Assembly (NCBI RefSeq): GCF_016755875.1
Contig: NZ_BNED01000003.1
Span: 186,001-250,000 of the forward strand
Source of the DNA: Streptomyces spororaveus
GTDB lineage: Bacteria; Actinomycetota; Actinomycetes; Streptomycetales; Streptomycetaceae
Direction: 5' to 3'
Length of the DNA stretch: 64,000 nucleotides
Part shown: piece after piece, positions 1-64,000 of the stretch
How positions within the stretch are numbered: the stretch's first letter is position 1
Layout of the letters: each line of letters opens with the position of its first letter
Position numbers and translations under genes: made by a program
The notes under the pieces: generated by a model
Told to the model about the DNA's origin: nothing
Database searches by the model: none
Seen by the model: the letters and a program-made list of their open reading frames with translations, nothing else

Positions 1-546
1 GTTGTGCAGGGGCCCCACCGCGTAGACGCAGTCGACCCGAACCGGAGCGGCGGCGAGCTCCGCGTCCGCGTCTCCCTGCTCGCGGTGTGCGGGGTGGCCC
101 CCGTTGGCCTCCTCGGGGGTGTAGACGCGCTGGTGGTCGGCGCTGAGGGTGACGTCGTGGGGGTCGCTCTCGTAGCCGACGCGCACCGCGGAGGCGGCGT
201 CCCGTGCGCCTTCCAGGGTGTCGGCGACGGCCAGGGCCACGTACCAGCCGCGGTGGGGCACGCGCGGGTCCTGGAGGAGGTGCAGGGTGGGGTCGTCCGT
301 CGCGCCGAGGCGGGGCGCGTCGTACGGGGTCAGCACGCCGATCACACCGGGCACGGCCGTGGCGGGCGCGGTGTCGACGGAGATGACGCGGCCGCGGGCG
401 ATCGTGGCGGGTACGGGCCAGGCGTAGGCGCAGTCGGGGGGCGTGTGCTCGGCGGCGTAGCGGGCGGCTCCGGTGACCTTCTCGCGTCCCTCACGGCGAC
501 GGGCGGGGCTGCCGAGGGCGGACGGGCTGTCGGGAAGGGTGGGCAT
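1..546 (-). CDS. Molybdenum cofactor-binding large subunit of a xanthine dehydrogenase/aldehyde oxidase family enzyme (N-terminal part)
   Basis: The gene is read on the minus strand from an ATG at 546 and stays open for 182 codons to the window edge, so only the N-terminus is present. It begins with an RREGREKVTGAARYAAEH-type segment, the entry motif of the large molybdopterin subunit (YagR/PaoC, XdhA type), followed by the domain carrying VPHRGWYVALAVADTLEGA. It would hold the Mo-pterin active site, oxidising aldehydes or purines and passing electrons to the FeS and FAD subunits encoded just upstream. It is the last visible gene of a three-gene operon, 35 bp after the FAD subunit gene. The substrate cannot be deduced from this fragment. 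Confidence 0.88.
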   Translation of the reverse strand, partial: MPTLPDSPSALGSPARRREGREKVTGAARYAAEHTPPDCAYAWPVPATIARGRVISVDTAPATAVPGVIGVLTPYDAPRLGATDDPTLHLLQDPRVPHRGWYVALAVADTLEGARDAASAVRVGYESDPHDVTLSADHQRVYTPEEANGGHPAHREQGDADAELAAAPVRVDCVYAVGPLHN

Positions 547-581
547 CGCGGGTCCCCTTGTCGGTTCGGGGCCGGGGGCGG

Positions 582-1607
582 TCACGGCCGGGGGCGGGCG
601 GGAGGGCCGTCGTCGGAGGCGGAGCGGATCAGCGTGGTGAGGACGTCGCGGGCGAGGTTGCGGGCGAGGTCGACCTTGAAGGCGTTGTCGCGCAGGGGCC
701 GGGCGGCTGCCAGTTCGGCGTCGACGGCCTCCCGCACGGCCTCGTCGGCGGGTACGGCGCCGGTGAGCCGTTCCTCGGCGGCGGCGGCGCGCCAGGGGCG
801 GTGGGCGAGGCCGCCGAAGACGAGGGCGACGTGGCGTACGCGGCCGTCGCCGAGTTCGAGTACGGCGGCCACCGAGGCGAGGGCGAAGGCGTACGAGGCC
901 CGGTCGCGGACCTTGCGGTAGAGGGAGCGGGATCCGGGCACGGCCGGGGGCAGGACCACGGAGGTGACGATCTCGCCCGGGCGGATGACGGTGTCCCGTT
1001 CGGGGTGCTCGCCCGGAAGCCGGTGGAAGTCGGCCGCCGCCACCTCGCGGGTGGTGCCGTGCTCGCCGCCGTAGAGCTCGATGCGGGCGTCCAGGGCGGA
1101 GAGGGCCACGGCCATGTCCGAGGGGTGGGTGGCGATGCAGTGTGCGGAGTGGCCGAGGACGGCATGGTCACGGTGGACCGCGTCGCGGGCCGCGCAGCCA
1201 GTGCCGGGTTCCCGCTTGTTGCAGGGCTTCGACACGTCCTGGAAGTACGGGCAGCGGGTGCGCTGGAGCAGGTTTCCGCCGGTGGTGGCGACGTTGCGGA
1301 GCTGTCCGGACGCCCCGGCGAGGAGGGCCTGTGACAGGACGGGGTAGCGGGTGCGTACCAGGGGGTGCGCGGCCAGATCGGTGTTGCGTACGCCGGCTCC
1401 GATCCTGAGAGCTCCGGTGGGCAGCTCCTGGATGTCGTCGAGCGGCACCCGCGTGAGGTCGATGAGGGTGCCCGGGGTTTCCACCCCGTGCTTCATGAGG
1501 TCGACCAGATTGGTTCCGCCGCCGAGGTAGCGGGATCCGGGGTGGCTCGCGTAGGCGGCCGCCGCTTCCTGGAGGCTGGTGGCGCGTACGTAGGCGAAGG
1601 GCTTCAC
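582..1607 (-). CDS. FAD-binding subunit of the molybdo-flavoenzyme, PaoB/YagS-like
   Basis: This is a 341-residue middle-sized subunit of the xanthine dehydrogenase family. The FAD loop YLGGGTNLVDLMK lies at residues 27-39, and the GQLRNVATTGGNLLQRTRC segment at about 101-119. Cys119, Cys129, Cys138 and Cys157 form an inserted cysteine-rich loop like the one that binds an extra [4Fe-4S] cluster in the E. coli aldehyde oxidoreductase PaoB; plain XDH FAD subunits lack it. The start is a GTG at 1607, only four bases after the stop of the FeS subunit gene, so translation is probably coupled. It would relay electrons from the FeS subunit to an external acceptor. Confidence 0.9.
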   Translation of the reverse strand: MKPFAYVRATSLQEAAAAYASHPGSRYLGGGTNLVDLMKHGVETPGTLIDLTRVPLDDIQELPTGALRIGAGVRNTDLAAHPLVRTRYPVLSQALLAGASGQLRNVATTGGNLLQRTRCPYFQDVSKPCNKREPGTGCAARDAVHRDHAVLGHSAHCIATHPSDMAVALSALDARIELYGGEHGTTREVAAADFHRLPGEHPERDTVIRPGEIVTSVVLPPAVPGSRSLYRKVRDRASYAFALASVAAVLELGDGRVRHVALVFGGLAHRPWRAAAAEERLTGAVPADEAVREAVDAELAAARPLRDNAFKVDLARNLARDVLTTLIRSASDDGPPARPRP

Positions 1608-1611
1608 GCGG

Positions 1612-2274
1612 TCACGTCCGGGGTCGGGTCGGGTCGGGCCGGAGGGCTGGGGCGGGCGGCCGGGCGGCCGGGCGGGGGTCCTCGGCGGCGCTGCAGGCCG
1701 CCACGGCGTCGGCGATCCCGTTGTAGGCGCCGCAGCGGCAGAGGTTGCCGCTGAGCCGTTCCCTGATTTCCTCGGCGGTCAGGACGACCGGGCGGGTGCT
1801 GTCGGCCGCGGTCGCCGCGTCGGTCACGTGCGAGGGGTGTCCGGCGGCGGCCTCCCGCAGGACCCCGACGGCGGAGCAGAGCTGGCCGGGCGTGCAGTAG
1901 CCGCACTGGAGGGCGTCGTGGTCGAGGAAGGCCTGCTGGAGGGGGGACAAGGAGCCGTCGGCGGCGCCCAGCCCCTCGACGGTGGTGATCTCGGATCCGT
2001 CCTGGGTCACGGCCAGCAGCAGGCAGCTGTTGGCGCGCCGCCCGTCGACGAGGACGGTGCAGGCTCCGCACTGCCCGTGGTCGCAGCCCTTCTTCGAACC
2101 GGTCAGGTCCAGCCGCTCCCGCAGGGCGTCGAGGAGAGTGACGCGGTTGTCCAGGTCGAGGACGTGGGTCCGGCCGTTGACCCGGAGCGCGACGCGGGAG
2201 CGGTGGAGTGCGGCGGTGGTCGGAGCCGGGTCGGCCTGTCGCCGGGGATTGCGTTCACGTGCGGCCACAGCCAT
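1612..2274 (-). CDS. 2Fe-2S subunit of the molybdo-flavoenzyme, PaoA/YagT-like
   Basis: This 220-residue protein is the first gene of the three-gene operon. Plant-type ferredoxin cysteines occur at 64, 69, 72 and 84 (KGCDHGQCGACTVLVDG plus NSC). The second helical [2Fe-2S] domain uses Cys124/127 (QCGYCTPGQ) and Cys179/181 (NLCRCGAYNGI). It carries electrons from the Mo site to FAD. The N-terminal 25 residues are rich in Arg, Ala and Pro; they lack a clear twin-arginine signal, so whether the complex is periplasmic (as PaoABC) or cytoplasmic is undecided. The 111 bp between this start and the LysR gene, which lies on the same strand upstream, probably holds the operon promoter. Confidence 0.9.
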   Translation of the reverse strand: MAVAARERNPRRQADPAPTTAALHRSRVALRVNGRTHVLDLDNRVTLLDALRERLDLTGSKKGCDHGQCGACTVLVDGRRANSCLLLAVTQDGSEITTVEGLGAADGSLSPLQQAFLDHDALQCGYCTPGQLCSAVGVLREAAAGHPSHVTDAATAADSTRPVVLTAEEIRERLSGNLCRCGAYNGIADAVAACSAAEDPRPAARPPAPALRPDPTRPRT

Positions 2275-2385
2275 GCCCCCAATGTCTGATTACGGGAGGT
2301 ATGGTCTATCGCCTTCCCCGGCCCCGCCCGTCCCACACCCCCTCATCCGGCGCCGGCACCCCTGCCCCCGGACTCGCGGCCCCCG

Positions 2386-3318
2386 TCAGAGGTCGACAGC
2401 GGGGCCGCCCGGGTGCGGGGGCCCGGTGAGGCGGCTCCGGGCGGCCTGGCGGAAGGCGGTGACGAGGCGGCCGCGGTCGCCCGCGCGGGTGGCGAGGACG
2501 ACGTGTCCGGGCTCGACGCCCTCCAGGGGCACGGCGGCCAGGTCGGAGCGCAGGTGCACGGCCACCGAGCCGGCGGGCGCGATGGACACCGCGTCCCCGG
2601 CCGCGATCAGTTCGAGCTTGTCCTCGACGGTGTCCACGAGCGGCCCCACGGGGGCCCGGCTGCCGTCGGGCCGGGGGTCCACGCGCCAGAACGCGTTCCA
2701 CGCCGGGTCGGGCAGCCGGGGCTGCGGCTCGTCCCCGATGTCCTCCAGGGTGACGCGCTCCCTGCCCGCCAGACGGTGGCCGGCGGGCACGAGCAGCACG
2801 CGCGGCTCGTCGTACAGGACCGACACTTCCAGCCGGTCGGTGGGGAACGGCAGCCGGGCGACCACCGCGTCGACGCGGTGGTCCAGCAGGGCGGCCCGCG
2901 GCCGGTCCCAGGCCAGGTGCAGGGTGTGCACGTCGGCGTCGGGGTGGCGGCGGCGCAGCTCGCGCACCGCCGGGGTGATGATCAGGCCGGTGGTGTAGCC
3001 GACGGTGAGCCGGGTGGGCTCTGCGGCGGCCCGGGTCTCGGCGACCGCCTGCCCGGCGGCGCGCAGGAGGGCCCTGGCGCGCGGCAGCAGCGCGCGGCCG
3101 GCGTCGGTCAGCTCGGTGCCGTGCGGCGTACGGTCCAGCAGCCGGGCGCCGAGCCGGTCCTCCAGGCGGCGGATCTGCCGGCTGAGGGACGGCTGCGCGA
3201 GGTGCAGGGCCGCGGCGGCGCGCCCGAAGTGGCGCAGCTCGGCCACCACCGTGAAGTAGCGCACCAGCCGCAGGTCCAGATCGGCAGCGCCGTCGGAGGC
3301 GGTGGGAGTGTCGGGCAT
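2386..3318 (-). CDS. LysR-family transcriptional regulator
   Basis: This 310-residue protein has the N-terminal winged helix-turn-helix of the LysR family (LRLVRYFTVVAELRHFGRAA then LAQPSLSRQIRRLEDRLGA, residues about 15-60) and a periplasmic-binding-like effector domain from about residue 95 (RLTVGYTTGLIITPAVRELR). The start is the ATG at 3318. It is divergent from the NmrA-like gene (195 bp apart) and lies upstream of the molybdoenzyme operon on the same strand, so it could control either; divergent placement favours the NmrA-like gene. The effector is unknown. Confidence 0.85.
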   Translation of the reverse strand: MPDTPTASDGAADLDLRLVRYFTVVAELRHFGRAAAALHLAQPSLSRQIRRLEDRLGARLLDRTPHGTELTDAGRALLPRARALLRAAGQAVAETRAAAEPTRLTVGYTTGLIITPAVRELRRRHPDADVHTLHLAWDRPRAALLDHRVDAVVARLPFPTDRLEVSVLYDEPRVLLVPAGHRLAGRERVTLEDIGDEPQPRLPDPAWNAFWRVDPRPDGSRAPVGPLVDTVEDKLELIAAGDAVSIAPAGSVAVHLRSDLAAVPLEGVEPGHVVLATRAGDRGRLVTAFRQAARSRLTGPPHPGGPAVDL

Positions 3319-3513
3319 GCCTCCACGGTAGCCCGCCCGCGGTCCGGCACATCTCTCATGAAAGGCCGCCGACCTGCGGTGATGTCCATTCGGTATCGCG
3401 CAGTGCACAACAGGTCTTGGACAGCGGGCCTGCCGCCGTCGCACGGTGGAATCGCAGCCCCGCTCCGTCCGGAGCACCACCGGGCCACCCCCACTCACCG
3501 GAGGAGATGCACC

Positions 3514-4374
3514 ATGTACGTCGTCATGGGAGCAGGCGGAAAGACCGGCCGGGCCGTCGCCCTCGGCCTGCTCGACCAGGACCGGCCCGTCCGGGTGGTG
3601 CTGAGGCCGGGTCGCGAGGGCCGGGACTGGAAGGAGCGCGGCGCCGAGGTCGCCCACGCCGACGTGCACGACGCGGCCGCTCTCACCACCGCCTTCACCG
3701 GCGCCCGGGCCGCCTACGTGCTCAACCCGCCGGACTACGCCAGCGGGGACATGCACGCTTCCGCCCGCGACGTCGCCGCCAACTACGCGCAAGCCGCCAA
3801 GGCCGCCGGCACCCGACTCGTGGCCCTGTCCTCGATCGGCGCGCAGCACGCCGACGGCACCGGCAACATCGCCACCACCCACCTCCTCGAACAGGCGTTG
3901 CGCCCGCTCGGCGCGAGCTTCGTCCGGGCCGGCAACTTCCTGACCAACTGGCTGCCCAGCCTGCCGGCCATGCGCGAGGGGGTGCTGCCCAGCTTCTTCA
4001 CCCCGCTCGACCACCCCGTCCCGCACTCGGCCGTGGCGGACATCGCGGTGACCGTCGTACGTGAGCTGCTCCGCGACGACAGCCGCACCGTCGAGCTGGC
4101 CGCCGCGGCCGACTACGCGCCGGACGACATCGCCGCCGCCTTCGCTCAGGCCCTGGGCCGGGACGTCATCGCTCAGACCGTCCCTCGCGAGCAGTGGCGG
4201 GCCGTCCTCGCCGGGATGGGGCTGCCCGATGCCGCCATCGACAACTGGGTGGAGATGTGGGACGCCTTCAACAGCGGCCGCATCCGCTTCGAGGGCACCC
4301 CGGAGCGCGGTGCGACCAGCGCCGCCGCCTTCGCCGCGGCGGCCGTCGCGGGCACCGCGGAGTCCGGCGGGTGA
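3514..4374 (+). CDS. NmrA-like / SDR-type NAD(P)-binding protein
   Basis: This 286-residue atypical short-chain dehydrogenase starts at an ATG preceded by a good ribosome site (GGAGGA at 3500-3505). The N-terminal Rossmann motif is GAGGKTGRAVALGLL (residues 6-20). The length and the pattern (LSSIGAQHADGTGNI, then RAGNFLTNW) fit the NmrA/QorB group, which sense or reduce with NADP. There is no full YxxxK catalytic pair in the usual place, so it may be a redox sensor or a quinone-type reductase. It is divergent from the LysR regulator and convergent with the MarR gene downstream. Confidence 0.82.
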   Translation: MYVVMGAGGKTGRAVALGLLDQDRPVRVVLRPGREGRDWKERGAEVAHADVHDAAALTTAFTGARAAYVLNPPDYASGDMHASARDVAANYAQAAKAAGTRLVALSSIGAQHADGTGNIATTHLLEQALRPLGASFVRAGNFLTNWLPSLPAMREGVLPSFFTPLDHPVPHSAVADIAVTVVRELLRDDSRTVELAAAADYAPDDIAAAFAQALGRDVIAQTVPREQWRAVLAGMGLPDAAIDNWVEMWDAFNSGRIRFEGTPERGATSAAAFAAAAVAGTAESGG

Positions 4375-4521
4375 CCACACGTCCACGGCCCGGACCGCGA
4401 CAGCCACAGCCACCGGCGCCGGCACCGGTAGCGCCAGGCCGAGCGGCGGCCCGTACACCGGCCCCCGGCGTCACCGGGGGCAGCGGGCGCCCCTTCGGGC
4501 CGAGGCCGCGCGTTTCCGGAA

Positions 4522-5067
4522 TTACAGGGCGGGTGCCCGCGGGGCAGGGTTCGTGGAGTCCGGCGACGCGGGCGCCGCGGATTCCTGCGCGGCCTGCGGG
4601 TGACATGCGGCGCGGGCGGCGTCGTCCTCCGTGCGCGGCCAGTGCCGTCCTTCGAGTGCCTCGGCACTGCGGTTGAGCCGGACCAGGACGTCCTCCAGCT
4701 CCCGTACCTCCTCGGGGGACCAGTCGGCAACCACCCGCGCCAGGCACGACTGGTTGACCTCGCGGTCTCCGGCGAGCCGGCGCGCGCCTTCGGCGGTGAT
4801 GCGCAGCTTGCGGGCCATGCCGCCGTCCGGGTCCGCGACGCGCTCGGCCAGTCCGCAGCGCAGCAGCGCGGCCGTCTGGCGGTTCACGGTCGACGTGTCC
4901 AGGCCGAAGGCCTCCGCCAGCTGTCCGATGGACATGGGGCCTTGGGTGTCGATCCGGCTGAGCAGCAGGTACGCCGACCGCTCCAGGCGCTCGGGATCGC
5001 GCTCGCGCCGGGCCAGCACCTGGTGCCGCGAGAGCAGCATCAGTTCCCGCTCCACATTCTCCAGCAC
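4522..5067 (-). CDS. MarR-family transcriptional regulator
   Basis: This 181-residue protein has a winged helix of MarR type: YLLLSRIDTQGPMSIGQLAE, then a recognition helix region LDTSTVNRQTAALLRCGLAE and the wing DPDGGMARKLRITAEG. The 35-residue Ala/Pro-rich C-terminal tail after about residue 145 is longer than usual. It is divergent from the Old Yellow Enzyme gene, with an AT-rich inverted repeat between them, so it probably represses that flavoenzyme in response to an electrophile or phenolic ligand. That last step is inference. Confidence 0.85.
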   Translation of the reverse strand: MLENVERELMLLSRHQVLARRERDPERLERSAYLLLSRIDTQGPMSIGQLAEAFGLDTSTVNRQTAALLRCGLAERVADPDGGMARKLRITAEGARRLAGDREVNQSCLARVVADWSPEEVRELEDVLVRLNRSAEALEGRHWPRTEDDAARAACHPQAAQESAAPASPDSTNPAPRAPAL

Positions 5068-5188
5068 TGCCCCTCCTCACCTTTTCGACGCCCCATTATC
5101 GCGGACTCGTGGGCCGACAGACCCTGACGAGGCTCAGCAGGGCCTGGCAGGGCCTCCGCAGGAGGTCGGCGCGGGATCCGGCGGCAAT

Positions 5189-5219
5189 ATGCATGATACA
5201 TAGCGTGTGTACTATGCAC
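5189..5219. promoter_or_regulatory. Candidate MarR operator
   Basis: Arms ATGCATGATACA (5189-5200) and TGTACTATGCAC (5208-5219) are inverted repeats matching at 9 of 12 positions, separated by 7 bases. The site is strikingly AT-rich against its surroundings and sits between the divergent MarR and flavoenzyme genes, about 50 bp before the latter's start. Position and symmetry suggest a MarR dimer site overlapping the promoter. Confidence 0.55.
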
Positions 5220-5267
5220 TTCTCGTTGTCACCCAGACGAGCCACAGCCTCAACCCGGAGGACTCGC

Positions 5268-6398
5268 ATGAGCGCCACCACGTCCACCGCCTCCCGCGCG
5301 GCCGAGATCCTGTCCCGGCCCGTCACGCTGAACGGCCTGACCGTCCCCAACCGCATCGCGATGGCTCCGATGACGCGGATGTTCTCCCCCGGCGGCGTGC
5401 CCGGCGAGGACGTGCAGGCGTATTACGCCAGCCGGGCCGCCGCCGGTGTGGGCCTGATCGTCACCGAGGGCACCTACGTGGGTCACGACTCCGCCGGGCA
5501 GAGCGACCGCGTACCGCGGTTCCACGGCGAGGACCAGCTGGCCGGGTGGGCGAAGGTCGCCGCAGCCGTCCACGAGGCGGGCGGCACCATCGTGCCCCAG
5601 CTGTGGCACATAGGCATGGTGCGCAAGCAGGGCCAGGCCCCGTACGCCGACGCGCCCGCCGTCGGCCCCTCCGGCATCCGCGTCGACGGCACCGAGGGGA
5701 CCGGCAAGGCGATGACCCGCGCCGACCTCGACGACGTCATCGGCGCGTTCGCCGACGCCGCCGCGGACGCCGAGCGGATCGGCTTCGACGGGATCGAACT
5801 GCACGGTGCCCACGGCTACCTCCTCGACCAGTTCCTGTGGGAGCGGACCAACCGCCGTACCGACGCGTACGGCGGCGACGCGGTGGCCCGGACGAAGTTC
5901 GCCGCGGAGATCGTGGCGGCGGTCCGCGAACGCGTCTCGGCCGAGTTCCCGGTGATCTTCCGCTACTCGCAGTGGAAGCAGGAGGCCTACGACGCCCGGC
6001 TCGCGCAGACCCCCGAGGAGCTGGAGGCGATCCTGGCCCCGCTGGCGGCCGCGGGCGTCGACGCGTTCCACGCCTCCACCCGGCGCTACTGGCTCCCGGA
6101 GTTCGAGGGCTCGGACCTGAACCTGGCGGGCTGGACCAAGAAGCTCACCGGCCGGCCCGCCATCACCGTCGGCTCCGTCGGCCTCGACGGCGACTTCATC
6201 GGCGCCTTCATCGGCGAGGGTTCGGCGCTCGGTGACATCGACAACCTCCTGGACCGCATGGAACGTGACGAGTTCGACATGGTCGCCGTCGGCCGGGCCC
6301 TGCTCCAGGACCCCCAGTGGGCGGCGAAGGTCCTCGGCAACCGTTTCGACGAGCTGAAGCCGTACGACGCCGCGGCGCTCACATCGCTCAGCCGGTAA
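5268..6398 (+). CDS. NADH:flavin oxidoreductase, Old Yellow Enzyme family
   Basis: This 376-residue FMN-dependent ene-reductase starts at the ATG at 5268, preceded by CCGGAGGAC; the frame is open further upstream but has no better ribosome site. Family marks are the N-terminal LNGLTVPNRIAMAPMTRM, the FMN/substrate segment QLWHIGMV, the HGAHGYLLDQFLWERTNRR signature with TDAYGG, and the C-terminal phosphate-binding VAVGRALLQDP. OYE enzymes reduce activated C=C bonds of enones or nitro compounds with NAD(P)H. Divergent to the MarR gene, it is the likely target of that repressor. It is followed by a tandem repeat containing its stop codon and by a hairpin. Confidence 0.9.
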   Translation: MSATTSTASRAAEILSRPVTLNGLTVPNRIAMAPMTRMFSPGGVPGEDVQAYYASRAAAGVGLIVTEGTYVGHDSAGQSDRVPRFHGEDQLAGWAKVAAAVHEAGGTIVPQLWHIGMVRKQGQAPYADAPAVGPSGIRVDGTEGTGKAMTRADLDDVIGAFADAAADAERIGFDGIELHGAHGYLLDQFLWERTNRRTDAYGGDAVARTKFAAEIVAAVRERVSAEFPVIFRYSQWKQEAYDARLAQTPEELEAILAPLAAAGVDAFHASTRRYWLPEFEGSDLNLAGWTKKLTGRPAITVGSVGLDGDFIGAFIGEGSALGDIDNLLDRMERDEFDMVAVGRALLQDPQWAAKVLGNRFDELKPYDAAALTSLSR

Positions 6399-6416
6399 CC
6401 GGTAGCCGGTAACCGG
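6392..6416. repeat. Tandem palindromic 11-mer at a stop codon
   Basis: CCGGTAACCGG occurs twice, at 6392-6402 and 6406-6416; each copy is itself palindromic. The TAA stop of the flavoenzyme gene (6396-6398) lies inside the first copy. The purpose is unknown; it may be a simple duplication. Confidence 0.6.
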
Positions 6417-6454
6417 CGGCCATCGCGGCCGGTCGACCCCGGTCCGCGGGCCGA

Positions 6455-6494
6455 GTGGCGTACGGGAGCCTTGGTCAGGGCGCCCGTACGCCAC
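6455..6494. terminator. Hairpin downstream of the OYE gene
   Basis: A perfect 12-bp stem (GTGGCGTACGGG at 6455-6466 with its complement at 6483-6494) encloses a 16-base loop. There is no T-tract, as is common for actinomycete terminators. It lies 57 bp after the flavoenzyme stop. Confidence 0.55.
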
Positions 6495-6610
6495 GGGGCC
6501 ATGAGCGCTGGGCAGTGGATCCCCTGGATGGCCGGCGTCGCCCGTACATGAACGGACGACGGCGCCGCAGGACCCCCGGCGCCGTGACGCGGCCCGGCGG
6601 CGATAGCGTC

Positions 6611-7273
6611 ATGTTCATGAACCTGAACCTGCACGGCACCGCGATTCCCGACGGGCTCTCCCGGCGCGCCCGTTCCTTCATCGCGCACCACGGGGTCAGG
6701 GCTGATGTCGCGTCCCTGGAGCCCTATCGGGAGCAGTGGCTCGCACAGGGTGTGCCCGGGGATGTGATCAGCCGGGCCGTGGTCTACCAGGACCGCTGGG
6801 GCGGCATGGTGCTCCCTCCGGCGCCGGTGTACGAGAGCGGTCCCCGCTACCTGTGCGCGGACATGCCCGAGCCTTCCGACGAGGGCGGGTGGTGGTTCCC
6901 GGCCGGCGACCAACGCGCCTCGGTCGCCTTCTCCTTCATGATCGGCCCGAACGGCGAGTTCGGTCTCTGGGGCGACAGGTGGGCTCCGCTGCACGCGTCC
7001 ATCGAGGGCTGGGTGGAGTCCCTGGCGCTCACCCACCACGCTTCCTACTGGGCCGAGCAGGTCACACGGCTGCACGGTGACGAGGCCAAGTCCTTCCCTT
7101 TGGACGGTTTCGAGCCGGTGGAGGAAGTACAGGGCATGGTCGACACGTGGTGGCGGGGCCCGGACTCCCTGGTCGCCCTGCACAACGGCGAGGCGGAGTG
7201 CTTCTCCCGCGGAGTGCCCCGCGTCGCACTCGTGTACTCGGGGCTCGACGAGTGGGGTCTGCACGGGCAGTGA
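6611..7273 (+). CDS. Hypothetical Trp-rich protein, possibly SUKH-like
   Basis: This 220-residue soluble protein starts at the ATG at 6611 or the in-frame ATG at 6617; neither has a strong ribosome site. It is rich in Trp and aromatic pairs (GGWWFPAGDQ, FGLWGDRWAPLHASIEGWVE). The GPNGEFGLWGDRW segment, followed by a helical stretch with EGWVESLAL, resembles the way SMI1/KNR4 (SUKH) proteins close their fold, and similar Streptomyces orphans are often placed near that superfamily. I do not recognise a specific family with certainty. It stands alone, with no operon partner. Confidence 0.6.
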   Translation: MFMNLNLHGTAIPDGLSRRARSFIAHHGVRADVASLEPYREQWLAQGVPGDVISRAVVYQDRWGGMVLPPAPVYESGPRYLCADMPEPSDEGGWWFPAGDQRASVAFSFMIGPNGEFGLWGDRWAPLHASIEGWVESLALTHHASYWAEQVTRLHGDEAKSFPLDGFEPVEEVQGMVDTWWRGPDSLVALHNGEAECFSRGVPRVALVYSGLDEWGLHGQ

Positions 7274-7556
7274 GCCGCGAGAGGCGGGCGCCCACTGCGC
7301 TCTGACGCCCGGCCGGCGCCGCCCCCGCTCTCCCTCCCGCCGGACCCCGGGTCCGGTGCCGGCCTCGCGGGCGGCGTGACGCCGGGCCGGGCTCCTTCCG
7401 AGGGCTCTGGCACCCGCCCGGCCGGAGCCGTCGCGGCGCCCGGCCGGTACGGCCGCCGCCCGGCGGAAGGCGGCCCGAGCCGACACCCGGCGCAGAGGCA
7501 TCAGGACGTACTGCGCCTGCCCGAAGCCGAGGGTTCTCCCCCGTCCCCCGTGCGGC

Positions 7557-8468
7557 TCAGCCATTCGCCATCGCCGTCGGCCCGGGGCCGCCGGGCGTCT
7601 CGGGGTGCGGGGGGAGCCAGCCGCGGATGGCGGCCTGGACGCCCGCCTGGAAGCGCGTGTCCGCGTCGAGTTCCTCCAGCATGCGGGTGATCCGCCGGCG
7701 GGCGGTGTGCACGTGTACGCCGAGCCGGCGGGCGATGGTTTCGTCCTTCAGGCCGGAGGCGAGCAGCCCGAGCAGTTCCCGTTGGTCGGCGGTGAGGGGG
7801 CCGTCCGGGCTGCCGAGGGGGGTGGCGCGCGCCCAGAGGGATTCGAAAAGCGGCAGCGCGGCCCGGTGCAGCAGGCAGTCGCCGAGCACCAGGGCCGCTT
7901 CGTCGTCCCCTTCGTCGTTGCCGGGCGGCGGGGGCAGCAGGCAGGTGCGCCGGTCGACGAGGACGAGGGCGGTGGGCAGGCTCTGTCCGATCCGGGCCTG
8001 GAGGCCGAGTCCGGTGAGGGCGATCAGCTCGTGCGCGCGGTCGGGGAAGTCGGTACCGCGCCGGTCGGTGACGGTCCGTACGGCAACGCCGCGCGCCAGC
8101 AGATCGCGGACGAGGTCCCCGTCGGGCGCTCCGGGCGTCCGCGTCGCGCGGTCGAGGATCAGCACCTCCGTCTCGGCTGCGGCGAGCATGCCGCGCAGGC
8201 GGGTGCCGACCGCATCGGTGCCGGTGAGAACCTCGATTCCGGCCGGGGGGCCGGGGGATCTCGCGGGCTCCGGGGGAAGCCGGTGGGCCAGCCGGTCGGC
8301 GTAGGAGCGCAGAGAGTTCAGGTCGGCCGACTCCTGGTGCAGGAGGGCCTGGCGGCGCTGGATGAGTACGTGCAGTACGGAGGCCGGGTCGGCGGCCGTC
8401 TGGATCACCGCCCTGCGGTCGTCCTGCGTGCGGGCCGGAGTCCGGTCGTGCGGGTCGGTTTCGATCAT
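7557..8468 (-). CDS. LuxR-type helix-turn-helix regulator with a phospholipase-D-like sensor segment
   Basis: This 303-residue protein is read from the ATG at 8468; longer in-frame starts exist at 8513 and 8591, but neither has a clear ribosome site. The C-terminal LuxR HTH runs from about residue 225 (LTADQRELLGLLASGLKDET, then ARRLGVHVHTARRRITRMLE). The middle part (about 80-200: GTDAVGTRLRGMLAAAETEV, ILDRATRTPG, LLARGVAVRTVTDRRG) has the shape of the PLD-like or TrmB sensor domain found in many Streptomyces LuxR-like regulators. It is divergent from the M4 metalloprotease gene with 149 bp between, so it probably controls that protease. A predicted coiled segment (RRQALLHQESADLNSLRSYA) precedes the sensor. 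Confidence 0.78.
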   Translation of the reverse strand: MIETDPHDRTPARTQDDRRAVIQTAADPASVLHVLIQRRQALLHQESADLNSLRSYADRLAHRLPPEPARSPGPPAGIEVLTGTDAVGTRLRGMLAAAETEVLILDRATRTPGAPDGDLVRDLLARGVAVRTVTDRRGTDFPDRAHELIALTGLGLQARIGQSLPTALVLVDRRTCLLPPPPGNDEGDDEAALVLGDCLLHRAALPLFESLWARATPLGSPDGPLTADQRELLGLLASGLKDETIARRLGVHVHTARRRITRMLEELDADTRFQAGVQAAIRGWLPPHPETPGGPGPTAMANG

Positions 8469-8617
8469 GCGGGGGATTTTGACCGCCTTCACAGAGCCCC
8501 CACAAGTGTGCATGGCCACTTCTGAGGGGGCCTCGGCTCTGGTCGGGAGCCGCTCGCGACGCTTGCATGGCGGCAACTCGCAGCAACACATCAGGCACTC
8601 ATGGTTGAGGAGACCCC

Positions 8618-11467
8618 TTGCCCAAGTTCAGCGCAGGTTCGTCGGCGTCCACTCCCGCCGCACGACGGATATGGCGGAAAGAGATCCGCTCCGCCGGAGT
8701 ATTAGCGGTTCTGCTGGCCGCCGCAATGACCTTGCAGGCGTCGCCGGCGTGGGCCGCGGGCGGCCCCTCGAACGCCGTTCCCGGCCAGGACACAGCGACC
8801 CCGGTGCTCGTCGAGGGCATCCGGGAGCCCGTGGACGCCAAGGCCGCCCCGGCCGACGCGGCGCGCCAGCACCTCGCCGCGAACAAGAGCCGCTACAAGA
8901 TCCCCCGGGCGGGCAGCGACCTCGTTCCCCTGGCGGCGACGGCCACCGGGGCCAAGGACGAGACGGTCCGGCTGCAGCAGAAGCACCGCGGAGTCGACGT
9001 CCTGGGCGGCCAGTACGTCGTGCGGATGCAGAAGCAGGACGGCAAGCGCGTGGTCACCGGTACCTCGGGGCACTACTTCACCGCCCTGAGCACCGATGTC
9101 ACCCCCCAGGTCAGCGAGGAGGTCGCAGTCCGGCGTGCGGTGGCCGCCACGGCCCGCCGGCTGGGAGCGGCCCTGAACAAGAGCCAGGCGCCGCGCTCGG
9201 AGTCCGGTGATCCGGCGGCCACCGGCATGACCGGTGACGCCAAGGGGCTCGTGGTCCTGCCCAAGGGCGGCGGTGTCCTCGCCTACCGGGTGACCGTACG
9301 GGGCACCGCGCCGGGCACCGGGGCGCCGGTCGTGGACGAGGTGTACGTGGACGCCCGCTCGGGCTATCCGGCGCTCCAGTACAGCGCGTTGAAGACGATG
9401 GCGGCTCCCGCGGCCGCCCGGACGGCCGGTGAGGCCGGTGAGGGTCCGGGCGCGGCCGGCCCGCCCGCCGTTCCCGCGAACCTGGTCCCCGAGACGGGGT
9501 CCGGCGCCCGGCTGAGCGGCGCCGCGGCCTCGCTGGACATCGCCTACGACCCGGCGGCCGGCCAGTACCTCCTCGCCGACGCGGGCCGGATGCGCGCCAC
9601 CAGCAAGAGTCTGCTGGCCACGTGGGACGCCCGGGGCAAGTCGGTGTCGGAGACCTCGGGCACGTGGCCCGCCGGCATCAGCATGTTCTCCTCCCCGAAC
9701 ACCTCTTTCGGCGCCGCGGCGACGGATTCGGGGGCCGTGGACGCCCACTGGAACGCGGGCCAGGTCTACGACTTCTACAAGAAGAACCTCGGACGCGAGA
9801 GCCTCGACGGGAACGGCGGGGCCGTCAACTCCCTGGTCGGTGTGACGTACTACGGCCTGCCCTACGCCAACGCGTTCTGGGACGGCACCAAGATGGTCTA
9901 CGGCATCGGTGACGACGAGTACAAGCCGATGTCGGCCGACACCGACGTCGTCGGCCACGAGATGACCCACGGGGTCATCGAGCACACGGCGAACCTGGTC
10001 TACGCGGGCCAGTCCGGGGCCCTGAACGAAGCGCTGGCGGACTACTTCGGCAACGCCATCGACGTCACCGCGAGCGGGACGCCGATGAGCGATCCGGCCG
10101 CGGGCCTCATCGGTGAGAACCTGTGCCGCACGAAGGCCGCCGCCGACTGTGCCCTGCGCGACCTCAACGACGGGGCCACCACCTCGAAGAGCTTCCTGGG
10201 CGTGTCGTTCGCCACCGACAACGGCGGCGTGCACCTGAACTCGACGATCTTCTCCGGCGCGCTGTGGGACATGCGCGAGGACCTGGGCGGTGCCCTGGCC
10301 GACAAGATCGTGTACAAGGCCGTCAGTGAGTACATGACGCCGCTCGACGGGTTCACCGAGGCCCGGGGCGCGGTGCTCGCGGCGGCCAAGGCGCTGGGCG
10401 CGACCTCCGCCCAGCAGAACACGGTCAAGCGGTCGTTCAACGCCCACGGCATCGTCCCGGACTGGGAGCAGGCCCTCGGCATCGACACCGACACCCTGTT
10501 CGGCAAGCTGAACACCACCGATTCCGGCGTGGGTGCGGGCGGCGGCTGGTGGACGGCGTCGAAGTCGAACGACGACGGCTCCGAGCCCTACTCGGTGTAC
10601 GCGGGCCGGCTGGACGGCAAGGGCGCCCCGAAGGTGGTCAGCCCCAACGACGGCCGCTACCACACCGCCCCGGCGACCGACGGCAAGACCGTGGTGTGGA
10701 CGGCGTACGGCCCGACCTCGGTCGACGTCCTCTCCCGTCCCGTGGCGGGCGGTCCGATCAAGACCCTGTACAGCTCGATGACGGGCGTCGCGGGTCTGCG
10801 GGTGGAGAAGAACACGGTCGTGTTCGAGGAGTACGACATCCTCGGCGGCCGGCACGTCGGTTACATGCGGCCGACCGACAAGGCCCCGGTCTTCACCGAC
10901 GGGCGGAAGTGGAACACCCTGACCGCCCTGCCGTCCATCAGTGAGGGCAGGATCGCCTACGCGAAGCTGTACCCGCAGAACGGTACCTACCGGCTGGGCG
11001 TGGAGGTCGTCGACCTCTCCACCGGCAAGGCGGTCATGACCGAGCAGCTCGACGAGCCGACGGGCCTGGGCCAGACCGGGATCAACGGCAAGAACGTGTT
11101 CTGGCTGGCGGACACCGACGAGAGCGACGGCGGTCTGATGTCGGTCATCAGCTCCGGCCTGGACGGCCGCGGCACCTTCATCGTCAGCAGCGAGCACAAG
11201 CCGGGTGCCTTCATCGCCTCCGACCTGACGGTCTCGCAGGACGCGCTGACCCTGGTCGCGCAGACGCCCGACACGCGCTACCGCAACGAGTCGCTGCCCA
11301 AGCTGTGGCAGCTGACCACCGACGGCTCCCGCCGCGAGCGGGTCTCCTGCAACCGGGGTGAGCAGAGCTACCCGGCGGCCGGGGCGGGCCGTCAGGTCAC
11401 CTGGCTGGACGCGACCACCGGCTCCACCGACCTGGTGGTCCGGGAACGGCCCGCCGGGACCTGCTGA
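8618..11467 (+). CDS. Secreted thermolysin-family (M4) metalloprotease with C-terminal beta-propeller-like region
   Basis: This 949-residue exported enzyme starts at a TTG at 8618, supported by GAGGAGA at 8608-8614. A signal peptide ends near residue 46 (ASPAWA). An FTP/PepSY-type propeptide occupies roughly residues 60-250, and the catalytic domain about 300-620. Zinc ligands are His447 and His451 in HEMTH, with Glu448 as catalyst, and Glu471 in NEALADYF, the exact M4 spacing. Residues about 640-949 hold repeated YxVYAGRLDGKG..., VVWTAYG-like blades resembling a TolB-type propeller, longer than classic thermolysin. Secreted M4 enzymes of this genus can activate pro-transglutaminase, and a transglutaminase gene lies about 40 kb away. 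A strong hairpin follows. Confidence 0.92.
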   Translation: MPKFSAGSSASTPAARRIWRKEIRSAGVLAVLLAAAMTLQASPAWAAGGPSNAVPGQDTATPVLVEGIREPVDAKAAPADAARQHLAANKSRYKIPRAGSDLVPLAATATGAKDETVRLQQKHRGVDVLGGQYVVRMQKQDGKRVVTGTSGHYFTALSTDVTPQVSEEVAVRRAVAATARRLGAALNKSQAPRSESGDPAATGMTGDAKGLVVLPKGGGVLAYRVTVRGTAPGTGAPVVDEVYVDARSGYPALQYSALKTMAAPAAARTAGEAGEGPGAAGPPAVPANLVPETGSGARLSGAAASLDIAYDPAAGQYLLADAGRMRATSKSLLATWDARGKSVSETSGTWPAGISMFSSPNTSFGAAATDSGAVDAHWNAGQVYDFYKKNLGRESLDGNGGAVNSLVGVTYYGLPYANAFWDGTKMVYGIGDDEYKPMSADTDVVGHEMTHGVIEHTANLVYAGQSGALNEALADYFGNAIDVTASGTPMSDPAAGLIGENLCRTKAAADCALRDLNDGATTSKSFLGVSFATDNGGVHLNSTIFSGALWDMREDLGGALADKIVYKAVSEYMTPLDGFTEARGAVLAAAKALGATSAQQNTVKRSFNAHGIVPDWEQALGIDTDTLFGKLNTTDSGVGAGGGWWTASKSNDDGSEPYSVYAGRLDGKGAPKVVSPNDGRYHTAPATDGKTVVWTAYGPTSVDVLSRPVAGGPIKTLYSSMTGVAGLRVEKNTVVFEEYDILGGRHVGYMRPTDKAPVFTDGRKWNTLTALPSISEGRIAYAKLYPQNGTYRLGVEVVDLSTGKAVMTEQLDEPTGLGQTGINGKNVFWLADTDESDGGLMSVISSGLDGRGTFIVSSEHKPGAFIASDLTVSQDALTLVAQTPDTRYRNESLPKLWQLTTDGSRRERVSCNRGEQSYPAAGAGRQVTWLDATTGSTDLVVRERPAGTC

Positions 11468-11483
11468 TCCCTGCCGGTGAACG

Positions 11484-11513
11484 AGGGGCCGACGGCTGCA
11501 GCCGTCGGCCCCT
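11484..11513. terminator. Terminator hairpin after the M4 protease gene
   Basis: A 13-bp perfect stem (11484-11496 with 11501-11513) has a TGCA loop and begins 17 bp after the protease stop. It could also serve the convergent small gene that ends at 11587. Confidence 0.75.
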
Positions 11514-11586
11514 TCCGCGTGCCGTACCCCCGCCCGCGTTTGCGGTGCCGTACCGAACGGTCCCAGGGGCTCCGGACATCAGGGTG

Positions 11587-11970
11587 TCAGCACTCGCGCA
11601 GGCCCGGCGCGGGGTCGACGGAGGTGTGGACGTCCACGGCCGCGACGTTGCCCCACTGGCCGTTGTCCAGCTGGGTCCAGTACCAGACGTTGTTGCCGCC
11701 GGCGTGCTGGTCGCCGCGGCCCCAGCACTGGAACCAGCTGGGGCTCGTGTTCAGCGGGCCGCGCACCGCGGAGTTGTAGCGGCGGTGCTCATAGCCCTTG
11801 GCACCGACCCGGTTGCCGCACCACAGCTTGCCGTCGGCGCGCACGCCGCACTCGGCGGCCGCGCTCTTCCCGGTGGCCGGCGTGGCCTGGGCGGGCCCGG
11901 TCACGGTGGCCGCGCCGGCCGCCAGTGCGACGGTGGCGATCCCCAGGGCGATCTTCCTGCCTGCGTACAT
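11587..11970 (-). CDS. Small secreted cysteine-containing protein, SH3-like
   Basis: This 127-residue protein has a clean signal peptide (AGRKIALGIATVALAAGAAT, cleavage near residue 30, AQA). The mature part has four cysteines (AAECGVRADGKLWCGNR, WFQCWGRG, final LREC) and many Trp residues. The pattern CG...GKLWCGNRVGAKGYEHR followed by SPSWFQCWGRGDQHAGGN recalls small Streptomyces secreted proteins with a bacterial SH3-like fold. It is convergent with the M4 protease and next to an NlpC/P60 gene on the same strand, so a cell-wall or protease-related role is possible but not shown. Confidence 0.72.
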   Translation of the reverse strand: MYAGRKIALGIATVALAAGAATVTGPAQATPATGKSAAAECGVRADGKLWCGNRVGAKGYEHRRYNSAVRGPLNTSPSWFQCWGRGDQHAGGNNVWYWTQLDNGQWGNVAAVDVHTSVDPAPGLREC

Positions 11971-12049
11971 GATTCCTCCTCGGAAGGGCTCCCTCAGGAG
12001 CCGTGTGGTGGATGTGCGGGGTGTGCGTGATCGGTGGTGCGGACGGTGC

Positions 12050-12913
12050 TCAGGGGCAGGTGGGTACGCCGTCCAGCCAGGCGGCGCCCTTGATGTAGAT
12101 GTTGGTGATCCACGATCCGTACTCGGGCAGGTAGGACCAGGCGTCGTTGGTGTAGCCGTCCGCCGTCACCGTCTCGGCGTGCTTCTGGCATTCGACGCGC
12201 ACGCTGGTCGGGCCGGGGAAGCGGTGTACCCGCGGGCTGCCGGTGGACGGTTCTTCGTGGGTCCACACGTCGGCGCCCCAGGTGCTGAACGTGCCGGGCG
12301 TCGTCGCCGGCGCGATGCGGGCGGCTCCCGCGTAGTCCCCGCCCAGCCGTACGTCGCTGACGGTGATCCGGGTGCCCGACTCCCGGGCCTCGACCATCTT
12401 GCCCGCGCCGAGGTAGATCGCGATGTGGTGGACGGAGCCCGCCGATCCCCACGCCAGCAGGTCCCCGGGGAGCAGTGGACCGGTCCCCTGGGCCGCCGTG
12501 AAGCGCTCGTTCGTGTGCGGGGAATGGAACTGGTGGTGGGCGTTGCCGGGCAGAGGGTCGCCGCCGAGCGCGCGGGCGTAGGCGTACCGGACCAGTCCGG
12601 AGCAGTCGAAGCCCAGCCGTTCCGGGTCGTGGGCGCTGTCCGGGTCGCTCGGGTCGACCTGCCCGTACGTCGGCCCCGGCTGCGGCCCGTGGCCGCCGCC
12701 CCAGGTGTACCAGACGCCGATCTGTTCGCACGCGGCCCGTACGGCGGCTTCGGCCGCGGCGGAGGCTCCGGGGGCCTGGACGCCGCACGCTCCTGCCGCC
12801 TGCGATGCCGTGGCCGCAGGGGCGGCGGTGGCGGTGGCGCCGCCGGTGCCTTCCCATGTGGCCAGGAGGCTCAGCACCGCGACCGCCGCCATCGCTGTTC
12901 TCCGCATCCCCAT
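12050..12913 (-). CDS. Secreted NlpC/P60 family cell-wall hydrolase
   Basis: This 287-residue protein starts at the ATG at 12913, preceded by GGGGGAA at a good distance; the frame is open upstream to 13075 but lacks an equal site. The signal peptide is in the first 30-40 residues. The NlpC/P60 core includes YTWGGGHGPQPGP, catalytic Cys104 in GFDCSGLVRYAY and His162/163 in GSVHHIAIYLGAGKMVEA. Such enzymes cut peptide cross-links in peptidoglycan. A C-terminal tail of about 80 residues (TSVRVECQKHAETVTADGYT ... GSWITNIYIKGAAW) looks like a substrate- or wall-binding SH3-type module. It is downstream of a small secreted protein gene's neighbourhood but has its own start region. Confidence 0.88.
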   Translation of the reverse strand: MGMRRTAMAAVAVLSLLATWEGTGGATATAAPAATASQAAGACGVQAPGASAAAEAAVRAACEQIGVWYTWGGGHGPQPGPTYGQVDPSDPDSAHDPERLGFDCSGLVRYAYARALGGDPLPGNAHHQFHSPHTNERFTAAQGTGPLLPGDLLAWGSAGSVHHIAIYLGAGKMVEARESGTRITVSDVRLGGDYAGAARIAPATTPGTFSTWGADVWTHEEPSTGSPRVHRFPGPTSVRVECQKHAETVTADGYTNDAWSYLPEYGSWITNIYIKGAAWLDGVPTCP

Positions 12914-13191
12914 GTCCGTTCCCCCGTCCCCGTCGCGGTCGCCCGCGGGTCGTCGTACTCGTCGTGTCGTTCGCGCGGTGTGCCCGTCGTACGGGGCACG
13001 GACCGGCCGTTCCGCCGGGCACTCCGAGCCTGTCCCGTGCCACCGCGGTGTGTCGAGGAGGCACGGGTCGCCCATCGCGACGGGAAACGGGAAACGCTCG
13101 GGAAACCCGCTCCCGCCTGGTGTTTTGCGTGACCGTCAGACGGGGAGCCGTCGTCCCTGTGGTGGGTGCCCCGGGGTCCGGGGCACGGAAG

Positions 13192-13222
13192 CGGCCGGTC
13201 ACCTGCGGGAGGTGACCGGCCG
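13192..13222. terminator. Terminator hairpin downstream of dps
   Basis: A 13-bp perfect stem, CGGCCGGTCACCT (13192-13204) with its complement at 13210-13222, has a 5-base loop. It lies 25 bp beyond the stop of the minus-strand Dps gene. Confidence 0.75.
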
Positions 13223-13246
13223 TCGACGTGTCGGGCTGTGCGTGGT

Positions 13247-13822
13247 TCAGGCGGGGCCGGTTCCTCGCGACGCCCGGTCGGCCGCCTCCTGAAGGGTGTG
13301 GGCGCCCGCCGTGCTCAGGCGGCCTCCGCCGGATTCCAGGTGTGCGCGCAGGAACCACTGGAACTGTTCCAGCCCGGCCAGCTGGCCGATGAGCATGTCC
13401 TGGGTGACCGGGTCGAGTTCGCCGGTCGCCTTCATCGCTCGCCGGTGGTCCTCGATCACGCCGCTGTAGACCAGGTCCAGGGCGCCCAGGTGGGCGACGG
13501 CGTCCGCGCGGCCCACGTCGTAGTCGTCCCAGGTCCGGGCGGCGACGATGGCGGCCGGTGTGCCGACCGGCACGCCGCCGAGCGTCGCGATGCGTTCGGC
13601 GGTGGTGTCCGTCATCTCGCGGACCGCCTCCACCTGCGGATCGAGCATCTCGTGGACGGCGATGAAGTGCGGGCCGACGACGTTCCAGTGCACGTGCTTG
13701 AGGGTCAGGGCCAGATCGTTCAGCGCGTGCAGTCGCGCCTGCAGGATCTCCGTGACCTGTCGTGCGTCCTGGCGGTCCACACCGGGGACGGTGTGCGGGG
13801 CCGCCTGCTGCTGTCCGTTCAT
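13247..13822 (-). CDS. dps: Dps-family DNA-binding/ferritin-like stress protein
   Basis: This 191-residue protein starts at the ATG at 13822 behind GAGGAGA; an ATG six codons further upstream lacks such a site. It has the four-helix Dps fold, with the inter-subunit ferroxidase residues in KHVHWNVVGPHFIAVHEMLD and the downstream TAERIATLGGVPVGTP segment. The C-terminal tail (RLSTAGAHTLQEAADRAS) is longer than in the minimal Dps and may bind DNA. Dps dodecamers store iron, consume peroxide and compact DNA in starved cells. It is monocistronic with its own hairpin. Confidence 0.93.
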   Translation of the reverse strand: MNGQQQAAPHTVPGVDRQDARQVTEILQARLHALNDLALTLKHVHWNVVGPHFIAVHEMLDPQVEAVREMTDTTAERIATLGGVPVGTPAAIVAARTWDDYDVGRADAVAHLGALDLVYSGVIEDHRRAMKATGELDPVTQDMLIGQLAGLEQFQWFLRAHLESGGGRLSTAGAHTLQEAADRASRGTGPA

Positions 13823-14028
13823 GGTCGGTCTCCTCGTCACGGTGGATCTTGGTACGCCCCTCGCCTTCCCCGTCGGCCCGCCGTCACACGTGCGGGCCGG
13901 CAGGGCTTGCGGGCCGGTGGTGCCGGGAGGGGCTCACGGGACGGATCCGCCGGGTGGCGGTGCTCCCCGCGCTCATGGCCGGGCCCGGAGGGGGTACACG
14001 GACGGCACCGACCGAAAGGAGCCCGGCC

Positions 14029-14211
14029 ATGCTGGCCATCGCCGCCGCAGTCCTGTTCTTCATCGCGTTCCTCATCGACGCCGCCGACATCGCCACCAAC
14101 GACGTCCTGAGCTCGACCAACCTCATGCTGATCGGTCTCGCCGCGCTCGCGCTGCACGTTGCGGGCATAGGCGGCACGCGCCCGGCCCGCGGGTGGGGCC
14201 GCAGACGCTGA
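14029..14211 (+). CDS. Small two-helix membrane protein
   Basis: This 60-residue protein starts at an ATG preceded by GAAAGGAG. Two hydrophobic helices (AIAAAVLFFIAFLIDAADIA and TNLMLIGLAALALHVAGIG) are followed by a short basic tail. Such small proteins are frequent in Streptomyces and have no assigned role. It stands between Dps (divergent) and WhiB (convergent). Confidence 0.72.
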   Translation: MLAIAAAVLFFIAFLIDAADIATNDVLSSTNLMLIGLAALALHVAGIGGTRPARGWGRRR

Positions 14212-14254
14212 CGGCCGCAGGGCCCACGCCGTTCCGTTACCTTCCGGGCGCGGA

Positions 14255-14509
14255 TCAGTCCGCCGACCGGGCGCGGGCCCGGGCCGCCCGCCGCTTGACG
14301 GTCCGGCGTTCGTCCTCGCTCATACCGCCGCACACACCGAGATCCTGACCTCCATCGAGGGCCCACTGCAGGCAGTTCTCCCTCACCGGGCACCGGTGGC
14401 ACACCGCTTTGGCTTCCTCGATCTGGAGGAGGGCCGGGCCGCCGGTGCCCACCGGGAAGAAGAGATCGGGGTCTTCCCACCTGCAGGCGGCCTCGTGGCG
14501 CCAGTTCAT
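14255..14509 (-). CDS. WhiB-family iron-sulfur regulator with an altered GVWGG motif
   Basis: This 84-residue protein starts at the ATG at 14509 behind GGAGGAA. The four cluster cysteines are Cys9, Cys37, Cys40 and Cys46 (AVCHRCPVRENC), and a basic C-terminus (RRTVKRRAARARARS) would contact DNA. The normally Trp-containing GVWGG turn reads GVCGG (Cys60), a one-base difference (TGG to TGC). WhiB-like proteins bind a 4Fe-4S cluster and act with the principal sigma factor on development, redox or antibiotic resistance genes. The exact paralogue cannot be named. Confidence 0.9.
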   Translation of the reverse strand: MNWRHEAACRWEDPDLFFPVGTGGPALLQIEEAKAVCHRCPVRENCLQWALDGGQDLGVCGGMSEDERRTVKRRAARARARSAD

Positions 14510-14793
14510 CGTCGTTCCTCCATCCATTCGTCCTTGTGCTCACCCACGCTCCTGGCCGGTACCGGTGGCTCTATGCAGTGACGGGGGCCATCGTTCGCCG
14601 GATGTTCCTCACTCGGGCCGGATCCGGTCCGCTGTTCAACACCCGTAGGCGGGGGTAGGCGAGTCGCATGCTCGGCCGCCGGATCGCCACGACCCGCCTC
14701 CGATAGCCTGTTCTGCCGGGCTTGTGGGGGTTTGCAACACGACGCCGGGGCATGCACACAACTCAGCGATTGCCAGCCGACAGGAGGCAGCAA

Positions 14794-15102
14794 GTGACCA
14801 CCTACGTCATCACCGTGCCCGGTACGTTCCTGAGGGACGTCGACGATGCGGCACGCTCCGAGCTCGCCAGGAGGCTGGCCTCGCACCACACCGCACTGAG
14901 CGAGACCGAGGACGTGGAACTGCTCACCGTCTACGAGGGCGGCACCTTCTCCGTCCGTCTGGAGGTCGAGGCCCCGGACCGGGCCACGGCCGAGGAGGAC
15001 GCCGTGCGCCTGCTGGCCGGCACGCTCGCGGAGCTGGGGCTGCCGGAGAAGGACGCGCCTCTCGGAGCTCCGGCGGTCACAGGGGTCGACGGCGAGTCCT
15101 GA
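14794..15102 (+). CDS. Conserved hypothetical cytoplasmic protein
   Basis: This 102-residue protein starts at a GTG at 14794 behind AGGAGGC; the frame is open to 14722 without a comparable site. It begins TTYVITVPGTFLRDVDDAAR and contains TYEGGTFSVRLEVEA-like beta structure and a helix rich in Ala and Glu, suggesting a small alpha/beta fold. No catalytic motif is visible. It is 58 bp upstream of the DoxX-like gene and probably shares its transcript. Confidence 0.72.
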   Translation: MTTYVITVPGTFLRDVDDAARSELARRLASHHTALSETEDVELLTVYEGGTFSVRLEVEAPDRATAEEDAVRLLAGTLAELGLPEKDAPLGAPAVTGVDGES

Positions 15103-15160
15103 CGAAGGCCGGAGGGACGGCTGGACGGATGGACGGGCCGCCGCGGGGCAACAGCGGGAC

Positions 15161-15700
15161 ATGGCTGCCCTGCGAAAGCTCGCCCGTCCCCTGCTCGCCG
15201 CCCCGTTCGTCTCCGGCGGGCTCCAGACCCTGCGCCGCCCCGAGGCCGTCGCGGAGGCCGCCCAGCCCCTGGTCCGGGCCGTCGGGGAGCGCGTCCCGTC
15301 CCTCGCCGGGGATCCGCTCCACGTGGTACGCATCACCGGCGCCGTCCAGGCCGCGGCGGCGCTGCTGCTCGCGACGGGGCGGGTGCCGCGCGTGGCCGCG
15401 CTCACACTGGCTGCCACGCTGGTGCCGACGTCCCTCGCCGCGCACGCCTTCTGGACGGTGGAGGACCCGGAGGAACGTGCGCGGCAGCGCGCCCGGTTCC
15501 TGGCCGACCTGTCCGCTGTGGGAGGGCTCCTCATCGCAGCCGCGGACACCCACGGCAAGCCCTCCCTCGCCCACCGCGTACGGCACGCACTGGACCAGCG
15601 GCACCCGGTGCATGCCGTACGCCGCCCCGTGAAGGCGGCCTTGGCGCGTACAGCCGATCGCGCCAGGGCCGTCGCCTCCGCCCTGCCCGGCTCCCGCTGA
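15161..15700 (+). CDS. DoxX-family membrane protein
   Basis: This 179-residue protein has the DoxX pattern: LLAAPFVSGGLQTLRRPEAV at the start, HVVRITGAVQAAAALLLATG and ALTLAATLVPTSLAAHAFW as membrane helices, and FLADLSAVGGLLIAAAD as the last. The C-terminal 45 residues are basic and cytoplasmic. DoxX-like proteins are often linked to redox stress, but their chemistry is mostly unknown. It follows a small hypothetical gene on the same strand and converges with the phospholipase-D family gene. Confidence 0.82.
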   Translation: MAALRKLARPLLAAPFVSGGLQTLRRPEAVAEAAQPLVRAVGERVPSLAGDPLHVVRITGAVQAAAALLLATGRVPRVAALTLAATLVPTSLAAHAFWTVEDPEERARQRARFLADLSAVGGLLIAAADTHGKPSLAHRVRHALDQRHPVHAVRRPVKAALARTADRARAVASALPGSR

Positions 15701-15739
15701 GGGCGGCCGCTGACGGCGGCCGCGGCCGGTGCGGGACCG

Positions 15740-16963
15740 TCACAGGAAGCGGCGTATCGGCTGCACCGCCAGCTCCCGGGCCCGCTGGAGGGCGGGGCGC
15801 CTGCGCCAGCGACCCTCCTGGATCAGTTCGCTCGCCGCGATGTCCTCGTCGAAGTGTCCGTCGAGGACACCGGTGAACCCCTCGTCGAGAACGGCGAGCA
15901 TCACCTCTTCGTCGTGGTCGAGGGAGCGGCGGTTGAAGTTGGTCGATCCGACCAGGGCGGCGACACGGTCGACGGTGATGACCTTGGCGTGCATCATCGT
16001 CGGCTGGTACTGGTAGATCTTCACCCCGCAGGCGACGAGGGCCTCGTAGTGGTGCTGACCGGCGAGCCGGCAGACCCGCTTGTCGGTGTGGGGGCCCGGG
16101 AGCAGGATCTCCACCTCGACCCCGCGCCGGGCCGTCTCGCACAGCAGCTCGACGAAGTACTCGTCCGGCGAGAAGTAGGCGGTCGCCAGGCGGAAGCGCT
16201 CCTCGGCGGACTCCAGCATGACCCGTACCAGCGTCTGCATGTCCTGCCAGCCGAAGCTGGCCGAACCGCGTACCACCTGCACGATCGCGTCGCCCTGCGG
16301 GCGGTGGTCGACGAACCGATCGCGCTCGTCGAACAGTTTGTCGTGGCACTCGGCCCAGTTCTGCGCGAACGCGGCGGCGATCCCGTCGACGGCGGGCCCC
16401 CGGACCTCGACGTGGGTGTCGCGCCATTCGTGTGCGTTGCGTGCGTTGCCGCACCACTCCTCGGCGATGCCGACACCGCCGGTGAACGCGATCTCCTCGT
16501 CGACGACGAGCACCTTGCGGTGGCAGCGGTGGTTCTGCTTGAGCGGGGAGAGGTAGAGGGGCTTGCGGAACCAGGCCACCTCCACGTCGGCCTCCTCCAT
16601 GGCATCCAGCAGTTCCCGCTCGATCAGGCGGCTGCCGAAGCCGTCGAGCAGCAGCCGGACCCGTACTCCGGCGCGGGCCCGCTCGGCGAGGGCCCGCGCG
16701 AAGTCACGGGCGATGTCGCCCTTCCAGTACACGAACGTCATCATGTCCACGGTGTGCCGGGCTCTGCGGATGCCGGCGAGCATCGCGGCGAATATCTCGT
16801 CCCCGTTGCGCAAGGGGGTGAGGGCGTTGCCCTCGGTCGCCGCGATCCCGATCAGGCGCTCCAGGCGCCGCCGGAGCCGGGCCACCCGGGCCTCGGCGGT
16901 CGGCGCGGGCAGCGTCCGAGGGGGCTGCACGCTCGACTCGGCGGGCTCTTGCGTGAGGGTCAT
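15740..16963 (-). CDS. Phospholipase D / cardiolipin synthase family protein
   Basis: This 407-residue protein starts at the ATG at 16963 with AGGAGA in front. Both HKD motifs are complete: His148-Lys150-Asp155 (HRKVLVVDE, followed by TGGVGIAEEW) and His325-Lys327-Asp332 (HAKVITVD, followed by GSTNFNRRS). The residues after each motif fit cardiolipin synthases. There is no membrane-helix pair at the N-terminus as in classical Cls, so it would be a soluble or peripheral phosphatidyl-transferase or phospholipase. It is divergent from an MFS transporter gene across a 400-bp gap. Confidence 0.87.
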   Translation of the reverse strand: MTLTQEPAESSVQPPRTLPAPTAEARVARLRRRLERLIGIAATEGNALTPLRNGDEIFAAMLAGIRRARHTVDMMTFVYWKGDIARDFARALAERARAGVRVRLLLDGFGSRLIERELLDAMEEADVEVAWFRKPLYLSPLKQNHRCHRKVLVVDEEIAFTGGVGIAEEWCGNARNAHEWRDTHVEVRGPAVDGIAAAFAQNWAECHDKLFDERDRFVDHRPQGDAIVQVVRGSASFGWQDMQTLVRVMLESAEERFRLATAYFSPDEYFVELLCETARRGVEVEILLPGPHTDKRVCRLAGQHHYEALVACGVKIYQYQPTMMHAKVITVDRVAALVGSTNFNRRSLDHDEEVMLAVLDEGFTGVLDGHFDEDIAASELIQEGRWRRRPALQRARELAVQPIRRFL

Positions 16964-17363
16964 GGCGTCTCCTGAACCGAACGGGGTGGCGTAGGTCGTG
17001 CAGACACCGTGTGCCCAGCCGACGGCCGTCTGAACGCACCCACCCGGCACGGCGGGCGTCCGATCGGCCACGGTGCGGTTCGGGCCTCGCCTACGGGCTC
17101 CGGATCCGCGCCTTTCCACAGGGGCTGTTGGGTCCGTCACGCCGGGCGATCAGCGGTTTGTGCCGTTCAAACAGCCGGGCAGGCCTCCGACCACTCCGCG
17201 AGCACCGGCCGACCTGCCGTTTCCGTGTGTCGCGGCCGGTGGGTACGGGGGCTGCGCGCAAGCTGGGGCCGTCCGACGCCGGGCCGCGAGGCCGCAAGCA
17301 TGTCCGGACCGTTCCCGGGAACCCGGCTGTGCGGGGGAATCGAGTAGGAGGGAACAGTGAACC
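16964..17363. other. Intergenic region between divergent PLD and MFS genes
   Basis: I see no convincing gene in these 400 bases. Presumably both promoters lie here; the MFS ribosome site AGGAGGGA is near 17346-17353. Confidence 0.5.
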
Positions 17364-18860
17364 ATGGCATCCGCCTCGCCGCCGGAGGGCTCCGCGCCGG
17401 CCACCATGCGCACGGTCACCACATCCGTACCGGCCCGTCTCGACCGTCTGCCGTGGTCCCGGTGGCACTGGATGATCGTGATCGGCCTCGGCACCGTCTG
17501 GATCCTCGACGGGCTCGAAGTCACCATCGTCGGCAACGTCGCCGGACGTCTCGCCGAGGAGGGCAGTGGCCTCGACATCACCGCCGCCCAGGTCACCGGG
17601 ATCGCCGCCGCCCTCTACGTGGCGGGAGCCTGCTCGGGGGCACTGTTCTTCGGCTGGCTGACCGACCGCTACGGCCGTAAGAAGCTGTTCATGGTGACGC
17701 TCGTCGTCTATCTGGGCGCGACCGCCATGACCGCGCTGTCGTTCGAGTCCTGGTGGTTCTTCCTCTTCCGGTTCCTCACCGGCTTCGGTATCGGCGGCGA
17801 GTACGCCGCCATCAACTCGGCGATCGACGAGCTGATCCCCTCCCTCTACCGGGGGCGGGTCGACCTCATCATCAACGGCAGCTACTGGCTCGGCGCGATC
17901 GGCGGCGCCCTGCTGTCCGTGGTGATGCTGGACACCGCCATCTTTCCGCAGAACCTCGGCTGGCGGCTGAGCTTCGCCCTGGGGGTCGTCCTCGGGCTGG
18001 TCATCCTGCTCGTGCGCCGGCACGTTCCGGAGAGTCCACGCTGGCAGTTCATCCACGGCCAGGAGCAGGACGCCGAGGAGCTGGTGTCGTCCGTGGAGCG
18101 GCGGATCGAGGAGGAGAAGGGCGAGCGGCTGCCGCCGCCGGCCGGCGAGATCACCATCCAGCAGCGCAAGAGCATCGGCTTCGGCCTGATCGCCAGGACG
18201 GTCTTCGGCCGCTACCCGCGCCGTGCGTTCCTCGGGCTGTCGCTGTTCATCGGGCAGGCGTTCCTGTACAACGCCATCACCTTCGGGTTCGGCACGATCC
18301 TCACGACGTTCTTCGACGTGCCGACGGGCCACACGGGTTACTACTTCGCGGTCATCGCCGCGGGCAACTTCCTCGGCCCCCTGCTGCTCGGGAAGCTGTT
18401 CGACACGGTCGGACGCCGGATCATGATCTCCTCGACGTATCTGCTCTCGGGTGCGCTCCTGTTCGTGACGGCGTGGCTGTTCGACCGGGGCTCGCTGACG
18501 GCCACGACGATGACCGTCTGCTGGTGCGTGGTGCTGTTCTTCGCGTCGGCGGGTGCCTCCAGCGCGTACCTGACCGTCTCGGAGGTGTTCCCCATGGAGA
18601 CCCGGGCGATGGCTATCGCGTTCTTCTACGCCCTGGGCACCGCGGCGGGCGGTATCAGCGGCCCGCTGATCTTCGCCGAGCTGACCGAGTCGGGCGTGGT
18701 GGGCGACACTGCGCTGGCTTTCCGGATCGGCGCGGCGCTGATGTGCGCCGCGGGTCTGGTGGCGGCGTTCCTGGCGGTCAAGGCGGAGCGGCGTTCGCTG
18801 GAGGACATCGCCGAGCCGCTGTCGGTGGCGAAGCCTGCCGCGACCTCGGGCTCCGACTGA
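17364..18860 (+). CDS. MFS transporter, sugar/metabolite porter type
   Basis: This 498-residue protein has 12 predicted membrane helices. The cytoplasmic motif between helices 2 and 3 is GWLTDRYGRKKLFM, and helix 4-5 has FRFLTGFGIGGEYAAINSA, both typical of the sugar-porter/metabolite:H+ symporter branch. A central soluble loop of about 60 residues (VERRIEEEKGERLPPP) separates the halves. The repeated motif GKLFDTVGRR occurs in the second half. It is divergent from the PLD gene and followed by a gene-poor zone. The substrate is not predictable; aromatic acids or sugars are both possible. Confidence 0.88.
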   Translation: MASASPPEGSAPATMRTVTTSVPARLDRLPWSRWHWMIVIGLGTVWILDGLEVTIVGNVAGRLAEEGSGLDITAAQVTGIAAALYVAGACSGALFFGWLTDRYGRKKLFMVTLVVYLGATAMTALSFESWWFFLFRFLTGFGIGGEYAAINSAIDELIPSLYRGRVDLIINGSYWLGAIGGALLSVVMLDTAIFPQNLGWRLSFALGVVLGLVILLVRRHVPESPRWQFIHGQEQDAEELVSSVERRIEEEKGERLPPPAGEITIQQRKSIGFGLIARTVFGRYPRRAFLGLSLFIGQAFLYNAITFGFGTILTTFFDVPTGHTGYYFAVIAAGNFLGPLLLGKLFDTVGRRIMISSTYLLSGALLFVTAWLFDRGSLTATTMTVCWCVVLFFASAGASSAYLTVSEVFPMETRAMAIAFFYALGTAAGGISGPLIFAELTESGVVGDTALAFRIGAALMCAAGLVAAFLAVKAERRSLEDIAEPLSVAKPAATSGSD

Positions 18861-19207
18861 CCGGCACCCCGCGGCCTGCCGGTGAAGGTCGGCGCAGACC
18901 GTGCCTAGGCGGCGGTGGAGTGGGCGCTCGCCACCTCTCCGGGGACTGGAGTCGGGGCGCACAGCCCGGACCAGAACGTCGCCGGAGTCGTTCGTTCGTG
19001 CCGCGCCGAACGCCGTAACACTTCCGGGGCTGAGACGAGTTGCGGTGGCTTCTCCGGCGTCACGGCAGGGCCCGCCGCGCGGCCGGACCGACTACGGACG
19101 CCTCCTCGACCGCTGCGATCCTCACCCCTCACCACCAACGGGCCTGCGCCCGCGATCGGGTGGCGGGCGCGCTTCCGGCGATCCCTGAGGCGAGGACGAC
19201 CGTCAGA
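18861..19207. other. Gene-poor stretch, start of a decayed zone
   Basis: Frames here are open but their translations are low-quality, rich in Arg, Pro and Ser, and nothing is recognisable. It precedes a C-terminal gene fragment. Confidence 0.4.
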
Positions 19208-19429
19208 GATGTCTCCACCTCCCACGAACCACTCCTCGATCGCCCCGATGACGGTGGAGGCGAGCTCTCGCCCACCGAATGCGCTGCGCTCCTCCCCCGG
19301 CTCGGGGTGATCGCCGGCCAGTGGCGGAATGAGGTCGGCGTCTCTCGGACACACATCGATGCTGCCGAACAGCTGACGGTCGTTCTGCGGCTGTGTGTCA
19401 CGACGGACGTCGAACTTCTCTTCCTCTGA
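19208..19429 (+). pseudogene. C-terminal fragment of a Streptomyces hypothetical protein
   Basis: The last 73 codons read well as protein: a GGGELSPTECAALLPRLGVI segment, then AEQLTVVLRLCVTTDVELLFL at the stop. This recalls the end of a common small Streptomyces family with an LLNHSDCDGELTPxECAxxLPRL pattern. No matching N-terminus is found upstream in any frame, so it is probably a truncated remnant. Confidence 0.4.
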
Positions 19430-19565
19430 TGTCCGCTGATCCGAGGCGGGTCCTCACGCTCCCGCAGCCACGGGCCACCCCTTGGCTTGGTCCTCAACGT
19501 CTGGGCCGTGGGTCAGCCACTGAATGAGGTCGAGGTGATCTCAGGCTGCGTGGGATCCTCTGGGG

Positions 19566-19799
19566 ATGCGCCTGGTAGCTGACGGAGCCACGCCGACCTC
19601 GCGGTTGGTGCTGGTGCAGGACCTTGAGACTGACGACGGGTACGCCTTCGAGTTGGCGAGCCCGCTCTTCCTGGCCGCCGGTGATCGAGTCGCTTTCGAA
19701 GACGGCGGCTTCGTCGTCGTGCAGGCCAGTGGAGTGCGTCTGTCGCCGGCCGGTGACTGGTCCACTCGTTGCGGGCCCGGATCTCTGCGCCGCCGGTAG
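19566..19799 (+). pseudogene. Short open frame or gene fragment of unknown function
   Basis: The 77-codon frame starts at an ATG without an obvious ribosome site. It contains RLVLVQDLETDDGYAFELAS and GDRVAFEDGGFVVV, which have a balanced composition and good third-position GC, so it may be a real small gene or a remnant. The opposite strand is also open here. Confidence 0.28.
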
Positions 19800-20160
19800 A
19801 AACCGTTCCTCGAACGCTGCGTCGCACTTGATCGCACGGTTCGGTATCGCCGTACGGGGAAACGGCCTTCGCCTGAACAGGTGCTCCGCCCCAGGAACAC
19901 ACACATTCAGCACGAAGGCGGTGAGGTCGCTGGCTGCCCCGGTCGGTCGACGGCCGGCTCGTATGGATCCCTGTTCCTGGGGCGAACCGTGCACCTCGAC
20001 CAGGAACGGATTCGGCTCCAGATCCGGCCGACTCAAGCCGTCGGAAGGATTCCAGTCGGCACGGGTGATGAACCACCGACGGGACCAGCTCTCGCCCCAG
20101 TGATGCGCCGTGTAGTCACAGCTGAAGGTCTGGGTGGGGGCCGACGTGTCCAGCTCCCTC
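19800..20160 (-). pseudogene. Fragment with coding-like composition, unknown family
   Basis: On the minus strand the translation contains FSCDYTAHHWGESWSRRWFI and DGLSRPDLEPNPFLVEVHG, rich in Trp, Asp and His with good GC3. It continues into lower-quality sequence toward 19494 and has no clear start. I read it as the remains of a gene, with low certainty. Confidence 0.25.
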
Positions 20161-20257
20161 AGGGGCCAGTCCCCGCGCGCGTGCCGTCCCGTACCAGATC
20201 CAGACCGCGGAAGATGCTGACCTGCCAAACGACACGACTTTCGAAGAGGCTCTGGCT

Positions 20258-21001
20258 TTACCGGCCCTGGTCGACGGGAACGCCCCCAAGCCGAATGCTG
20301 AGCTGCGCACCCAGTTCCCGGAACCCCAGAGCTACAGCCACACGCCGTGAGGGATGGAGCCGTGCTCTCCACTGCGGCAGCAACCTGGCATCGAGGGCAT
20401 GGGCCACTGCTGCGGACGCCACGGCCCGGGCCAGACGTCGGCCCCGACAGTGCGGGGCAACCAACACGCTCAGGTGGGCTACCGACCGCGGCCAGGACCG
20501 GTACCCAGCCGCGGCTACCACCTCGTCGCCCCGCCGAAGACAGAACGCGGGAGAGGAGATGTCCTCCAGGCCGCTCTCGCCGACCTCCTCCTCCCCAGCC
20601 AGGGCCAGTAGCGCGGCCACGCCGCCATCGCCGATCGGCAACTCCTCTACGCCGGTGCCTTCATGCGCAGGAAGAAAGCCGTCCCGGCCGAGATAGAAGA
20701 GCGAAGCCGGCCCAAGCGCATCGAGAACAGGCAGCACCGCACGCAGACGAGCGATGTCAACGAGCTCTTCGTGGGTCAACTTCCGTGCGGCGTCGACCAC
20801 CATCCCGGCAGACCACCCGCTCGGCGCAGTGACGATGGCCGCGTCACCGATCCGTACGATCCCCGTCCACGACGGCGGAGACAACCGCGACCTGGGCGCG
20901 ACCACGACCATCGCCCCTCCTGAGGGACAGAACTCGACTGGCGTGTCCGCCAACTCCACCCACAGCTCCCGGGCGCGAACGAGCAAGAGATCGTCAGCCA
21001 T
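20258..21001 (-). CDS. GNAT-family N-acetyltransferase
   Basis: This 247-residue protein has its GNAT core in the C-terminal half: CLRRGDEVVAAAGYRSWPRS, then VAHLSVLVAPHCRGRRLARA (acetyl-CoA loop, R/Q-x-x-G-x-G/A variant with CRGRRLA) and SRRVAVALGFRELGAQLSIR at the end. The N-terminal 120 residues are a separate domain seen in Streptomyces GNATs of unknown substrate. It starts at an ATG at 21001 next to AGGATG. It lies between decayed sequences. Confidence 0.82.
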   Translation of the reverse strand: MADDLLLVRARELWVELADTPVEFCPSGGAMVVVAPRSRLSPPSWTGIVRIGDAAIVTAPSGWSAGMVVDAARKLTHEELVDIARLRAVLPVLDALGPASLFYLGRDGFLPAHEGTGVEELPIGDGGVAALLALAGEEEVGESGLEDISSPAFCLRRGDEVVAAAGYRSWPRSVAHLSVLVAPHCRGRRLARAVASAAVAHALDARLLPQWRARLHPSRRVAVALGFRELGAQLSIRLGGVPVDQGR

Positions 21002-21059
21002 GGCCGCATCCTGTCGCCTCCGCAGCCAGAGCGCGACCGGATTCCTCCGGAGGGAAAGG

Positions 21060-21381
21060 TCCTCCAGTAACCGCCGAGTCTCGTCCTACCCTTACCGCGG
21101 CCAGGTCGCGGGCGGCGCGGGCTGCCGCGCAGACCGTCTCGTGGACGGGGGGTGGGTGCCTTCCGTGCGAGCGGCGGCCAGTGCGGTCGATCCGGCCAGG
21201 GCCCCGGACTCGACCGGCATGCTCTCCAGGTAGTGATCGAGATCGTTGCGGTCGTCTTCGCTCTGGTCAGCCGCGGGTGACGGGCGACGATCTTGCGCCG
21301 TTCGAAGACCAGAAGCTCGTTTCCTCGCAGCAGCACCCTCGCCTGCTGGCCTATAAAGCGGGCCGACACCGAGTAGGGGCG
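21060..21381 (-). mobile_element. Remnant of an IS21-family transposase (IstA C-terminus)
   Basis: On the minus strand from about 21381 the translation gives VSARFIGQQARVLLRGNELL then VFERRKIVARHPRLT, the typical C-terminal barrel of IstA. After one frame change it continues as DDRNDLDHYLESMPVESGAL and AGSTALAAARTEGTHP, again standard IstA. The N-terminal catalytic domain and istB are absent. This is a truncated, frameshifted relic. Confidence 0.6.
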
Positions 21382-21644
21382 CTGGGAATTCCGGGATTGC
21401 GAGTCCGAGGGATCGCCCCTGGGCCGGGACTGTGTGGCAGCCCAGGGGTACGTCTCAAGGCCGAGGACCGCGTGGCCCTGGCCGAGCCCCCAGCCACACA
21501 GGAGCCTCCACCCCCAGCCCTGACGGGCCTCGCCGCGCTGCCATCCCGGCGGTAGGCGGAAGCAGTTCGTGTCGGCGTGCGGCGGTGGCAGACTGCTGCC
21601 TTGATCGCGGGCACTGGTCCGCGGACGTGAAGGGGGGCATCGTC

Positions 21645-22187
21645 GTGCGCAACATCAGGTGGGCGGCCGCGGCCGCCGGTGCGGTGCTGTTGATCGCGGG
21701 GTGCAGCAGTGAAGGAGATTCGGCTCAGGGGCACAGCGGTGACGCACCGTCAACCGGAGGCTCGGCCTCGGCGAAGGCGGGATCCGGAGGCAGCCTGGAC
21801 ATCGCGGTGGTGAAGAAGGAGATAGTGGCCGCCGCCACGGCGGCCGGGTTCACCGAGAAGCCCCGGGACGATGTCCCGCCGGTCCTCAAGTCCTGCACGG
21901 TCAGGTGGCAGTCGGACGGTGCGAAAGCCGCCGACTCGAGGAAGTCCTACGACGCCACGCTCGCCGCGCTGGGCAACGGGGGCTGGAAGGAGGGCGGGAG
22001 CAACGAGGAGCGGCAGTCGGTCGTCAAGGTGCTGGACAAGAGCGGCTGGCGTCTCATCGCGAGCCACCGCCCCGAGGGCTGGGCGGATGGGACTGATGAG
22101 GACAGCTTTGTCTTCGTCGACACCGGGCCCGCGTGCGAAAAGCCCTTCCAGGAGGACCTGGCGGACAAGACGACGAACAAGAAGTAG
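21645..22187 (+). CDS. Secreted lipoprotein of unknown function
   Basis: This 180-residue protein starts at a GTG at 21645, with an in-frame GTG alternative at 21627. The lipobox LLIAGC sits about 20 residues in, after a short Ala-rich helix, and is followed by a Ser/Gly-rich linker. The folded part (SLDIAVVKKEIVAAATAAGF ... SCTVRWQSDG ... WRLIASHRPEGWADG) has two cysteines and no recognised catalytic motif. Orphan lipoproteins of this size are common in Streptomyces. It is followed by an insertion sequence. Confidence 0.75.
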   Translation: MRNIRWAAAAAGAVLLIAGCSSEGDSAQGHSGDAPSTGGSASAKAGSGGSLDIAVVKKEIVAAATAAGFTEKPRDDVPPVLKSCTVRWQSDGAKAADSRKSYDATLAALGNGGWKEGGSNEERQSVVKVLDKSGWRLIASHRPEGWADGTDEDSFVFVDTGPACEKPFQEDLADKTTNKK

Positions 22188-22435
22188 TTCCGGTCGCGCA
22201 ACACGCGGCCGGGGGTCGCGGGCGTGGGCCCGTGGCTCCCGGCGGCTGTTGGTGACCAACCCCGATTCGGCGACCAGCGGTGCCAGGACGTCGACGGGTA
22301 GGGGGACGGTGTCCAAGCAGCGTGCTTGCGCGCCCGACGACGGCCTTCGCGGCGGTGGAAAGCCCCATCTGGCAGGGCTGCGCTGCAGTCTGCCCGTGTT
22401 CGATGTTCACGAGAGGGGACGGCAGCGGGCCCTAG

Positions 22436-23347
22436 AGCGTGTCTCTTTGATGGGTTGGTCAGTTGATCGGATGTGTCTGTCCGATTAGTGATCACTGATG
22501 CGATGTGGGGCCGGATCGAGCCGCTGATGCCGGCCGATCCGGTCCGCGGCCGGCGGTGGGCCGACCACCGCCGCACCCTTGAGGCCATCGCTTGGAAGTA
22601 CCGCACGAGCTCGCCCTGGCGGGACCTGCCCGACGAGCTCGGGTCGTTCCAGACCGCTCACAAACGACTGCTCAGATGGGCCGTCGACGGCACCTGGGAG
22701 AAAATCCTCGCCTCCGTCCTGGCAGCGGCGGACGCCGACGACGACATCGACTGGACCGTGTCAGTGGACTCCACGGTCGTCCGGGCCCACCAGCACGCGG
22801 CCGGCGCACGCAAAAGGGGGCGGCCCGCTCCGGCGAGCCCTCCGATCACGCGCTCGGACGCTCACGCGGCGGGCTGAGCACCAAGGTTCACCTGGCCGCG
22901 GACGGTGGGGCACGGCCGCTGGCATTCACCGTCACCGCAGGCCAGGCCGGTGACGCACCCGCCTTCGAGACGGTGACGGCCCGCATCCGGGTGCCCCGCA
23001 CAGGCACGGGCAGGCCGCGGACCCGCCCCTTCGTCGTTCTGGCCGACCGGGCCTACTCCTCCCGAGCCATCCGCAGCCACCTGCGACGCCGGGGCATCCG
23101 CGCGGTCATCCCGCAGCCGTCCGACCAGATCGGCCACCGCCTGCGGCGAGGCCACCGAGGCGGCCGCCCGCCTGGCTTTGACCGAGAGGTCTACAAGCAG
23201 CGGAACACGGTCGAACGCTGCATCAACCGGCTCAAGCAGTGGCGCGGCCTGGCCACACGAACCGACAAGCTCGCCATCGCCTACCAGGCCGCACTCCACC
23301 TCGCCGGCATCCTCATCTGGACCCGACGCTGACCAAAGAGACAGAAC
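22436..23347 (+). mobile_element. Complete IS5-type insertion sequence
   Basis: The element is about 912 bp. Its ends share TGTCTCTTTG as an inverted repeat (22440-22449 and complement at 23334-23343), and it is flanked by CTAG at 22432-22435 and 23348-23351, the 4-base target duplication typical of part of the IS5 family. It contains one transposase gene split into two frames. CTAG is rare in high-GC actinomycete DNA, which makes the flanks more telling. Confidence 0.85.
22473..23332 (+). CDS. IS5-family transposase read through a -1 frameshift
   Basis: The first frame starts at a GTG at 22473 and encodes the N-terminal domain (DAMWGRIEPLMPADP) up to the first catalytic Asp in VDSTVVRAHQHAAGARK. 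It ends at 22877. The second frame continues GEPSDHALGRSRGGLSTKVH, then the second Asp in VLADRAYSSRAI and the Glu in RNTVERCINRLKQWRG, completing DDE. The switch is -1, at or near AAAAGGGGG (22812-22820), a plausible slippery site; programmed frameshifting is usual in this IS group. The fused product would be about 286 residues. Confidence 0.85.
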
Positions 23348-23423
23348 CTAGGCCCGCGATCCCACCGGTACGGGCTCCCGGTAGCGTCACCGGGATACTC
23401 GCTTCGTAGGAGAGCAGCTACTC

Positions 23424-24029
23424 GTGGATCTGGGCATCATCGGGCAGGCAGCTGGGCTGTTCGCCGTCACGAACATCGACGACATCCTGATCCTGGCGCT
23501 GTTCTTCGCCCAGGGCGCCGGCCACCCCGGGTCCACCCGCCGGATCGTGCTGGGCCAGTACCTGGGCTTCGCCGCGATCCTCGCCGTGGCGGTGGCCGCG
23601 GCGTTCGGCGCCACCTTCCTGCCCGAGTCCGGCATCCCCTATCTCGGTCTGCTGCCGCTCGCCCTAGGCCTCAAGGCGGCCTGGCAGGCGTGGAAGGACC
23701 GCCGCGACGGGGCCGGGGGCGAGGCGGAGGAACAGGCGAAGGAGGGCGGGCCGAGCCCGCTGGAGGTCGCCGCGGTCACCTTCGCCAACGGCGGCGACAA
23801 CATCGGCGTCTACGTGCCCGTCTTCGCCACCGCCGGAGCCGGCGGGATGAGCGTGTACGCCGCGGTGTTCCTCGTGCTGGTGGCCGTGTGGTGCTTCGCG
23901 GGCAAGTTCTTCGCCACCCGACCCGTCATCGCCAAGGCCCTCGCCCGCTGGGGCCACATCCTGCTCCCGGTGGTCCTGATCGCCATCGGCCTGCTCATCC
24001 TCATCGAGGGCGGCGCCTTCGGCCTGTGA
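23424..24029 (+). CDS. CadD-type cadmium resistance transporter family membrane protein
   Basis: This 201-residue protein starts at a GTG behind TAGGAGAG. It has the CadD signature: LFAVTNIDDILILALFFAQG in the first helix, a repeat FANGGDNIGVYVPVFAT in the second half, and five or six membrane helices. The duplicated N-x-D-D/D-N-I motifs are the ion-binding sites. The family exports cadmium or other cations. The gene begins 76 bp after the IS, so its promoter could have been altered by the insertion. It is convergent with a mycoredoxin-like gene. Confidence 0.85.
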   Translation: MDLGIIGQAAGLFAVTNIDDILILALFFAQGAGHPGSTRRIVLGQYLGFAAILAVAVAAAFGATFLPESGIPYLGLLPLALGLKAAWQAWKDRRDGAGGEAEEQAKEGGPSPLEVAAVTFANGGDNIGVYVPVFATAGAGGMSVYAAVFLVLVAVWCFAGKFFATRPVIAKALARWGHILLPVVLIAIGLLILIEGGAFGL

Positions 24030-24076
24030 CATCGGGCGGCAATCGACTCAGTACGTATTGCTGCGGGTGCCTCTCC

Positions 24077-24532
24077 TCAAGGCGCGGTTCCTGACCGCGT
24101 GGAGGGGGAGAGCTGTTCGCGCACCCATGCGGGATCGGGGTTGATGTGTGGCCGGCCCGCCACGACGACGGTCGGCACGGTCTCGTTGCCGTCGTTGGCC
24201 GCTCTCACCGCTGCGGCTCCTGCCGGGTCGCGCCAGATGTCGACCCAATGCAATTGGCTGGCGCTGCGACCCAGCCGGATGCGCAGTCGTATGCAGTACT
24301 TGCAGCCCGGCCGCCAGAAGACGACCGGTCGGCCGTCGACCGTGCTGCGGCGTTGTGCCTCCTGCGCACCAACCGACCTCGGGAAGATCAGGGGTGAGTT
24401 CACAGCGGCGAGCGCCAGGAACGCCGGCAGGAGTGCCGCTGCCGTGCCGGGGCTCCCCTTGAAGATCTGCCCAGTCGCGACGGCTGAGCCGCTGAGCACA
24501 AGCAGCATCGGCAGGATCCAAGCGCGCATCAT
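24077..24532 (-). CDS. Membrane-anchored mycoredoxin/glutaredoxin-like protein
   Basis: This 151-residue protein has two N-terminal hydrophobic helices (WILPMLLVLSGSAVATGQIF and AAALLPAFLALAAVNSPLIF), followed by a thioredoxin-fold domain. The active site is CKYC in VVFWRPGCKYCIRLRIRLG, and the cis-proline region is NDGNETVPTVVVAGRPHINP. Mycoredoxins reduce mycothiol mixed disulfides; a membrane-bound form would act near the inner face of the membrane. Two adjacent ATG codons (24532, 24529) could start it. Confidence 0.83.
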   Translation of the reverse strand: MMRAWILPMLLVLSGSAVATGQIFKGSPGTAAALLPAFLALAAVNSPLIFPRSVGAQEAQRRSTVDGRPVVFWRPGCKYCIRLRIRLGRSASQLHWVDIWRDPAGAAAVRAANDGNETVPTVVVAGRPHINPDPAWVREQLSPSTRSGTAP

Positions 24533-24989
24533 GGATGCAGGCTATCGATGCGTCGAAATTCTCCTCGATCCGAGCCGCTCACCCGGACACCCGTCGCCCC
24601 GGCCCCTCCCCAGCCGGATACCCCGGGCTGTCCGGCAAAACCCCCGGCGCCGGCGCTGAGACCGCCGCCGCCGGGGAACGGAACCCGACGGCAGCAGCCC
24701 GCCTCATGATCGATATCGAGGAGTTCGGGGAGTCACCGGCCGCCGCGGCCATGGCTACCTGCCCGCCGGGTCCGCATGCCCGTAGGCGTTTCTCTCTGCG
24801 TGACGAAGAACGGCAGGGATTTCGAGGAATGAAGGGCATCTCTCGGACCGGGATTGATACTCCCCGCCCCAATGGGCGAATGCCTGAACGTTTTCCCTTG
24901 CCGCGTCCGAGTGAATGGGGTGTCGAGATGAGAACTGACGTGTGAACGTGGAATCGCCCGAACATCACCCATGAGGAACGGATGCCTCT
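24533..24989. other. Intergenic region without a recognisable gene
   Basis: These 457 bases contain several short open frames but nothing with a family pattern or a convincing ribosome site. They presumably hold the promoter of the secreted protein gene at 24990. Confidence 0.45.
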
Positions 24990-25322
24990 ATGCATATCCG
25001 CCACGCGCTCTCACGCTTCGTCAGGATCGGCCTCACCGTCGGCGCAGCGGCCGTGCTCGCCACAGGTGTGGCCACGAACGCGCAGGCCGCCACAGGATCG
25101 ATCCGGTACTTCGACGTCAACCAAGCCGAGTTCCGGATCGTCAACCCACCGGACAACGTCTGTCTCGCCCTCCAGGTCCGGGCAGATCTGATCGTCAACG
25201 AGACGGACAGGCGGATGACCATCTACCTCGGCACGGCCTGCGCGACCCGCGTCACCACGATCGGCCCCGGCGAGGGACGGGCCCATATCGGCGGCCCTCA
25301 GTCGGTCCGGATCACCGGCTGA
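24990..25322 (+). CDS. Small secreted protein of unknown function
   Basis: This 110-residue protein has a classical signal peptide (SRFVRIGLTVGAAAVLATGV, cleavage near AQA, residue 34). The mature part is about 76 residues, with Cys residues in DNVCLALQVRAD and GTACATRV that could pair, and mostly beta-strand character (IYLGTACATRVTTIGPGEGR). No family is recognised. The start is the ATG at 24990; a hairpin follows at 25424. Confidence 0.7.
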   Translation: MHIRHALSRFVRIGLTVGAAAVLATGVATNAQAATGSIRYFDVNQAEFRIVNPPDNVCLALQVRADLIVNETDRRMTIYLGTACATRVTTIGPGEGRAHIGGPQSVRITG

Positions 25323-25423
25323 ACCGACGGATGCAGGAGGCTTCTCGCAGTACCTCGTGTACACGCGGTGGCGTTTGGAGGAGAACTTCCAGGCGCGGAT
25401 GGAGGGGCCGATGATACGTGCGT

Positions 25424-25455
25424 GGGGCCCGGGGCGACGTGCCGCCCCGGGCCCC
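25424..25455. terminator. Hairpin between two convergent units
   Basis: A 13-bp perfect stem (GGGGCCCGGGGCG, 25424-25436, with 25443-25455) has a 6-base loop. It lies just downstream of the minus-strand NTF2-like pseudogene and about 100 bp after the plus-strand secreted protein gene. Confidence 0.65.
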
Positions 25456-25468
25456 GCGCGTCCGGTGC

Positions 25469-25725
25469 TCAGCTCCAGAAGACGTCGCTCTCGTCGATGT
25501 CCTGGGTGCACTGGTCGATGTCTGTGATCTTGCCGCCGACGATGGTGGAGAAGAGGCTCTCGTGGATCTCGATGCCGCAGTCGCCTGGGCGGCGTGGAAA
25601 GCCATCGCGTGGCCCCGGCGGTCGACCAGAACCCTCTCCAGGCGGGCCCGGAAGGTGCCGTTGGTCTCCTCTCCGAGCCGCCGGTAGAAGGCCTGGGGGC
25701 CGGACCGACTGCGGCTGTTCGGATT
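25469..25725 (-). pseudogene. Frameshifted SnoaL/NTF2-like gene fragment
   Basis: On the minus strand one frame gives AFYRRLGEETNGTFRARLER then VLVDRRGHAMAFHAAQA. After loss of one base near 25575 the next frame gives IEIHESLFSTIVGGKITDID and ends DESDVFWS. Together they match the second half of a SnoaL-like NTF2-fold protein. The first 40-50 residues of the fold are missing upstream, so it is truncated as well as frameshifted, unless the frame change is a base-calling error. Confidence 0.6.
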
Positions 25726-25956
25726 GGTCCACCGCCAGACCCCACCCCACCGGTGCTTGGTCGCCCTCCTCCCACCGACGTACCGGCAGTGCACCGCCGG
25801 AGCCGGCATCCATGCCGCCGGGTCCTGGTCATGGATCGCACGCGGAGCAGCGACGGACGTACGGTCCCCCGCGTCACGGCCTGATCCGCGTACGGGTAGA
25901 GTCGCGCTCTTCGAGCGCGAGCGGCCGCCCGGAGTCCCCGTGAGGCACCAGCGACC

Positions 25957-26738
25957 ATGACTGAACGCGAACCCACACCCGACCCCGGCCATGGACCCGC
26001 CCCGGCCGACCGCGTACGGCTCGACCGGGCAGTGGAACGGCTGGCCGTTACCTTCCGCGGGATGACCGCGCGGGCCGACGAGGTCCAGTGCGAGTGCCAC
26101 TGGGGCAGCCCGGAGGAGCTTGCTCTGCTGAAGCTCCCCTGCACCGCACCTGGAGCGCACCCGACTGGGCCGACCACGGCGCCGTGCTGCGCCGCGTCCT
26201 GCCGCAGTTCGCCCGCGAACTGACCGGGGGCCTCGGCGCCCACGCGTACGACATCGACAACGTCGGCATCTCGTTCCACCGCGCGGCATGGCAGCAGTGG
26301 CCAGCGCCGCAGAGCGCGGCCGTACGCGAGTTCCTGCACGCCTCATGGGCCCACGCCCTCCTCTCCCCGGACCCCGCCGTCCCCGTGCACGAACTCCTCC
26401 CGCTGTGCGCCGAGGCCTCCGCCGACATCGGCCCCTGGCTGGCGGTCTGGGGGAACCTGCGCCACCCGGTCGCCGACCGGCACCTCACCGACACGGTCGA
26501 CCGGTGGGAGTGGGACCTCCTGGAGGACGCACTCCCGTGGCGGTCGTGGTTCGTCTGGTCGCAAGAGGAAGTGGAAGACGTCCGGACTCAACTGACCGCC
26601 TGGCTCGTGTGCGAGGCCCCCGCCCGTCTCCGCGCCACCGGCGCACCCGCCGAACTCCGGCACGCCGTACGCCTGCTCGGTCTCGCCCACGCCGACCGCT
26701 GGGACGACCCGCACGCACCGCGCCACCGCTACGCCTGA
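25957..26738 (+). pseudogene. Frameshifted hypothetical gene
   Basis: The first frame starts at an ATG at 25957 and reads RLDRAVERLAVTFRGMTARA and ECHWGSPEELALLKL, ending at 26223 in poor sequence. The second frame (-1) resumes at about 26140 with LHRTWSAPDWADHGAVLRRV and continues to 26738 (NVGISFHRAAWQQWPAPQSA, GPWLAVWGNLRHPVADRHLT). Together they form one Streptomyces-type hypothetical protein of about 255 residues. The change is near a run of four C at 26131-26134. A single lost base, real or from sequencing, explains it. Confidence 0.7.
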
Positions 26739-26969
26739 CTCAGCCTTCCCGGTCCAACCCCACCACCCGAGCCCCAGCAGCGCCGCCAGCGCCGGAGCCG
26801 GGTCGAACAGCCGGGCTGATCACCGCCCCGGCCAGGGCGTCCCACCCCGCGCGCGATGTCCAGCTGGGACATGACACGTACGGACGGCGGACATGCTGCG
26901 AAAAACGGGTACTGCCGTGTGATCGGCACCGCCTACGCTTCCGTGATCCAACGTAACGGGGGTCTTGAT

Positions 26970-27971
26970 GTGGAGGTGAACAGCGGCAGCGGCCTCGCAT
27001 CGTGGGAACGGTTGCCTGGCTACGTCTTCCGGCCGTACCGCGGCCACGACGACCATGACGCGATGGCCGCTGTGCGGCTCGGCTGCGCGCAGCGGGACCG
27101 GATCGACGCCCGCTCGGTTGTGGAAGGAATCCCGACGGCAGCCGAGATCGCCGAAGCCTCCGCCAACCTCGATGCCCCATCCCGGAACCAGGTCTTGGTG
27201 GAGCACGACGGTGGCGTCGTCGGCTACTCGACGATCAGGTGGTGGCAGGAGCGAGACGGAACGTGGTTGTACCTGCACCGCGGCTACCTGCTGCCCGAGT
27301 ACCGCGGCCAGGGCATCGGCTCAGCCATGCTCAACTGGGCGGAAAGCCGTATCCGCCGGCTCGTGCAGCAGCATGGAACCACACGGACGGCTGTGTTCGG
27401 CGCGAACGCCATGGCCTCTGAACAGGACGCAACGGCGCTGCTGCTCGAATCGGGATACCGGCGTGTCTTCAGCCTGATAGAGCTGGAGTTGGCCGCTCTC
27501 CGACGACTCCCCGACCCCGACGGAGAGGCGTTGCCGGCCGGCATCCGAGTCGGTGCGGTCGGTCCGAGCAGCTACCGCGCGGCCTGGAAGACGGTCGTCG
27601 ATTCGTATGCGCATGCCGCCTTCACCGAGAGGTGGACGTTCGAGAGCTTCCTCGCCACTGCCGACCCGACCTGCTGGCGGGCTGGTTGGGACGGGGAAGA
27701 CATGGCCGGGGTCGCCCTGTGCTCCATCCGTCGGCAGGACCCCACTGTGGGCGAAGTAGAAGAATTGAGCGTCCGGGCAGAGTCGAGGCGTCTGGGTCTT
27801 GGGCGGGCCCTGCTGCTGGACGGGTTGCGATGTCTTCGCGAACACGGAGCAGAGACCGCTCGTTTGTACACCGGGACCGCGAATCCGCACCGGTCCTACG
27901 ACCTCTACGAGAGCGTAGGGTTCCGGCGCCAGAACGAGTACGTCCGCTACCGCAAACCAATCGCCGCCTGA
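26970..27971 (+). CDS. Tandem-GNAT acetyltransferase, mycothiol-synthase-like architecture
   Basis: This is a 333-residue protein if read from a GTG at 26970 (GGGGG upstream); the frame is open from 26856. It contains two GNAT domains. The first has GYLLPEYRGQGIGSAMLNWA (acetyl-CoA loop RGQGIG). The second has VEELSVRAESRRLGLGRALL (RRLGLG), followed by LYTGTANPHRSYDLYESVGF. Two GNAT halves occur in mycothiol synthase MshD, but the sequence does not carry enough MshD-specific signs to name it. It may acetylate a small amine or antibiotic. Confidence 0.82.
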   Translation: MEVNSGSGLASWERLPGYVFRPYRGHDDHDAMAAVRLGCAQRDRIDARSVVEGIPTAAEIAEASANLDAPSRNQVLVEHDGGVVGYSTIRWWQERDGTWLYLHRGYLLPEYRGQGIGSAMLNWAESRIRRLVQQHGTTRTAVFGANAMASEQDATALLLESGYRRVFSLIELELAALRRLPDPDGEALPAGIRVGAVGPSSYRAAWKTVVDSYAHAAFTERWTFESFLATADPTCWRAGWDGEDMAGVALCSIRRQDPTVGEVEELSVRAESRRLGLGRALLLDGLRCLREHGAETARLYTGTANPHRSYDLYESVGFRRQNEYVRYRKPIAA

Positions 27972-28059
27972 TCCGACAGAGGCGCATGCGTAGCGCCTTG
28001 GCGGTGCGGCTTCCCGGACATCGAGGCTGGCTGTCATTGCTGGATCGAGGACCGGTCGG

Positions 28060-28491
28060 TCAGCGGTACCAGTCCTCACCCGGTTGCGCCAGCGCCTTTC
28101 GAAGGTACTCCGCCAGACTCGACGCCACCCAGGTCCGGCTGTCGTTCTCGTGGTCCCAGACGAAGACATCGGGGCGCACCGGCAGAATCGGAAGGGCGAA
28201 TTGGTCTCCACCGCCGTTGTCCCCGACGAAGAGGAGAGCATCGAACGGCATGTACAGGTGCTTCACGTCCTCCCTCGTTCGGAACTCCTGGTTGGTCCGG
28301 GCGATTTGCTCTGCGCTCCAGACGATATCCGTGCCGTCTGCGTCCATCACACCGTTGGATTCACGAAGCAGTGTTCGCAGGTCGGCTGGCAACGCTGCTC
28401 CCAGCAAGCGTTCTGCGTCGAGCAAGTCCTGCTCGGACGCAGGGTCCGCTCCATCTACGCCGTCGTACTGCTCCACGATTTCACGCCACAT
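28060..28491 (-). CDS. SMI1/KNR4 (SUKH) family protein
   Basis: This 143-residue protein starts at the ATG at 28491 behind GGAGGA. It has the SUKH pattern: EQDLLDAERLLGAALPADLR then TLLRESNGVMDADGTDIVW, MPFDALLFVGDNGGGDQFAL and VFVWDHENDSRTWVASSLAE. SUKH proteins are often immunity proteins for contact-dependent or polymorphic toxins. No toxin gene is adjacent, so it looks like an orphan immunity protein. Confidence 0.88.
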   Translation of the reverse strand: MWREIVEQYDGVDGADPASEQDLLDAERLLGAALPADLRTLLRESNGVMDADGTDIVWSAEQIARTNQEFRTREDVKHLYMPFDALLFVGDNGGGDQFALPILPVRPDVFVWDHENDSRTWVASSLAEYLRKALAQPGEDWYR

Positions 28492-29209
28492 GTGTCCTCC
28501 ACGGATGCATCGTTCACACCAGGGTTCTCGGCCCCGATCACCCCGACACCGGCGCCACACGCCGGGTGCTCGGGCTGATCATCCGAGGATCACGGCCGGC
28601 CGCGGTCGTCGGCGTTCCATCGGGTCAAGAGCTTCCGCATTCATGATCAACTCATATCAGGTCACGCAGGGAGGAGGAAGACCCGACCGCGCTGCGGCCC
28701 GGTTCCGGGGGCCGGGCTCCCTGGAGCCGCACCATCCACGTGCCGGCCCACAGGAGTTGTGCCGGAACCCGATCCGTCGTGCAAAGCCAGCCGCGGCGGC
28801 GGGGATCCGGCCGAGCGGGACAGTGCCCAGGACGGAGCCGCATGTTCCGGCCGCCTCGTCGGCGGGCAAGGGTGGCGGCCCGCCCGTTCAGGCGAGTTCG
28901 GCGTGCACGATGCACGAGCCCGGCGCAGTCTGTGGGCGCCTGACACCGCCCTCACCCACTCGCCCCGCGCCAGGCCCGTCGCAGGCATCGTGGCGTTGGG
29001 CGACCACGTTCCGTGGGGCGGATGTCCGCACACGACGTTGCGGCCGCTGGGGGGGGTGGCGGCTGAGCCTGTTCGCGTGCGCGGACTGTTCGCCGTCGCC
29101 CACTCCGACCACCGCAACCGCACCGCCGGACGCGGGCCTTGCACGCCTGCCTGCGCCGGCACAACGCCAACCCCCGCCATCTGGCTCACGACTCCATGCT
29201 GCTGCTCGC
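28492..29209. other. Region without a supported gene
   Basis: Both strands have open frames but compositions are poor. One plus-strand stretch near 29139 reads ACLRRHNANPRHLAHDSMLL, which could be a fragment of a lost gene. I would not annotate a gene here. Confidence 0.4.
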
Positions 29210-29857
29210 TCACGCCAGGCCGAAGCATGGCAGGCACTGCGTCAGCCCTTCCACTTTCACGGGCACCAGTTGGTGTCGTTGCCACCGTTCAGCCGTGAGG
29301 CGGAGCCTGTGCAGGACGGCGGGCTCGGAGCGTACGACATGACGCTCGATGCCGTCCTCGCGATAGCCGAGCTTGCGCGAAACCGCCAGCGAGGCAGCAT
29401 TGTCCGCATACGCACCAGAGACAGCATGCTGTGCGCCGAGTCCGGCGAAGGCCAGGTGGAGGACAGCCGCGCGCATCTCGGTCCCCAGGCGCTGCCGTTG
29501 GTAGGCCCTGCCCAGCCAGGAGCCCGTGCCGACTTCACGGCGGACCGAGAAGTCCCTGGCACCGATGCCCTGGGTACCCACGACGGTCCCGTCGCGTACG
29601 GCCACCAGGTTCAGCTCCCACTTCTCCGGCCGCCACTCGCCCCAGCGGCTCCAGTGGTACTGCAGGACACTCCGAGCACGCTGTTCGGGCTCGACGTCGG
29701 TCCATGCCGCGGTGAAGGGCTGCACCGCGGGGTCGTGTACACCCTCGGCGGCCAGCGAAGCCAGCGCGGCGAGATCGTCCAGGTTCGGCAACCGCAGCTC
29801 CAGACGCGGCGTGGTCAATCGCAGGCCCGCAAGCGGCCAGTGGGTCAGCAGGGTCAT
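29210..29857 (-). CDS. GNAT-family acetyltransferase, RimJ/RimL type
   Basis: This 215-residue protein has the RimJ/L layout: LTTPRLELRLPNLDDLAALA at the start, VAVRDGTVVGTQGIGARDFS in the core, then GSWLGRAYQRQRLGTEMRAA (acetyl-CoA loop) and SGAYADNAASLAVSRKLGYR near the end. Members acetylate ribosomal proteins or small amines. A leading ATG at 29857 is used. It is isolated. Confidence 0.87.
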   Translation of the reverse strand: MTLLTHWPLAGLRLTTPRLELRLPNLDDLAALASLAAEGVHDPAVQPFTAAWTDVEPEQRARSVLQYHWSRWGEWRPEKWELNLVAVRDGTVVGTQGIGARDFSVRREVGTGSWLGRAYQRQRLGTEMRAAVLHLAFAGLGAQHAVSGAYADNAASLAVSRKLGYREDGIERHVVRSEPAVLHRLRLTAERWQRHQLVPVKVEGLTQCLPCFGLA

Positions 29858-30237
29858 GACCAGGGATTCTTCTCACCTCAAGCCATCGCGACCACTGGAT
29901 TTCCGAGGGCGCGTGGCGGATCCGGATCCCTGCACCCCGACCCGGTGGACCTGTGCGGGCACGGGGCGCCGGCGGGCACGACCTTGGCGGATGTCGCGGC
30001 CTCGGCCCGGCGGACTGTGCCGGCACTTCCGTCCCCGGGATGCTATTCGGCCACTGCCGTCGGTGCCGGCCGGGCAGAGTCCGGCGGTGAGTCGCAGCTG
30101 GGCGGGGGTGCCGGGTTTGCTTGCGGCCCCGCAAGCGTGCACACTTGCGCGAATTCCGGCCGGGCGCAGCGTCGCACCCTCATGACGGATGTACCCGGAA
30201 CCAACACCCGGGTCATCAGCAAGCCACACTGGAGCAC
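29858..30237. other. Intergenic region upstream of the sigma-factor gene
   Basis: I see no gene in these 380 bases. They would contain the promoters of the divergent GNAT and sigma-factor genes. Confidence 0.45.
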
Positions 30238-31875
30238 GTGTTGAGTACACCGGGTAGTGCCCGTCAGCAGCATCTCCGAGACCTCAGCGACGGGGAACTG
30301 TGTGCCCTGCTGCGCGGGCACACCTCGGAGTCCGACGCGGCGGCCAGCGTCGTGATGGACGAGGTGTTCGCCCGTCACCATCCCTCGGTGCTCGCCTACG
30401 CGCGCACCTGCTGCCGGGACCTGTCCACCGCCCAGGATCTCGCCGCCGAGGCCTTCGCCCGTACCTACCGTGCCATTGCCTGGGGGGCCGGGCCCGAGTA
30501 CGCCTGGCGGCCGTACCTGCTGACCTGCGTGCGCCGCCTGGCGGCCACATGGGCGCGGGAAGCCTCCCGTACACGGCTGTCCGACGACTTCGAGGAATGG
30601 GCCGCCCAACTCTCGGACGGCCAGGACACCGAGGACGCCGTCTTCTCCGCGGAGGAGGGGTCGCTGGTCCTGCGCGCCTACCGGTCCCTGCCGGAACGCT
30701 GGCAGGCCGTGCTGTGGCACTCCGTCGTCGAACACGAACCGGCGGCCGAGACGGCGGCACGCCTGGGGATATCGGCGGGTGGCGTCGGATCACTGGTCTC
30801 GCGTGCGCGGGAAGGCTTGCGGGAGGCGTACCTGCGCGCGCACCTGGACCAGACCGCGAGCGACGAGTGCAAGTACTACGGAGGGCAGATCGCCGCACGG
30901 CTGCGCCGACCGCGCACGCGCCTCACCCGGGACCTGAACCGCCACCTCCAGGGGTGCGACGACTGTGCGCGGGCCGAGCGCGACCTGCGCGATGTCAACG
31001 GCCGTCTGGGCGTGCTGCTGCTGGGTGGCATCCTGCTGTGGAACCCTGCCTCCTTCCTGGAGGCCCTGGGCGGGGGCGGCATCCAGCTCGCCGCCGGCAC
31101 GCTGAACGGGACGCAGCTCGTCGGATCGAAGGTCGGCGCCGTGAAATGGGCCGCTACGGCAGCCGTGGTCGGAACGGCGGCCACCGTGGTCGTCCTGCTG
31201 CCGGCCGACTCCGAGAGCAGCAGGTCCGGCCAGGTGGCGGCTCCCGCCAGTACCTCCGCGGCCCCGGAGGGCCCACTTCCGGAGACCGCACCGATCGTCG
31301 CCATCGGCCCGGCGGCCTTCGCCACGGCCCCGGCCACATCACTGCCTTCCGCCTCCACGTCCGTCTCGGCCTCCGCCGTGCCGCCCTCCGTGTCGCCCTC
31401 CGTGTCGCCCTCGACGGAAGGCACCGGCTCCGCCCTGGTCAACCTGGCCTCGGGACTGTGCGTGGGTCTCGGCGGCGCCGGTTCCGACGGCCCGTTGCAG
31501 CTGGAGAAGTGCACCGGAAAGTCCCGACAGGGATGGCAGCGGATCCCTGCCCTTCAGAACACCTACCAACTCCGCAACGCGGACACCGGCACCTGCCTGG
31601 ACGGAACCACCGGCGGCGGGAATGTCGTACAGGTGACCCTGCGCGCCTGCCGGACCGGCGCGGACCGCATGACGCAACTCTGGCGGTTCGAGCCGGAGGC
31701 ACGAACGGGCGGGTACCGCGTCTGGTTCGTGCCGAAGGTCTGGCACAGCGACTACGCCAACCATCTGCTGGGCCCGCGGAACTGGCCGAAGGCCGACCCG
31801 CCGCGTCCGGGATCGGACCTGGTCCACCTGCCCAATTACTACAACTCGGCCAACATGCTCTTCGCCCTGAGGTGA
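30238..31875 (+). CDS. ECF-type sigma factor fused to a zinc-finger anti-sigma-like segment, membrane helices and a ricin-type lectin domain
   Basis: This 545-residue protein starts at a GTG at 30238 (or TTG 30241) behind GGAG. Residues about 15-105 form the sigma-2 region (FARHHPSVLAYARTCCRDLS, AQDLAAEAFARTYRAI) and about 140-200 sigma-4 (LPERWQAVLWHSVVEHEPAA, LGISAGGVGSLVSRAREGL). Then comes a ZAS-like zinc motif, His236-Cys240-Cys243 (NRHLQGCDDC), hydrophobic stretches near 258-275 and 302-323, and a Ser/Pro/Ala linker with SVSPSVSPS. The C-terminal about 145 residues (LVNLASGLCVGLGGAGSDGP, LQLEKCTG, ADTGTCLDG) look like a ricin B lectin fold. Sigma factor and sensor would thus be one membrane-bound polypeptide, able to release transcriptional activity after external glycan sensing or proteolysis. 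The last point is inference. Confidence 0.85.
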   Translation: MLSTPGSARQQHLRDLSDGELCALLRGHTSESDAAASVVMDEVFARHHPSVLAYARTCCRDLSTAQDLAAEAFARTYRAIAWGAGPEYAWRPYLLTCVRRLAATWAREASRTRLSDDFEEWAAQLSDGQDTEDAVFSAEEGSLVLRAYRSLPERWQAVLWHSVVEHEPAAETAARLGISAGGVGSLVSRAREGLREAYLRAHLDQTASDECKYYGGQIAARLRRPRTRLTRDLNRHLQGCDDCARAERDLRDVNGRLGVLLLGGILLWNPASFLEALGGGGIQLAAGTLNGTQLVGSKVGAVKWAATAAVVGTAATVVVLLPADSESSRSGQVAAPASTSAAPEGPLPETAPIVAIGPAAFATAPATSLPSASTSVSASAVPPSVSPSVSPSTEGTGSALVNLASGLCVGLGGAGSDGPLQLEKCTGKSRQGWQRIPALQNTYQLRNADTGTCLDGTTGGGNVVQVTLRACRTGADRMTQLWRFEPEARTGGYRVWFVPKVWHSDYANHLLGPRNWPKADPPRPGSDLVHLPNYYNSANMLFALR

Positions 31876-31964
31876 CCGCCCGCGCGGGCGGTGCCGTGTG
31901 ACGGTCGTCGCAGTGGGCTGACTCCGGTCCGTCCACTGTCAGACCCTTGACGTACCGTCCGTAC

Positions 31965-32159
31965 ATGAACCTGAACGATCGGCAGGACGTAGGCGCGGCC
32001 TTCGGAGCGGTGATCCTCGGCGGTACGGTGAGCGAGGAGGCACCCCCGCACGACTCACCCCTCGGGCGCGTGCGCGCGTTCGTCGCCGAGCACGGGGAAG
32101 GGGCGCTCCGGCCCGAGCACATCAAGGCTGCGCAGGAGGGACGCCCCCTGCTCCCGTGA
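31965..32159 (+). CDS. Possible small hypothetical protein
   Basis: A 64-residue open frame starts at an ATG at 31965 and reads NLNDRQDVGAAFGAVILGGT, then SPLGRVRAFVAEHGEGALRP. The composition is protein-like, but there is no clear ribosome site. It ends before two strong hairpins. Confidence 0.38.
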   Translation: MNLNDRQDVGAAFGAVILGGTVSEEAPPHDSPLGRVRAFVAEHGEGALRPEHIKAAQEGRPLLP

Positions 32160-32203
32160 AGCGCGAACGCCACACCGCGCGAACCCCACGCCGAGGCACT
32201 GCA

Positions 32204-32240
32204 CCGGCGTGCCGGCGCGGCAGGGGCGCCGGCACGCCGG
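32204..32240. terminator. Long hairpin between convergent genes
   Basis: A 15-bp perfect stem (32204-32218 with 32226-32240) has a 7-base loop. It lies after the plus-strand small gene and downstream of the minus-strand gdhA, and may stop transcription from both sides. Confidence 0.7.
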
Positions 32241-32296
32241 ACGGCGCCCTGTCCGCGGTGCCGGCTGCCCATCGGCCTCACCCGCCGCCCGCGGGT

Positions 32297-32318
32297 GCCC
32301 CGCCGGTTCCGGCGGGGC
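32297..32318. terminator. Hairpin downstream of gdhA
   Basis: A 10-bp stem GCCCCGCCGG (32297-32306) with its complement at 32309-32318 has a very short central loop; it lies 60 bp beyond the gdhA stop on the minus strand. Confidence 0.55.
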
Positions 32319-32377
32319 GCCTTCCACGAGCGCAGCGGGGACCGCCCGGCTCGGCCGAGCGTGGTGTGACCGTGGGA

Positions 32378-34499
<2,122 letters not shown>

Positions 34500-34703
34500 G
34501 GGCGTTCCCTTCGTCAGTCGCTTCGCACGGGAGACCGGAGGGACGCTCCGAATGTGACAACGCCGCCGCGTGGCGGCCGGGTAGCGGCCGACGTCTGCGC
34601 GGGTTGCCCCTTTATCGAGTGTTTTGTGGGGCAGGCTGGTTCCCGCCAGGAGCGTCAGCACACGGTCGGCCCCGGCCGGTCCTCGACAGGCAGGAGCAGA
34701 GCC

Positions 34704-37700
34704 ATGGCGGAGAGCCCCGAGGTGTCCGACAGCCCCGCGCAGCCGCCCCCGCGCGACTGCGCCGACGAGCCGATCGCCGGGATCACGGCCGAGTTCGTGG
34801 GCGAGCGGATGGGGGACCGCGTCGCACGGGGGCAGGACCCCCTCCTGCGCCCGGTCTTCGTCAAGTTCCACGGCGCGGCCCGCGGTGTACTGACGGTCGC
34901 CCCCGACCTGCCCCCGGAGCTCTGCGTCGGTTTCCTCAGGGCCGCGGCCGAACAAGGCGGCCTGACCGCCTGGGTGCGCGTCTCCAGCGATACCCAGCCC
35001 GAGCGGCCCGACCTGCGCAGAACCGTCGGATGGGGCATCAAGCTGTTCGGCGTGCCGGGGCCGAAACTGCTCCAGGACGACACCCGGGCCGACACACAGG
35101 ACCTCGTCCTGCAGAACCACGACGTCTTCTTCGTCGACACGGCCCGGGACATGTGCGAGTTCCAGCTGGACCAGGCGGCGTACCAGCAGCAGCACCCCCT
35201 CACCCGGCAGATCCTCGCGGACATGCGCAAGCCCGTCGAGAGCACGCTCACGTCGACGTACTGGGGCGTGCTGCCGTACGCCTTCGGGCCGGACCGGCAC
35301 GTGAAGTACAAGCTCGTCCCGGCCGGCTGCGCGGACGGCGACCCCCGGGCGGTGCCGCCGGACGAGGACCCCTCCTTCCTGCGCGGGGACCTGCGCCACC
35401 GGCTGGCCGCCGGCCCGGCCGCCTTCGACCTGCTGCTCCAGTTCCGGACGGATCCGGACCGTATGCCGCTGGACCGGGCCACCGTGCGCTGGGAGGAGAG
35501 CGAGAGCGCGCCCGTGAGAGTGGCGCGGCTGACTCTGCATCAGCAGGACACGGCGGCACGGGGGCAGGAGGAGTACGGGGACAACCTCGCCTTCAACCCC
35601 TGGCACAGCCTGTCCGAGCACGAGCCCGTCGGCAGCATGGCCGAGGCCCGCAAGGTCGTCTACCGCGCGTCGGCGGCCCGGCGGCGCGACGCCAACGGCA
35701 TTCCGGCGGCGGAGCCCGGTCCCGCGCGGCCGTCGGCCGCCGAACCGCACGGACGCGACACCCGGATCGTACGGGCCGCGGTGCACCCGGCGATCGGGGT
35801 GGCGCGGGTCGGCGACAGCGCGGAGGAGTTCTTCCTCGCCCCGGAGGTCGACGGGGCTCCCCCACCGGCCACCGGTACGTACAAGGACGCGAGCGGCGCG
35901 CTGAAGCGACAGGCGGTCCGGTTCCGGGTGTACGGCTACAACGCCGCCGGTGAGGCGGTGGCCGAGCTGACGGCGGACAACGCCGACCTGCGCTGGACCG
36001 TGGAGGTGGCCAACAAGAAGGCGGCCTGGTACCAGTTCCAGCTGGCCCTGGACATCCCCGAGGCGGCGCAGGCGCCCGCCACCACGCTGCGCAACCTCAC
36101 GACGGTGCCCGCCGGGGAGCGCGACCGGCTGGCGATCCGGCCCGGGCCCCGCTCGATCCGGGGCCGCGAGCGCGCGGGGAAGCCCGAGTACGCGTTCGAC
36201 ACGGGGACGTTCCTCGGGCATCCCGTCTACCTGGGCGAACTGCGCACCGACGAAGCCGGCCGCCTGCTGTTCCTCGGCGGGCGCGGGGTGTCCGCCTCGT
36301 ACCCCCCGGTCCAGGCGACGCACTTCGCCAACAACGACGGCTGGCACGACGACACCTGCGACGGGCCGGTCACCGCGCAGGTCCGCATCGACGGCAGGAG
36401 CGTCCCGGTCGATCCGGCCTGGGTGGTGGTCGCTCCCCCGAATTTCGCACCGGAGCTCACGTCGGTGCGCACGATGTACGACCTGATGTGCGACACCTTC
36501 GTGGCCGCGGGCATGCTGGCGCCGCCGGAGCGGGTCTCGTTCACCCACGACGTGCTGCCGGTGCTGCGCCGCCTGTGCGATCTGCAGTGGGTCAACCGCG
36601 GCTTCGCGGCCCTGTTCGGTCACGGTGGGCGCGAGCACTTCCTGGCACCCGGGCGACTGGCGGAGCTGGCCGGTCACGGTACGCGGCGCGACGAACTGCG
36701 GCAGCAGATCTGGGCGATGCTGCGGGATCCCGAGCGCGACGGGCTCTCCCCCGTGCCCTGGCCGCCGATCTACGGCGACTCGATGAGCGTGCGGCCGGTC
36801 TCCGAGCGCCAGCACCTGGCGCTCTCCCCGTTGCAGTACGGCATGCTGGCGCGCTGGGCCGCCGGGGACTTCGACGCCGACCATGATCCCGCGGCCACGC
36901 CGCCCACGGCGGCCCCGGGTTCCACCGCGCTGGACGGCCTGCCGCTCGCTCAGCGCCCGGCGGCCCTGGACCGGGCCGCCCTGTCGTACTGTCTGGCCGA
37001 CGCCTTCCACCCCGGCTGTGAGCTCTCCTGGCCGATGCGTCACGCCACCTTGTACTCCGCGCCCTTCCGGGTGCGCCACCGCGACCCCGCCCGGCCCGAA
37101 CCCGGTTACGGCTCCACGCTCACCCCGCAGGCGGTGCTCGCGATCGACGGTCCGCTGTACGCCCAGGAGCCGGGCGGTCTGACCCGCTGGATGGCCGTCC
37201 CCTGGCAGACCGACACCGCCCGCTGCCGCTCCGGGTACTACCTGGGCTTCGGGCCGCGGTACGACCCGTACCTGCCCACCTTCTGGCCTGCGCGGGTGCC
37301 CAACCACGTGCTGACGGAGGAGAACTACCGGACCGCCGTCGATCCCGCCGCCGACCCCGAGGAGCGTCGCACCGCCTTCGAGGACAGGGCGGTGTGGGAC
37401 AGATGGCTGCCCTCCGACCGCATCGCCCAGATGAACGCCATGGTCAAGGACTTCGGCAAGCTCGGCATCATCGCACGGCGTGAAGTCCCCACCGCGGATA
37501 CGGATACGGATAGGGACACCGATAGGGACACGGATACCGGCTCCGGTGACGTGGTGAGTCTCCCCGCGAGCATGCTGGTGGAGTCCGAGGTGGGGTTCCA
37601 TCCCGAAGAGGCTCCGCCCCCGCTGCGGAACCTCGTGTGCCTGCACGTGCCCGAGGCCGCCGATCCCGACGTGCGGGAGGAGGCGGTGGCCGCCGCCATC

Positions 37701-37778
37701 GCCGCGGCCGACCGGCCCGACGAGGAGGTGCTGGCGGGGTACTTCGAGAAGGTCGCCCGCTTCCCGGAGACACCGTGA
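34704..37778 (+). CDS. Fusion of a catalase-like heme domain and a LodA-type quinone (CTQ) amino-acid oxidase
   Basis: This 1024-residue protein starts at an ATG behind AGGAGCAG. Residues 1-345 resemble minimal catalases: His56 in VKFHGAARG, Asn138 in VLQNHDVFFVDTARD, NLAFNPWHSLSEHEP, and a proximal heme motif Arg316-x-x-x-Tyr320 (RKVVY). From residue 354 it is LodA/GoxA-like: RIVRAAVHPAIGVARVGDS, TADNADLRWTVEVANKKAAW and NDGWHDDTCDGPVTAQVRID. Candidate cofactor residues for cysteine tryptophylquinone are Cys772 (HPGCELSW) and Trp834 or Trp829 (RWMAVPWQ). LodA enzymes oxidise primary amines of amino acids, giving peroxide and ammonia, so the catalase half could remove that peroxide. The next gene, its likely maturation partner, overlaps by four bases. 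There is a short repeat TDTDRDTDRDTDTG near the C-terminus. Confidence 0.85.
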   Translation: MAESPEVSDSPAQPPPRDCADEPIAGITAEFVGERMGDRVARGQDPLLRPVFVKFHGAARGVLTVAPDLPPELCVGFLRAAAEQGGLTAWVRVSSDTQPERPDLRRTVGWGIKLFGVPGPKLLQDDTRADTQDLVLQNHDVFFVDTARDMCEFQLDQAAYQQQHPLTRQILADMRKPVESTLTSTYWGVLPYAFGPDRHVKYKLVPAGCADGDPRAVPPDEDPSFLRGDLRHRLAAGPAAFDLLLQFRTDPDRMPLDRATVRWEESESAPVRVARLTLHQQDTAARGQEEYGDNLAFNPWHSLSEHEPVGSMAEARKVVYRASAARRRDANGIPAAEPGPARPSAAEPHGRDTRIVRAAVHPAIGVARVGDSAEEFFLAPEVDGAPPPATGTYKDASGALKRQAVRFRVYGYNAAGEAVAELTADNADLRWTVEVANKKAAWYQFQLALDIPEAAQAPATTLRNLTTVPAGERDRLAIRPGPRSIRGRERAGKPEYAFDTGTFLGHPVYLGELRTDEAGRLLFLGGRGVSASYPPVQATHFANNDGWHDDTCDGPVTAQVRIDGRSVPVDPAWVVVAPPNFAPELTSVRTMYDLMCDTFVAAGMLAPPERVSFTHDVLPVLRRLCDLQWVNRGFAALFGHGGREHFLAPGRLAELAGHGTRRDELRQQIWAMLRDPERDGLSPVPWPPIYGDSMSVRPVSERQHLALSPLQYGMLARWAAGDFDADHDPAATPPTAAPGSTALDGLPLAQRPAALDRAALSYCLADAFHPGCELSWPMRHATLYSAPFRVRHRDPARPEPGYGSTLTPQAVLAIDGPLYAQEPGGLTRWMAVPWQTDTARCRSGYYLGFGPRYDPYLPTFWPARVPNHVLTEENYRTAVDPAADPEERRTAFEDRAVWDRWLPSDRIAQMNAMVKDFGKLGIIARREVPTADTDTDRDTDRDTDTGSGDVVSLPASMLVESEVGFHPEEAPPPLRNLVCLHVPEAADPDVREEAVAAAIAAADRPDEEVLAGYFEKVARFPETP

Positions 37779-38941
37779 CCGCCCGGACCGGCGCCGGTCC
37801 CCGCACCGGGCGCCTCGAGGCCGTCGTGGCCGGGGGCGGCCCCGCCGGGGCCGTCGCCGCTCTGGTCCTGGCCCGCGCCGGCCGACATGTGCTGCTGGTG
37901 GACGGGGGCCCGCCGGGCGCTCGCTCCGGTGCCTTCACCATCGGGGAGACCCTGCCGCCCGCGGCCCGGCCGCTGCTGCACGACCTGGGGCTCTGGACCG
38001 CCTTCGCCGCCGACGCACACCTGAGCTGCCCGGGCACCGACGCGTCCTGGGGATCCGCCCGGCTGCTCGGCCACAGCCACCTGTTCGACCCGCACGGGCA
38101 GGGCTGGCACCTCGACCGGGACCGGTTCGACGCCTTCCTGCGCGAGGCCGCGGTGGCCGCGGGCGCGCTGATCCGGCGGGCGGTCGTGATCGGCCACCGC
38201 AGCGCGGGCGGCGAGCAGCGCCTGCTGGTACGGGAGCGGGGCGGCGCCGTACGGGAGTTGTGCTCCCGCTGGGTCGTGGACGCGACGGGCCGCCGCGCCC
38301 TCATCGGCCGCCGTCTGGCCCTGCGGCGCCGACAGGACCGGCTCGTGGCCGCGTTCACGCTGCTCGGCGGCCGGGTGAGCGGCGGCCACGCCGGGGACCC
38401 GGAGCTGCGTACCCTCGTCGAGGCCGTGCCCGAGGGCTGGTGGTACACCGCCAGGGTCCCGGCCGGGCGGGTGGTCGCCCATCTCACCGACGCCGACCTC
38501 GCCGGTGCCCGGCTGCGCACCGCCGAAGGGTTCCGGTACGCGGTGGCGCGCACCCGGCACGTACGGGACCGCCTGCGCGGCTACGACCCGGCCTGCTCCC
38601 CCGTCCCGTACTGGACGGCCGCCCACGGACTGCGGCTGTCGCCGCCGGGCGGCCCGGGCTGGGTCGCCGCCGGGGACGCCGCGATCGCCTTCGACCCCCT
38701 GTCCTCCCAGGGCATCCTCACGGCCCTGCACACCGGGGCCCGCGCCGGAGCGGCCGTCGCCCGGTGCCTGGCCGGCGAGAAGGAGGCGCTCGCGTCCTAT
38801 GCCTCGTTCCTGGACGGCGTGGCCGACGCGTACCACCACCATCACGCCCGGTCCTACGCGCAGGAGCGGCGGTGGCCTGAGCACCCGTTCTGGCGCCGCC
38901 GCAATGGGGGCCGTACCGACCCGGAGGGCGGCGCGGGGTGA
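37775..38941 (+). CDS. LodB-like FAD-dependent oxidoreductase, quinone-cofactor maturation partner
   Basis: This 388-residue protein starts at a GTG overlapping the previous stop (GTGA), so translation is coupled. The N-terminal Rossmann motif is VVAGGGPAGAVAALVLARAG, with the GETLPPAARPLL segment seen in halogenase-like flavoproteins, then WVVDATGRRALIGRR and the GWVAAGDAAIAFDPLSSQGI signature. LodB-type flavoproteins are needed to form the cysteine tryptophylquinone in LodA. Co-occurrence with LodA in an overlapping pair supports that role here. The C-terminus is Gly/Arg-rich. A strong hairpin follows. Confidence 0.86.
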   Translation: MTARTGAGPRTGRLEAVVAGGGPAGAVAALVLARAGRHVLLVDGGPPGARSGAFTIGETLPPAARPLLHDLGLWTAFAADAHLSCPGTDASWGSARLLGHSHLFDPHGQGWHLDRDRFDAFLREAAVAAGALIRRAVVIGHRSAGGEQRLLVRERGGAVRELCSRWVVDATGRRALIGRRLALRRRQDRLVAAFTLLGGRVSGGHAGDPELRTLVEAVPEGWWYTARVPAGRVVAHLTDADLAGARLRTAEGFRYAVARTRHVRDRLRGYDPACSPVPYWTAAHGLRLSPPGGPGWVAAGDAAIAFDPLSSQGILTALHTGARAGAAVARCLAGEKEALASYASFLDGVADAYHHHHARSYAQERRWPEHPFWRRRNGGRTDPEGGAG

Positions 38942-39007
38942 ACCGGTGACGGGCGGGGCGTGACTCTCGCCCGTCTCGTTCGTTGAGTCCTGCGGTCAGC
39001 GAAGTGT

Positions 39008-39040
39008 GTGAAGGCCCCGAGGCAGCCTCGGGGCCTTCAC
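39008..39040. terminator. Terminator hairpin after the LodAB-like pair
   Basis: A 15-bp perfect stem (39008-39022 with 39026-39040) has a CAG loop, 67 bp after the LodB-like stop, and separates this unit from the NB-ARC gene. Confidence 0.78.
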
Positions 39041-39220
39041 GCTGTCTCCTGCCAAACCACGACACCCATCGTCACGCCACACACCGACAGCCCCCGCGTG
39101 CCCGCCGATCCGGTCCGAAACCCGCCCGGTACTCCTCGGTAGTCCGCTGATTCGGCCGATGCGGCCACAGCCCCTCTTCTACGCTCGTCCTCCGGCGGGT
39201 GGGGCGAGGCTGGGGGCAGT

Positions 39221-41707
39221 GTGCGGGCAAGGGGTGCGTGGGCGGGTTCGGTGGTTGCGGCCTCTGCGGCGGTGGCCGCCGCGGCGTCTGCCGTGGTGAC
39301 GAACTACGTGACGGATGTGCTGCCGGGATGGGCCGAGGACCCGTGGGTGGTGTGGCCGGTCTTCATCGTGTCCGTGATCGTCGCGGCCACGCTGGCCGTG
39401 CTGGGCCGCCGCCTGGACGGCGGGGGCGGGGCGGGGCCGGTCCGGCTGGTCCCGCTGGAGCGGGTCCTGGCCGGCGGAATGGAATCCCTGTCGGCCCCCC
39501 ACGGGGCGGGACCGGTCCGCGGGCGCACGGACGAGCTCGCCGCGCTGCGAAGGATGCTGAAGCGGCCCGAGGAGCGGTTGGCGGTGCTGTGCGGTGTCGG
39601 CGGGGTGGGCAAGACGACGATCGCCTCCGCCCTGGCCGACATCGCCCGCGCCGAAAACGTACGGGTGTTCTGGGTGCGCTGGCGTGGTCAGGCCGAACTG
39701 GCCGAGCAGATGACCCGCATCGCCCTGGAGTGCGGACTTCCCGAGGAGCGGTTGGAGGAAGCCCGGGCCGGGCGCGCGGCCCTGCCCGATGTGGTGTGGG
39801 AGCAGCTGAACCGGGTGGGCAGGTGGCTGGTGGTGCTGGACAACGTCGACGAACCGGGTGAGGTGGGACCCGAGGGTGAGCCGGTGGCGGGCTACCGGGG
39901 ATGGGTGCGGCCCGGCAGCCGCGGTCTGCTGGTCGTGACCAGTCGGGACGGTGACGCTTCCGTGTGGGGAGGCCGGGCCGAGCTGTTGCGCGTCGCGCCG
40001 CTGACCCCGTCGGCGGCTGGGCAGGTGCTCGTCGACGCCGCGCCTGCGGCCGGAACCGCGCAGGAGGCCGAACTCCTCTCCGTCCGGCTCGGCGGGCTCC
40101 CCCTCGCCCTGCACGCCGCCGGCCGGTACCTCGCCGCGCCGGGCAGCCGCTACCGCACCTTCACCGCCTACGAAGACGCCCTCGGCACCCACCTGGCCAC
40201 CCTGCTCGGGGCAGAGATCCCGGGCGGGGCCGATCCCGAGGCCGCGCGCCGCCTGGTCCGCTACACCTGGGAGCTCTCCCTCGACCAACTCGCCGCCAAC
40301 GGCAACGCGCTCGCCCGGCCGGTACTGCGCCTCCTGTCGCTGCTGGCGCCCGCGCCCGTACCAGTCTCCTTCCTGTGCCCGGAGCTGGTCACCGCCGCCT
40401 GCGGGACACCGGCTACCGCGGTAGCGATCGAGACCGCGGTGAACGGACTCCACACCTACGGTCTCCTGGACACCCTCACCTTTCCTGACGGCACGCCGGC
40501 CATCGGACAGGTCATCCTCCACCCGCTCGTCCGCGACATCACCGCCCTCACCCTCCGCGCCGAAACCCCCGGCCTGGACAGCTGGCACCGGGCCCTGACC
40601 GAACGCATGGCAGCCGTCGTGGACGAAGCCGCAGACGCCAGCCTGTCCGGCTGGACCATCAGCAGACTTCTCGCCCCCCACGCGCTGACCATCGCGGAGC
40701 TCACCCCTGACGCCCTGGCTGCCGGCCGCACCCTCGGCAGGCTCTCGGACAGTACTCGCCGAGCCGGGCATCCCGAACAGGCAGCTGTCCTTGCGGAACA
40801 AGCCCTCAACCGCCTCCAGCCGGGGCTGGGGAACGATCACACCACCGTCCTGAGCAGCCGCAACAACCTCGCCCTCGCGTTGGAGGGTCTCGGCCGCCAC
40901 CAGGAGGCCGCCGACCTCCACCAGCACAACCTCGCCCACCTCGAACGCAGCCTCGGCAACGGCCACCCCCACACGCTCACCTGCCGCAACAACCTCGCCC
41001 TCACGCTGCAGGGCCTCGGCCGCCACCAGGAAGCCGCCGACCTCCACCAGCAGACCCTCACCGACCGAGAACGCGCCCTCGGCACCGACCACCCGGACAC
41101 CTTCTCCAGCCGCAACAACCTCGCCCTCGCGCTGCGGGGTCTCGGCCGGCCTCAGGAAGCGGCCGACCTCCACGAGCACAACCTCGCCCGCCTCGAACGC
41201 GCGCTCGGCACCGACCACCCCCTCACACTCGGAAGCCGCTACAACCTCGCCAACACCCTGCAGGGTCTCGGCCGACACCAGGAGGCCGCCGACCTCCACC
41301 GGCACACCCTGACCGACCGCGTGCGCACCCTCGGCAACGACCACCCCAACACCCTCGGAAGCCGCAACAACCTCGCCGTCGCGCTGCAGGATCTCGACCG
41401 GCACCAGGAGGCCGCCGACCTCCACCGGCACAACCTCGCCCACCGCGAACGCGCTCTCGGCACCGACCACCCCCACACTCTCGAAAGCCGCAACAACCTC
41501 GCCGTCGCCCTGCTGGACCTCGGCCGTCGCCGGGAGGCTGCCGAGCTTCACCGGCAGACCCTCGCCGATCGCGAACGCGTCCTCGGCCCCGACCACCCCG
41601 ACACCCTCGTCAGCCGCAACAACCTCGCGCAGCTCGGAACACGGGCGCCATCCAGGCTTGCCGGCCGGTGGCGTTGGAGTGGTCTCCGGCGTCGTAGGCG
41701 CGGATGA
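39221..41707 (+). CDS. Membrane-anchored NB-ARC/STAND NTPase with TPR repeats
   Basis: This 828-residue protein starts at a GTG at 39221. Two N-terminal membrane helices (GSVVAASAAVAAAASAVVTN; WVVWPVFIVSVIVAATLAVL) lead to the NTPase. The P-loop is GVGGVGKTT at residues 125-133, Walker B is LVVLDNVD ending at 210, and RGLLVVTSRDGDASVW is the sensor. GLPLALHAAGRYL is the NB-ARC GxP motif, and LVRYTWELSLDQL follows. From about residue 547, six near-identical 42-residue TPRs are followed by an aberrant basic tail. Architecture and repeats are those of NLR-like proteins of bacteria and fungi, some of which are anti-phage. No toxic effector domain is visible other than the membrane segment, which could itself be the effector. 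Confidence 0.87.
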   Translation: MRARGAWAGSVVAASAAVAAAASAVVTNYVTDVLPGWAEDPWVVWPVFIVSVIVAATLAVLGRRLDGGGGAGPVRLVPLERVLAGGMESLSAPHGAGPVRGRTDELAALRRMLKRPEERLAVLCGVGGVGKTTIASALADIARAENVRVFWVRWRGQAELAEQMTRIALECGLPEERLEEARAGRAALPDVVWEQLNRVGRWLVVLDNVDEPGEVGPEGEPVAGYRGWVRPGSRGLLVVTSRDGDASVWGGRAELLRVAPLTPSAAGQVLVDAAPAAGTAQEAELLSVRLGGLPLALHAAGRYLAAPGSRYRTFTAYEDALGTHLATLLGAEIPGGADPEAARRLVRYTWELSLDQLAANGNALARPVLRLLSLLAPAPVPVSFLCPELVTAACGTPATAVAIETAVNGLHTYGLLDTLTFPDGTPAIGQVILHPLVRDITALTLRAETPGLDSWHRALTERMAAVVDEAADASLSGWTISRLLAPHALTIAELTPDALAAGRTLGRLSDSTRRAGHPEQAAVLAEQALNRLQPGLGNDHTTVLSSRNNLALALEGLGRHQEAADLHQHNLAHLERSLGNGHPHTLTCRNNLALTLQGLGRHQEAADLHQQTLTDRERALGTDHPDTFSSRNNLALALRGLGRPQEAADLHEHNLARLERALGTDHPLTLGSRYNLANTLQGLGRHQEAADLHRHTLTDRVRTLGNDHPNTLGSRNNLAVALQDLDRHQEAADLHRHNLAHRERALGTDHPHTLESRNNLAVALLDLGRRREAAELHRQTLADRERVLGPDHPDTLVSRNNLAQLGTRAPSRLAGRWRWSGLRRRRRG
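40859..41614 (+). repeat. Six tandem 126-bp repeats encoding TPRs
   Basis: Each unit encodes 42 residues beginning RNNLALALxGLGRHQEAADL and ending ALGTDHPxTLxS. Units differ at the diversified positions (Glu, Gln, Arg, Asp, Leu after LAL; HNLAHLER versus TLTDRER). DNA identity between units is very high, as expected for repeats that exchange by recombination. A partial seventh unit starts at 41615 and breaks after RNNLA. Confidence 0.85.
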
Positions 41708-41805
41708 CGAGCCCAAGCCGGAGACGGCCGCAGTACGCCTGGCTTTGGAAGTGAGTTTCAGGAAGGGCGGCCAGAAGGTCAGCCAGAAGGCCCGCCGCGA
41801 CCGGC

Positions 41806-42510
41806 TCAGGGTGCGGCGGACGCGTAGTGGTCGGCGTACGCCTGGAGGCGGGGCGCGAGCCGGCTCTCGGCGCCTGCGGAATTCGCCTGCATCCACAGCT
41901 CGTTCTCCACGACGAAGCGGTACGCGAACTCCTCGAAGGTGTCGGCGCACCGCATCAGCGAGGCGGCCACCGCGGCCCGGACCTCCTCGGTCGGCTCCCC
42001 CTCCGCCCACCATCCGGCGGACTCCAGTTCGACATGCGAGAAGACCACGAACGCCTCGCCGGAGGGCCGCAGGTACAGGTACCAGATGACGCAGTCCTGC
42101 TGGTCGCGCAGGAACCGTACGAGACGGGCGCCCTCCTCGGCCGGGCTGGGCAGCGGACCGGAAAGGTGGCTCCAGCAGGCCGTCACCGAGACCTCGTCGA
42201 AAACGCGGCAGAGGTGCTCGCTGCCGTAGAAGGCGGCGAAGCCCGCGGGGAGCGCCAGTCCGGCCTCGGCCAGTTCCTGCTCCATGGCCGCGAGATGCTC
42301 CGTGTGCTCGGATCGCGGCCCGCCCGCCCCGCCCAGCCAGTCGAACCCGTCATCGAGGTGCGCGGCCTCCAGAGGCGGCAGGCTCTCCACGGGGTACACC
42401 TCGTAGGTGGACGCGCACGGCCTCAAGCTGCCCAGGTCCGTGGCGCACCAGCCGGTGGGGAAGGGGATGGCCGCGACGTCGGCTGCGGGCCCGGAGACAG
42501 GAACGGACAT
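41806..42510 (-). CDS. Hypothetical protein, SUKH-like features
   Basis: This 234-residue acidic protein starts at the ATG at 42510. The middle part reads AGLALPAGFAAFYGSEHLCR, VSVTACWSHLSGPLPSPAEE and VRFLRDQQDCVIWYLYLRPS, followed by FVVFSHVELE. This looks like a Streptomyces orphan family with a SMI1-like beginning (LPxxFxxFxxSxxL). Function is unknown. It is convergent with the NB-ARC gene, with 98 bp between. Confidence 0.7.
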   Translation of the reverse strand: MSVPVSGPAADVAAIPFPTGWCATDLGSLRPCASTYEVYPVESLPPLEAAHLDDGFDWLGGAGGPRSEHTEHLAAMEQELAEAGLALPAGFAAFYGSEHLCRVFDEVSVTACWSHLSGPLPSPAEEGARLVRFLRDQQDCVIWYLYLRPSGEAFVVFSHVELESAGWWAEGEPTEEVRAAVAASLMRCADTFEEFAYRFVVENELWMQANSAGAESRLAPRLQAYADHYASAAP

Positions 42511-42723
42511 GGAGAATCCTTCAGACAGTGGCTGGTTCGGTGGTATGCCCGCATCCTCGCGCCCACCACTGACAACGGCTGGCTTCGTCGATCGCCTTCA
42601 GCGGGCGCAGCGACCGACCCCCACCGCGATCCCCCGTCCAGTTGATGTGACCACCCCCGCTGGGGCTGCCGCCCGGGTGCCCCGTACTCTCCTTCCGAAC
42701 CGCCCCCGTTGAAGAGAGTCTCC

Positions 42724-43428
42724 GTGCGCACCGCTCACCGCTTGATCGCCTCCGTCGCCCTCGCCGGCACCGTGGCCCTCGGGCTCACCGGATGCCTGCC
42801 GTCCGAACCCTTCCCCGGCCGGCCGGGCTCCCGAGTGCTGAACGACTCCGTGACCGCGCTGCGCGGCGCGTCCACGTTCACCGTCAGCGGGACGACGTCC
42901 GGCCTGGGCGTACCCACGCAGGTGAACCTGTCGATCAGCGGGTCCGGCGAATGCACGGGCACCCTGTCGGCCCAGAGCGGCGGCAACATCGAAGTGGTCC
43001 GTACCCGGGATCACACGTTCTTCCGTGGTGACGAGGCCCTCGTCCTCGCCCGGACGCAGGACATGCCCGAGGAACAGGCGGCCCGAGCCCGCAAGGAGAT
43101 GTCGGGCCGCTGGATGCGCGTGGAGACTTCGGACCCCTCCATGAAGGGATTGACCAGCCTGTGCGACCGGGACGGCCTGCTCAGGGACTTGTACAGCATC
43201 AGGGACGCGGAGAAGGGCGCGCTGACCGAGATCGACGGCCAGGAGGCGCTCTCGCTCAACACGATGCAAGGGGTCTTCCTGGTGGCCACCAAGGGTGAAC
43301 CGTTTCTGCTCAAGGCGACCACCGGCGGCTCGGACGCGTTCGATCTCGCCTTCACCGGCATCAACCGGCCCGTACAGGTGGACGTCCCGGCCGACAAGGA
43401 CGTCTACGACCCGGACGACATCGACTGA
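42724..43428 (+). CDS. LppX/LprAFG-like lipoprotein
   Basis: This 234-residue protein starts at a GTG at 42724 preceded by GAAGAGA; a TTG five codons upstream is an alternative. The signal peptide ends in the lipobox ALGLTGC. The mature part has the beta-rich pattern of the LppX/LprG family: SVTALRGASTFTVSGTTSGL, GTLSAQSGGNIEVVRTRDHT and FFRGDEALVLARTQDMP. Those proteins carry lipids or glycolipids across the periplasm in mycobacteria; in Streptomyces the role is unclear. It ends YDPDDID. Confidence 0.78.
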   Translation: MRTAHRLIASVALAGTVALGLTGCLPSEPFPGRPGSRVLNDSVTALRGASTFTVSGTTSGLGVPTQVNLSISGSGECTGTLSAQSGGNIEVVRTRDHTFFRGDEALVLARTQDMPEEQAARARKEMSGRWMRVETSDPSMKGLTSLCDRDGLLRDLYSIRDAEKGALTEIDGQEALSLNTMQGVFLVATKGEPFLLKATTGGSDAFDLAFTGINRPVQVDVPADKDVYDPDDID

Positions 43429-43866
43429 CGCCGACCCGCACCCGGCCGGGTCGCAGCACGCTCTCGGGGCGATCGCCCGGCGGCTGGTGCGGGGGGGGGC
43501 AGGAGCCCGGCCGGATTCCAGCGTGCCGCAGCTGTCCGGCCGCGCGCCTGCGTCCGGTGAAAGTGCCATCCCCGAGAGGACCTTGGGCCGGGCCCGTCCG
43601 GCATCGACGTACGGGGCGGGCAGAGGCCGGAGCAGGGGTGAGAGTGCTGGATGCTGCCGACCGGTGGTGTCGGCGACGTGTGACGGCTGCCGGGCCTGCC
43701 CGCGGCCGACAGCCCCACGAGGCTGGGTTCACCTTCGTGATGTCCGATCCGACTCTGCGCCGCATTCGCGCTCGGCTCGTCCACCTCGTACGAGGTCCTC
43801 ACGGCGACGAGGGCTCGACATCCCGGTGACGGACGGGCGGCGGACGGCCGCACGGGCCCGTTGACC
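43429..43866. other. Intergenic region between convergent genes
   Basis: I see no recognisable gene. It contains an unusually pure run of G at about 43491-43498 and separates the lipoprotein gene from the STAND protein gene. Confidence 0.45.
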
Positions 43867-46800
43867 TCACCGGCGGGCATCGCGAAGGTGCCGCAAATGA
43901 GACACCGTCTGTTGGCGCTTCCGCCGTCTGACCGGCCGGCTCGCGACGACTCGCGGACGAGGCTGGTGGACATGGGGCGGCGCGCCCTGTGCGAACTCCT
44001 TGATCACGTCCTCGATGTGGCGCAGTTCCTCCTCCACCCGTCCCGGCTCCTCCGCATCCAGCCGGGCGAATGCCTGTCTGGCCTCCTTGTAGGCCGCCAG
44101 AACCTCAGCCCGGGGGAACCCTTGACATGCGAACGATGTGGCGAGAACCGCTTGCGCGTGCGCCCTGTCCAGCCTGAGCTTCCAGGCACGTGGGTCTATC
44201 TCGTCGTACAGGTCCAGCGACTGACGGGCAGCTTCCCCAGCCCGTTCGAGGTTCTGCCGAGAGGCGGCGGCAGCGCGCGGATGCCGGTCGGTGTCACTGA
44301 GGTCGAGCAGAATTTCCGCCGTCAGGCAGCGCGCTGACGCCTCGTGGATACGCTTCGCCCACCTGTCCTCTTTGCACATCCGTTCGTACTGCTGCAATGC
44401 CAGCTCGACGTTCTGCAGCGCCTTGTGAAGATCTTCCAGCCTGCTCTCCGGCGGCGGCTGGGACCGGGCTCTTCCCAGGTACCCGTACGCCAGCCGCCGC
44501 AGCGCGAGTGCGTGCTGGGGCCGGACCGCTTCGCGGTACTCCCGTTCCAGGGGGTTGTAGTAGTCCTCCACGGCCCTTCTGTGCCGGTCGATGCATTCGC
44601 CCCACTGCTGCTTGGCGGCGTGCTGGGTGCCGAGCACGTTGAGGGCTTCGGCAATGTCCCGCTTCCAACGGCCGGGAGTGCGCGAGCGTAGATCCTCGTA
44701 GATCCGAACGCTCTCGGCAGCCTTCTCCAGCGCTTGATCGACGTCCCCCTTCGCGCCGAGTTGCCAGGCCCGGCACCGCAGCACACCCGCTTTCATGCCG
44801 AGGACGTCGTCGGGTTTGTCCTCCTCGCCGTCAGAGGCTGCCGGCAGCGCCTCGATCAGCTCGCACGCCGCTGTAGCCGCTTGCATAGCCTCTCGCTGGC
44901 GACCGATGTGGTGGGCCGCCGTGGCCCGGGTGCACAAGGCCGTCACCAGAGCGAACGCGTGTCGCCGGGTGGCGTTGCTCTGGAACAACGTCTCCAGGCG
45001 ACGTATCGCCTCACCGGCACAGCTGTCGGCATCCTCGAAGCGTCCGATGTCGAAGAGTCTGTCCGCCAGGTTCCGCATAGCCTCTGCCAGACACAAGTCA
45101 TGCTCCTCGGACGGCATCAGTTGTTGCAGCGCGTGGTAGGTGTCGACCGCTTGGCCCGCAACCTCGCGCGCCCGGTTGCGCATCCCTGAGCTGGCCAGGT
45201 AGAGCGACCACCGTTGCTGGGCCCGGGCCAGGCTCCTTCGATTCTCCTGAGTGGCCGGCGTCCCGTCGCGCTGGTGGTACTGCACCGCGTGTTGTGCGAT
45301 GGCCGTGGCCAGCTTCAGGACGACATCCGGCGGAGACTCGTCGAATTCCGGCAGAACCTGGGCGGCGACCTCCTGGGCCGAGTCCTCCCCCAGCGTGGAG
45401 TTCAACGCGGCAGCAAGCGACGTACCCATGGCGCTCGCGAACTGAATCTCTTTCGTCAAAGCGAGCTGGTTCACCAGTCTGACGAGCGGGACGGCATGGG
45501 CGCGCAGAGCCTCCTCCAACCTTTCGCGCGCCGTCTGCTGTGCAGTCGGCCCAGCCATGGCGTCAACGGGCGCCACCATGTCACCCGAAGGAGACTCACC
45601 GGATCCGGCGGTGAGCTGCAGGACATGGAGCACATTGAGAATCTGGCGCGCCTGGTCGATCTCGTGTTGGGGGACGCCCGGCCCGCCTCCGGCGACATCG
45701 AGCAGCTTGGAGGCGAGATCGGGAAAAGTCGCGATGACCTTGGCTCCGAGCCGCTCGGCAAGCCGTTGCGGCTGCAGCGAGCGCATGTAGCCGTCCCCGA
45801 CGAACGCCGTGTGCTGCCAGCGGGCGAACGCGCGCCTGAGCCATTCCGGCTCGCCCGCGAGGTCGGGAACGAGCAGGAGCCGACGGGCTGCTTCCGTTTC
45901 CTTCTCTCCATCCGACTGGCCCCCGGCCACGGCCAGGCTCGAGACGGCGACGATCCGTTCGAGCAGGACCGGGTCACTCGGCAGTTTCTGCCCTTCCGCC
46001 GATACCACCCACCTTTGACGCTCCACGTCAATGGCGTAGTCGAGCAAGGCGTCGGACCGTGAGCGTGAGGGCGGGCCCGCCAAGGCCGAAGGCGCCTTGT
46101 CAAGGCCGGCCCGCGCGTCCACCAAGGCCTGGATCAGGATGAGCAAGAAGCTGCCGAAGTCGGCCTCGCCGAGTGCGGGTATGCCCGCCCCGGGACGTGG
46201 CTCTCCCTCCGCTCCCAGGACCGCACCGTCTGGCACGGCACGGTCCTGTCGCCCCGTGCCCGTCCCCTGGTTCTGCTCGTACAGCTTGCTGAAGGCCGCG
46301 AGAGCCGCGAGGTAGACGTCTTCACGCCCGGCCTCGGGCAGGGGCTCGATCGACAGCACGTCCTCAACGTCGGCCAGTGACTCGAACCGCCGCCTGAACG
46401 CATCCCACCACAGTCCGCCGTTGTGGGCGACGGCCAGGATGCGCAGGGAATGCCGGGCTGGGTGCTCGGCGGCTGTGGTGAGAAGGGCCTCCAACTGACC
46501 CGCGCGGGCATCGGCGTCGTCAATGACCAACAGTCGTTTCTCCGCCAGGTCGCAGACGTTGGAGAAGTCGGCACACAGCGGATCGACGAACCCGGTGACC
46601 CAGTGCTTCCTGGCCATCCGGCGGCACAGCTCACGAGCGAGACGGGTCTTCCCGACGGTTCCGCCCCCGGTGATCAGCCGCATGCGCCGCCCATCAGCCT
46701 GTTGACACCAGTCGACCAGGGCGCTGAGCTCCTGCGCCCGGCCCGTGAACGGCACGACTTCGTACCGGGCCTCGAGTAGGGCCGCCTCGGACCGGAGATC

Positions 46801-47559
46801 GCGTAGCGGCAAAGGGCTGTAGGCCGGCTGCAGGACCTCGCCACCCGCCCAGACGGGGTCCAGCAGGACGGTAGCGTCGGCCGGGAGGCTCCTGGCGGCC
46901 AGCAGGCAGGCCTTCGCCTCCTCGGAGCCGTCGTCACCGAAAATCCGGCTGACCGGGAGGGCATGCAACCGTCCGTCGACCCTGGCCCGGTCATCCGTGA
47001 TCACGCCCACGAGGTGGTCCCCGCTGAACAGAGCGGCGCCAGACATTCCGCTCCACCATGACGCGCCACGGCCTGCCCGCGGAGACCCGCTCTGGATCTG
47101 GAAGTTCACCTGCTGCACCAAGTGCCGCGCACCCGTCCGGGGAAGGATGGCCCCCCTCGCGTCCTCCACGTTCAGGAACTGCTCCGTTCCGGCCTCGTAC
47201 AGCTGCGAACGCGGAAAGCCCAGCGTCTGTGCCGGAACCGCCTCCTCGCCGACCAAGCGGCCCAGCCGCACCTCTACGTACCTGTCCAAGCTCCCGGTCC
47301 CGAACGGATCGGCGGTGGTGGAGGTCAGGAGCGCAAAGTCGGTGTCCTGGGTGCCTTTGGCCACGACCGTGAACGTATGCGGCTCATCCGAGAGGTCATA
47401 ACCCCCGCCACGGCGAACGTACTTGCGTACCGTGGCCGTGGAGTCCCTCATCCCCACACAGTGGCCCGCCGTGAGCACGAGATCCGGCGTCAGCAGATAG
47501 CCTGAGCCGCGTTCGTCGGCTGAAAGAGAAACCAGGCGTTCGGCGTCCAGCCCGGTCAT
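43867..47559 (-). CDS. Trypsin-like protease fused to a STAND NTPase and TPR-like array
   Basis: This 1230-residue protein begins with a chymotrypsin-like domain (1-210): His33 in LTAGHC, Asp74 in DTDFALL, Ser173 in SGMSGAAL, a complete triad. The NTPase follows: FTGRAQELSALVDWCQQADG, P-loop GGGTVGKTRLARE (298-310), and Walker B RLLVIDDADA. The rest (about 600-1230) is helical, with repeats such as AREVAGQAVDTYHALQQLMP and LNVLGTQHAAKQQWGECIDR, typical of TPR-like sensors. The C-terminal 40 residues are basic (RPVRRRKRQQTVSHLRHLRD). The start overlaps the stop of the preceding Trypco2 gene (ATGA). The design suggests a sensor that switches on a protease, as in bacterial conflict systems. The target is unknown. 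Confidence 0.86.
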   Translation of the reverse strand: MTGLDAERLVSLSADERGSGYLLTPDLVLTAGHCVGMRDSTATVRKYVRRGGGYDLSDEPHTFTVVAKGTQDTDFALLTSTTADPFGTGSLDRYVEVRLGRLVGEEAVPAQTLGFPRSQLYEAGTEQFLNVEDARGAILPRTGARHLVQQVNFQIQSGSPRAGRGASWWSGMSGAALFSGDHLVGVITDDRARVDGRLHALPVSRIFGDDGSEEAKACLLAARSLPADATVLLDPVWAGGEVLQPAYSPLPLRDLRSEAALLEARYEVVPFTGRAQELSALVDWCQQADGRRMRLITGGGTVGKTRLARELCRRMARKHWVTGFVDPLCADFSNVCDLAEKRLLVIDDADARAGQLEALLTTAAEHPARHSLRILAVAHNGGLWWDAFRRRFESLADVEDVLSIEPLPEAGREDVYLAALAAFSKLYEQNQGTGTGRQDRAVPDGAVLGAEGEPRPGAGIPALGEADFGSFLLILIQALVDARAGLDKAPSALAGPPSRSRSDALLDYAIDVERQRWVVSAEGQKLPSDPVLLERIVAVSSLAVAGGQSDGEKETEAARRLLLVPDLAGEPEWLRRAFARWQHTAFVGDGYMRSLQPQRLAERLGAKVIATFPDLASKLLDVAGGGPGVPQHEIDQARQILNVLHVLQLTAGSGESPSGDMVAPVDAMAGPTAQQTARERLEEALRAHAVPLVRLVNQLALTKEIQFASAMGTSLAAALNSTLGEDSAQEVAAQVLPEFDESPPDVVLKLATAIAQHAVQYHQRDGTPATQENRRSLARAQQRWSLYLASSGMRNRAREVAGQAVDTYHALQQLMPSEEHDLCLAEAMRNLADRLFDIGRFEDADSCAGEAIRRLETLFQSNATRRHAFALVTALCTRATAAHHIGRQREAMQAATAACELIEALPAASDGEEDKPDDVLGMKAGVLRCRAWQLGAKGDVDQALEKAAESVRIYEDLRSRTPGRWKRDIAEALNVLGTQHAAKQQWGECIDRHRRAVEDYYNPLEREYREAVRPQHALALRRLAYGYLGRARSQPPPESRLEDLHKALQNVELALQQYERMCKEDRWAKRIHEASARCLTAEILLDLSDTDRHPRAAAASRQNLERAGEAARQSLDLYDEIDPRAWKLRLDRAHAQAVLATSFACQGFPRAEVLAAYKEARQAFARLDAEEPGRVEEELRHIEDVIKEFAQGAPPHVHQPRPRVVASRPVRRRKRQQTVSHLRHLRDARR

Positions 47560-47870
47560 TTCGGATCCTTGTTTGAGTCGCCGATGTGCGTGGTCTCGGG
47601 CAGCCTGAGGTTCAGCTTGATGCGGTGAGTGGAGGCGTTGCTCCGCGCGAACTCCCCACCGGCCTGAACCACCCAGAACTGCACTCCGGCCTTGCCCCCG
47701 CCACTCTTCGTCACCTGGACGGAGGCTTCGATTTCGACGTCTTCGACGCTGAACTTCAGCTCCTCCGCCAGCGCTCGCTGCTGTGCGACTTCCAGCTCAC
47801 GGCGCAGCCCGCTGACCATGTCCGCGAGCCCCAGATCACTGGTCTGGTTCTCCTCACGCATGTCCGTCAT
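47556..47870 (-). CDS. Trypco2-family protein (trypsin-co-occurring domain 2)
   Basis: This 104-residue protein starts at the ATG at 47870 and overlaps the downstream protease-STAND gene by four bases. The pattern LGLADMVSGLRRELEVAQQR, EELKFSVEDVEIEASVQVTK and GGKAGVQFWVVQAGGEFARS, ending HRIKLNLRLPE, is that of Trypco2, a small domain found next to trypsin-like proteases in conflict operons. It may be an inhibitor, recruiter or cleaved substrate of the protease; that part is not shown. Confidence 0.85.
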   Translation of the reverse strand: MTDMREENQTSDLGLADMVSGLRRELEVAQQRALAEELKFSVEDVEIEASVQVTKSGGGKAGVQFWVVQAGGEFARSNASTHRIKLNLRLPETTHIGDSNKDPK

Positions 47871-48344
47871 GGTGGCGCTCCCTCGTGTAGGAACCATGAC
47901 CGTGCGCGGCTGCCTGCGGGACACCCCCGCAAGTTGTCTTCGCCTCAGGGCTGACGACCGGACCGGCGCGCGGTCGAGGCGTGGATACGTGGCCGCTGCC
48001 TCGCCATCGCGGAACTCGATGGTCGTGGGAGCCCGCGTCGAAGTAGCGAGAGAGCCTTGCGCAGACACGGCTGATTCAGCGCGACGTCTGCTATGTCAAG
48101 TCTTCAAGCTGCCGTCCGTCTGGGCAACTCGATCACAGCCTGCGCCATCGAGTGGGGCAGTTGATGGCATCAAAGAATTGGACGGGCCGAGGAGGAGCCG
48201 AGCACCTTGTTGGGGGGTGATCGGAGCGAGTCAGCCCGGCGCCTACTCCTCCATGACCTGCGCAGACGCCTTTCACAAGACGCGCTGACCTCCGCCAGGA
48301 TCTCGCCGCTTTGAGCCGTGAATCGATTTCCCGCGTAACGGCAG
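47871..48344. other. Region upstream of the Trypco2 operon
   Basis: No gene is supported here. GC content drops slightly in 48060-48340 and short frames are broken; it probably holds the operon promoter. Confidence 0.45.
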
Positions 48345-48560
48345 TCAAGGAGAGCCTCCGAAGAGCTGCGATCGTTGCTCCGTACCGTGGAGATCACCGA
48401 TGACGAACGGGTTGCCGTATGCATCCCGGCCGACGGCGGTGCCCATGTTGCCGCGCGCCGGGAAGGGCCCGGCCCACACCCGCCCGCCCAGGGGCCCGGC
48501 GACGCCGTGGTGGACGATCCCTCGAACTCCGGCAGCTTCCCCGGCAGTCCGTCGTCAGCA
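48345..48560 (-). pseudogene. Gene fragment without a start
   Basis: On the minus strand the frame ending at 48345 reads VHHGVAGPLGGRVWAGPFPA, then NMGTAVGRDAYGNPFVIGDL and GTEQRSQLFGGSP, with good GC3. It has no start codon in frame; upstream a different frame reads ADRERSLRPLKAFDEDADDG. I take it as a frameshifted remnant. Family unknown. Confidence 0.4.
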
Positions 48561-48721
48561 TCCTCGTCGAACGCCTTCAGCGGGCGCAGCGACCGCTCCC
48601 GGTCCGCCTCCTGGCGGGTCAAGCGCCCGGGTAGTGCGCTCGGCAAAGGCTCGCCCCGGTCGACCCCCGCCCGGCGGGACCGGCACGCCGACCGCACTGG
48701 ACCAGCCTTTAGGGTTTACCC

Positions 48722-49996
48722 ATGAGTTTGACAGCGGGTCACGAGGAAGGAGCCCTGCCCGGTCCGGCGGCATCGGCGCGGGGCTGGCAGGCGCCGAGCG
48801 CGGTCGAGCGGGGGCTGTACGAGGCGAAGGCGCGCGGCGACTGGCCCGCGTACTACGACCTCGTCGCACGGGCCGACCTGTACATGATGCAGTCGCGCGC
48901 CTACGTCGACGCGAGCGGGGGCAGCACCCGCTTCCACCCCTACTGGAACCCGCAGACCCGGACCGCGTGCCTGGCCGTCTACACCGGCGGCATGCTGCCG
49001 CCGCCCGTCGCCGACCCGGTCTACAACTGCTACGACCTGGGCTGGTTCGCGGAGGTCTGGAACCAGAACGACCCGCCCTACCTCGTCGTCAACCCCGGCA
49101 GCCCCTGCGAGGGCGTCCTGCCGGCCGGGCCGGAGGGCCTCGCCCTGTGGCAGCGTCACTCCGCCCCGGTCGAACGGCCGGGACTGGCCCAGGACGTCGT
49201 CCACACCCTGGAGGTGGGCGGCCCCCTCACCGGCCCCGTCGCCTTCGGTCTCGCGGCCGGCGCGCACATCAACGTGCACAACGGGCGCTACTGGAACTCG
49301 ATGGCCTACCACGGCTGCGGCTACCGCGACGAGAAGCGCATGCTGGAACGCTGGTGGGGCGTCACCACCCGGGAGGACTGGCAGGGCACGCAGGCTCAGT
49401 TGCTGCGCGCCGGAATGGTCAGCGGGGTCTGGGAGTCCGCCCTGCAGCTTCGGCGCGGCATGGCCCTGGACTTCGCGGGCCCCGTCGACGTCGACCACTG
49501 GCGCGAGGCCGCGGGGAACGCGGTGCGCAGGCGCGCCGAGGCCGCCGCCGAACCTCACCTGACCCCGGACGGCGTCACCCCGGGCCGTACGGTCACCGCT
49601 GCGGAGCTGGAGGGCCAGGTGACCGGCCTTCAGCGGTTGATCGGCCGCATCGCACGCTACGAGGCGCGGTTCCGCGCCGACGGCCTGCTGCCCGCGGGGG
49701 GCTTCGTCCGGAGCGTCGAAGCCTGGGACTACGGCCGGGCCTCCGGCATGGCCCGCTGGGGACTCGCCGCCCGTCTGTGCTCCCTGCAGGAGGCGGAGGC
49801 GGCCGTGGTCCAGGCCGGCCGTCTCGTGCAGCTCAACTACCGCTCGTGGGAGGACTTCTCGGCCGCCTACATCCTGGGCCGCTGCCTCCACTTCGACGAG
49901 GAGGAGTTCGGCGAGTGGTACGAGACGGTCCTTGCGACCCACCGTGCCCTGACCGCGGACCCGGCCAGCCCGTGGCGCACGCTTGACTGGAACTGA
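48722..49996 (+). CDS. DUF1266-domain protein
   Basis: This 424-residue protein starts at the ATG at 48722. The N-terminal half (about 1-140: YYDLVARADLYMMQSRAYVD, TRTACLAVYTGGMLPP) resembles an SseB-like segment common in Streptomyces. The C-terminal half has the DUF1266 pattern: NSMAYHGCGYRDEKRMLERW, WDYGRASGMARWGLAARLCS and RSWEDFSAAYILGRCLHFDE. Such proteins are cytosolic and of unknown function, often near type VII or toxin loci. There is no operon partner. Confidence 0.85.
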   Translation: MSLTAGHEEGALPGPAASARGWQAPSAVERGLYEAKARGDWPAYYDLVARADLYMMQSRAYVDASGGSTRFHPYWNPQTRTACLAVYTGGMLPPPVADPVYNCYDLGWFAEVWNQNDPPYLVVNPGSPCEGVLPAGPEGLALWQRHSAPVERPGLAQDVVHTLEVGGPLTGPVAFGLAAGAHINVHNGRYWNSMAYHGCGYRDEKRMLERWWGVTTREDWQGTQAQLLRAGMVSGVWESALQLRRGMALDFAGPVDVDHWREAAGNAVRRRAEAAAEPHLTPDGVTPGRTVTAAELEGQVTGLQRLIGRIARYEARFRADGLLPAGGFVRSVEAWDYGRASGMARWGLAARLCSLQEAEAAVVQAGRLVQLNYRSWEDFSAAYILGRCLHFDEEEFGEWYETVLATHRALTADPASPWRTLDWN

Positions 49997-50221
49997 GGAT
50001 CCCGTTTCAGCGCTGCGGTCCGGCGCCGGCGGGCACCTCGTCACGCCTCCCCGTCGATGCCCGCCTCGCGGGCGGCCAAGGCCCGGCGCGGGTGATCGAT
50101 CCCGCCGGCGGACGGATCCCGCAGTACGGGCAGGAACAGCCGCCCCGCTCTGGCCGACCGACCATCCCGTGCCACCACCGCTCCCCTTCGCACCTGGCAG
50201 TCCCGGGCGCGGGCGGACCGC

Positions 50222-50294
50222 CTGACGCCCCACGCACGGCCGCAGGGGCCGGACCCGGCGGGTCCGGCCCCTGCGGCCGTGCGTGGGGCGTCAG
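50222..50294. terminator. Perfect 35-bp hairpin at the end of the LppU-like gene
   Basis: The left arm (50222-50256) and right arm (50260-50294) are perfectly complementary over 35 bp with only a three-base GGC loop. The TGA stop of the minus-strand gene (50291-50293) lies inside the right arm. The size is far above a normal terminator (8-15 bp). It could act as a strong bidirectional terminator or mRNA-stabilising structure. Confidence 0.8.
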
Positions 50295-50707
50295 TTCTTG
50301 ACGGGCTCCATGCAGAGGACGAACTTGTCCGTCTCGAGCTGCTGCGCGAGAGCGACCTCGGCCACGCCCTCGCACTTGTCGAGGTCGAAGGTGTTGTCGA
50401 CGACCTTGACGACCTTGTAGAGGTCGGCCACCTTCTCCGTGCAGCCCTTGCTCTCGACCTTGGGGTCGTTCTCCGGGCCGGTGACGACGACGCAGTCCCC
50501 GGCCTCCGCGTGCACCGGGGCATCGCCTGTCAGATGGGGAAGGCCCAGACGCCAGAACAGTGCGACCGCGATCGCCACGGCGACGCCGAGGATCTTCTTC
50601 CCCAGGCCGCTCTTCTTCTTCGCGGGCTCGGACGGCGCGACGGGGGCGTCGAACGGGCCGGGAGCGGCGGGCTGCTCAGGGGACTGCGGCGCGGGAGGCG
50701 TGGCCAT
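50291..50707 (-). CDS. LppU/SCO3897-like membrane protein
   Basis: This 138-residue protein starts at the ATG at 50707 behind AAGGAA. A Pro/Ala-rich cytoplasmic segment precedes one membrane helix (KKILGVAVAIAVALFWRLGL). The extracellular part has the LppU pattern, AEAGDCVVVTGPENDPKVES, a conserved KGCTEKVADLYKVVKVVD and DKCEGVAEVALAQQLE, with four cysteines. The function is unknown. Its stop lies in a 35-bp hairpin. Confidence 0.8.
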   Translation of the reverse strand: MATPPAPQSPEQPAAPGPFDAPVAPSEPAKKKSGLGKKILGVAVAIAVALFWRLGLPHLTGDAPVHAEAGDCVVVTGPENDPKVESKGCTEKVADLYKVVKVVDNTFDLDKCEGVAEVALAQQLETDKFVLCMEPVKN

Positions 50708-50958
50708 GGAGGGTTCCTTGGGGACGTGGGCATGATCGAACGGGCGTACGCTACCGGCTCCTGGAGTCACAAAAGGGACTCTTCCCTTCCGTTTCCTGAT
50801 CGGATACGGAGTCGTGATCCTGTCGACTCGTCAGGGCCGCCCCGCCGGACCCCGGCCCGAGGCCGGCGCGGAGGACTCCTACCGGGCGTGGCCGAGGGGC
50901 GACCCCGGCGCCGTGCGGCGGTGGCTGCGCGGAATTGCGCTCGCGAGGCGGCGAGTTG

Positions 50959-52212
50959 TTACGGCCAGCCCTGCTTCACTTTGGCGGGCGCGGTGTTCCA
51001 GCTCTTGGGTATGAAGGTGATGACGTAGGTTCCGCGGTCGAAGTCCGTGTATCCGGAGGACCAGTTGCGGAACTTGCTCTCATATACCTGCATGGGCCCC
51101 ATACCACCTTCGGGCGAGTGGTAGTGGTTGGCGTGGGTCCATATGGTGTTGTCAGGGTTTGTTTCTTTTTGGTCCCCGAACCAGCCGTAGTCGAAGTTGA
51201 CATAGCTTTCGCCGGGCTTGGCGGGGCTGCGTGAGCTGTTCCTGTCCTTCGACATGTCTACGAGGCCTGTGTTCTGGTTGGGGCGGAAGGCACCGGGGTC
51301 CCCGTACTTCCGCTTGTCGGAGGGACTCGAGGGGTCCTGCCCGCTCCAGAAGTGCTTCGAGTAGATGACCGCCTTCATCTTGGACGGGTCGTGGTTGCCC
51401 CCGTTCCTGTCCTTGAACGACGGGGTGTTCCTCAGGGCCGAGTAGAAGTTCGAACGGCTGTCTTCGGCGGCGAGAGCGTCGTCGTTCTTCGCGAGCTCTG
51501 CCTTGAGGTTGCTCAGGTAGGCACTCTCGTCATGGCTGCTTTCCAGGGCCTTGTTCATGACGGATGCCACATCCCGGGCCCGGTTGAATCCCTTTGTCTC
51601 GTCAAAACTCTGCTTGGCGATGCGCCCCTCGAACTCCGCCCGCGTCTCGCCCGGCCGCGGGCTGGTGTTCTCCAGAGCGTTCCGGTGCTTCTCCTCGTCG
51701 AAGGACGCAAAGGCCAGTTTGTTGGTCGGATAAGGACCTGAATTGACCCAGGTGACGCCGACGCACCCGTAGGACAGCTGCTCCCGCTGCTGTTCGGTCA
51801 TCTGCTGCACTCGTCCGTCGCGATGGCTGTAGACCTGCTGCCACTTGCGTATGTAGTTGCTGATGCCGGTAGTGGCCCTGTCTCCATGGGCCCGGTACGC
51901 GTCGGGCATGCGGTCCAGCGGCTCGGCAGGCGGCGTGACCCTGTCGCCGGCCGCTGTGGAGGCCCTGAGGGACTCGGTGGCGCTCGGCAGGTCCCCGCCG
52001 GGGGTTTTGCCCGGCCGGCCCAGGTCCAGGCCCGCTTCGTTCAGCGCGTTGATGAGCCTGACGTCATCCGCTGTCAGGCCGTTGCTGTCGGCATAGGAAC
52101 CGTTCCCGTCGCCGGCACCCCCGGCTGCCTGACTGACGGTCGGCGCGAGACCTGCGGTGCACAGCACGATGCTCACCGTGGTGAGGGCGAGGAACCCTGA
52201 ACGTTTGTACAT
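50959..52212 (-). CDS. Secreted microbial transglutaminase precursor (protein-glutamine gamma-glutamyltransferase)
   Basis: This 417-residue precursor has a signal peptide (YKRSGFLALTTVSIVLCTAG), a pro-region of roughly residues 32-85, and a mature enzyme starting near DRVTPPAEPLDRMPDAYR. The catalytic triad is Cys150 (YGCVGVTW), Asp341 (VNFDYGWFG) and His360 (WTHANHYH), spaced exactly as Cys64, Asp255 and His274 of the Streptomyces mobaraensis enzyme. The C-terminus ITFIPKSWNTAPAKVKQGWP is the family's. It cross-links Gln to Lys and needs removal of the pro-region. The M4 protease at 8618 is a possible activator. No protease inhibitor gene is next to it. Confidence 0.96.
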   Translation of the reverse strand: MYKRSGFLALTTVSIVLCTAGLAPTVSQAAGGAGDGNGSYADSNGLTADDVRLINALNEAGLDLGRPGKTPGGDLPSATESLRASTAAGDRVTPPAEPLDRMPDAYRAHGDRATTGISNYIRKWQQVYSHRDGRVQQMTEQQREQLSYGCVGVTWVNSGPYPTNKLAFASFDEEKHRNALENTSPRPGETRAEFEGRIAKQSFDETKGFNRARDVASVMNKALESSHDESAYLSNLKAELAKNDDALAAEDSRSNFYSALRNTPSFKDRNGGNHDPSKMKAVIYSKHFWSGQDPSSPSDKRKYGDPGAFRPNQNTGLVDMSKDRNSSRSPAKPGESYVNFDYGWFGDQKETNPDNTIWTHANHYHSPEGGMGPMQVYESKFRNWSSGYTDFDRGTYVITFIPKSWNTAPAKVKQGWP

Positions 52213-52981
52213 GAAAGCCTGGAATTCCTTTCATTGAAAAGCGACATGAGACAACGCGAAGCGTCTGCGCGACGGCAGAAGAGAGCTGCCGGATCCGGCA
52301 TGCCCCCCTTGCTCCCACCTTTGTCTCGATGCGTCCGGGAGCGGCAAGAAGCCGACACCGGCCGGGATTTCACTTCTTCTGCGCCGACACCGGATGGATA
52401 GTCGGGTCGTGCGAGAAGTGATCATGTCCCGGCGCCGATTCCTCGACAACACTGCGGCTCCACATTCGGCCAGCAGGCCAATGGGGTGGTATTCGGTCAT
52501 GCGGACCGGGCCCGCCCCGCGCCGGTACATGAAGCGGCGGCGTTCTCCTGACCCCTGTCGCACGATCCGTGGCGCGGCCGGGGCCGGCCGCCTCGAAAGC
52601 CCTGCGGAATGGTCTGTGGCGGCGCTGTCAGCCGCGCCGGGGAATGTCAGGCGTGGGCGGCGATACGGGCGCAAGAGCTCCGGTGGAGCGTGCGGAACTC
52701 CGGAAGGACGCGGCCCTGCACGCCGGGAGGACCGCAAGGTCTTCGCCACTCTCCCTGGCGAACCTCGGTCGGCTCACAGCCGCCCCAGCTCTGTCATGAG
52801 CCGTCGCCTTCCGTAGAACGGCCGGTAAAGCCCTCTCCGTACGGAGTTCTCGGTGAGGCCGCCGGCGGCGGCAGCGTGTGCGGTGTCCCGGGAGGACAGT
52901 GCGGGCTTCTGCGTGCGGGGTCGGCCGATACGGACGGTGATCTCGGGGAGGGGGTTGTCGAAAGGTTCAGCTGGGGCCCGG
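52213..52981. other. Gene-poor region upstream of the transglutaminase gene
   Basis: No gene is recognised. The first about 200 bases have AT-rich patches that may hold the transglutaminase promoter. Later frames are open but of poor composition. Confidence 0.45.
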
Positions 52982-53180
52982 TCAGGCCTTCTCGACGGCC
53001 TCGACGAAGGCCACGGCCTTGGGCTGCGCCGCGACGGCCTCGTCGCGGCCGAGGTTGGGGCCGCACAGCGCGTCCGTGGTGGTCCCGGATTCCTGAGCGG
53101 CATTGAACCAGGCCGCCGCGCCCACTGTGGCAACGGCCGCTACGAGGCAGCCGCCGACCCGGGACGGCGGGCCCCGGACA
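52982..53180 (-). pseudogene. Fragment of a small membrane or secreted protein
   Basis: The minus-strand frame ending at 52982 reads GGCLVAAVATVGAAAWFNAA then TDALCGPNLGRDEAVAAQPK and AVAFVEAVEKA, protein-like with a hydrophobic helix. The frame runs upstream to about 53290 without any ATG, GTG or TTG at a sensible place except an internal GTG, so the 5' part seems lost or frameshifted. Confidence 0.42.
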
Positions 53181-53304
53181 CCACCCCGGCTGCGTACGCG
53201 CCCGGGTGCCTTCTGGCAGCGGGGCGGGTGCTGGTGACCTCCGGGGCTGCAGGGGTGTGTCGCGCGTCGACCGCGCCCGGCTTGCGCGCCGCGCGTCTGT
53301 CATG

Positions 53305-54150
53305 TCAGGCGGGGGCTATGAGCGCGAGCAGTGCCCGGATCTTGCGCACCCGTTGGTGGCTGGGGTGGAGGTGGCGTTCGCATGCGGTCAGTGCCCGCTG
53401 GGCCTCTCTTCTCGCCTCGTCGTGGCGGCCCAGGCCCTTCAGGGCGACGGCAGCGGCGAGCTCGTGCGCTCCCGAGTCGGCGGGAGACGACGCGGGGTGG
53501 TGCCTGCCGGACTCGTCCAGTGCCCCCTGATGACGCCCCTGGCCCGACAGGCTGTGAAGCAACAGGAGCTGCAGACCGAACGCCAGGTGCCCCTCGGCCC
53601 GCGGCAGATGCGCGCGGGCGATCGTCTCCGCCTCCTTGTGCCGGTCCAGCGCGCACAGGACATCGCCCATGCACACCAGGGCACTCAGTTCCAGCTCCCA
53701 GACCTCGGTCACGTACATGGTCCGCGTCAGCGTCCGCAGAACGGCCTCGACCTCGGCCTCCGCCTCAGCGGGCCGGCCCTCGTCGATCAGCACCCACGCA
53801 CGGAACAGCCTGGCCCGCAGCAGCATCCGCCGGCTCGCGCCGGTCAGGTGCTCCGAGCCGGCGATGAGGTCTTCGAGCTCAGCCAGCACCACCGCCCCGC
53901 GGCCGTGAAGGACCGCCGCCTGAAGGGCGGAGTACCTGCCCGTCCAGACGACCCATGGCCGCCGATCACGCCCCCGCACACCCTCACGAGCGGCGACGAC
54001 AGTCCGCGCCCGTGCCTCCGCCGCCTCGAACGAGCCCTCCCACACGAGGCGGTGGGCATCCTCGATCGCCGCTTGGTGCCACGGCGCCGCAGCACCCCTC
54101 GCCCATGCCACCCAGGAGGACACACCCCACAACCGACTCCGCGACGTCAT
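53305..54150 (-). CDS. TPR-like helical protein
   Basis: This 281-residue protein has tetratricopeptide-like helices: WHQAAIEDAHRLVWEGSFEA, RLFRAWVLIDEGRPAEAEAE, LSALVCMGDVLCALDRHKEA and VALKGLGRHDEARREAQRAL. No catalytic domain is present. Streptomyces has many such orphan helical proteins, often linked to regulators. It starts at the ATG at 54150 and is divergent from the GntR-ABC operon. Confidence 0.75.
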   Translation of the reverse strand: MTSRSRLWGVSSWVAWARGAAAPWHQAAIEDAHRLVWEGSFEAAEARARTVVAAREGVRGRDRRPWVVWTGRYSALQAAVLHGRGAVVLAELEDLIAGSEHLTGASRRMLLRARLFRAWVLIDEGRPAEAEAEVEAVLRTLTRTMYVTEVWELELSALVCMGDVLCALDRHKEAETIARAHLPRAEGHLAFGLQLLLLHSLSGQGRHQGALDESGRHHPASSPADSGAHELAAAVALKGLGRHDEARREAQRALTACERHLHPSHQRVRKIRALLALIAPA

Positions 54151-54402
54151 GAACAGCGAGAATACGTTCCCGCCAAAGACTGGTCGCCGCCAGGTGCGTC
54201 ATCCTCGAATCGGGCCGGACGTCGTATCCGGCTCCGTCCGGCGGGCATCGCCAGGGTCTTCACCACCCGGGCAGCGGCGTGCCCTTGCCGGTGCGGGCGC
54301 GGCTGTCCGAGCCCGGCGATGTTCAGGACCGTCAGGCTGCGCAGCGACGTGTGCCGGACCCCGTGGCCGGCGCCCTCTTTGACATCCACACCCCCCTTGA
54401 TC

Positions 54403-54427
54403 CACTATTCACTACTCAAATAGTGAA
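54403..54427. promoter_or_regulatory. Candidate GntR (YtrA-type) operator
   Basis: Two nested perfect inverted repeats lie here: TTCACTA (54408-54414) with TAGTGAA (54421-54427), and CACTATT (54403-54409) with AATAGTG (54419-54425). The site is AT-rich and 15-40 bp before the start of the GntR gene, so autoregulation of the operon is likely. Confidence 0.6.
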
Positions 54428-54442
54428 AGGGTGTTTGCCGGG

Positions 54443-54844
54443 ATGATCGAATACCGGATCGACCGGCGCAGCGGGGTTGCCACCTACGTACAGATCGTCC
54501 AGCAGACCAAGCAGGCCTTGCGCCTGGGCCTGCTGGAGCCGGGCGACAAGCTTCCGACTGCCCGAGAGGTCGTGGAGGCCACGGCAGTCAACCCGAACAC
54601 GGTGCTCAAGGCCTACCGGGAACTGGAACGCGAGGGCCTGGTCGAGGCCCGGCGAGGCCTCGGCACCTTCGTGCGCAGGTCACTCGGTGCCACACCGAGC
54701 GACTCCCCGCTGCGGGGCGAGCTCTCCGAGTGGGCGTCGCGCGCTCGGACGGCCGGCCTGGAGCGGGATGACGTGGCAGCGCTCTTCGCTGTCGTGCTGG
54801 ACGAGCACTTCGATACCACCGAGAAGGGACAGGATCACCGATGA
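54443..54844 (+). CDS. GntR-family regulator, YtrA subfamily
   Basis: This 133-residue protein starts at an ATG at 54443, or a GTG at 54431. The winged helix reads TYVQIVQQTKQALRLGLLEP, GDKLPTAREVVEATAVNPNT and VLKAYRELEREGLVEARRGL, the GntR signature; the short C-terminus without an effector domain is YtrA-type. YtrA regulators sit at the head of ABC transporter operons and repress them. The stop overlaps the start of the ATPase gene (ATGA). Confidence 0.9.
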   Translation: MIEYRIDRRSGVATYVQIVQQTKQALRLGLLEPGDKLPTAREVVEATAVNPNTVLKAYRELEREGLVEARRGLGTFVRRSLGATPSDSPLRGELSEWASRARTAGLERDDVAALFAVVLDEHFDTTEKGQDHR

Positions 54845-55851
54845 CGACCAGTGCCATCGAGGCAACCGGGCTGGGGAAAACGTTCCGGCGGCGCGGCGGA
54901 TGGGCCCTGCGTGACTGCACCTTTCAGCTGCCGGCGGGACGTGTCAGTGCGCTCGTGGGGCCCAACGGCGCGGGTAAGTCGACGCTGCTCGCCCTGGCGG
55001 CGGGGCTGATCGCGCCCAGCGAGGGTTCGGTCACGGTGCTCGGCGGGCACCCGGCCCACGCGCGGCCGCGGATCGGCTTCGTCTCCCAGGACAAGCCGCT
55101 GTACCCGCAGCTCACCGTCGCCGAGACGCTCCGCATGGGCGCCGATCTCAACCCCGACAGCTGGGACGCGGACACCGCGGAGCGGGTAGCGGCGGGCGGT
55201 GGCCTGGACCTCGGAGCCCGTGTCCGCTCACTGTCCGGCGGCCAGCGCACCCGCGTGGCGCTCGCCCTCGCCCTCGCCAAGCGGCCGGAACTGCTGCTGC
55301 TGGACGAGCCGGTGGCCGACCTCGACCCGCTGGCCCGGCACGAGCTGATGGGCACACTCATGGCCACGGCCGCGCGGTACGGCACCACCATCGTGATGTC
55401 CTCACACGTCATCGCCGAACTGGAGGATTCGTGCGACCACTTGCTGCTGATCGGCGACGGCCGGGTGCGTCTGGCGGGTGACATCGACGACTTGCTCGCC
55501 GTGCACTCCCTGATCACCGGGCCCGCACGGGAGGTCGCCACTGGCGCCGACTTCGACCTGGCCCCGCACACCACGGTGGAATCCCGTATCACCGGTCGCC
55601 AGGTCACTGCCCTCGTCCGCCCCGCAGGGCCGCTGCCCGCCGGCTGGCAGACGATCGACCTGTCCCTGGAGACGCTGCTCCTCGCCCACCTGCGCAATCC
55701 GGCGGCGCCCCCGCTCACGCTCGGCACCGCTTCCGCTTCCGCCTCCGCCTCCGATTCTGCTTCCGCTTCCGCTTCTGATTCCACTTCTGCCTCCCCCACG
55801 TCCCAGGAGGCGACTTCCGCCTCCGCCATGCCCCAGGAGGAGTCCGCATGA
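54841..55851 (+). CDS. ABC transporter ATP-binding protein
   Basis: This 336-residue ATPase has Walker A GPNGAGKST, the Q-loop region FVSQDKPLYPQLTVAE, signature LSGGQRTRVALALALA, Walker B LLLLDEPVADLDPLA and the switch His in SSHVIAEL. The C-terminal about 40 residues are a low-complexity Ser/Ala/Asp tail (SASASDSASASASDSTSAS). The gene overlaps its neighbours by four bases on both sides. It would drive a peptide, antibiotic or lipid exporter with the following permease. Confidence 0.92.
   Translation: MTTSAIEATGLGKTFRRRGGWALRDCTFQLPAGRVSALVGPNGAGKSTLLALAAGLIAPSEGSVTVLGGHPAHARPRIGFVSQDKPLYPQLTVAETLRMGADLNPDSWDADTAERVAAGGGLDLGARVRSLSGGQRTRVALALALAKRPELLLLDEPVADLDPLARHELMGTLMATAARYGTTIVMSSHVIAELEDSCDHLLLIGDGRVRLAGDIDDLLAVHSLITGPAREVATGADFDLAPHTTVESRITGRQVTALVRPAGPLPAGWQTIDLSLETLLLAHLRNPAAPPLTLGTASASASASDSASASASDSTSASPTSQEATSASAMPQEESA
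55727..55800 (+). repeat. Hexanucleotide-type repeats in an ABC ATPase tail
   Basis: Runs of GCTTCC, GCCTCC and GATTCT-type codons encode alternating Ser-Ala and Ser-Asp. The stretch is prone to slippage, so length could vary between strains. Confidence 0.6.
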
Positions 55852-56876
55852 CCGCCGTTGCCCCCACCGCTCCCGCGGCCACGCGGCATCCGTCCCCCGC
55901 GCCCCGTCTGACCCGGTGGCTGCTGCGCCTGCACCGGCCGGCGCTGTGCGTCTGGGTCGGCCTCGTGGTCCTCCTCTCGGCCGCGCTGCTGTGGCTGGGC
56001 GGCCCGCTCACCGACGCCTCCGCGGCGGCGTGGGAGCAGTACAACGCGTGCGCCGGGGCGTCGCAGTGCGCCTACGACCAGCCCGCGATCATCCGCTACA
56101 AGGAGGTCTACTCCGCCACCACCTTCGCCGTCGTCGCCCTCCCCTTCCTCGTAGCCGCCTGGGCCGGGGCCACGCTGACCAGCAGGGAAATGGAGACGGG
56201 CACCGCTCAGCTGACCTGGGCCCAGTCGGTTTCCCCCGTGCGCTGGCTCACCGCCAAACTCGCCCTGCCGGCCACCCTCGTCGTCGCAGGCACCGGAATG
56301 GTGGTCGCGCTGCACCACCTTGCCTGGTCGGCCGGGGAGGACCGCATAGACACCGCGAAGTCCTGGTCCGACTTCCCGACCTTCTACTCGGGCGGGCCGC
56401 TCACGGTCGCCCTGGCCCTCCTGGGCCTCGTCGTCGGAGTCCTGGTCGGTCTGCTCTGGCGCCGCTCCCTGCCCGCCCTCGGCACCTCCGTCGTCGCCAC
56501 GACCGGCGTGTTCGCCGTCGTCCACACGGCACTGCCCTACCTGTGGCCCAGCGTGACCCAGGTACGCGACCGGGCGCAGGGCGCTCCGTCAGGCACGGGA
56601 ATCGTCGTCGACGAGGGCATCCTCACCTCCACCGGCGCCCGACTGCCGGACCCCTACTGCGGCGGCGGCGTCTTCCCCGAATGCCGCGCCACGTACGACA
56701 AGCTCGACGCCGTCGGCTACTACCGCGACTTCCACCCCCTCGCCCACTACTGGCCCCTCCAGCTCGTGGCGACGGCCCTCACCTGCGCCATCGTCGCCGT
56801 ACTGGTCTTCGCCGCGTACCGCGTGCTGAAGAGCTCCACGGGCGGCACCCCGCGCGGCGCGAGCACCACCGGGTGA
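55848..56876 (+). CDS. ABC-2-type membrane permease
   Basis: This 342-residue protein has six predicted membrane helices (VWVGLVVLLSAALLWLGGPL, FAVVALPFLVAAWAGATLTS, LTVALALLGLVVGVLVGLLW, PLQLVATALTCAIVAVLVFA among them). The motif TSREMETGTAQLTWAQSVSP is that of YtrC/ABC-2 permeases in YtrA-regulated operons, where TR(E)xETGTxxLLxxQ is typical. Translation is coupled to the ATPase gene by an ATGA overlap. It would act as exporter or stress pump. Confidence 0.88.
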   Translation: MTAVAPTAPAATRHPSPAPRLTRWLLRLHRPALCVWVGLVVLLSAALLWLGGPLTDASAAAWEQYNACAGASQCAYDQPAIIRYKEVYSATTFAVVALPFLVAAWAGATLTSREMETGTAQLTWAQSVSPVRWLTAKLALPATLVVAGTGMVVALHHLAWSAGEDRIDTAKSWSDFPTFYSGGPLTVALALLGLVVGVLVGLLWRRSLPALGTSVVATTGVFAVVHTALPYLWPSVTQVRDRAQGAPSGTGIVVDEGILTSTGARLPDPYCGGGVFPECRATYDKLDAVGYYRDFHPLAHYWPLQLVATALTCAIVAVLVFAAYRVLKSSTGGTPRGASTTG

Positions 56877-57401
56877 GCGCCGCCCTGCGGCTCGTATGCA
56901 CTGCCGCGTGAGTGCCGTCGTGTGCGTGCCTGTCCACGCCGTCCCCGGCCGCCGTCGCGAACCGGCGGGCGGTACGAAGTCCAGCGGTGCCGCCACAGCC
57001 GTCGGCCTCTCACAGAACACCCCGCGCGCCGGCACGCAGTCGGGTTCACCGACCCGGACCCGGTGACGGGGCCGCGCCCCTGGGGACCGGCGCGATGACG
57101 GTCGCCGGAGCCCGCGCCGGAGCAGAAGCCTTACGTGCGGTGCGCGGCCTCCACACCAGGGAAGCGCGCACCGCCGTCACGGACCGGGCCACCGGAACCC
57201 GGCGCCCGGCCGTCACCGTCGTTGCCGCCGGACCCTGCCACGCCTCTCCAAGCCGTGAGGCGAACCCCTCCGGAAGCACTCCGGTACCGGCGGCACTCTC
57301 TCCCGTTTCCCTCTCACCCTCGCCCTCACCCTCACCCCGCCCTCACTTCGTCATGCCCTCTGCCCTCATGCCCTCACCTCTTCTCCAAAGGTTGATGCCT
57401 G
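56877..57401. other. Region without a supported gene
   Basis: One open frame (from an ATG at 57095) has low-quality sequence. It contains CCCTCACCCTC-type simple repeats at 57315-57375. No gene is claimed. Confidence 0.4.
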
Positions 57402-58846
57402 ATGTCGCAAGCTGCTCGGAAACAGGAGCCTCGGTCTCGGTCTCGGTCTCGCTCCGCAGCCAAGCCCATCGCCGACGGACGACGGTGGGACCGGCTGGTA
57501 CTGCTGGCGTGCGCGGTGTCGGCACTCGTGGTGGGGCTGGCGTCTCCCGACCACACCTCGCAGAAGGTGTGGGGCCTGGTCGGCGCGGCGGGATATGGCT
57601 GCGCGGCTCTGGTCGCGGCGCGGTCGTCCACGCCGTGGGCCCGCACTCCGGCCGTGGTCGCCGTCACCGGTGCGGCGGCCGTACCGCTGCTGTACCTGTC
57701 GGTGATCGGCAGGGCGCAGATGGAAGTGGGCGTCGTGGAACGGGCGGCCGAGCTGCTGTTCTCCACCGGAACTCCGTACAACCCCGCGCCGCACGCCGTA
57801 AGGGACTTCAATCCCTACCTTCCCGGCATGGCGCTCTTCGGGATACCGCACCTGCTGTTCGGTGACACCCCGTTCGCCGGCGCCCGCGTGTGGTTCCTCG
57901 TCGGGTTCCTCGCAGCCGTAGCGGGAGCCGTGCGGGTGCTGACCAGGGGCGGGGCCCTCGCTACGGGGCCGAGCGGCACCACGCGCGGCGCCTCCGCCGG
58001 GCTGACGGGCGCCCTGTGGCTGATCGCCTGTCCTGTCGTCGCTCTGCCCCTGAGCATCGGCGGCGTGGACCCGCCGGTCATCGGACTGCTCTGCCTGGCC
58101 CTGGCCTTCACACAGCGGGGTCATGCCGGGCGCGCGGGCCTGGTCGTGGGGGTGGCGCCGTTCTGAAGTGGACCGCCTGGCCGGCCATCCCGGTGATCGT
58201 CGCCGTACTAGCGGTACGGGGCGGGAGGCGCGCCGCGTTCAGGTGCGCGGCAGTGTCCACCGGCCTGGCCGCGCTGACCATCACCCCCGCGATGCTGGTC
58301 GACATCAGCGCCTTCTACCAGAACGTCGTCCTCTACCCGCTGGGCCTCGGCCCCACGGCGTCTTCCGCCCAGAGTCCCCTGCTCGGGTACCTGATCGTTC
58401 TGCTGCTTCCTCACGGCAAGGCGGTGACCACGGCGCTGATCGCGTTGAGCGCGGTGGGTGTGGGGGCATCGCTGCTGCTCCGCCCGCCGCGCAGCACCGT
58501 CGCCGCCGCCGACCGGCTGGCCCTGGGGCTGCTTCTGGCGATAGCGCTGTCCCCGGCCACCCGCATCGGCTACGCCGTCTACCCCATCGTCCTGATTGCC
58601 TGGCCCCGCTTCACCGCCCGTCTGTCGGCCGACCGCCCCGCCACGCCCCATCCCGCGGGCGAACCGCCGTACCACCAACGGACCGTGGCAAGCCGCCTGT
58701 GCACCGCCAGCCCCGCCACGGCCGGCCTCCTGTCCCCGCACCGCTCCCCGGCCGGCCGCGATGCCCGCCGCCGACCGCACCGGGAGCACCACGAAACCGG
58801 CGCGCGCCACTCGGTGGGCGCAGACGATTCCCGCCGAGCCGGTTGA
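57402..58846 (+). pseudogene. Frameshifted multi-pass membrane protein, GT87/DUF2029-like
   Basis: The first frame begins at an ATG at 57402 with an Arg/Ser-rich start (RSRSRSRS) and helices such as RLVLLACAVSALVVGLAS and ALWLIACPVVALPLSIGGVD, ending at 58166 after GLVVGVAPF. In the -1 frame the protein resumes LKWTAWPAIPVIVAVLAVRG and goes on through LTITPAMLVDISAFYQNVVL and LALGLLLAIALSPATRIGYA. The whole resembles polyprenol-phosphate-mannose-dependent mannosyltransferases of GT87. One missing base near 58160, beside a run of G, explains the break. It is either a pseudogene or a base-calling error. Confidence 0.65.
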
Positions 58847-59123
58847 TCTCGTCACCGCAGACCCCTTCGGCAAGGAGCCGGCCACCGAAGGCGCCCGCCG
58901 CACCGCCTGCGCCGCCTTCCGGCCGAGCAGCCGACGGGCTGGGCGGCTGGTGAAGTCCTTCGCGGCCCTTTGAAGCGACTGGTCTCGAGAAGTGAGACCC
59001 CCTAGCGCAGCAAGTCTGCTCCCCGTGCCTGGGGATGACCCGTCCACGTGGCCCGCCGGACCGGCACGGCCGCCCTCTGGGAGTCGCTCCCCAGCCAGGC
59101 CCCGCACCGGCCCGACCCGCCGG

Positions 59124-59696
59124 TCAGGGGGCGTCGACGAGTACCCGGCCGTCGGTCGGCGCGGTTGCCGCGAGCCCGTTCGCGTACGCGTTCTGCACGC
59201 GGGACCGCTCCGTCGCGTTGGGCACGGCGTTGACGCAGGCCGTCCCGGCGCTGGACCCGGACATCAGCTGGGAACACGGCCCCGGCTTGGTGTCCGGGAG
59301 GCCCAGACTGTGGCCCAGCTCGTGCGCAGCGATGCGCGTCTTGTCGTACCCCTGGCTCACGGCCTGCGCGCCGAGTTCGACTCGGACCTGTCGCCCCGGA
59401 CGGACCGGGCCGAGGGTGGCCTGCGGCCAGCCGGTGGTGGCCACGATGACGATCTCGGCCCGGGCGCCGGGCGCGGCCTCCACCAGCCGTACGTTACTGA
59501 CGTTCGTGTTCCAGGAAGCGACCCCGGCCGCGATGGCCGCTTCCCAGCCACCGGCCTGACTGTCGTCGTAACGGAGTGTCACTACCGCTGCGGTAGCGCC
59601 CGGTACGGGCTCGGGTGCCGCGGCCGCGGTGGTAGCCGCCGCGAGGACCAGCGCGGCGGCGGAGGTTCCTGCTTTCAGCCAGGTGCCCAGAGACAT
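59124..59696 (-). CDS. Snapalysin-family (M7) secreted metalloprotease
   Basis: This 190-residue secreted protein starts at the ATG at 59696. The signal peptide ends near residue 27 (AAAAP). Zinc ligands are His125, His129 and Asp135 in HELGHSLGLPD, with Glu126 as catalyst; an Asp as third ligand is diagnostic of snapalysin. The segment NAVPNATERSRVQNAYANGL is typical too. It is the small neutral protease of Streptomyces. Snapalysin genes are often divergent from a LysR activator, but none is adjacent here. Confidence 0.93.
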   Translation of the reverse strand: MSLGTWLKAGTSAAALVLAAATTAAAAPEPVPGATAAVVTLRYDDSQAGGWEAAIAAGVASWNTNVSNVRLVEAAPGARAEIVIVATTGWPQATLGPVRPGRQVRVELGAQAVSQGYDKTRIAAHELGHSLGLPDTKPGPCSQLMSGSSAGTACVNAVPNATERSRVQNAYANGLAATAPTDGRVLVDAP

Positions 59697-60337
59697 GGTC
59701 GTCTTCCTTCACGCGTGGGGGGGGACCGGCCCCTCGGCGGAGCCGGGGCACCGGAGACGCCGCCACCGCCCGCCTGTGGTCCGCGAGTTCGGACAGCCGC
59801 CCCTCCGGAGCCCTAAGAAAATAGCCCCGCACCCCACCAACCCGTCATGCACCTGCCAGCCAATTCCCGCAGGCGCTCCAGCCGATGCCCGGTCAGCGGG
59901 CGGCACCATCCAAGGGGGCGCTGGGCGCCGACCACCCCGACACGCTGACCTCCCGCAGCAACCTCGCAGTCGCCTACCAGGCGGTGGGTGATCTGGGCCG
60001 GCCGGGGGTCTTTGTTCACGGGTCATGACTCTGGCTCAAGTACTGGAGTCCCAATCGGCGGGTCGGCGAGCCGTTCAACGCGGACCGCCGACCCGGCACT
60101 TCCCCCGGCTCGACGGCGGCGATGCGCCGATCGGACCCGCCGCGCCACGGAAGGCTCCCACTTCACGCCCTCCGATGAGCGGTACCTGCGGTTCGACGTC
60201 GCCGCACAGGACGCCAACTCGGCGCACTGCGGGCACGATCACGGGCCTTCGGGGAGCCCGCGGTAGCGCATGCCCCCGCGCCCGGCAGTGTCCTCGCCCC
60301 CGGGAAGGGAAAGGGGCCCGGCCGATCGCCGCCGTTC
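59697..60337. other. Region without an intact gene
   Basis: Apart from a TPR fragment at 59915-60028 and a short proline-rich frame, nothing is recognised in these 640 bases. Confidence 0.4.
59915..60028 (+). pseudogene. Fragment of a TPR array
   Basis: The frame reads ALGADHPDTLTSRSNLAVAY then QAVGDLGR and stops at 60028. It corresponds to the same 42-residue TPR unit as in the NB-ARC gene at 39221 (ALGTDHPxTLxSRNNLAVAL). No N-terminal part is present. It is a relic of a second NB-ARC/TPR gene or a repeat copied by recombination. Confidence 0.55.
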
Positions 60338-60916
60338 TCACCAAGGGCTCCGCACCCTGACGCCGAGGGCCCGGACGCGCTCCTGGGCCTGCGGGTCGAG
60401 CTTCAGCAGCAGGTCCTCGCCAACGACTCCGTCGCGCCGCCAGATGGTGCAGAGGGTCTCCAGACCCGCTTCGGCGACCTCCGGCTCCGCGTCGGCCGAG
60501 GCCTGCACCAGGGCTTCGACGACCGGCCTGCCCTGCAGTCCCGCGACCGCCCGTGCCCTCCGGGCCCGCTGCTCCGCGGGGACTGCCGGCTCGGCGAGCG
60601 AGCGCAGCACGTCCGCCGTGTCGCGGGCATCCTGGCAGGACAACACCCACACCAGGTACACGATTTGCGTGCCGAGCACGATCAGGTACTGCAGTGGCAC
60701 GAGCAGGGCCACCGGCAGCAGCAGGACCAGGGGCAGCACGATCAGCCAGCCGCCCCGGATCCGCGAGGGACCGCCGGTCGGCGGCTCGAACCGCCGACCG
60801 GCCAGCAGGACGAGTACGAACATGGTCACGACCGTCAGGAGCGGCACCACGATCAACCCCGCGCCCAGCCCCGCGCCGAACGACGCCCAGAAGGGGTCGT
60901 CGCCCAGCACGGGCAA
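60338..60916 (-). CDS. Membrane protein of unknown function
   Basis: This 192-residue protein is read from a TTG at 60916, or a GTG at 60910, with GGAGGG just upstream. Two to three membrane helices occupy the first 105 residues (AGLGAGLIVVPLLTVVTMFV, LIVLPLVLLLPVALLVPLQY). The soluble C-terminus (RARRARAVAGLQGRPVVEAL, DAEPEVAEAGLETLCTIWRR) looks like HEAT-type helices. No known family. It is isolated. Confidence 0.65.
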   Translation of the reverse strand: MPVLGDDPFWASFGAGLGAGLIVVPLLTVVTMFVLVLLAGRRFEPPTGGPSRIRGGWLIVLPLVLLLPVALLVPLQYLIVLGTQIVYLVWVLSCQDARDTADVLRSLAEPAVPAEQRARRARAVAGLQGRPVVEALVQASADAEPEVAEAGLETLCTIWRRDGVVGEDLLLKLDPQAQERVRALGVRVRSPW

Positions 60917-60942
60917 ACTTCCCTCCTTCCAAAGAGCATGAC

Positions 60943-61206
60943 GTGGCCTACCACGAGCGATCCCTCGGCGTTCTGGAGCAGCGGTTCGGTCTCTCGTTGC
61001 CGCGCGCCGTCCTGGGCGAGGCCCGCCTGCCTGCCTATGCAGTCCGCGGCACCCCCGCCATGCGCACCGGACCAGAGCCCTACCACCAGCAGATCAAGGC
61101 ATGGGCTGTCACTCTCGGCCTCACCTGGAACGACGCAGGCGGTCGCGCCCCGCGACATATTGGGCATGGGGCGTTCGGGACACGGCTCGGACTCTTTCGG
61201 CCATAG
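60943..61206 (+). CDS. Possible small protein or gene fragment
   Basis: The frame from a GTG at 60943 reads AYHERSLGVLEQRFGLSLPR and AYAVRGTPAMRTGPEPYHQQ then IKAWAVTLGLTWNDAGGRAP, which looks protein-like. The last 20 codons are of lower quality, and the family is not recognised. It could be a remnant. Confidence 0.32.
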   Translation: MAYHERSLGVLEQRFGLSLPRAVLGEARLPAYAVRGTPAMRTGPEPYHQQIKAWAVTLGLTWNDAGGRAPRHIGHGAFGTRLGLFRP

Positions 61207-61317
61207 TCGAAACCGACATGCCGCACTCCCCTCCCGCGGCGGCGACGCTTCTGCTGAGCCACGCCGCATTGCGATGGGTTGAGTGGATTCCCTACCGGTG
61301 AAACAGCGTCATCGGCG

Positions 61318-62208
61318 TCAGCGGGAAGCCTTACGGCGCCGGAGGAAGGCATAGCCGACGGCGCCTGATGCAGTCAGGGCCGCGGCGGCGCCGAGCAGCC
61401 AGGGAGCCGACCGCCGGACCGCGCTCGCCTGCGGTGTGACCACGGGGTCCTGGCAGCCCGGTGCGGCGGTGTCGACCACCCTGTAGCGGGCCCAGATCTT
61501 CGCCGACTTGCCCCGCTCATTCCAGCGCACGGCGTAGAGCCCGGGCTGTGCGTCGCACCGGATCTGAACGACGGCCGATACCAGTTTCGCACCGTGCATC
61601 ACCACTGACCGCGTGAAGGCGGGGGATGACAGAGTGACCTCCCCGTCGCTTGCCATCGCGACGCCGTCCGAGGCCGTCATCCGCTCCCCGGCCCGCACCG
61701 TACGTACGTCCCACGGTGTCGCCGGCCATCCCGAGTCCTCGGGCCAGCGCTCTTCCTGGGACACCGGCGGCAGTTCCGCCACCCGCCGTTCGCACGCCTC
61801 CCGTTCCGCCGCTTCAACCGGTGCCACCCGCACACTCCCCCACAACCGGTCGATCTTGGACACGTTCTCGTCGCCGACGGGCGAGCCGAACCGCACCTCG
61901 TAGGAACCGGGAGCGGCCGTGCAGGACACCGTCACGACTGCCGTGAGGAGCCGATCGTCCATGCGCAGGATGCCGTCCGACACGAAGGCGGGCGAGACCA
62001 CCCGGACACCGTTACTGGCGTCCCCGGAGACCCCTGCGTCGGTCGAAATGCTGATCCGCTCCCCCAGCGTCACAGGCAGCTCCGCACCGCTGGGCATGGG
62101 CCGGGGCGGATCCGCAGTGGGCGCCGCTAAGGCACCACCGCCTGACGCCGCGGACAGCAGCAGCGCCAGCGAAATGGCCACACCAGCCCTCATCCAATTC
62201 ACGCTCAT
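61318..62208 (-). CDS. Cell-surface protein with a C-terminal membrane anchor
   Basis: This 296-residue protein starts at the ATG at 62208 with AAAAGGG in front; a second ATG five codons upstream lacks such a site. The signal peptide is RAGVAISLALLLSAASGGGA. Two similar extracellular halves follow: SISTDAGVSGDASNGVRVVS ... TAAPGSYEVRFGS and TASDGVAMASDGEVTLSSPA ... DAQPGLYAVRWNE, each with Cys and a beta-sandwich look. The end has a membrane helix (APWLLGAAAALTASGAVGYA) and RRRKASR. It is an internally duplicated sortase-independent surface protein; the role is unknown. Confidence 0.78.
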   Translation of the reverse strand: MSVNWMRAGVAISLALLLSAASGGGALAAPTADPPRPMPSGAELPVTLGERISISTDAGVSGDASNGVRVVSPAFVSDGILRMDDRLLTAVVTVSCTAAPGSYEVRFGSPVGDENVSKIDRLWGSVRVAPVEAAEREACERRVAELPPVSQEERWPEDSGWPATPWDVRTVRAGERMTASDGVAMASDGEVTLSSPAFTRSVVMHGAKLVSAVVQIRCDAQPGLYAVRWNERGKSAKIWARYRVVDTAAPGCQDPVVTPQASAVRRSAPWLLGAAAALTASGAVGYAFLRRRKASR

Positions 62209-62344
62209 TTGAACCCTTTTCATTTCCGTTGACGATCTTTCAAGCCGCTGCACAGTCTGCCCCCTCGCCAAACTGACGGACTATCACGCTCGTTTTCAGC
62301 GTTATCACCTCGCTCAGGAAGTAAGTTCTCTGAGATCCGATTGG

Positions 62345-62821
62345 TTGACCACACTCGCTCTCAGCATCACGACGGTCGTGCTCGCCAGCCCTGCCGCTAT
62401 GGCCTCGGGCACCCCGACCCCGACCTCTTCGATGCTGCTCTCCCCTTCCGCTTCGCCCTCCTTACCCCGGCCCCCAACGGCATCTCCACCGCGGACCACG
62501 CGATATCCCCGGCGTCGCCCTCCCGAGCCACTCCTCCGCCGGCTTCCCCCCTTCCCCCGCTGACTCCGCCGAAGAGAGGTGTGGTCGGAGCGTTCTTCTT
62601 CGACGGTCAGGCCCTGAACGGCAAGAGCACGTACTGCTCGGGGAGCGTCGTATGTTTCTGTCTCGAAGGGCTCTGTCACCGTGTGGCCTTATGAGGACGG
62701 CGACCCGCGCAAGCTCGTTCTTGACTACGCGGTTGTCGATGCGAGCAGTATTCGGCTGGAGTCCGGATATCAGAGGCCCCGTGGCCAGCATTGGTCGGCT
62801 GCCGGCCCAACAATCGACTGA
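62345..62821 (+). pseudogene. Secreted-protein gene with two compensating frameshifts
   Basis: A signal peptide frame starts at a TTG at 62345 (TLALSITTVVLASPAAMASG). After about 62470 the coding frame seems to move -1 (DHAISPASPS, RGVVGAFFFDGQALNGKSTY), then back +1 near 62640 (SYVSVSKGSVTVWPYEDGDP, LVLDYAVVDASSIRLESGYQ) to a TGA at 62819. The net shift is zero. It is either a decayed gene or two base errors. Confidence 0.42.
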
Positions 62822-62843
62822 CGATGGCTGGCCTGCCCCTGTG

Positions 62844-63090
62844 TCATCCCGTCAAGGCCAGGTTGTGCATGCGGGCAATGCCGAGCATGGCGTGGTGGAC
62901 TCCGTCGCCTTTGAGTCGGCAGTCACGGAGGATTTCCAGGTCTCCATGCGGGCGACGACGTGCTCGACGGGGGCGCGAACCTGTTTGTGGGAGCGATTGC
63001 GTTCCCCCTTACAGGCCGCGAGTTCGGTCTGGCCGCACTCACGGCGGTGAGGCACGTGTCCCGTGCCCGGATAGCAGACGCTCCAAGGAG
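62844..63090 (-). mobile_element. C-terminal remnant of an IS5-type transposase
   Basis: On the minus strand the final frame reads LEILRDCRLKGDGVHHAMLG then IARMHNLALTG and stops at 62844, a typical C-terminus of DDE transposases of the DUF4096/IS5-like type. An upstream part, NRSHKQVRAPVEHVVARMET, is in another frame. The catalytic N-terminal domain is missing. Confidence 0.6.
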
Positions 63091-63095
63091 GCAGG

Positions 63096-63623
63096 TCAGT
63101 CGTCCTCATCGTCTGCGGGTTCAGGTTCGCGGACGTACCAGAGGTCGAGGGTGTACTGCTCAGGTTGCGGGTTGTCGTGCCACAGCCGCTGGATCCGTGC
63201 TGCGCTCCAGTCGTCTTCGACCTGGCGGAGCGCGTGCTCGTAGTATTCGGCAGCGGCGATCCGGCCGGCCCATGAAGCGTGTCCCTCGTAGACGCCCGGC
63301 CTCGGGAGGGACATCTCCGCCGCAGGTCCGAAGGTGAACTGGCCGATCACCAGGATCCCGGTTCCCGACTCCAGGCTGACGGCCGTAAAGCCCTCTGCCT
63401 CACCGGGCGGAGGCTGCGGTTCGTCCCACACCCGTACGGATACTGCCACCTCCAGGTCGGACTGCAGGCTGAACAAGTAGAGGTGATAGCCGTTGCCGCC
63501 GACAACGTTGCGCTCCGCTGCGGCGATGGCCGTGCTGTCGGTCAGGTAGGCGTCCGAGTCGTAGACCTCGACCAGGCGATGGGACGGGCGGGCGAGGGTC
63601 GTGCCCTGCATGAGCAGCGTCAT
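63096..63623 (-). CDS. Hypothetical cytosolic protein
   Basis: This 175-residue acidic protein starts at the ATG at 63623. It contains VEVYDSDAYLTDSTAIAAAE, GYHLYLFSLQSDLEVAVSVR, PGVYEGHASWAGRIAAAEYY and HDNPQPEQYTLDLWYVREPE. Codon use is good. No family is recognised; the length and acidity fit small Streptomyces orphan proteins. It ends in an acidic DDEDD tail. Confidence 0.72.
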   Translation of the reverse strand: MTLLMQGTTLARPSHRLVEVYDSDAYLTDSTAIAAAERNVVGGNGYHLYLFSLQSDLEVAVSVRVWDEPQPPPGEAEGFTAVSLESGTGILVIGQFTFGPAAEMSLPRPGVYEGHASWAGRIAAAEYYEHALRQVEDDWSAARIQRLWHDNPQPEQYTLDLWYVREPEPADDEDD

Positions 63624-63640
63624 GATTCAGGGCCTGCTAG

Positions 63641-64000
63641 GCCGTGTTTTAGAAGTGGGCTCGTTCCCTCGTCTCGCGCCGTGATGATCTCGGGGTGGGG
63701 CGAGGGGATCTTTCTGACGAGCAGTGGGCGGTGCTGGAGCCGTTGCTGCCGGTGGCGGTGGTGGGCAGGCGGTCGCTGGGTCGGCGGAAGCTGATCGACG
63801 GCATCCGGTGGCGGGCACGGACTGGTGCTCCGTGGCGGGATCTGCCACTCGAATACGGGCCGTGGCAGACGGTCTACGGACTCTTCCGCCGCTGGCAGCG
63901 CGACGGGATCTGGCACTTGCTGCTGACCCGGCTGCAGGCTCAGGCGGATGCAGCCGGGCTGATCACGTGGGAGATCAACGTCGACTCCACGATCTGCCGG
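63641..64000 (+). mobile_element. Left part of an IS5-type element, cut by the window edge
   Basis: It follows CTAG (63637-63640), a likely target duplication, and begins GCCGTGTTTTAGAAGTGG, a left end typical of this group. The transposase gene continues beyond the window. Confidence 0.7.
63695..64000 (+). CDS. IS5-family transposase, N-terminal part
   Basis: The GTG at 63695 opens a frame to the window edge, 102 codons. It reads DLSDEQWAVLEPLLPVAVVG, DGIRWRARTGAPWRDLPLEY and VYGLFRRWQRDGIWHLLLTR, the DUF4096 N-terminal domain, and ends at INVDSTICR, which contains the first catalytic Asp. Confidence 0.85.
   Translation, partial: MGRGDLSDEQWAVLEPLLPVAVVGRRSLGRRKLIDGIRWRARTGAPWRDLPLEYGPWQTVYGLFRRWQRDGIWHLLLTRLQAQADAAGLITWEINVDSTICR

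Follow-up and report, generated by a model that had tools for sequence, protein, structure and literature searches.

The window analysed here, a 64,000-nt stretch of Streptomyces spororaveus DNA (assembly GCF_016755875.1, contig NZ_BNED01000003.1, positions 186,001-250,000 of the forward strand), contains a gene for a predicted LodA/GoxA-type CTQ oxidase that bears a catalase-fold heme domain at its N-terminus; a gene for a LodB/GoxB-type flavoprotein follows directly (Table 1).

Table 1. Features of the fusion locus, in positions of the window (rows, aligned sequences; counts are of rows with a residue at the position where so stated).
Feature	Position	Strand	Details
Fusion gene, catalase-fold heme domain and LodA/GoxA-type CTQ oxidase	34704..37778	+	1024 aa, ATG start
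Catalase-fold (y4iL/cd08152-like) heme domain, residues 22-342	34767..35729	+	
Arg49	34848..34850	+	80/80 fusion rows with a residue
Phe52, predicted at the catalase distal His place	34857..34859	+	80/80 fusion rows, 120/120 second-set rows with a residue
His56, invariant, four residues past the distal His position	34869..34871	+	80/80 fusions, 120/120 second set (rows with a residue)
Asn138, predicted equivalent of the catalase distal Asn	35115..35117	+	81/81 rows; 118/121 in second set
Arg316-x3-Tyr320, predicted proximal heme ligand motif	35649..35663	+	Tyr 81/81, Arg 80/81; second set Tyr 110/113 rows with a residue
LodA_N domain (PF17990), residues 361-576	35784..36431	+	Pfam match
LodA_C domain (PF18417), residues 693-845	36780..37238	+	Pfam match
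Cys772, first proposed CTQ candidate	37017..37019	+	Val in GoxA; not Cys in 15/105 LodA-like rows with a residue
Asp837 and Cys841 (W-Q-T-D-T-A-R-C), candidate active-site Asp and CTQ Cys (LodA Cys516)	37212..37226	+	alignments
Trp861, best CTQ Trp candidate (LodA Trp581)	37284..37286	+	106/106 LodA-like rows
LodB/GoxB-type FAD flavoprotein, likely maturase	37775..38941	+	388 aa, GTG start, 4-base overlap with fusion gene
Perfect 16-nt inverted repeat 3' of lodB, possible transcript end	39008..39040	+	

Domain and fold searches confirm the central claim of the initial annotation, namely that a single gene joins a heme-catalase-like N-terminus to a LodA/GoxA-like part. The fusion protein scores 280.2 bits against LodA_N (cut-off 26.3) and 130.2 bits against LodA_C (cut-off 25), and remains below the equivalog thresholds for both GoxA (NF038173; 415.5 bits against 750 required) and LodA (NF038172; 194.4 bits against 600 required). 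With respect to the heme half, the domain check suggested in that annotation gave a divided answer: Pfam Catalase (PF00199) does not match the heme domain of the S. spororaveus protein, although 12 of 27 family members match it at E up to 0.1, whereas fold and structure comparisons place the domain in the catalase fold, with structure matches that include 3dy5 and 1u5u. In a viral fold library, the catalase of Tupanvirus was the only match with E under 0.001. The structure model of the fusion protein has a pTM of 0.65 and leaves the mutual orientation of the two halves unsure. The same genome encodes another catalase-fold heme domain, which is fused to an animal-type heme peroxidase domain. 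A frame error or the merging of two genes was considered and rejected. Judged from its sequence, the S. spororaveus protein belongs to the LodA family of quinoprotein oxidases and carries a catalase-fold heme domain at its N-terminus.

Within the oxidase half, alignments point to Cys841 and Trp861 as the most likely CTQ pair, the match of the latter to LodA Trp581 being deduced from conservation rather than from residue-level pairing with the LodA structure. Cys772, previously proposed as the CTQ Cys with Trp834 or Trp829 as its partner, is not that residue, because it is replaced by Val in GoxA and is not always Cys among LodA-like rows; on the alignments, this set as a whole was rejected. 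Trp898 was rejected as the CTQ Trp: it is present in 104 of 106 rows, yet a true LodA relative (L111) has Tyr there.

The neighbouring flavoprotein, correctly anticipated as LodB-like and overlapping, scores 260.5 bits against the GoxB model and 182.1 against the LodB model, each under the equivalog cut-off of 400. Of 80 loci, 76 have a LodB-type gene after the fusion gene and four stop at a contig edge, and clustering of the neighbour genes gathers LodB into one 56-locus cluster. Moreover, two Chitinophagaceae genomes carry an unfused row in which a separate heme gene lies directly upstream of lodA-lodB, suggesting that the heme domain goes with LodA even when unfused. A conserved wider gene cluster is ruled out by the neighbour clustering and by DNA comparison of five close relatives. 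The second-largest neighbour set (12 loci) covers the same stretch on the other strand and is taken for an antisense artefact; smaller sets are Acinetobacter-only (6-7 loci), ABC-ATPase-like (6 loci, in varied places) or sensor-like (5 loci). Among the five relatives, L003 shares 143 bases of DNA before the gene and L004 shares 110 bases there as well as two more distant upstream pieces, with none in L005, L006 or L083; downstream, none of the five shares any. Scans of the locus found no sigma-70 promoter and no T-tailed terminator, and the terminator scan did not call the inverted repeat beyond lodB. A defence-system role was considered and dropped, with no PADLOC match. Taken together, these comparisons support the view that the heme domain, the LodA-type oxidase and the LodB-type partner gene form what appears to be one conserved unit in many bacteria.

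In the heme half, Asn138 and Arg316-x3-Tyr320 align with catalase-site residues, in agreement with the initial annotation, and are almost invariant (Table 1); Arg49 aligns with the catalase Arg associated with the heme propionate (Arg72 in the human enzyme), and Ser94 is kept in 78 of 80 fusion rows with a residue there. His56, in contrast, loses the assignment as catalase-site His that it had been given, since the alignment with y4iL-type proteins and the modelled structure put Phe52 at that position. In the structure comparisons, which report just the two ends of each aligned range, a second model was deliberately begun at Phe52 to expose the pairing, and Phe52 aligned with residue 75 of human catalase, 74 of the bovine enzyme and 128 of E. 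coli HPII. HMMER profile alignments pair Phe52 with the His of 4qol and of 3e4w, at middling confidence in that region. A profile-profile comparison against four catalases aligned only from residue 58 onward; extended back without a gap, its register brings Val53, not Phe52 or His56, to the catalase His, so that a one-residue offset is needed before residue 58. Mainly on the y4iL alignment and the structure ranges, Phe52 probably takes the position that the distal His fills in catalases, a residue retained by y4iL-type relatives and by the catalases of the same S. spororaveus genome. Conceivably, His56 could swing into the pocket to replace the lost His.

These residues bear on the earlier suggestion of a built-in catalase that protects the cofactor. 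A working catalase would destroy the H2O2 of its own oxidase and return O2, with His56 or Asn138 as stand-in for the distal His. Such a function would fit the catalase fold, the fusion to a peroxide maker, the PF00199 matches in the family, the invariant His56 and the retention of Ser94, of the heme ligand Tyr, of the Arg and of the distal Asn. Nevertheless, it is weakened by the presence of Phe at the distal His place in every LodA-linked row with a residue there, as well as by the four full catalases encoded elsewhere in the genome, and we consider it doubtful.

Divergence of the heme half tracks that of the LodA half (r 0.85 over 78 rows), with identities averaging 54% and 56%, respectively, which points to similar constraint on the heme half. 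Close LodA relatives without it also exist (a six-row Streptomyces clade, L174, L175 and L177), so that it seems dispensable in some lineages; unfused status was judged on about 1.2-1.5 kb of upstream DNA, leaving out L088 (about 0.5 kb) and the fragments L095 and L096. An open fusion is found in a minority of LodA_N-bearing genomes, 2 of 14 in one sample and 2 of 12 in another, where one of the two is the chosen centre. The repeated absence of the heme half from close LodA relatives, together with the loss of the distal His, would suit a catalytically quiet heme half that acts as a structural, targeting or heme-sensing module in folding or assembly of the oxidase, but the almost complete invariance of Arg49, Asn138, Arg316 and Tyr320 across 80 loci, in a domain about as conserved as LodA, makes such a role unlikely. 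MauG, a heme enzyme, finishes the related TTQ cofactor with H2O2, and the heme half, a constant companion of the CTQ protein and its probable maturase, whether on the same chain or encoded by the adjacent gene, might analogously help to build CTQ in cis. We regard this as very improbable, given that the Cys, Trp and active-site Asp are retained in unfused LodA relatives, that LodA and GoxA structures match the LodA half only, and that the LodA cofactor requires LodB, as stated in a survey of the family (Campillo-Brocal et al., 2015; PMC4417212).

With a probability that we put at about one half, we propose that the heme domain, having lost the distal His, deals in cis with the H2O2 that the CTQ site releases; peroxidase- or peroxygenase-like chemistry seems likelier than fast catalase activity because the classic distal His is replaced by Phe52. 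The architecture, its conservation, the gene order and the residue replacement are observed, whereas the presence of heme and of CTQ, the consumption of peroxide in cis and the type of chemistry are inferred. By inference from LodA/LodB, the LodB-type flavoprotein would mature CTQ from Cys841 and Trp861; the CTQ site would then oxidise some amino acid or amine, releasing H2O2, which would meet the heme carried on Tyr320 within the same protein and be used slowly, or for a second oxidation, with the aid of Asn138 and perhaps His56. A more specific version, which we offer tentatively and as possible rather than probable, is a self-fed two-step enzyme, present in many bacterial groups, in which the heme domain with Phe52 spends the H2O2 made by CTQ on a second substrate. 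In that case, the second substrate could be the product of the same amine, little peroxide would leave the protein, and the fusion would combine quinone and heme steps as a cascade within a single chain, its catalase-fold pocket being of a novel type. The residue data sharpen the question of what a catalase-fold heme with Phe for His does beside a peroxide-making quinone site. The database label catalase on some such proteins (e.g., P0017 and P0030) may mislead, and the fused kind may not share the antimicrobial role that LodA owes to peroxide.

As for known systems, the design is not undescribed, contrary to the initial annotation: Table 3 and the Group III section of the 2015 survey (PMC4417212) list 21 uncharacterised LodA-like proteins with a catalase domain, 963-1072 aa in length, leave the activity of the heme domain open and, in the relevant sections, give no pocket analysis. 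The fusion of S. afghaniensis 772 (L005), a strain in that table, is 77% identical to the S. spororaveus protein and, at 999 aa, matches the listed length; O. beijerinckii DSM 7166 (L038) and M. timonae CCUG 45783 (L070) were also recovered. The S. spororaveus protein fits Group III, LodA-like proteins that start with a catalase-fold region (pfam00199/cd08152), as assigned by fold and identity, and shares its architecture, length and LodB neighbour with no difference in kind; it is one more Group III ortholog, of a design in print since 2015. No characterised fusion was found in the one paper library searched. GoxA of P. luteoviolacea (PDB 6byw) and LodA of M. mediterranea (3weu) correspond to the LodA half, and to our knowledge neither has a heme domain.

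For the heme half, y4iL of NGR234 (L120) and 3e4w of M. avium paratuberculosis share the fold and the Tyr and Arg heme site, and y4iL has H-G four residues past the distal position, as in the fusion, whereas y4iL-type proteins and 3e4w have His at the distal position in place of the Phe of the LodA-linked clade. No usable literature on y4iL-type proteins or on the activity of 3e4w was found in the paper library searched, and the available text of a Chem Rev paper (PMC11719350) gave no catalase-related passage. The coral allene oxide synthase-lipoxygenase (3dy5) likewise bears an N-terminal catalase-fold heme domain on a peroxide-forming oxygenase, although its partner is a lipoxygenase, unlike the CTQ oxidase. 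It is highly unlikely that the LodA-linked heme half acts, like the coral enzyme, on an organic hydroperoxide instead of H2O2: catalase-fold domains do occur fused to a lipoxygenase and, in the S. spororaveus genome itself, to an animal-type heme peroxidase domain, but the partner here should yield H2O2 rather than lipid hydroperoxides, and the coral domain keeps its distal His67 (PMC5617202), where the fusion has Phe52. By analogy, nonetheless, the coral protein, in which the heme domain consumes a hydroperoxide that the attached lipoxygenase produces (PMC5617202), offers a supporting parallel for the use in cis of CTQ-derived H2O2 by the heme half of the LodA fusions.

A catalase-fold heme half and a LodA/GoxA-type quinone oxidase half are joined in one conserved gene, as the initial annotation proposed: in the best 80 of 475 relatives from a contig profile scan, a ranking that favours full-length matches, both halves are covered in 80/80 (one of these loci, L064, has a broken frame). 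A LodB-like gene, which overlaps the fusion in the window, follows in 76 of the 80; the other four (L010, L041, L062, and L080) end at a contig edge. The protein database yielded 3339 matches at E <= 0.001; for 118 of the 120 listed, the alignment spans 94% or more of the query. Pfam recognizes LodA_N (residues 361-576) and LodA_C (693-845) but nothing at the N-terminus, where the catalase relationship emerges from PDB and profile searches. Residues 1-345 alone match a single PDB sequence (E 1.5e-7), the M. avium paratuberculosis protein 3e4w, which is related to catalases. A 27-member heme-domain profile retrieves 3e4w at E 4.8e-14, heme catalases with a best E of 1.2e-9, and coral allene oxide synthase-lipoxygenase at 3e-4. 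Among NCBIfam models, GoxA (415.5 bits) outscores LodA (194.4) for the fusion and GoxB (260.5) outscores LodB (182.1) for the partner, all below the equivalog cut-offs.

Coordinates of the genes discussed (window positions unless a locus or contig is named)
Feature	Location	Strand	Remark
Glu/Leu/Phe/Val dehydrogenase gene	32378-33898	-	divergent, upstream of fusion gene
Flavodoxin-like gene	33984-34496	-	divergent, upstream of fusion gene
Fusion gene, 1024 aa	34704-37778	+	overlaps next gene by four bases
Partner flavoprotein gene, 388 aa	ends 38941	+	downstream of fusion gene, 4-base overlap
AAA/NB-ARC-like ATPase gene, tetratricopeptide repeats	39221-41707	+	downstream of lodB; NB-ARC match below cut-off
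Sinorhizobium medicae plasmid pSU277_3 genes	L121 3941-7926		separate heme gene ahead of broken-looking lodA and flavoprotein gene annotated as tryptophan 7-halogenase
y4iL-type domain fused to heme peroxidase (PF03098), own genome	G000:C5 about 1409327-1412329 (L173 6328-9330)
y4iL-type catalase-fold domain with animal-type heme peroxidase domain (PF03098)	L008 3386-6259

DNA resembling the dehydrogenase/flavodoxin-like region also lies upstream of the fusion in locus L004, with about 2.7 kb between, and was not found by DNA comparison in L003, L005, L006, or L083.

The architecture was already in print. Campillo-Brocal et al. (2015; PMC4417212) tabulate 21 LodA-like proteins whose N-terminal region is of catalase type, including a 999-aa one from S. 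afghaniensis 772 and a 993-aa one from S. purpureus. The contig scan retrieved the S. afghaniensis 772 protein, likewise of 999 aa, and it is 77% identical to the window protein; the earlier claim of an undescribed design therefore fails, and details of that account also need correction. According to the same survey, all 21 belong to Group III, which to those authors' knowledge was without any characterized protein, and the catalase-type domains may lack catalase activity. No functional study of the fusion after 2015 was found in the literature searched.

The new element is that the distal His has been lost from each LodA-linked heme sequence that has letters at that position. Of the catalase-site residues initially named, Asn138 and Tyr320 are present in 81/81 rows (window plus 80 loci) and Arg316 in 80/81, but His56 corresponds to a second His, the distal place being held by Phe52. 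Arg49, Phe52, and His56 each occur in 80/80 rows, the L064 row having no N-terminus. In a second, profile-based set (366 matches, 120 listed, including separate 340-aa proteins and fusion fragments), the matches listed have these three residues in 120/120 rows with letters (window and 119 others), Asn138 in 118/121, and Tyr320 in 110/113 rows with letters. The distal region reads R-V-V-H-A-R-G in the catalases of the window's own genome, R-G-Q-H-F-K-Q-H-G in the NGR234 catalase-fold protein y4iL, and R-x-x-F-x-(K/R)-x-H-G in the LodA-linked clade. Since the latter aligns with y4iL ungapped, and His occupies the distal position in all 23 further y4iL-type or peroxidase-fused rows with letters (a few genes repeated from the earlier alignment, one row cut), the alignments indicate that Phe replaces the distal His throughout the clade, with the second His retained.

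With respect to the cofactor of the oxidase half, alignment with GoxA from the PDB sets Val opposite Cys772, previously proposed as a CTQ residue, and W-Q-S-D-A-A-S-C opposite the window's W-Q-T-D-T-A-R-C. By hand count on this alignment, GoxA F316, H583, and D678, the residues named in PDB titles, equal Phe541, His769, and Asp837. The match to LodA chain 3weu stops at LodA 517 (window 842), so Cys841 equals Cys516 if the last two positions are ungapped. In a LodA-like alignment that took in bona fide LodA L111 (1221 bits) and distant members, Cys841 and Trp861 form the constant pair, with Trp861 in 106/106 rows and Cys841 in 105/106, the exception being the broken L085; Trp898, conserved in 104/106 rows, is Tyr in L111 and was rejected. 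We therefore assign the predicted CTQ to Cys841 and Trp861, the Trp from its conservation.

The fusion is widely but patchily distributed. The best 80 loci span eight phyla, with one locus unplaced (Pseudomonadota 43, Actinomycetota 18, Myxococcota 7, Bacteroidota 5, Acidobacteriota 2, Cyanobacteriota 2, Planctomycetota 1, and Bacillota 1). LodA_N was detected in 14 of 150 Streptomyces genomes: two with an open fusion, one with a two-frame fusion, eight without the heme half, and three not judged. In Pseudomonadota it occurs in 12/398 sampled genomes, two with an adjoining heme half, one of these being the genome chosen as centre. Queries with separate heme proteins found long fused-size frames in 8/395 genomes of the Aquimarina phylum, matched 12/292 cyanobacterial genomes (one fused-size frame), and, with at most five candidates scored per genome, matched 4/396 in Actinomycetota, where the window's own was the only LodA-type fusion. 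Two Streptomyces LodA genes (L085 in G054, L094 in G009) are spread over two frames, and L085 lacks the heme half though it is 67% identical to the LodA part of the window protein. LodA-like proteins L177 (G1800) and L112 (G158) carry roughly 150-165 additional N-terminal residues, which match no Pfam model at E <= 0.01.

Unfused arrangements bear on descent. In Chitinophagaceae, 15/244 genomes match a heme-protein query: two with a separate LodA-type heme gene, six with a fused-size frame (1086-1109 aa), and seven with the y4iL type only. Both split cases have the order heme, lodA, lodB, with 25-26 bases between heme gene and lodA, and a comparable set lies on a Sinorhizobium plasmid (table). 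A quick-method LodA tree of 105 rows places the 80 fused ones (window, 77 loci, L083, and L176) within one 89-row group (SH-aLRT 99) alongside nine unfused rows, with the split Chitinophagaceae pair just outside; the fusion label requires four changes, at least two forced by starred branches. In the 111-row heme tree, in which long branches were flagged, a starred branch (99) parts LodA-linked from y4iL and peroxidase-fused rows, and on the LodA-linked side fused and separate proteins intermix (six changes, at least three forced). Repeated gain of the fusion is a tenable reading of such changes. Across 78 rows, distances of the two halves correlate (r 0.85; best of 500 permutations 0.08), mean identities are 54% (heme) and 56% (LodA), and the nearest neighbour is the same in 53. 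Together, the trees and matching distances suggest an old gene pair that later fused, the heme half afterwards splitting off or being lost.

The heme module has a second partner within the window's own genome, PF03098; the y4iL-type/PF03098 fusion proteins (957-1000 aa) keep the distal His. On plasmids of Rhodococcus, Paracoccus, and Methylobacterium (L122, L124, and L125), y4iL-type genes adjoin annotated peroxidase genes, apparently an unfused counterpart of this pair. Seven Acinetobacter loci (L027, L029, L030, L035, L037, L053, and L064) have a small secreted-looking protein gene ahead of the fusion, six of them with chaperone-usher pilus-like genes ahead of it as well; downstream of lodB, six Acinetobacter loci carry a y4iL-type gene for a lipoprotein-like product, with both His in the five aligned.

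Canonical catalase chemistry needs the distal His. By extension from LodA and GoxA, the flavoprotein partner would help form CTQ, and the CTQ site would oxidize an amine, yielding H2O2 that, given the position and conservation of the heme half, could be met there. With Phe52 in the distal place, the heme half is less likely to be a fast catalase than to consume peroxide more slowly or to carry out a second oxidation; the same genome encodes four ordinary catalases. In coral fusions, as described in PMC5617202, the catalase-fold domain uses the hydroperoxide of the fused lipoxygenase, and two highly identical domains differ in catalase activity by about two orders of magnitude; hence peroxide use in cis exists, and activity is not readable from the fold alone. 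The parallel would be that the catalase-fold domain is fed by a fused lipoxygenase in coral allene oxide synthase-lipoxygenase and, in our proposal, by a CTQ oxidase in the window protein.
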